DNA from: Dehalococcoidia bacterium
GTDB taxonomy: Bacteria; Chloroflexota; Dehalococcoidia; SAR202; UBA11138
NCBI GenBank assembly: GCA_012270625.1
Contig: JAAXHZ010000343.1
Span: forward strand, 1-9,856
Direction of reading: 5' to 3'
DNA length: 9,856 bases
Shown here: positions 1-9,856 of the stretch, piece by piece
How the letters are laid out: every line of letters begins with the position of its first letter
How positions within the stretch are numbered: the stretch's first letter is position 1
Translations under genes and position numbers: made by a program
Notes under the pieces: generated by a model
Databases searched by the model: none
Told to the model about the DNA's origin: nothing
Seen by the model: only the letters and a program-made list of their open reading frames with translations

Positions 1-250
1 AGTGTATGGCCAACATAAAGAGCAGACTCAGTGAGAATTTGGCTGGAATCAGCAGTCCTGGCCCAGCAGCGTCAGCAAGAAAGTCAAGGGCTATTTCATT
101 CCCGGATAAGCCCACCATGTTTCCCTGCGCACCCAAGATCAAGGCCAGTGAAAACATGAGCGCGAGCGGCATGAGCCATATGACAACAGTCAGAGACTTC
201 ATCGCGCGGATGTTGCTTGATTGTGCCTGATTTGTGAGCGAGTTCAACAT
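1..250 (-). CDS. Membrane protein, 5' part only (runs off the left edge)
   Basis: An open frame begins with ATG at 250 and has no stop before the window edge, giving about 83 residues (MLNSLTNQAQSSNIRAMKSL...). Two hydrophobic stretches are visible: roughly residues 19-41 (LTVVIWLMPLALMFSLALIL) and roughly 67-83 (GLLIPAKFSLSLLFMLAIH). Between them is a short polar and acidic segment (SGNEIALDF). This fits an integral membrane protein with an N-terminal cytoplasmic tail. I do not recognise the family and assign no function. An alternative ATG at 202 (MKSLTVV) would place the start just before the first membrane segment. No strong Shine-Dalgarno precedes either. The gene lies 36 bp downstream of the degenerate methyltransferase tail at 287-358. 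It may be the ancestral neighbour of the island rather than a defence gene, but that is inference. Confidence 0.6.
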   Translation of the reverse strand, partial: MLNSLTNQAQSSNIRAMKSLTVVIWLMPLALMFSLALILGAQGNMVGLSGNEIALDFLADAAGPGLLIPAKFSLSLLFMLAIH

Positions 251-286
251 GCTGCGCTCACTTTAGCATAAATGTTCAGGTATGCG

Positions 287-358
287 CTAGATAATCAGCC
301 CCGCGGCTTCTGGTCTTTTCTTGCAGCCGTGGACTGGGGGTTCGGCGGACCAATTGGC
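287..358 (-). repeat. Degenerate third copy of the methyltransferase C-terminal coding end
   Basis: On the minus strand this stretch reads ANWSAEPPVHGCKKRPEAAG followed by LII and TAG. It aligns without gaps to the last 23 residues of the 962-aa methyltransferase (AKWCAEPSVHGGKKRPPGSR, LAV, stop), with 13 of 23 residues identical and the stop at the same position. At nucleotide level 311-358 matches 1160-1207 at 42 of 48 positions, and similarity fades toward the stop. Sequence upstream (359 onward) is unrelated in this frame, so only a scrap of a former methyltransferase gene remains. It forms the left border of the MNT/HEPN cassette. Confidence 0.7.
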
Positions 359-372
359 GGCGTTGCACGCTG

Positions 373-740
373 CTAGTCCCGCCTGCTGATCTTGGCGTCC
401 GCCCATGCAACTATCTCCTCGGCGATTCGGAGCGCGTCTCGATACTCATCAAGACTTACAGGCTCGGCGAGACCAGGGTATCTGATCGATACGGCATATC
501 TCGTCAGACGATTCGCTTCGGATGAACCTGCGACACAGTTAACTCCCATTTCTTCGAGAATGGTCAACAACTCCCCGATATCATGCGTGTATGGAAAGTT
601 TGCCGATTGATCGATCAGCACGGCCTTGAGCCCTTCTCGGCGGCCTGCTGGGCATGGAAGCAGAGAATCTCTGGACTTATCAGACCGGGACCCACTCGTG
701 CCGCATTCAGGTCGTCTTTCGCGAACCTGAGCCACTCCAT
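373..740 (-). pseudogene. HEPN-domain protein, frameshifted (partner of the MNT gene)
   Basis: Two frames together encode a HEPN-domain protein (PF05168-like). From ATG at 740 the first frame reads MEWLRFAKDDLNAARVGPGL and on to CFHAQQAAEK (codon 36 ends at 633). It then runs into a TGA at 615-617. The rest of the domain, LKAVLIDQSANFPYTHDIGE through RYAVSIRYPG to DAKISRRD, continues in the neighbouring frame from 630 to the stop at 373. Only two G bases lie between the AAG codon and the CTC codon, where one codon (A or G in the family pattern AAEK-x-LKAVL) is expected. A single-base loss restores a protein of about 122 residues, a usual HEPN length. The gene starts 7 bp after the MNT stop, the usual MNT-HEPN pairing. 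In studied systems HEPN is the RNase toxin and MNT adenylylates it. I could not identify a clear R-x4-6-H motif here. The break could be a true mutation or a sequencing error. Confidence 0.75.
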
Positions 741-747
741 GGGGTGG

Positions 748-1119
748 TCAGGAGGGTAGCGTCGCACGGATGTACATGTCCACGCCCTCGTTGAGGGCGG
801 GATGGATTACCAAGAACTTCACGTGCTTGTATCGCTCGACCTGTTGGGGAGTGACGAGTATGAAGTCGGCTGCCAGGCCGATTCCCCGCATGGCGACGTA
901 GAGTTCGCCTTCCAGTCGCGCACGGTCGTACTCACCGGACTTTATGACCAGAAAGTCCAAGTCTGAATCCGGCCCCATTTCGCCGCGAGCCGCGGAGCCG
1001 AATAGTATGATCCGGTCCGGTACCGCTACTTCGACCACGCGCCTTACGATTTCGTCGATCACCGCGTCGTCCGGTTGGCCGTGTTGTCTTATGTAGTCCC
1101 TCGCGGCTGTCATGAGCAT
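748..1119 (-). CDS. Minimal nucleotidyltransferase (MNT domain), antitoxin-type
   Basis: A 123-residue protein with the nucleotidyltransferase signature of NTP_transf_2/MNT proteins. ILFGSAARGEMGPDSDLDFL contains Gly41-Ser42 and the two metal-binding aspartates Asp53 and Asp55. A third acidic position is likely Asp85 in ADFILVT. The C-terminal pattern (FLVIHPALNEGVDMYIRA) is also typical of MNT domains. Family members transfer AMP to a partner HEPN protein and act as antitoxin in MNT/HEPN toxin-antitoxin pairs, which also have anti-phage roles. The partner gene follows 7 bp downstream but is frameshifted, so this gene may now be an orphan. Translation could start at ATG 1119 or at ATG 1113. 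A purine-rich GAGAGAG lies 3 bp before the first. The gene starts 16 bp after the stop of the methyltransferase-tail fragment. Confidence 0.85.
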   Translation of the reverse strand: MLMTAARDYIRQHGQPDDAVIDEIVRRVVEVAVPDRIILFGSAARGEMGPDSDLDFLVIKSGEYDRARLEGELYVAMRGIGLAADFILVTPQQVERYKHVKFLVIHPALNEGVDMYIRATLPS

Positions 1120-1135
1120 AATCTCTCTCAGTACA

Positions 1136-1411
1136 TCATACCACCAGCCTCGATCCCGGTGGCCTCTTCTTGCCGCCGTGGACTGAGGGTTCGGCGCACC
1201 ACTTGGCGGAGAGTCTGCGGACGGCCTGGTACACGGTCTCGTCGAAGCCGAGCAGGTCGCAGATGACGCGGTGGTCGAGGAGGGCGCGGTTGGGATCGGC
1301 GTCGGCGAGGAACGCGGGCATGAGGTCCTTGTCTCTGAACTCGTTGAAGATGGACTCGGCGGTGGATAGCTGGTCGTCGCTCAGCGTTCGGAAGTCGAGG
1401 ACGAATGTCAC
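1136..1411 (-). pseudogene. 3' fragment of a methyltransferase gene (duplicate of the tail of the 962-aa gene)
   Basis: This frame encodes only the C-terminal 87 or so residues of the 962-aa adenine methyltransferase, from LDFRTLSDDQLSTAESIF to KWCAEPSVHGGKKRPPGSRL, then VV and TGA. Inside the duplicated part there are two residue changes (Asp to Asn in IFDEF, Arg to His in LLDRRV). The last residues before the stop also differ (LVV against LAV). Its only possible starts are non-ATG (GTG at 1411), and an in-frame stop lies at 1439-1441. No methyltransferase motifs are present, so it is best read as a remnant. A small translated C-terminal domain cannot be excluded because the reading frame is fully intact. 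Confidence 0.8.
1144..1401. repeat. 258-bp direct repeat, copy A
   Basis: It matches 5382-5639 base for base at a constant offset of 4238, with five mismatches by eye (253 of 258 identical). Two of the mismatches change a residue-altering codon (Asn for Asp, involving two bases, and His for Arg, one base); the other two bases are silent. At the right end, identity stops abruptly at 1401/5639, the LDFR codons. At the left end it fades within 8 bp of the aligned stop codons. The pair flanks the GHKL-nuclease/Vsr/Dcm cassette. Confidence 0.95.
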
Positions 1412-1504
1412 CGCGTCACGAGATTTTCTTAACAGGGCCTACCCAACGTTAATGCTCGCCTTCTTAAGATTGACTTTGAGAATCGCAGGTGCTGGCTATA
1501 GCCT

Positions 1505-2821
1505 CTATGATTCCCGTGTAGACGATTCAGAGACTGAGAGAAGCTCATTTAGAAGGTGACCGTGGAGATAGGTGAAGTAGGGTGGGAACGCCTCGCCGAC
1601 CAAATTGCGGATGAGATAGGTGGTTCGGTTGCTCTTGGCTCGTGACCAGTCGTAGAACCTAGGGACAGTCTGCAGATCGGCACACTCCAGAATGCTAAGC
1701 ACCCGGTGCTCCCAAGGATGGATCTTGAAGTCACTGCCTATGTGGCTAGAATTGGTCGTGATAGTGTATGCGGGTCTGTCCGAAGTCATTCGCCGGTAGC
1801 TTGAGTGGAAGCCCTTGATCAACGAAGGCTGGCCATTCCTTTCTACATACGGCCTATTGCGCATAGTGCCATTGCAAGAGGGGCATACTACTCGTCCCAA
1901 CTCAACTGGCTCATACTCGCAGGATGGACAGGTATCGTTTTCGTAGGCACTTTGTCCCGAATGCGGCGGTATCTGGCTAACTTGCAGGTAGCGATCTTCG
2001 CCGTAGTCGGGAACGAAGTGTAACGGGTGTGTTCCAGAGGCCGCATCCTTGGATTTGGAGTCCAAACGCTCGTATTTCACTTCCTCGAACCATTCCCTCA
2101 CGCTCATCCACGACTGCGTTCCGTTTCCCGCCCTCTCCCCATGAGTTGGACACGGCCACAGACTACGACCTTCTGTGGCCGTTCGATTAAACCAAGGCTC
2201 GTTCTTGTGAACTGCCACGACCAGAGCACGCCTTCTGACCTGGGGAATCCCATAGTCAGCTACATTCACCACTCCTGGGAACAGTTCATATTCTTCCTTT
2301 AGACCATTACGAAGGAGGTCGACTATCTCCCCTTTGTCTCCTTTATACTCAACATTGAGAGTCAACACCTGCCGAACATTTTCGGCGACGATTATTCTCG
2401 GCTTAAGCAACCGGGCGAGCGGAATAACTTCGAGTATGAGTCGATTCTTCTCTTCTAGTGCATTTGCCTTGGTCGTCTGCCGCTTACCCCGACTTGGGTT
2501 AGAGCTACTCATGCCTTGACACGGGGGCGTGGCTACCAAGAGATCAAGTCGCTGCGGCGTACTTTTGTTGTAGGCTTCGGCGATCTTGTCATGGCTTTTG
2601 CGGACATCGTCAGTAATCCACGTTGAATTGGGAAAGTTATCTGAACCAACGTCAGCCCGTCGCTGATCCACCTCGACTTGTACAAGAAACTGGAACCCTG
2701 ATAACTCGTACCCTATGTCGCTAAGCCCAGCTCCAGAGAACAAGGATATCCCAGTCCTTGGCACAGCAAGCTCCGGCCTCTCCTCCTGCATCACGAAATC
2801 TCTGAGTGTCAGGTTAGGCAT
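1505..2821 (-). CDS. dcm: DNA (cytosine-5-)-methyltransferase, Dcm family
   Basis: A 438-residue C5-cytosine methyltransferase that transfers a methyl group from S-adenosylmethionine to cytosine in a specific DNA site. Motifs appear in canonical order: I (SLFSGAGLSDIG, near residue 27), IV (ATPPCQGMS, catalytic Cys101), VI (VAENV, 145-149), VIII (GIPQVRRRALVV, about 191-202), IX (RPAYTITT, about 349-356) and X (GEAFPPYF, about 409). The target-recognition segment between VIII and IX is long and contains two CPSC knuckles (about 298-301 and 313-316), suggesting a zinc ribbon. I chose ATG 2821 over ATG 2827 because GGAG lies 6 bp before it, whereas that GGAG abuts the first ATG. The start overlaps the vsr stop by 8 bp, indicating translational coupling. 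It presumably protects host DNA from the nuclease encoded two genes upstream. G+C is lower than in the flanking genes. Confidence 0.93.
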   Translation of the reverse strand: MPNLTLRDFVMQEERPELAVPRTGISLFSGAGLSDIGYELSGFQFLVQVEVDQRRADVGSDNFPNSTWITDDVRKSHDKIAEAYNKSTPQRLDLLVATPPCQGMSSSNPSRGKRQTTKANALEEKNRLILEVIPLARLLKPRIIVAENVRQVLTLNVEYKGDKGEIVDLLRNGLKEEYELFPGVVNVADYGIPQVRRRALVVAVHKNEPWFNRTATEGRSLWPCPTHGERAGNGTQSWMSVREWFEEVKYERLDSKSKDAASGTHPLHFVPDYGEDRYLQVSQIPPHSGQSAYENDTCPSCEYEPVELGRVVCPSCNGTMRNRPYVERNGQPSLIKGFHSSYRRMTSDRPAYTITTNSSHIGSDFKIHPWEHRVLSILECADLQTVPRFYDWSRAKSNRTTYLIRNLVGEAFPPYFTYLHGHLLNELLSVSESSTRES

Positions 2822-3293
2822 CCTCATCTCCGGCGGTTTGGTCAGGATCTCCTGAAGATGCTGCTCGAATTATAGGTACCAGCTTTTCGACAGTCTGCGT
2901 GAGCGCCGTTTTGGTTCGGACATCGTGTTCAGGAACACGGAGCACTTTCCAGCCTTGGCTCCTGAGAGTTGCCGTGACTCGTTGGTCACGTTTCCTGTTG
3001 GTGTCTATCTTGTTTACCCAGAACGCACCGCTCTGCTCAGGAGACTTGCCGCACTTAGGGCACCCATGCCAGAAACATCCGTCGACAAAAATGAGGATCC
3101 TCTTTCTTGGGAACACCATATCCGGATTCCCGATGATCTTCTCGCCTGTCACAGACTTGTAGCCTTCATGCGTAAAGTACCGGATCCCTTGTCGCCACAA
3201 CCCAGATGCCAATACCCGCTCAGGAAAAGTTCTCCCACGGTTATGTGCCATGGCCTTGTATCTCTGTTCCGGAGTCATCACATCATTGCGCAA
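2814..3293 (-). CDS. vsr: Very short patch repair (Vsr) family endonuclease
   Basis: A 159-residue Vsr-type nuclease. In E. coli, Vsr nicks beside T:G mismatches that arise when a methylated cytosine deaminates. The family signature is clear: MTPEQRYKAM near the N-terminus, IIGNPDMVFPRKR with the metal-binding aspartate (Asp58), FVDGCFWHGCP (69-79, zinc ligands and His), FWVNKI, then NRKRD and GWKVLRVPEHDV. His124 takes the place of the zinc-binding cysteine, as in many homologues. The start is probably TTG at 3293: GAAGAG lies 6 bp before it and it leaves 3 bp after the ATPase stop. The ATG at 3278 (MTPEQR) is the alternative but has no well-placed ribosome site. The gene sits between the GHKL-nuclease and dcm genes and overlaps dcm. 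The Dcm partnership suggests mismatch repair, though in restriction loci Vsr-like nucleases may also restrict. Confidence 0.93.
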   Translation of the reverse strand: MRNDVMTPEQRYKAMAHNRGRTFPERVLASGLWRQGIRYFTHEGYKSVTGEKIIGNPDMVFPRKRILIFVDGCFWHGCPKCGKSPEQSGAFWVNKIDTNRKRDQRVTATLRSQGWKVLRVPEHDVRTKTALTQTVEKLVPIIRAASSGDPDQTAGDEDA

Positions 3294-3296
3294 GTG

Positions 3297-5312
3297 TTAC
3301 TCTTCCTCGACAGATAGTTCTGGGAGTTCTCCCTGCATTACCCTCACCACCGTAAGGAAGTCTTCGTGACTACGGTCTGTTGCTTGAAGGAGATCATGCC
3401 ATGTCTTGTGGGATACATCAGTGTCGGTTCGTATTGTGTTCTTTTGCAGATCGCTGAGATTCAGGGAGTCGCACACGATCGTCAGCTTAGCGTTGGGGAA
3501 AGCCATTTTGACCTCGGTGGTGTTGTCAATGAAATTCCTTACTGCCACTAAGTAACCGAATGCTCTATCGAATTCAGCGTCAGTCAGCGCGTGCTGAGGG
3601 CGCTTAATTTCAATCACCTCCAGCGATCCGATGTGATTGAGCATTACGAAGTCAGGCTGCTTGGTCGGGTCGTCTATAGCAGAAGTACTAATCTCTTCCT
3701 GATAATTGGCAGAATACCAACTCTCGAAGTTCAAACGAGTTGATGCGAGAGTCTGGTTGAAACTCAACGGCGTCCAATCAGGATAGAGTATCCATGGAGC
3801 CTTCTCGACAAGTCTTTGCAACTGCCTCTCGTGCGCAGACGGTTCTGACACTAGCCTGCGTAGCTGTTGCACTGCTTCAACCCGCTCTCTAGCAACCTGA
3901 CCAAGGGAGTACATCTCGACTACCCGAGCTCTTTCAAAAAGGTCGACTATCGCCTCTATAGGTCCGGTGGCCTTAGATGCGATCTCATCTAGCGTGTCTA
4001 GCAAAGTTCGGTGCGGGCCTAAGGTGAACGCCAAGTTGACGACACGCTCCACGAACTCAGGGTCTCGGATCGAGTCTCGATCAGCACGCGTAACCATTGA
4101 CCTTGCAGTTCTGATCACGGATTCTCGAACATCACGATCATTAGGCAAGGCCCTCTCAAGTCGTGCCTGCAGTCCCGATATTTCGAGAAATAGGTCCCAC
4201 ACGCGGCGGCCTGCACTGGACTCTGCCTTTGCTGCCAACTCCTTGAGTAATTCATGTCCCCATTCACGAAGCGCAGATCCAACATCAGAGTTCCAGATTA
4301 TATCTTGCCTGTCGGTTCTAATAAGGTCATCAGTCTCATCAAGCCATTCCGCATGGATTGCTCCCGTCAGGTAGCTCCTCATCTTGAATTCACCGGTGAA
4401 TCCAGTTTTGATGTCAAAGTCCCTAGTTTGGGCTACGATTTTCCCCCTAGCATAAATGCGAACCCCTGCCATCACTTCATCTTTGTAAGGGTCTTTCGCA
4501 TAAGCAACCCAGCCGGACACTGGATAGTAGTCATCCCCTACCTTTACTGGTCTGTTATCCACATCAATGCGTGTGCCGTCCATGAAATCCACATTCAACG
4601 TGCCGAGTTCAACTGTCTCGTTCTCTCTGGTACTGTCCTCTAGCCTGACGTTCCAGTTGTTCTGGCTTAACCCAAAGCGGGCGGCCAACTGGCGATCCAA
4701 TTCCTCTCCAGTGGGGACCCGCCTCCGGTCAAAGCGCCTCAGGATGAGCTTAGTGCCTGTTGAACCCGCATAGGTGCCATCGTTCTGTCCAGGTTGTGGA
4801 TGGTAGGGTTCAATGTTTCCATCCGCATCCATTTTCTCATTCAGAATGTCGTCAAGGTCTAGGATCAGATTAGATACTGGATAACCGTTAGCAGTTCGAA
4901 CTCCTCCAGCACTTATGACTTCCACTTCATGGCAGATTCCAAAAGGCGCTAGCTTGCCAATTCCCTTCCTACCCATGACTTTCCGTTGGTGTTTCGGCGT
5001 TAGCTCATTGCGCCCAACTCGTCGATTGTACCCAACGTTCAGATAATGTTCATTGACCTCTTGTGCGGTCATCCCACTGCCGTCATCCTCAATCACAATC
5101 TCAAAGCCTTGGTCTTCCATCTGTCCCATCATTTTCCGGGCTAGGTATCGACCGAAAGGCAGAGTGATCTCCACGTTCTCAGCATCCGCGTCGTAGGAAT
5201 TGGCTATTAGTTCAGCCAATACTGCGGAAACCCTGTCATACATCTGAATCCCCAGCTTGTCGATAGTCAACCGGGATATCCTCATGGTGTATTTCTTAGA
5301 ATTCGGTTGCAT
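3297..5312 (-). CDS. GHKL (MORC/Hsp90-like) ATPase fused to a PD-(D/E)XK nuclease
   Basis: A 671-residue two-domain protein. The N-terminal GHKL ATPase has the N box ELIANSYDAD (34-43), the G1 box DDGSGM (76-81) and the G2 box GRKGIGKLA (114-122), followed by a transducer-like region to about residue 350. After a largely helical middle (about 350-500), the C-terminal domain (about 495-660) begins ERQLQRLVEKAPWIL and carries PDFVML (Asp554) and EVIEIKRP (Glu568-x-Lys570). That pattern is a PD-(D/E)XK nuclease core resembling DUF4263/Shedu. Published analysis of MutL/MORC-like ATPases in restriction loci pairs such proteins with C5 methylases and Vsr, as here. I infer an ATP-gated clamp that cuts unmodified or foreign DNA. 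The frame is open back to 5582, but the extra 90 residues are antisense-like sequence across the 258-bp repeat. GAGGTG, 5 bp before ATG 5312, fixes the start. G+C is low (25 of 60 in 4381-4440). Confidence 0.9.
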   Translation of the reverse strand: MQPNSKKYTMRISRLTIDKLGIQMYDRVSAVLAELIANSYDADAENVEITLPFGRYLARKMMGQMEDQGFEIVIEDDGSGMTAQEVNEHYLNVGYNRRVGRNELTPKHQRKVMGRKGIGKLAPFGICHEVEVISAGGVRTANGYPVSNLILDLDDILNEKMDADGNIEPYHPQPGQNDGTYAGSTGTKLILRRFDRRRVPTGEELDRQLAARFGLSQNNWNVRLEDSTRENETVELGTLNVDFMDGTRIDVDNRPVKVGDDYYPVSGWVAYAKDPYKDEVMAGVRIYARGKIVAQTRDFDIKTGFTGEFKMRSYLTGAIHAEWLDETDDLIRTDRQDIIWNSDVGSALREWGHELLKELAAKAESSAGRRVWDLFLEISGLQARLERALPNDRDVRESVIRTARSMVTRADRDSIRDPEFVERVVNLAFTLGPHRTLLDTLDEIASKATGPIEAIVDLFERARVVEMYSLGQVARERVEAVQQLRRLVSEPSAHERQLQRLVEKAPWILYPDWTPLSFNQTLASTRLNFESWYSANYQEEISTSAIDDPTKQPDFVMLNHIGSLEVIEIKRPQHALTDAEFDRAFGYLVAVRNFIDNTTEVKMAFPNAKLTIVCDSLNLSDLQKNTIRTDTDVSHKTWHDLLQATDRSHEDFLTVVRVMQGELPELSVEEE

Positions 5313-5317
5313 GGATT

Positions 5318-5323
5318 CACCTC
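5318..5323 (-). promoter_or_regulatory. Ribosome binding site of the GHKL-nuclease gene
   Basis: GAGGTG on the minus strand, 5 bp before ATG 5312. It decides the start of the first gene of the cassette against the longer open frame. I see no convincing sigma70 promoter in the 61 bp between the methyltransferase stop and this start, so the cassette may depend on read-through from the methyltransferase operon. Confidence 0.75.
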
Positions 5324-5373
5324 GACGCATATGAAATGGATATGCCCGAGTCGTATTGTCGGACACCCCACAC

Positions 5374-8262
5374 CTACACCGCCAGCCTCGATCCCGGTGG
5401 CCTCTTCTTGCCGCCGTGGACTGAGGGTTCGGCGCACCACTTGGCGGAGAGTCTGCGGACGGCCTGGTACACGGTCTCGTCGAAGCCGAGCAGGTCGCAG
5501 ATGACGCGGCGGTCGAGGAGGGCGCGGTTGGGATCGGCGTCGGCGAGGAACGCGGGCATGAGATCTTTGTCTCTGAACTCATCGAAGATGGACTCGGCGG
5601 TGGATAGCTGGTCGTCGCTCAGCGTTCGGAAGTCGAGGATGGGGAGGGATTCGGCAGAGCGAATGGTCAATCTGGCCTTGCTGGACTGCTGTCTGCTGGA
5701 ACCCCACCACCATGACACTAGACCTAAAGTGCTGTTACCCCACACTGTAAATGCATAGTCTAATCGTTCGTCTTTGAAAGTCACGTCTGACCATACACTC
5801 CCGCTGAGGGATAGTCTCTCAGTAAATGCGACCGCTAAAGGCTGTGAGCCGAATGTGAAGTCCAGATTCAGATGAGTACGACTCGCTGTTGACCATACGA
5901 CTGCTGCCTTAACTTCCATACCTAGGCGCACTTGTAGCTGCGAGTCCGGGTTACAGACGATTCGAGTTTCGCTCTTGGCGTTATGGTTCCAAAGAGAAGG
6001 GTATGTTGCTGTCGCGCTGGGCGTAATCTTGTCGAACGGCCCACGGGGTGGAGGGCCGTTTATATCTCGGTGAACGAGTCCCAGACGGCCGATCTTGCCA
6101 AGACGACTGACTGCCAGTTCAACATGTGCAGCAGTCCCAGGCAACCATAGCTTGGAACTCGACATTGCAGCGGCTGTCTGGGCGATGGAGTAGTCTGACA
6201 CGCGGACCGCGCCCCAAACATCTCCGTTTGGACTGGCTGGGGCCGACAGGACTTCGCCGGCTGGGTTTTCACCTTCCATGAGAGAGTTGCCGCCGTAAGG
6301 CCCATCCTCGATTTGCCGGATGTCGCGCTGGCCAACAAGGTCTCTGGACAATGATGCGGCGCTCGCAAAGCCTTGAGGACGCTTGTCAAGCGAGGTGAAC
6401 TTGCCCCGCTCTCCGGACGCTTCTGTATCCAAGAGCTTGCGGGCGATGACCAAGCATTCAGCCATCCCCGTATCCGAGGAGAAGGACATGTCCTTGCCGT
6501 TGGCGGCGATGCTCAAAACTGTCAGGTCTGAGTAACTCCCACCAAGTAACTCTCTGAATCCCTTCCATGAGAGCCCGGCGGACACAGACAGAGGCAGCAC
6601 CATCGCCAGGACTCCGCCCGGCTTGAGCTTCTTGTCAACGAGAGCGGCGAATGCTGACGCGATGCCGGCGTTGCCGTGGTAGCAGGTGTTCTTGCCGAGC
6701 TGGTTTATTCGCTTGCCCATCGCGGTCTGGTCTGCATCGGTCGCGCCAAAGGCAGCGAACGCGGGGTTGGTCACGTCGGCGTGCGCGCCTTCGTGGTTCG
6801 TCGCGCGTGTAAACGGTGGGTTCATTATCACCAGGTCGAAGCCATCGTCGGGGATGTCTGCTATGACCTGTGTGGCGGTCTCCTCGCCGACGCTGCCTGT
6901 GCGGAGCGCGGGATCGCTCATGTTGAACAGGGTCATCGTCGAAGACGACTGCAACAGCTCCAGTGAGCCGATGGCGACGCTGCGGTCCTCCTGTCGTCCG
7001 TAGGCGAGGGTGTACAGCCGCGTCTTGCCGAAGCCGACGTTGGGCTGCGCGCCGGACAGCGTGGAGCCGGTGATGTGGATGGCGGACGGCATCACGTCGC
7101 AGCCGTACAGCACCTCCTCCATCATGACGGGGTGAAGCGTGACGAGGTCGCCGCCAGCGCTCTCGTGGCGCGTGGCTATCTGCTCGTACACCGCAGACAG
7201 CAGCGCGCCGGTGCCGCACGCGAAGTCGCCGATTCGGAGACTGCCAATAGCGTCGGCGTCCGACCAGTCCACGTCCATCTTCGAGACGGCAAGTCGCGCG
7301 AGCAGAGCCGCGGACGCCGGCAGTGTGTAGAAGGTCGCGAGGTACTTGCGGTCGGCAATGAGCCGCTGGAAGATGCGTCCGGTCAGGTCGTGCGCCTGGT
7401 TCGCGCCGGTTGCAGCCACGTCCTCGACGGTAGTGCGCAGGTTGGACAGCAGCTGAGACGCCTCAGCCGCGGGAAGCTGCTCTACGATGTCTCGGGCAAT
7501 GGAGAAGATCGGCCAGTAGTTGACCTTGAGGATCTGTGTCCAGGCGTCGAGAATGTTCGACTTCGGATTCGCGATAGAGGTCGAGCACAGCTGCGACAGC
7601 GGCTTCACGTCGTGCAGTCCGGCGAGACGCTCGTGGAACACCATAGCGTTGGCGACGATAGCCCCTGCCATGCGGTAGGTTTGCAACACCTCGGACATTC
7701 CGAGCAGGCCAGCGATGCTGGTGACGACGTCGGGCTTGGACTTGGCAAGCTGACCGAGGATGGCGGCGGCGCGGTCGATGCCTTTTTCGAGCGCGTCCGC
7801 GGCCTCGTCCACAGCGCGCTGCGGCACGGACACGAGCCGGACGAGGTCCGCGAGGTCTTCGGTAGCCCCGTCGAGCCAGCCTGACTCCGGGAACCGCGTG
7901 CCGTCCTGGTAGTGCACGCAGTACGACAGCCGGGCGTCGGAGACGGCAGCGGAGAGGTCGTCGGAGTCTTCGAGTCCGTCCGGGTATCGGAGGGCGATGG
8001 CGGCGTCGATGTGTCGAGCCGTGCCTAAGACTTCGAGGCCCAGCCTGTCCTTTGCCTCCTTCTCAGCGGTGTAGGCGGGCATGAACTCGGCTTCGATCAC
8101 CACCGGGGCGCGACCGGGCGCGGTGATAAGGATGTCCGGCTGAAGAGCGGGGTGATCGACGATCTGCTGGGTATTCTCAGAGCGAACCTCGTAGGTGGGC
8201 AGCATCTGTTTGAGAATCCCGCCCAGGACGCTGTTCGCGGTAGGTTCGGTGTGACGTGGCAT
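5374..8262 (-). CDS. DNA adenine-N6 methyltransferase with putative N-terminal nuclease motif (Type IIG-like)
   Basis: A 962-residue protein. Residues 43-59 hold a nuclease-like core (PDILI then VVIEAEF: Asp43, Glu57-x-Glu59) followed by TAEKEAKDRLG, as at the N-terminus of combined restriction-methylation enzymes. The usual lysine is glutamate, so activity is uncertain. The methyltransferase domain starts near DRKYLATFYTLP (304-315). It has motif I DFACGTG (346-352) for S-adenosylmethionine and motif IV NPPF (481-484), the gamma-class adenine signature. Residues about 620-875 would be the target-recognition region. The C-terminal 87 residues from LDFRTLSDD to WCAEPSVHGGKKRP are conserved and duplicated downstream. 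G+C is about two thirds in the N-terminal half and the tail (41 of 60 in 7021-7080, 40 of 60 in 5401-5460) but near half in the recognition region (31 of 60 in 5881-5940), suggesting a swapped segment. It follows the 250-aa gene by 17 bp, so it is probably co-transcribed. A methylase-only role, as in BREX or DISARM-like systems, is the alternative. Confidence 0.9.
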   Translation of the reverse strand: MPRHTEPTANSVLGGILKQMLPTYEVRSENTQQIVDHPALQPDILITAPGRAPVVIEAEFMPAYTAEKEAKDRLGLEVLGTARHIDAAIALRYPDGLEDSDDLSAAVSDARLSYCVHYQDGTRFPESGWLDGATEDLADLVRLVSVPQRAVDEAADALEKGIDRAAAILGQLAKSKPDVVTSIAGLLGMSEVLQTYRMAGAIVANAMVFHERLAGLHDVKPLSQLCSTSIANPKSNILDAWTQILKVNYWPIFSIARDIVEQLPAAEASQLLSNLRTTVEDVAATGANQAHDLTGRIFQRLIADRKYLATFYTLPASAALLARLAVSKMDVDWSDADAIGSLRIGDFACGTGALLSAVYEQIATRHESAGGDLVTLHPVMMEEVLYGCDVMPSAIHITGSTLSGAQPNVGFGKTRLYTLAYGRQEDRSVAIGSLELLQSSSTMTLFNMSDPALRTGSVGEETATQVIADIPDDGFDLVIMNPPFTRATNHEGAHADVTNPAFAAFGATDADQTAMGKRINQLGKNTCYHGNAGIASAFAALVDKKLKPGGVLAMVLPLSVSAGLSWKGFRELLGGSYSDLTVLSIAANGKDMSFSSDTGMAECLVIARKLLDTEASGERGKFTSLDKRPQGFASAASLSRDLVGQRDIRQIEDGPYGGNSLMEGENPAGEVLSAPASPNGDVWGAVRVSDYSIAQTAAAMSSSKLWLPGTAAHVELAVSRLGKIGRLGLVHRDINGPPPRGPFDKITPSATATYPSLWNHNAKSETRIVCNPDSQLQVRLGMEVKAAVVWSTASRTHLNLDFTFGSQPLAVAFTERLSLSGSVWSDVTFKDERLDYAFTVWGNSTLGLVSWWWGSSRQQSSKARLTIRSAESLPILDFRTLSDDQLSTAESIFDEFRDKDLMPAFLADADPNRALLDRRVICDLLGFDETVYQAVRRLSAKWCAEPSVHGGKKRPPGSRLAV
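5382..5639. repeat. 258-bp direct repeat, copy B (inside the methyltransferase gene)
   Basis: This is the 3' coding end of the 962-aa methyltransferase gene, duplicated at 1144-1401. Being attached to the complete gene, it is probably the functional copy. Its right boundary is the junction between the lower-GC recognition region and the conserved C-terminal segment (PILDFRT). Confidence 0.95.
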
Positions 8263-8279
8263 GGTGTGAGTCTCTTCGC

Positions 8280-9032
8280 TCAGCCGCTGGACTCTTCTAT
8301 TCCGCGGATGTCTTCTTCGACCTGGCCGAGCTTCACGTACTCCTCGGACATGAGATGGAAGCAGCGCTGTAGGTAGAGGCTGGCCAGCTGGGCGGCGTTC
8401 TCACCGCCTGAGCTGGCGGCGTCGGCGAGGCGGGATACCTGGTGGCTCTCAGGCAGGTGTCGTCCGAGCGCGATGATCTCGGCCCTGGTCTCGCCGGCGA
8501 GTGCGATGTCGCCGGTGCCCACGGCATCGCGCAGTCTGCCCACCAGTCTGGTCAGCTCGCTCAGCTTGTCCTGGTCGCTCATGAGTCCGTACAGGACGTC
8601 GTTCACGCTCAGGCTGTCGTCATCGACCTCGTCGGCGATCGCGTCGGGCTGCTGGATCTGGTCCGAGCAGAGGTCGGCGTACCAGCCAATCGCCTCGTTG
8701 ATCGTGCCGAGCAGAGAGGTGACGTCCATCGTCGAGACCGTCCCTCCAAAGATGATGTCGTCCTCACGGGCTTCGGCGAGGTCCTGGATGTAGCTCATGC
8801 CGCTGACCGGCTCAGGAGCGGGCGGGAAGGCGAATGCCGAAAGCTCCTTTGCGCCCACTTCGCCGATCTGGTTCATCAGAAACGGCGGGACGTACTTGGA
8901 CACATCGACCAGGATCGGCAGCACCACCAAGTACGTCGCCAGAAGCTCGCCGGCGTCGTGCGAGCTCTGGAAGTAGATGAGTGCGTGGCCCCTGGGGCTG
9001 TCAGCCGAGCCGCGTTCGAAGGTGAAGTCCAT
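8280..9032 (-). CDS. Uncharacterised protein upstream of the methyltransferase
   Basis: A 250-residue soluble-looking protein, starting MDFTFERGSADSPRGHALIY. I recognise no catalytic motif and no family. The N-terminal part is a mix of hydrophobic and charged stretches (ATYLVVLPILVDVSKYVPPF could be buried core rather than membrane). The middle is acidic (EVDDDSLSVND), and the C-terminal half is mostly helical with many Leu, Ala and Glu residues (LARL-like heptad patterns between about 165 and 245). It is the first gene behind a good promoter and lies 17 bp from the methyltransferase start, so the two are likely one operon and may work together as a regulator, inhibitor or accessory subunit. 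That link rests on position only. ATG 9032 is the natural start. Its ribosome site is weak (GAGTGGA). Confidence 0.8.
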   Translation of the reverse strand: MDFTFERGSADSPRGHALIYFQSSHDAGELLATYLVVLPILVDVSKYVPPFLMNQIGEVGAKELSAFAFPPAPEPVSGMSYIQDLAEAREDDIIFGGTVSTMDVTSLLGTINEAIGWYADLCSDQIQQPDAIADEVDDDSLSVNDVLYGLMSDQDKLSELTRLVGRLRDAVGTGDIALAGETRAEIIALGRHLPESHQVSRLADAASSGGENAAQLASLYLQRCFHLMSEEYVKLGQVEEDIRGIEESSG

Positions 9033-9082
9033 ATCTTAGTCCACTCGATTCACTGTGTGTTCGGAGCTGCCCATCTCTCGGA

Positions 9083-9110
9083 ATTATACTTAACGATGCT
9101 CGAGTGTACA
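9083..9110 (-). promoter_or_regulatory. Sigma70-like promoter of the 250-aa protein / methyltransferase operon
   Basis: On the minus strand a perfect -10 hexamer TATAAT (9083-9088) follows a -35-like TGTACA (9105-9110, 4 of 6 matches to TTGACA) with a 16-bp spacer. Transcription would start about 45 bp before ATG 9032. The -35 lies inside the palindrome GTGTACAC (9104-9111), which could also be a protein-binding site. Confidence 0.6.
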
Positions 9111-9126
9111 CCCTCGGTTCTTTTTC

Positions 9127-9159
9127 GAGGAGTGAGTGAAGAGGAGTGAGGAGTGAGAG
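9127..9159. repeat. 33-bp direct repeat, copy 1 (just after the mrr stop)
   Basis: GAGGAGTGAGTGAAGAGGAG and 13 more bases, identical to 9625-9657 over 33 bp and built from GAGTGA-like units. This copy lies 10 bp downstream of the endonuclease stop codon, in the gap before the next promoter. Confidence 0.95.
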
Positions 9160-9169
9160 TGGATCGTCG

Positions 9170-9856
9170 TCAGGTGTGGTGGTTTTCGGCCTGATTTTGG
9201 GGGTGGCAGGGGGTGTTGGGTGTGACTCGCACGTTGTGAGTGAGCATGAGGCTGGCTAGCTCATGGCCGTCTATGAGGCGGATGTGCTTGGCTCCGGTCG
9301 AGATCGTCTCGGCAGTGTGTCGGGCCGCGGCGGTGAAGTCGGAGGTGGTGATGAAGATGCCCCTGGTCGCGCCGTGGGGGTCGAGACTGCCGGAGAAGTT
9401 CCTGATCTCGGGTTCTCCAACCTGCTTGGTCCAGCGTTTGGCCTGGACGTAGAGCCTGTCGAGTCCGAGGGTGTCCTGGTCCATGATGCCGTCTATACCT
9501 CCGTCTCCGGCGCGTCCGACGTGGTGGCCGCGTCCGTAGCCCATGTTTTCGAGCAAGTCGAGGACGGTGCGCTCAAAGCGCTGGGGTGGGAGGTGGTGGA
9601 GAGTGTCGATGATGTCGTCTGTTTGAGGAGTGAGTGAAGAGGAGTGAGGAGTGAGAGAGGGTTGTTCGACAGGGTCGGGGGCTTCGACGGTCTCGGCGCG
9701 GGCGGATCTGCCGAAGCCTCGGTCGAGAAGCTCTCTCGCGGCTGCCATGCGGTGGTGCGGCTTGAAGGTCCTGAGCTCGCCTTCCATGACGTTGACTAGG
9801 AAGCGGACGATGGAGCGTCCGTCGTCGGTGTCTTCCCTGATGACCCTGGCGAGCTC
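9170..9856 (-). CDS. mrr: Mrr-type restriction endonuclease, 5' end beyond the window
   Basis: The frame is open to the window edge, so the gene begins further right. The 23 codons before ATG 9787 (ELARVIREDTDDGRSIVRFL...) continue smoothly into MEGELRTFKPHHRMAAAREL and look like the same domain. Counting from ATG 9787, a 30-60 aa low-complexity linker (PSLTPHSSSLTPQ, 43-55) joins an N-terminal module of unknown function to an Mrr catalytic domain: FERTVLDLLENMGYGRG (71-87), GDGGIDG (Asp95, Asp99), VQAKRW (Gln115-x-Lys117), GIFITTSDFTAAA (143-155) and IRLIDGHELASLM (169-181). Mrr enzymes are PD-(D/E)XK nucleases with a Q-x-K core. Several cut methylated DNA (Type IV restriction). If this one does, the two methyltransferases downstream would have to avoid its target. 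The N-terminal module is not the usual Mrr winged helix as far as I can see. Confidence 0.88.
   Translation of the reverse strand, partial: ELARVIREDTDDGRSIVRFLVNVMEGELRTFKPHHRMAAARELLDRGFGRSARAETVEAPDPVEQPSLTPHSSSLTPQTDDIIDTLHHLPPQRFERTVLDLLENMGYGRGHHVGRAGDGGIDGIMDQDTLGLDRLYVQAKRWTKQVGEPEIRNFSGSLDPHGATRGIFITTSDFTAAARHTAETISTGAKHIRLIDGHELASLMLTHNVRVTPNTPCHPQNQAENHHT
9625..9657. repeat. 33-bp direct repeat, copy 2 (inside mrr, encodes the linker)
   Basis: This is the second identical copy of the GAGTGA-type repeat. It lies within the coding frame and encodes the linker LTPHSSSLTP between the N-terminal module and the Mrr nuclease domain. The two copies are 498 bp apart, a multiple of three. 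Confidence 0.95.

What the first reader, a model, noticed from the sequence alone, without database searches (positions are those of the whole stretch)
1136..5639. Defence cassette bracketed by a 258-bp duplication of a methyltransferase 3' end
The last 258 bp of the 962-aa methyltransferase gene recur 4238 bp downstream with 5 mismatches, and both copies end at the same aligned stop codon. The block between them is a complete, lower-GC GHKL-nuclease/Vsr/Dcm operon. This is what is expected if the operon arrived by recombination into the end of the methyltransferase gene, rebuilding the gene and leaving the old tail behind. The repeats could also let the cassette excise as a circle or be exchanged. 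I see no integrase in the window, so homologous recombination or a mobile element acting in trans is needed.
Basis: partly seen in the sequence, partly recalled or inferred. Interest (0 to 1): 0.78.

Follow-up and report, generated by a model that had tools for sequence, protein, structure and literature searches.

The report
Restriction operon between duplicated gene tails
In this DNA from an uncultured bacterium, a DNA-cutting defence operon sits between two near-identical copies of the last 260 letters of a neighbouring defence gene, and such leftover gene tails also occur in related bacteria, some of them beside other defence genes, which hints at how defence genes may pile up at one spot.

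Summary
In detail: 1144-1401 repeats at +4238 with 5 mismatches in 258 bp, and the stop codons align. The layout is methyltransferase, [GHKL-nuclease/Vsr/Dcm], tail 2, [MNT/HEPN], tail 3. The 962-aa protein has an Eco57I-type methylase domain; the operon resembles BbrUII/HgiDII-type R-M systems.

Tails without their gene recur: in one order (250 genomes) 18 of 75 tail matches lie in short frames, 15 after clean-up, against 1 of 55 for a middle segment; heads, the fairer control, give 6 of 53 (p = 0.11). Some stand beside Dcm/DUF4928/Vsr, HigBA-like, GmrSD or HEPN genes, but the link to defence genes is not firm. Related operons elsewhere have neither tail nor flanking repeats, so the repeat belongs to the target locus, not the cassette.

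Best reading: cassettes entered behind this gene's 3' end and left a duplicated tail ('long target duplication'). A truncated tandem copy is the main rival. No integrase, attC-like fold, empty site or excision was found. New variant of a known kind.

The parts
5374..8262 (-). 962-aa Eco57I-type methylase, probably a type IIG restriction-methylase
   Evidence: PF07669 28.1 bits against cut-off 25.3; 6386 of the 8000 candidates scored are homologues at E up to 0.001
5374..5639 (-). tail 1: 3' end of the intact methyltransferase gene (residues from about 875, with stop TAG)
   Evidence: 97.7% over 262 bp to tail 2
3297..5312 (-). GHKL-ATPase/nuclease restriction protein, 671 aa (start at MQPNSKKYTM, chosen by comparison with relatives)
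   Evidence: PF13589; NF050001 BbrUII/HgiDII family, residues 9-656 of the 672-aa query, E 3.7e-71, but 240.5 bits against an equivalog cut-off of 550
2814..3293 (-). Vsr-type endonuclease, 159 aa
   Evidence: TIGR00632 113.1 bits against cut-off 97.85
1505..2827 (-). Dcm-type C5-cytosine methyltransferase, 440 aa
   Evidence: PF00145 E 1.4e-32
1136..1401 (-). tail 2: orphan copy of the methyltransferase 3' end (residue 875/877 to stop TGA), 103 bp behind Dcm
748..1119 (-). MNT-type nucleotidyltransferase, 123 aa, starting about 17 bp after the tail 2 stop
   Evidence: PF01909 E 7.6e-10
373..735 (-). HEPN-domain protein, 120 aa
   Evidence: PF05168 E 3e-12
287..361 (-). tail 3: degraded remnant of the last 24 codons, 12 bp behind HEPN
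   Evidence: 80% over 65 nt; tblastn 54%, E 5e-4; 88% over 50 nt

Best explanation
The 3' end of this methyltransferase gene is a place where defence cassettes have entered more than once. Each entry placed a cassette directly behind the gene and left a second copy of the gene's tail on its far side, so older tails lie further away and are more decayed: tail 3 behind MNT/HEPN is older, tail 2 behind the BbrUII/HgiDII-like operon is younger. Shown: the repeat, the three tails, their order of decay, the same kind of layout in L033 and partly in L001, and the absence of tails around related operons elsewhere. Inferred: that the tail was duplicated at insertion ('insertion with long target duplication', probably through recombination in the tail) and that the order of entry is as stated. 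The enzymes are unknown; no site-specific recombinase was found among the window proteins scanned.
For: Repeat and third tail. In L033 the intact gene is followed by a SocA/Panacea-type gene with a small partner (both on the other strand), tail 2 (90% to the gene), a weakly HicB-like gene and a tail fragment. In L001 a degraded second tail follows two genes; the match (91.5% over 177 nt with gaps) runs about 70 nt past the stop. Tails of one locus: window 1/2 98% over 262 nt, L033 90%, L001 91%, L098 93%; the window's tail 1 reaches 82% over the whole tail in other loci and 89% over 120 nt in L098. In 86 loci plus the window (1.37 Mb of flanks) the short gene pieces outside longer copies are tails: two in the window, two in L033, one in L001; the only other one, L065, is part of one gene with a broken frame. 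Related operons in G016, G456 and G541 have no tail of this family; 6 related operons show no flanking direct repeat beyond 12-21 bp chance-level hits (E 0.048 or more).
Against: No empty-site or single-tail relative of this very locus was available. The 5' ends of orphan tails vary from about residue 845 to 939, so no fixed site is used. Orphan heads exist too (9 of 66), and the excess of tails over heads is only a trend (18 of 75 against 6 of 53, p = 0.11). About 40 nt of the L001 repeat behind the stop is an interspersed repeat with hits in 20 loci, so that flank is weaker evidence than it looks, although only the L001 pair matches over 70 nt. Tail 3 is no closer to its own locus (88% over 50 nt) than to L098 (88% over 43 nt), and L098a has 93% within its locus against 90.5% to L014. 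Protein differences between tails 1 and 2 (D/N, R/H, A/V) lie at positions that vary among intact relatives, which fits import of another allele as well as copying.
Confidence: 0.45

Rival explanations
1. Truncated tandem copy: the gene was first duplicated in tandem, its ends were kept alike by gene conversion, and the 5' part and body of the second copy were then replaced by the R-M operon, leaving only the tail.
For: Tandem full-length pairs in L018, L056 and L069. In L018 codons 0-450 are 94-99% and codons 900-950 97% identical while codons 500-750 are 49-62%. L101 holds [gene head, 42 codons]-[Dcm, DUF4928, Vsr]-[gene tail] and L107 [N-terminal part of a distant relative, 33%]-[DUF4928, Dcm]-[tail, 55%], i.e. 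the body of a single copy replaced.
Against: No head or body piece was found in the 61 bp between the methyltransferase stop and the GHKL start; in L033 and L001 too only tail pieces were found. Two rounds would be needed for the window.
Confidence: 0.32
2. Tails are recombination sites that travel with cassettes, as attC sites do in integrons.
For: Cassette-tail series: L098 has HigBA-like genes, tail, a gene that looks HNH-like by eye (no family match), tail, and a weakly HEPN-like gene; the window has two such units.
Against: Related operons elsewhere have no tail of this family. Five strands from four tails fold no better than shuffles (z -1.0 to 0.85). No integrase among the 9 window proteins scanned. 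Variable 5' ends.
Confidence: 0.07
3. Assembly artefact: a metagenome assembler joined different strains or loci at the repeated methyltransferase tail.
For: The window appears as a 9856-base contig and no whole genome is held for it; the tail is multi-copy in many relatives.
Against: The two tails differ at 5-6 positions before the last codon; the join of Dcm flank to a truncated tail lies at the edge of the repeat, where a repeat-driven misjoin would not fall. The tail-2 protein with its junction residues MTF is listed on 2 contigs. Tails behind defence genes also occur on contigs of 1.38 Mb (L101) and 295 kb (L102).
Confidence: 0.08

Closest known systems
Insertion with long target duplication of R-M gene complexes (Nobusato et al. 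2000, and a 2010 NAR paper whose author Furuta I recall; both seen only as citations in PMC3031569, the second not held)
   Same: An R-M unit flanked by a long direct repeat of target DNA. [quoted passage not shown]
   Different: Here the target is the 3' end of another restriction-methylase-like gene, which stays intact, and the event seems to recur in series with three tails.
Prophage integration in a gene 3' end with a replacement tail (phage 21/e14 at icd; recalled, no call)
   Same: Geometry: intact gene with new tail, element, displaced old tail.
   Different: No integrase found; 5' ends of tails vary; related cassettes lack the tail.
MORC/paraMORC R-M operons (PMC2292703, passages seen) and BbrUII/HgiDII restriction enzymes (NF050001)
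   Same: The paper reports MORC-family GHKL genes with cytosine methylase and VSR endonuclease genes, and a paraMORC3 family with a C-terminal nuclease domain.
   Different: The window's GHKL protein was not assigned to one of the paper's families here; it scores below the NF050001 cut-off. The cassette is ordinary; only its placing is of interest.
Integron gene-cassette arrays (recalled)
   Same: Repeated element between unrelated cassettes.
   Different: No integrase found, no attC-like fold, the repeat is a coding gene end and does not travel with the related operons tested.

Membership tests
Insertion with long target duplication of R-M systems | R-M unit flanked by long direct repeats | tested here: met
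   262-bp repeat at 97.7% flanks the operon
Insertion with long target duplication of R-M systems | an allele without the insert has a single copy of the repeat | not testable with these tools
   no close relative of the locus with context held
Insertion with long target duplication of R-M systems | related units show such duplications at other sites (a feature I added, not from the papers) | tested here: not met
   none within 3 kb of 6 related operons
Integron cassette array | tyrosine integrase near the array | tested here: not met
   none among the 9 window proteins scanned; the window is only 9.9 kb
Integron cassette array | repeat folds as an attC hairpin | tested here: not met
   z-scores -1.0 to 0.85 for 5 strands
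BbrUII/HgiDII-type R-M system | full-length match to the restriction protein model above its cut-off | tested here: not met
   full-length match, E 3.7e-71, but 240.5 bits against a cut-off of 550; so 'like', not a member
BbrUII/HgiDII-type R-M system | C5 methyltransferase adjacent | tested here: met
   Dcm at 1505-2827
Type IIG restriction-methylase | Eco57I-type methylase domain | tested here: met
   PF07669 above cut-off
Type IIG restriction-methylase | N-terminal nuclease active site | tested here: inconclusive
   PDILI...VVIEAE resembles PD-(D/E)XK by eye; no nuclease family match; structure model too poor
HEPN/MNT (type VII) toxin-antitoxin | HEPN gene with MntA-type partner | tested here: inconclusive
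   PF05168 and PF01909 above cut-off; NF047752 MntA 28.9 bits against 60

The most novel reading that the evidence does not exclude
The conserved 3' end of a widespread type IIG-like restriction-methylase family works as a standing recombination boundary in Chloroflexota and other uncultured bacteria: homologous recombination in the tail lets R-M and toxin-antitoxin cassettes be added, replaced or shuffled behind or inside the gene, building tail-delimited defence arrays, while the same homology swaps the enzyme's middle, probably its specificity part, between tandem copies.
Probability: 0.15. Interest if true: 0.8.

Novelty: new variant of a known kind. Interest (0 to 1): 0.47.

Why it matters
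How defence islands grow without integrases or transposons is an open question (my judgement, no call). Here a single gene end may mark successive cassette entries, so the order of entry could be read from tail decay. The family has thousands of members and short orphan tail proteins are common in metagenomes, so the idea can be tested by comparing strains. If it holds, a defence gene's own end is the docking homology for further defence genes.

Tried and rejected
The tail as a folded recombination site: rejected. Rfam (gathering scores) and tRNA in the window: nothing, so no tRNA-type attachment site. The tail on plasmids: no match (phages not tried with the tail). The methyltransferase on plasmids and phages: only relatives below 60% identity. 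The idea that the cassette carries the tail with it: rejected by tail-less relatives. PDB by sequence: no match at E up to 0.001. Structure model: mean pLDDT 51, not used and not searched. L018, L056 and L069, first taken for extra tails, are tandem full-length genes. Dropped from the list of orphan tails: L093 (no hit), L090, L091, L094, L095, L097 and L100 (longer or broken-frame genes), L096 (distant, residues 806-952), G364:C132 (contig edge); G023:C3:5766 was not examined.

Counting cautions. A middle piece needs two breaks, an end piece one, so 18 of 75 against 1 of 55 partly follows from geometry; heads are the fairer control (6 of 53, p = 0.11; heads were searched in 197 of the 250 genomes). 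In the protein database the tail query gave 808 of 810 candidates and the head query 50 of 56 (the 808 include the window's own), but tails are better conserved (median 80% against 70% in 119 homologues), and by eye many of the 120 listed tails begin at internal start codons or after an out-of-frame stretch, so broken frames upstream cannot be excluded.

Neighbour test. The orphan tails' neighbours were scanned with Pfam at E up to 0.01 or 0.001 and some with PADLOC, the control neighbours with Pfam at 0.001 only, which favours my reading; several tails share a locus. With 12 of 21 against 4 of 20, p = 0.025; leaving out the four weak cases, 8 of 21 against 4 of 20, p = 0.31.

Literature: the listings showed no title about methylase tails between defence cassettes; only the held open-access library was searched.
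Full report
The observation. The two copies are real and the coordinates are right: 5 mismatches in 258 bp and aligned stop codons. Outside the repeat the flanks are unrelated. The genes between them are open. The GHKL protein matches the BbrUII/HgiDII restriction enzyme model along nearly its whole length, though below that model's cut-off, and stands next to a Vsr and a Dcm gene. GHKL proteins of the MORC kind next to cytosine methylase and VSR genes were described in 2008 (PMC2292703, passages seen). The gene that lends the tail encodes an Eco57I-type methylase of 962 aa, probably a single-chain restriction-methylase; its nuclease part rests on a motif seen by eye.

A third tail. The 75 bases at 287-361, 12 bp behind the HEPN gene, still read as the last 24 codons of the same gene. 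The window is therefore a series: gene, R-M operon, tail 2 (98%), MNT/HEPN, tail 3 (88% over 50 nt). Decay grows with distance from the gene.

Relatives. No whole genome of the window is held. A scan with an alignment of 21 methyltransferases found 506 relatives, of which the best 80 were kept; all 80 titles say metagenome-assembled genome, most of them Dehalococcoidia, Caldilineaceae or other Chloroflexota, with some Binatota and other phyla, and some genomes hold several copies. That many of these are sponge symbionts is recalled. In these 80 and 6 viral-contig loci plus the window, 1.37 Mb of flanks were searched for any piece of the gene: the only short pieces outside longer copies were tail pieces, two in the window, two in L033 and one in L001, apart from L065, a gene with a broken frame. 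L033 repeats the window's layout with other cassettes: gene, SocA-type gene with a small partner of no known family, tail, weakly HicB-like gene, tail piece. In L001 the repeat also covers about 70 nt behind the stop; some 40 nt of this is an interspersed repeat with hits in 20 loci.

Census. In all 250 held genomes of one order a 90-residue tail query gave 75 matches at E up to 1e-6, 18 of them in open frames under 300 aa; 15 remain after removing two broken longer genes and one contig edge. A 91-residue catalytic segment gave 55 matches, 1 in a short frame, part of one of those broken genes. A head query gave 66 matches at E up to 1e-3 in 197 of these genomes, 9 in short frames; at E up to 1e-6 it is 6 of 53. 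Ends thus survive and middles do not; that tails outnumber heads is a trend only (p = 0.11). In the protein database the gap is wide, 808 against 50 short proteins, with the cautions given under Tried and rejected.

What stands next to orphan tails. I listed 21 tails or tail pieces in 18 sequences. In 12 the nearest gene on at least one side is an R-M, toxin-antitoxin or listed defence gene: both of the window, both of L033, L001, both of L098, L099, L101, L102, L107, L138. Four are weak: the second of L033 (HicB-like, below cut-off), the second of L098 (HEPN, below cut-off), L001 (DarG-like) and L102 (no family match; 25% to our methyltransferase). L138 was assigned by hand because its GmrSD frame overlaps the tail. 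Nine were not counted: L087 (its R-M pair is one gene further away), L088, L089, L092, L103-L106 and L139. Around intact genes 4 of 20 loci (of 43 listed) have such a neighbour on either side: RAMP, TIR, PIN, PemK. That is p = 0.025, but p = 0.31 without the weak four. For the upstream gene on the same strand it is 8 of 21 against 2 of 20, p = 0.067. The link is suggestive, not proven. The clearest cases are the window, L033, L098 and L101.

Cassette or target. Relatives of the operon were sought in the same 250 genomes: 10 have the GHKL protein at E up to 1e-20, three of them at 69-74%. Of eight regions fetched none has a tail piece of this gene; L158 has a full-length distant relative (26%) facing the operon. 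Six were tested for flanking direct repeats and show only chance-sized hits. The repeat is thus a mark of the methyltransferase locus. Tails 1 and 2 agree at 98%, against 82% for the whole tail and 89% over 120 nt in other loci; L033, L001 and L098 show 90-93% within the locus. For tail 3 and one L098 tail other loci come equal or close. They are copies of each other or are kept alike by recombination.

How it most likely works. Insertion behind the gene with duplication of its tail explains the window, L033 and perhaps L001 (confidence 0.45). Replacement of most of a second, tandem copy would explain the window too (0.32); single copies with their body replaced (L101, L107) and tandem copies with uniform ends and a divergent middle (L018) exist. 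The tail does not fold like an attC site and no integrase was found among the window proteins scanned. Whether the cassette can leave again was not testable.

Verdict. The cassette is ordinary; the serial tails and their recurrence are the interesting part.

Noticed in passing
window 9124-9167 and 9622-9665: A 44-nt GAGTGAG-rich direct repeat (91%) brackets the Mrr nuclease domain of the ORF at 9170-9787; an exact 24-nt stretch of it is in none of the 163 loci fetched. The domain may have been inserted at the end of another gene.
   Followed up: partly
L018 10001-15997: Two tandem methyltransferases with 94-99% identical first 450 codons, 97% at codons 900-950 and a 49-62% middle: looks like a swap of the specificity part.
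   Followed up: partly
L103 7599-8259 and L106 7919-8413: Head of the gene joined almost directly to its tail, the middle lost; L106 lies next to a tyrosine recombinase gene, perhaps the housekeeping xerD.
   Followed up: no
P0121-P0240: Many short tail proteins begin at the same internal start codons (88, 98, 113, 136, 144 aa) or after an out-of-frame stretch, as if frames often break near residue 845-875 (by eye).
   Followed up: no
L101 and L142: A 6.1-kb stretch with the Dcm cassette and the gene head is present twice in G456 at 96%; a segmental duplication or two strain copies.
   Followed up: no
L001 12890-12964 and 15208-15277: The 3' flank shared by both L001 tails contains a short interspersed repeat with hits in 20 loci.
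   Followed up: partly
window 8280-9032: 250-aa ORF upstream of the methyltransferase with no Pfam, PADLOC or NCBIfam match and no tblastn hit at E up to 1e-4 in 86 methyltransferase loci.
   Followed up: no
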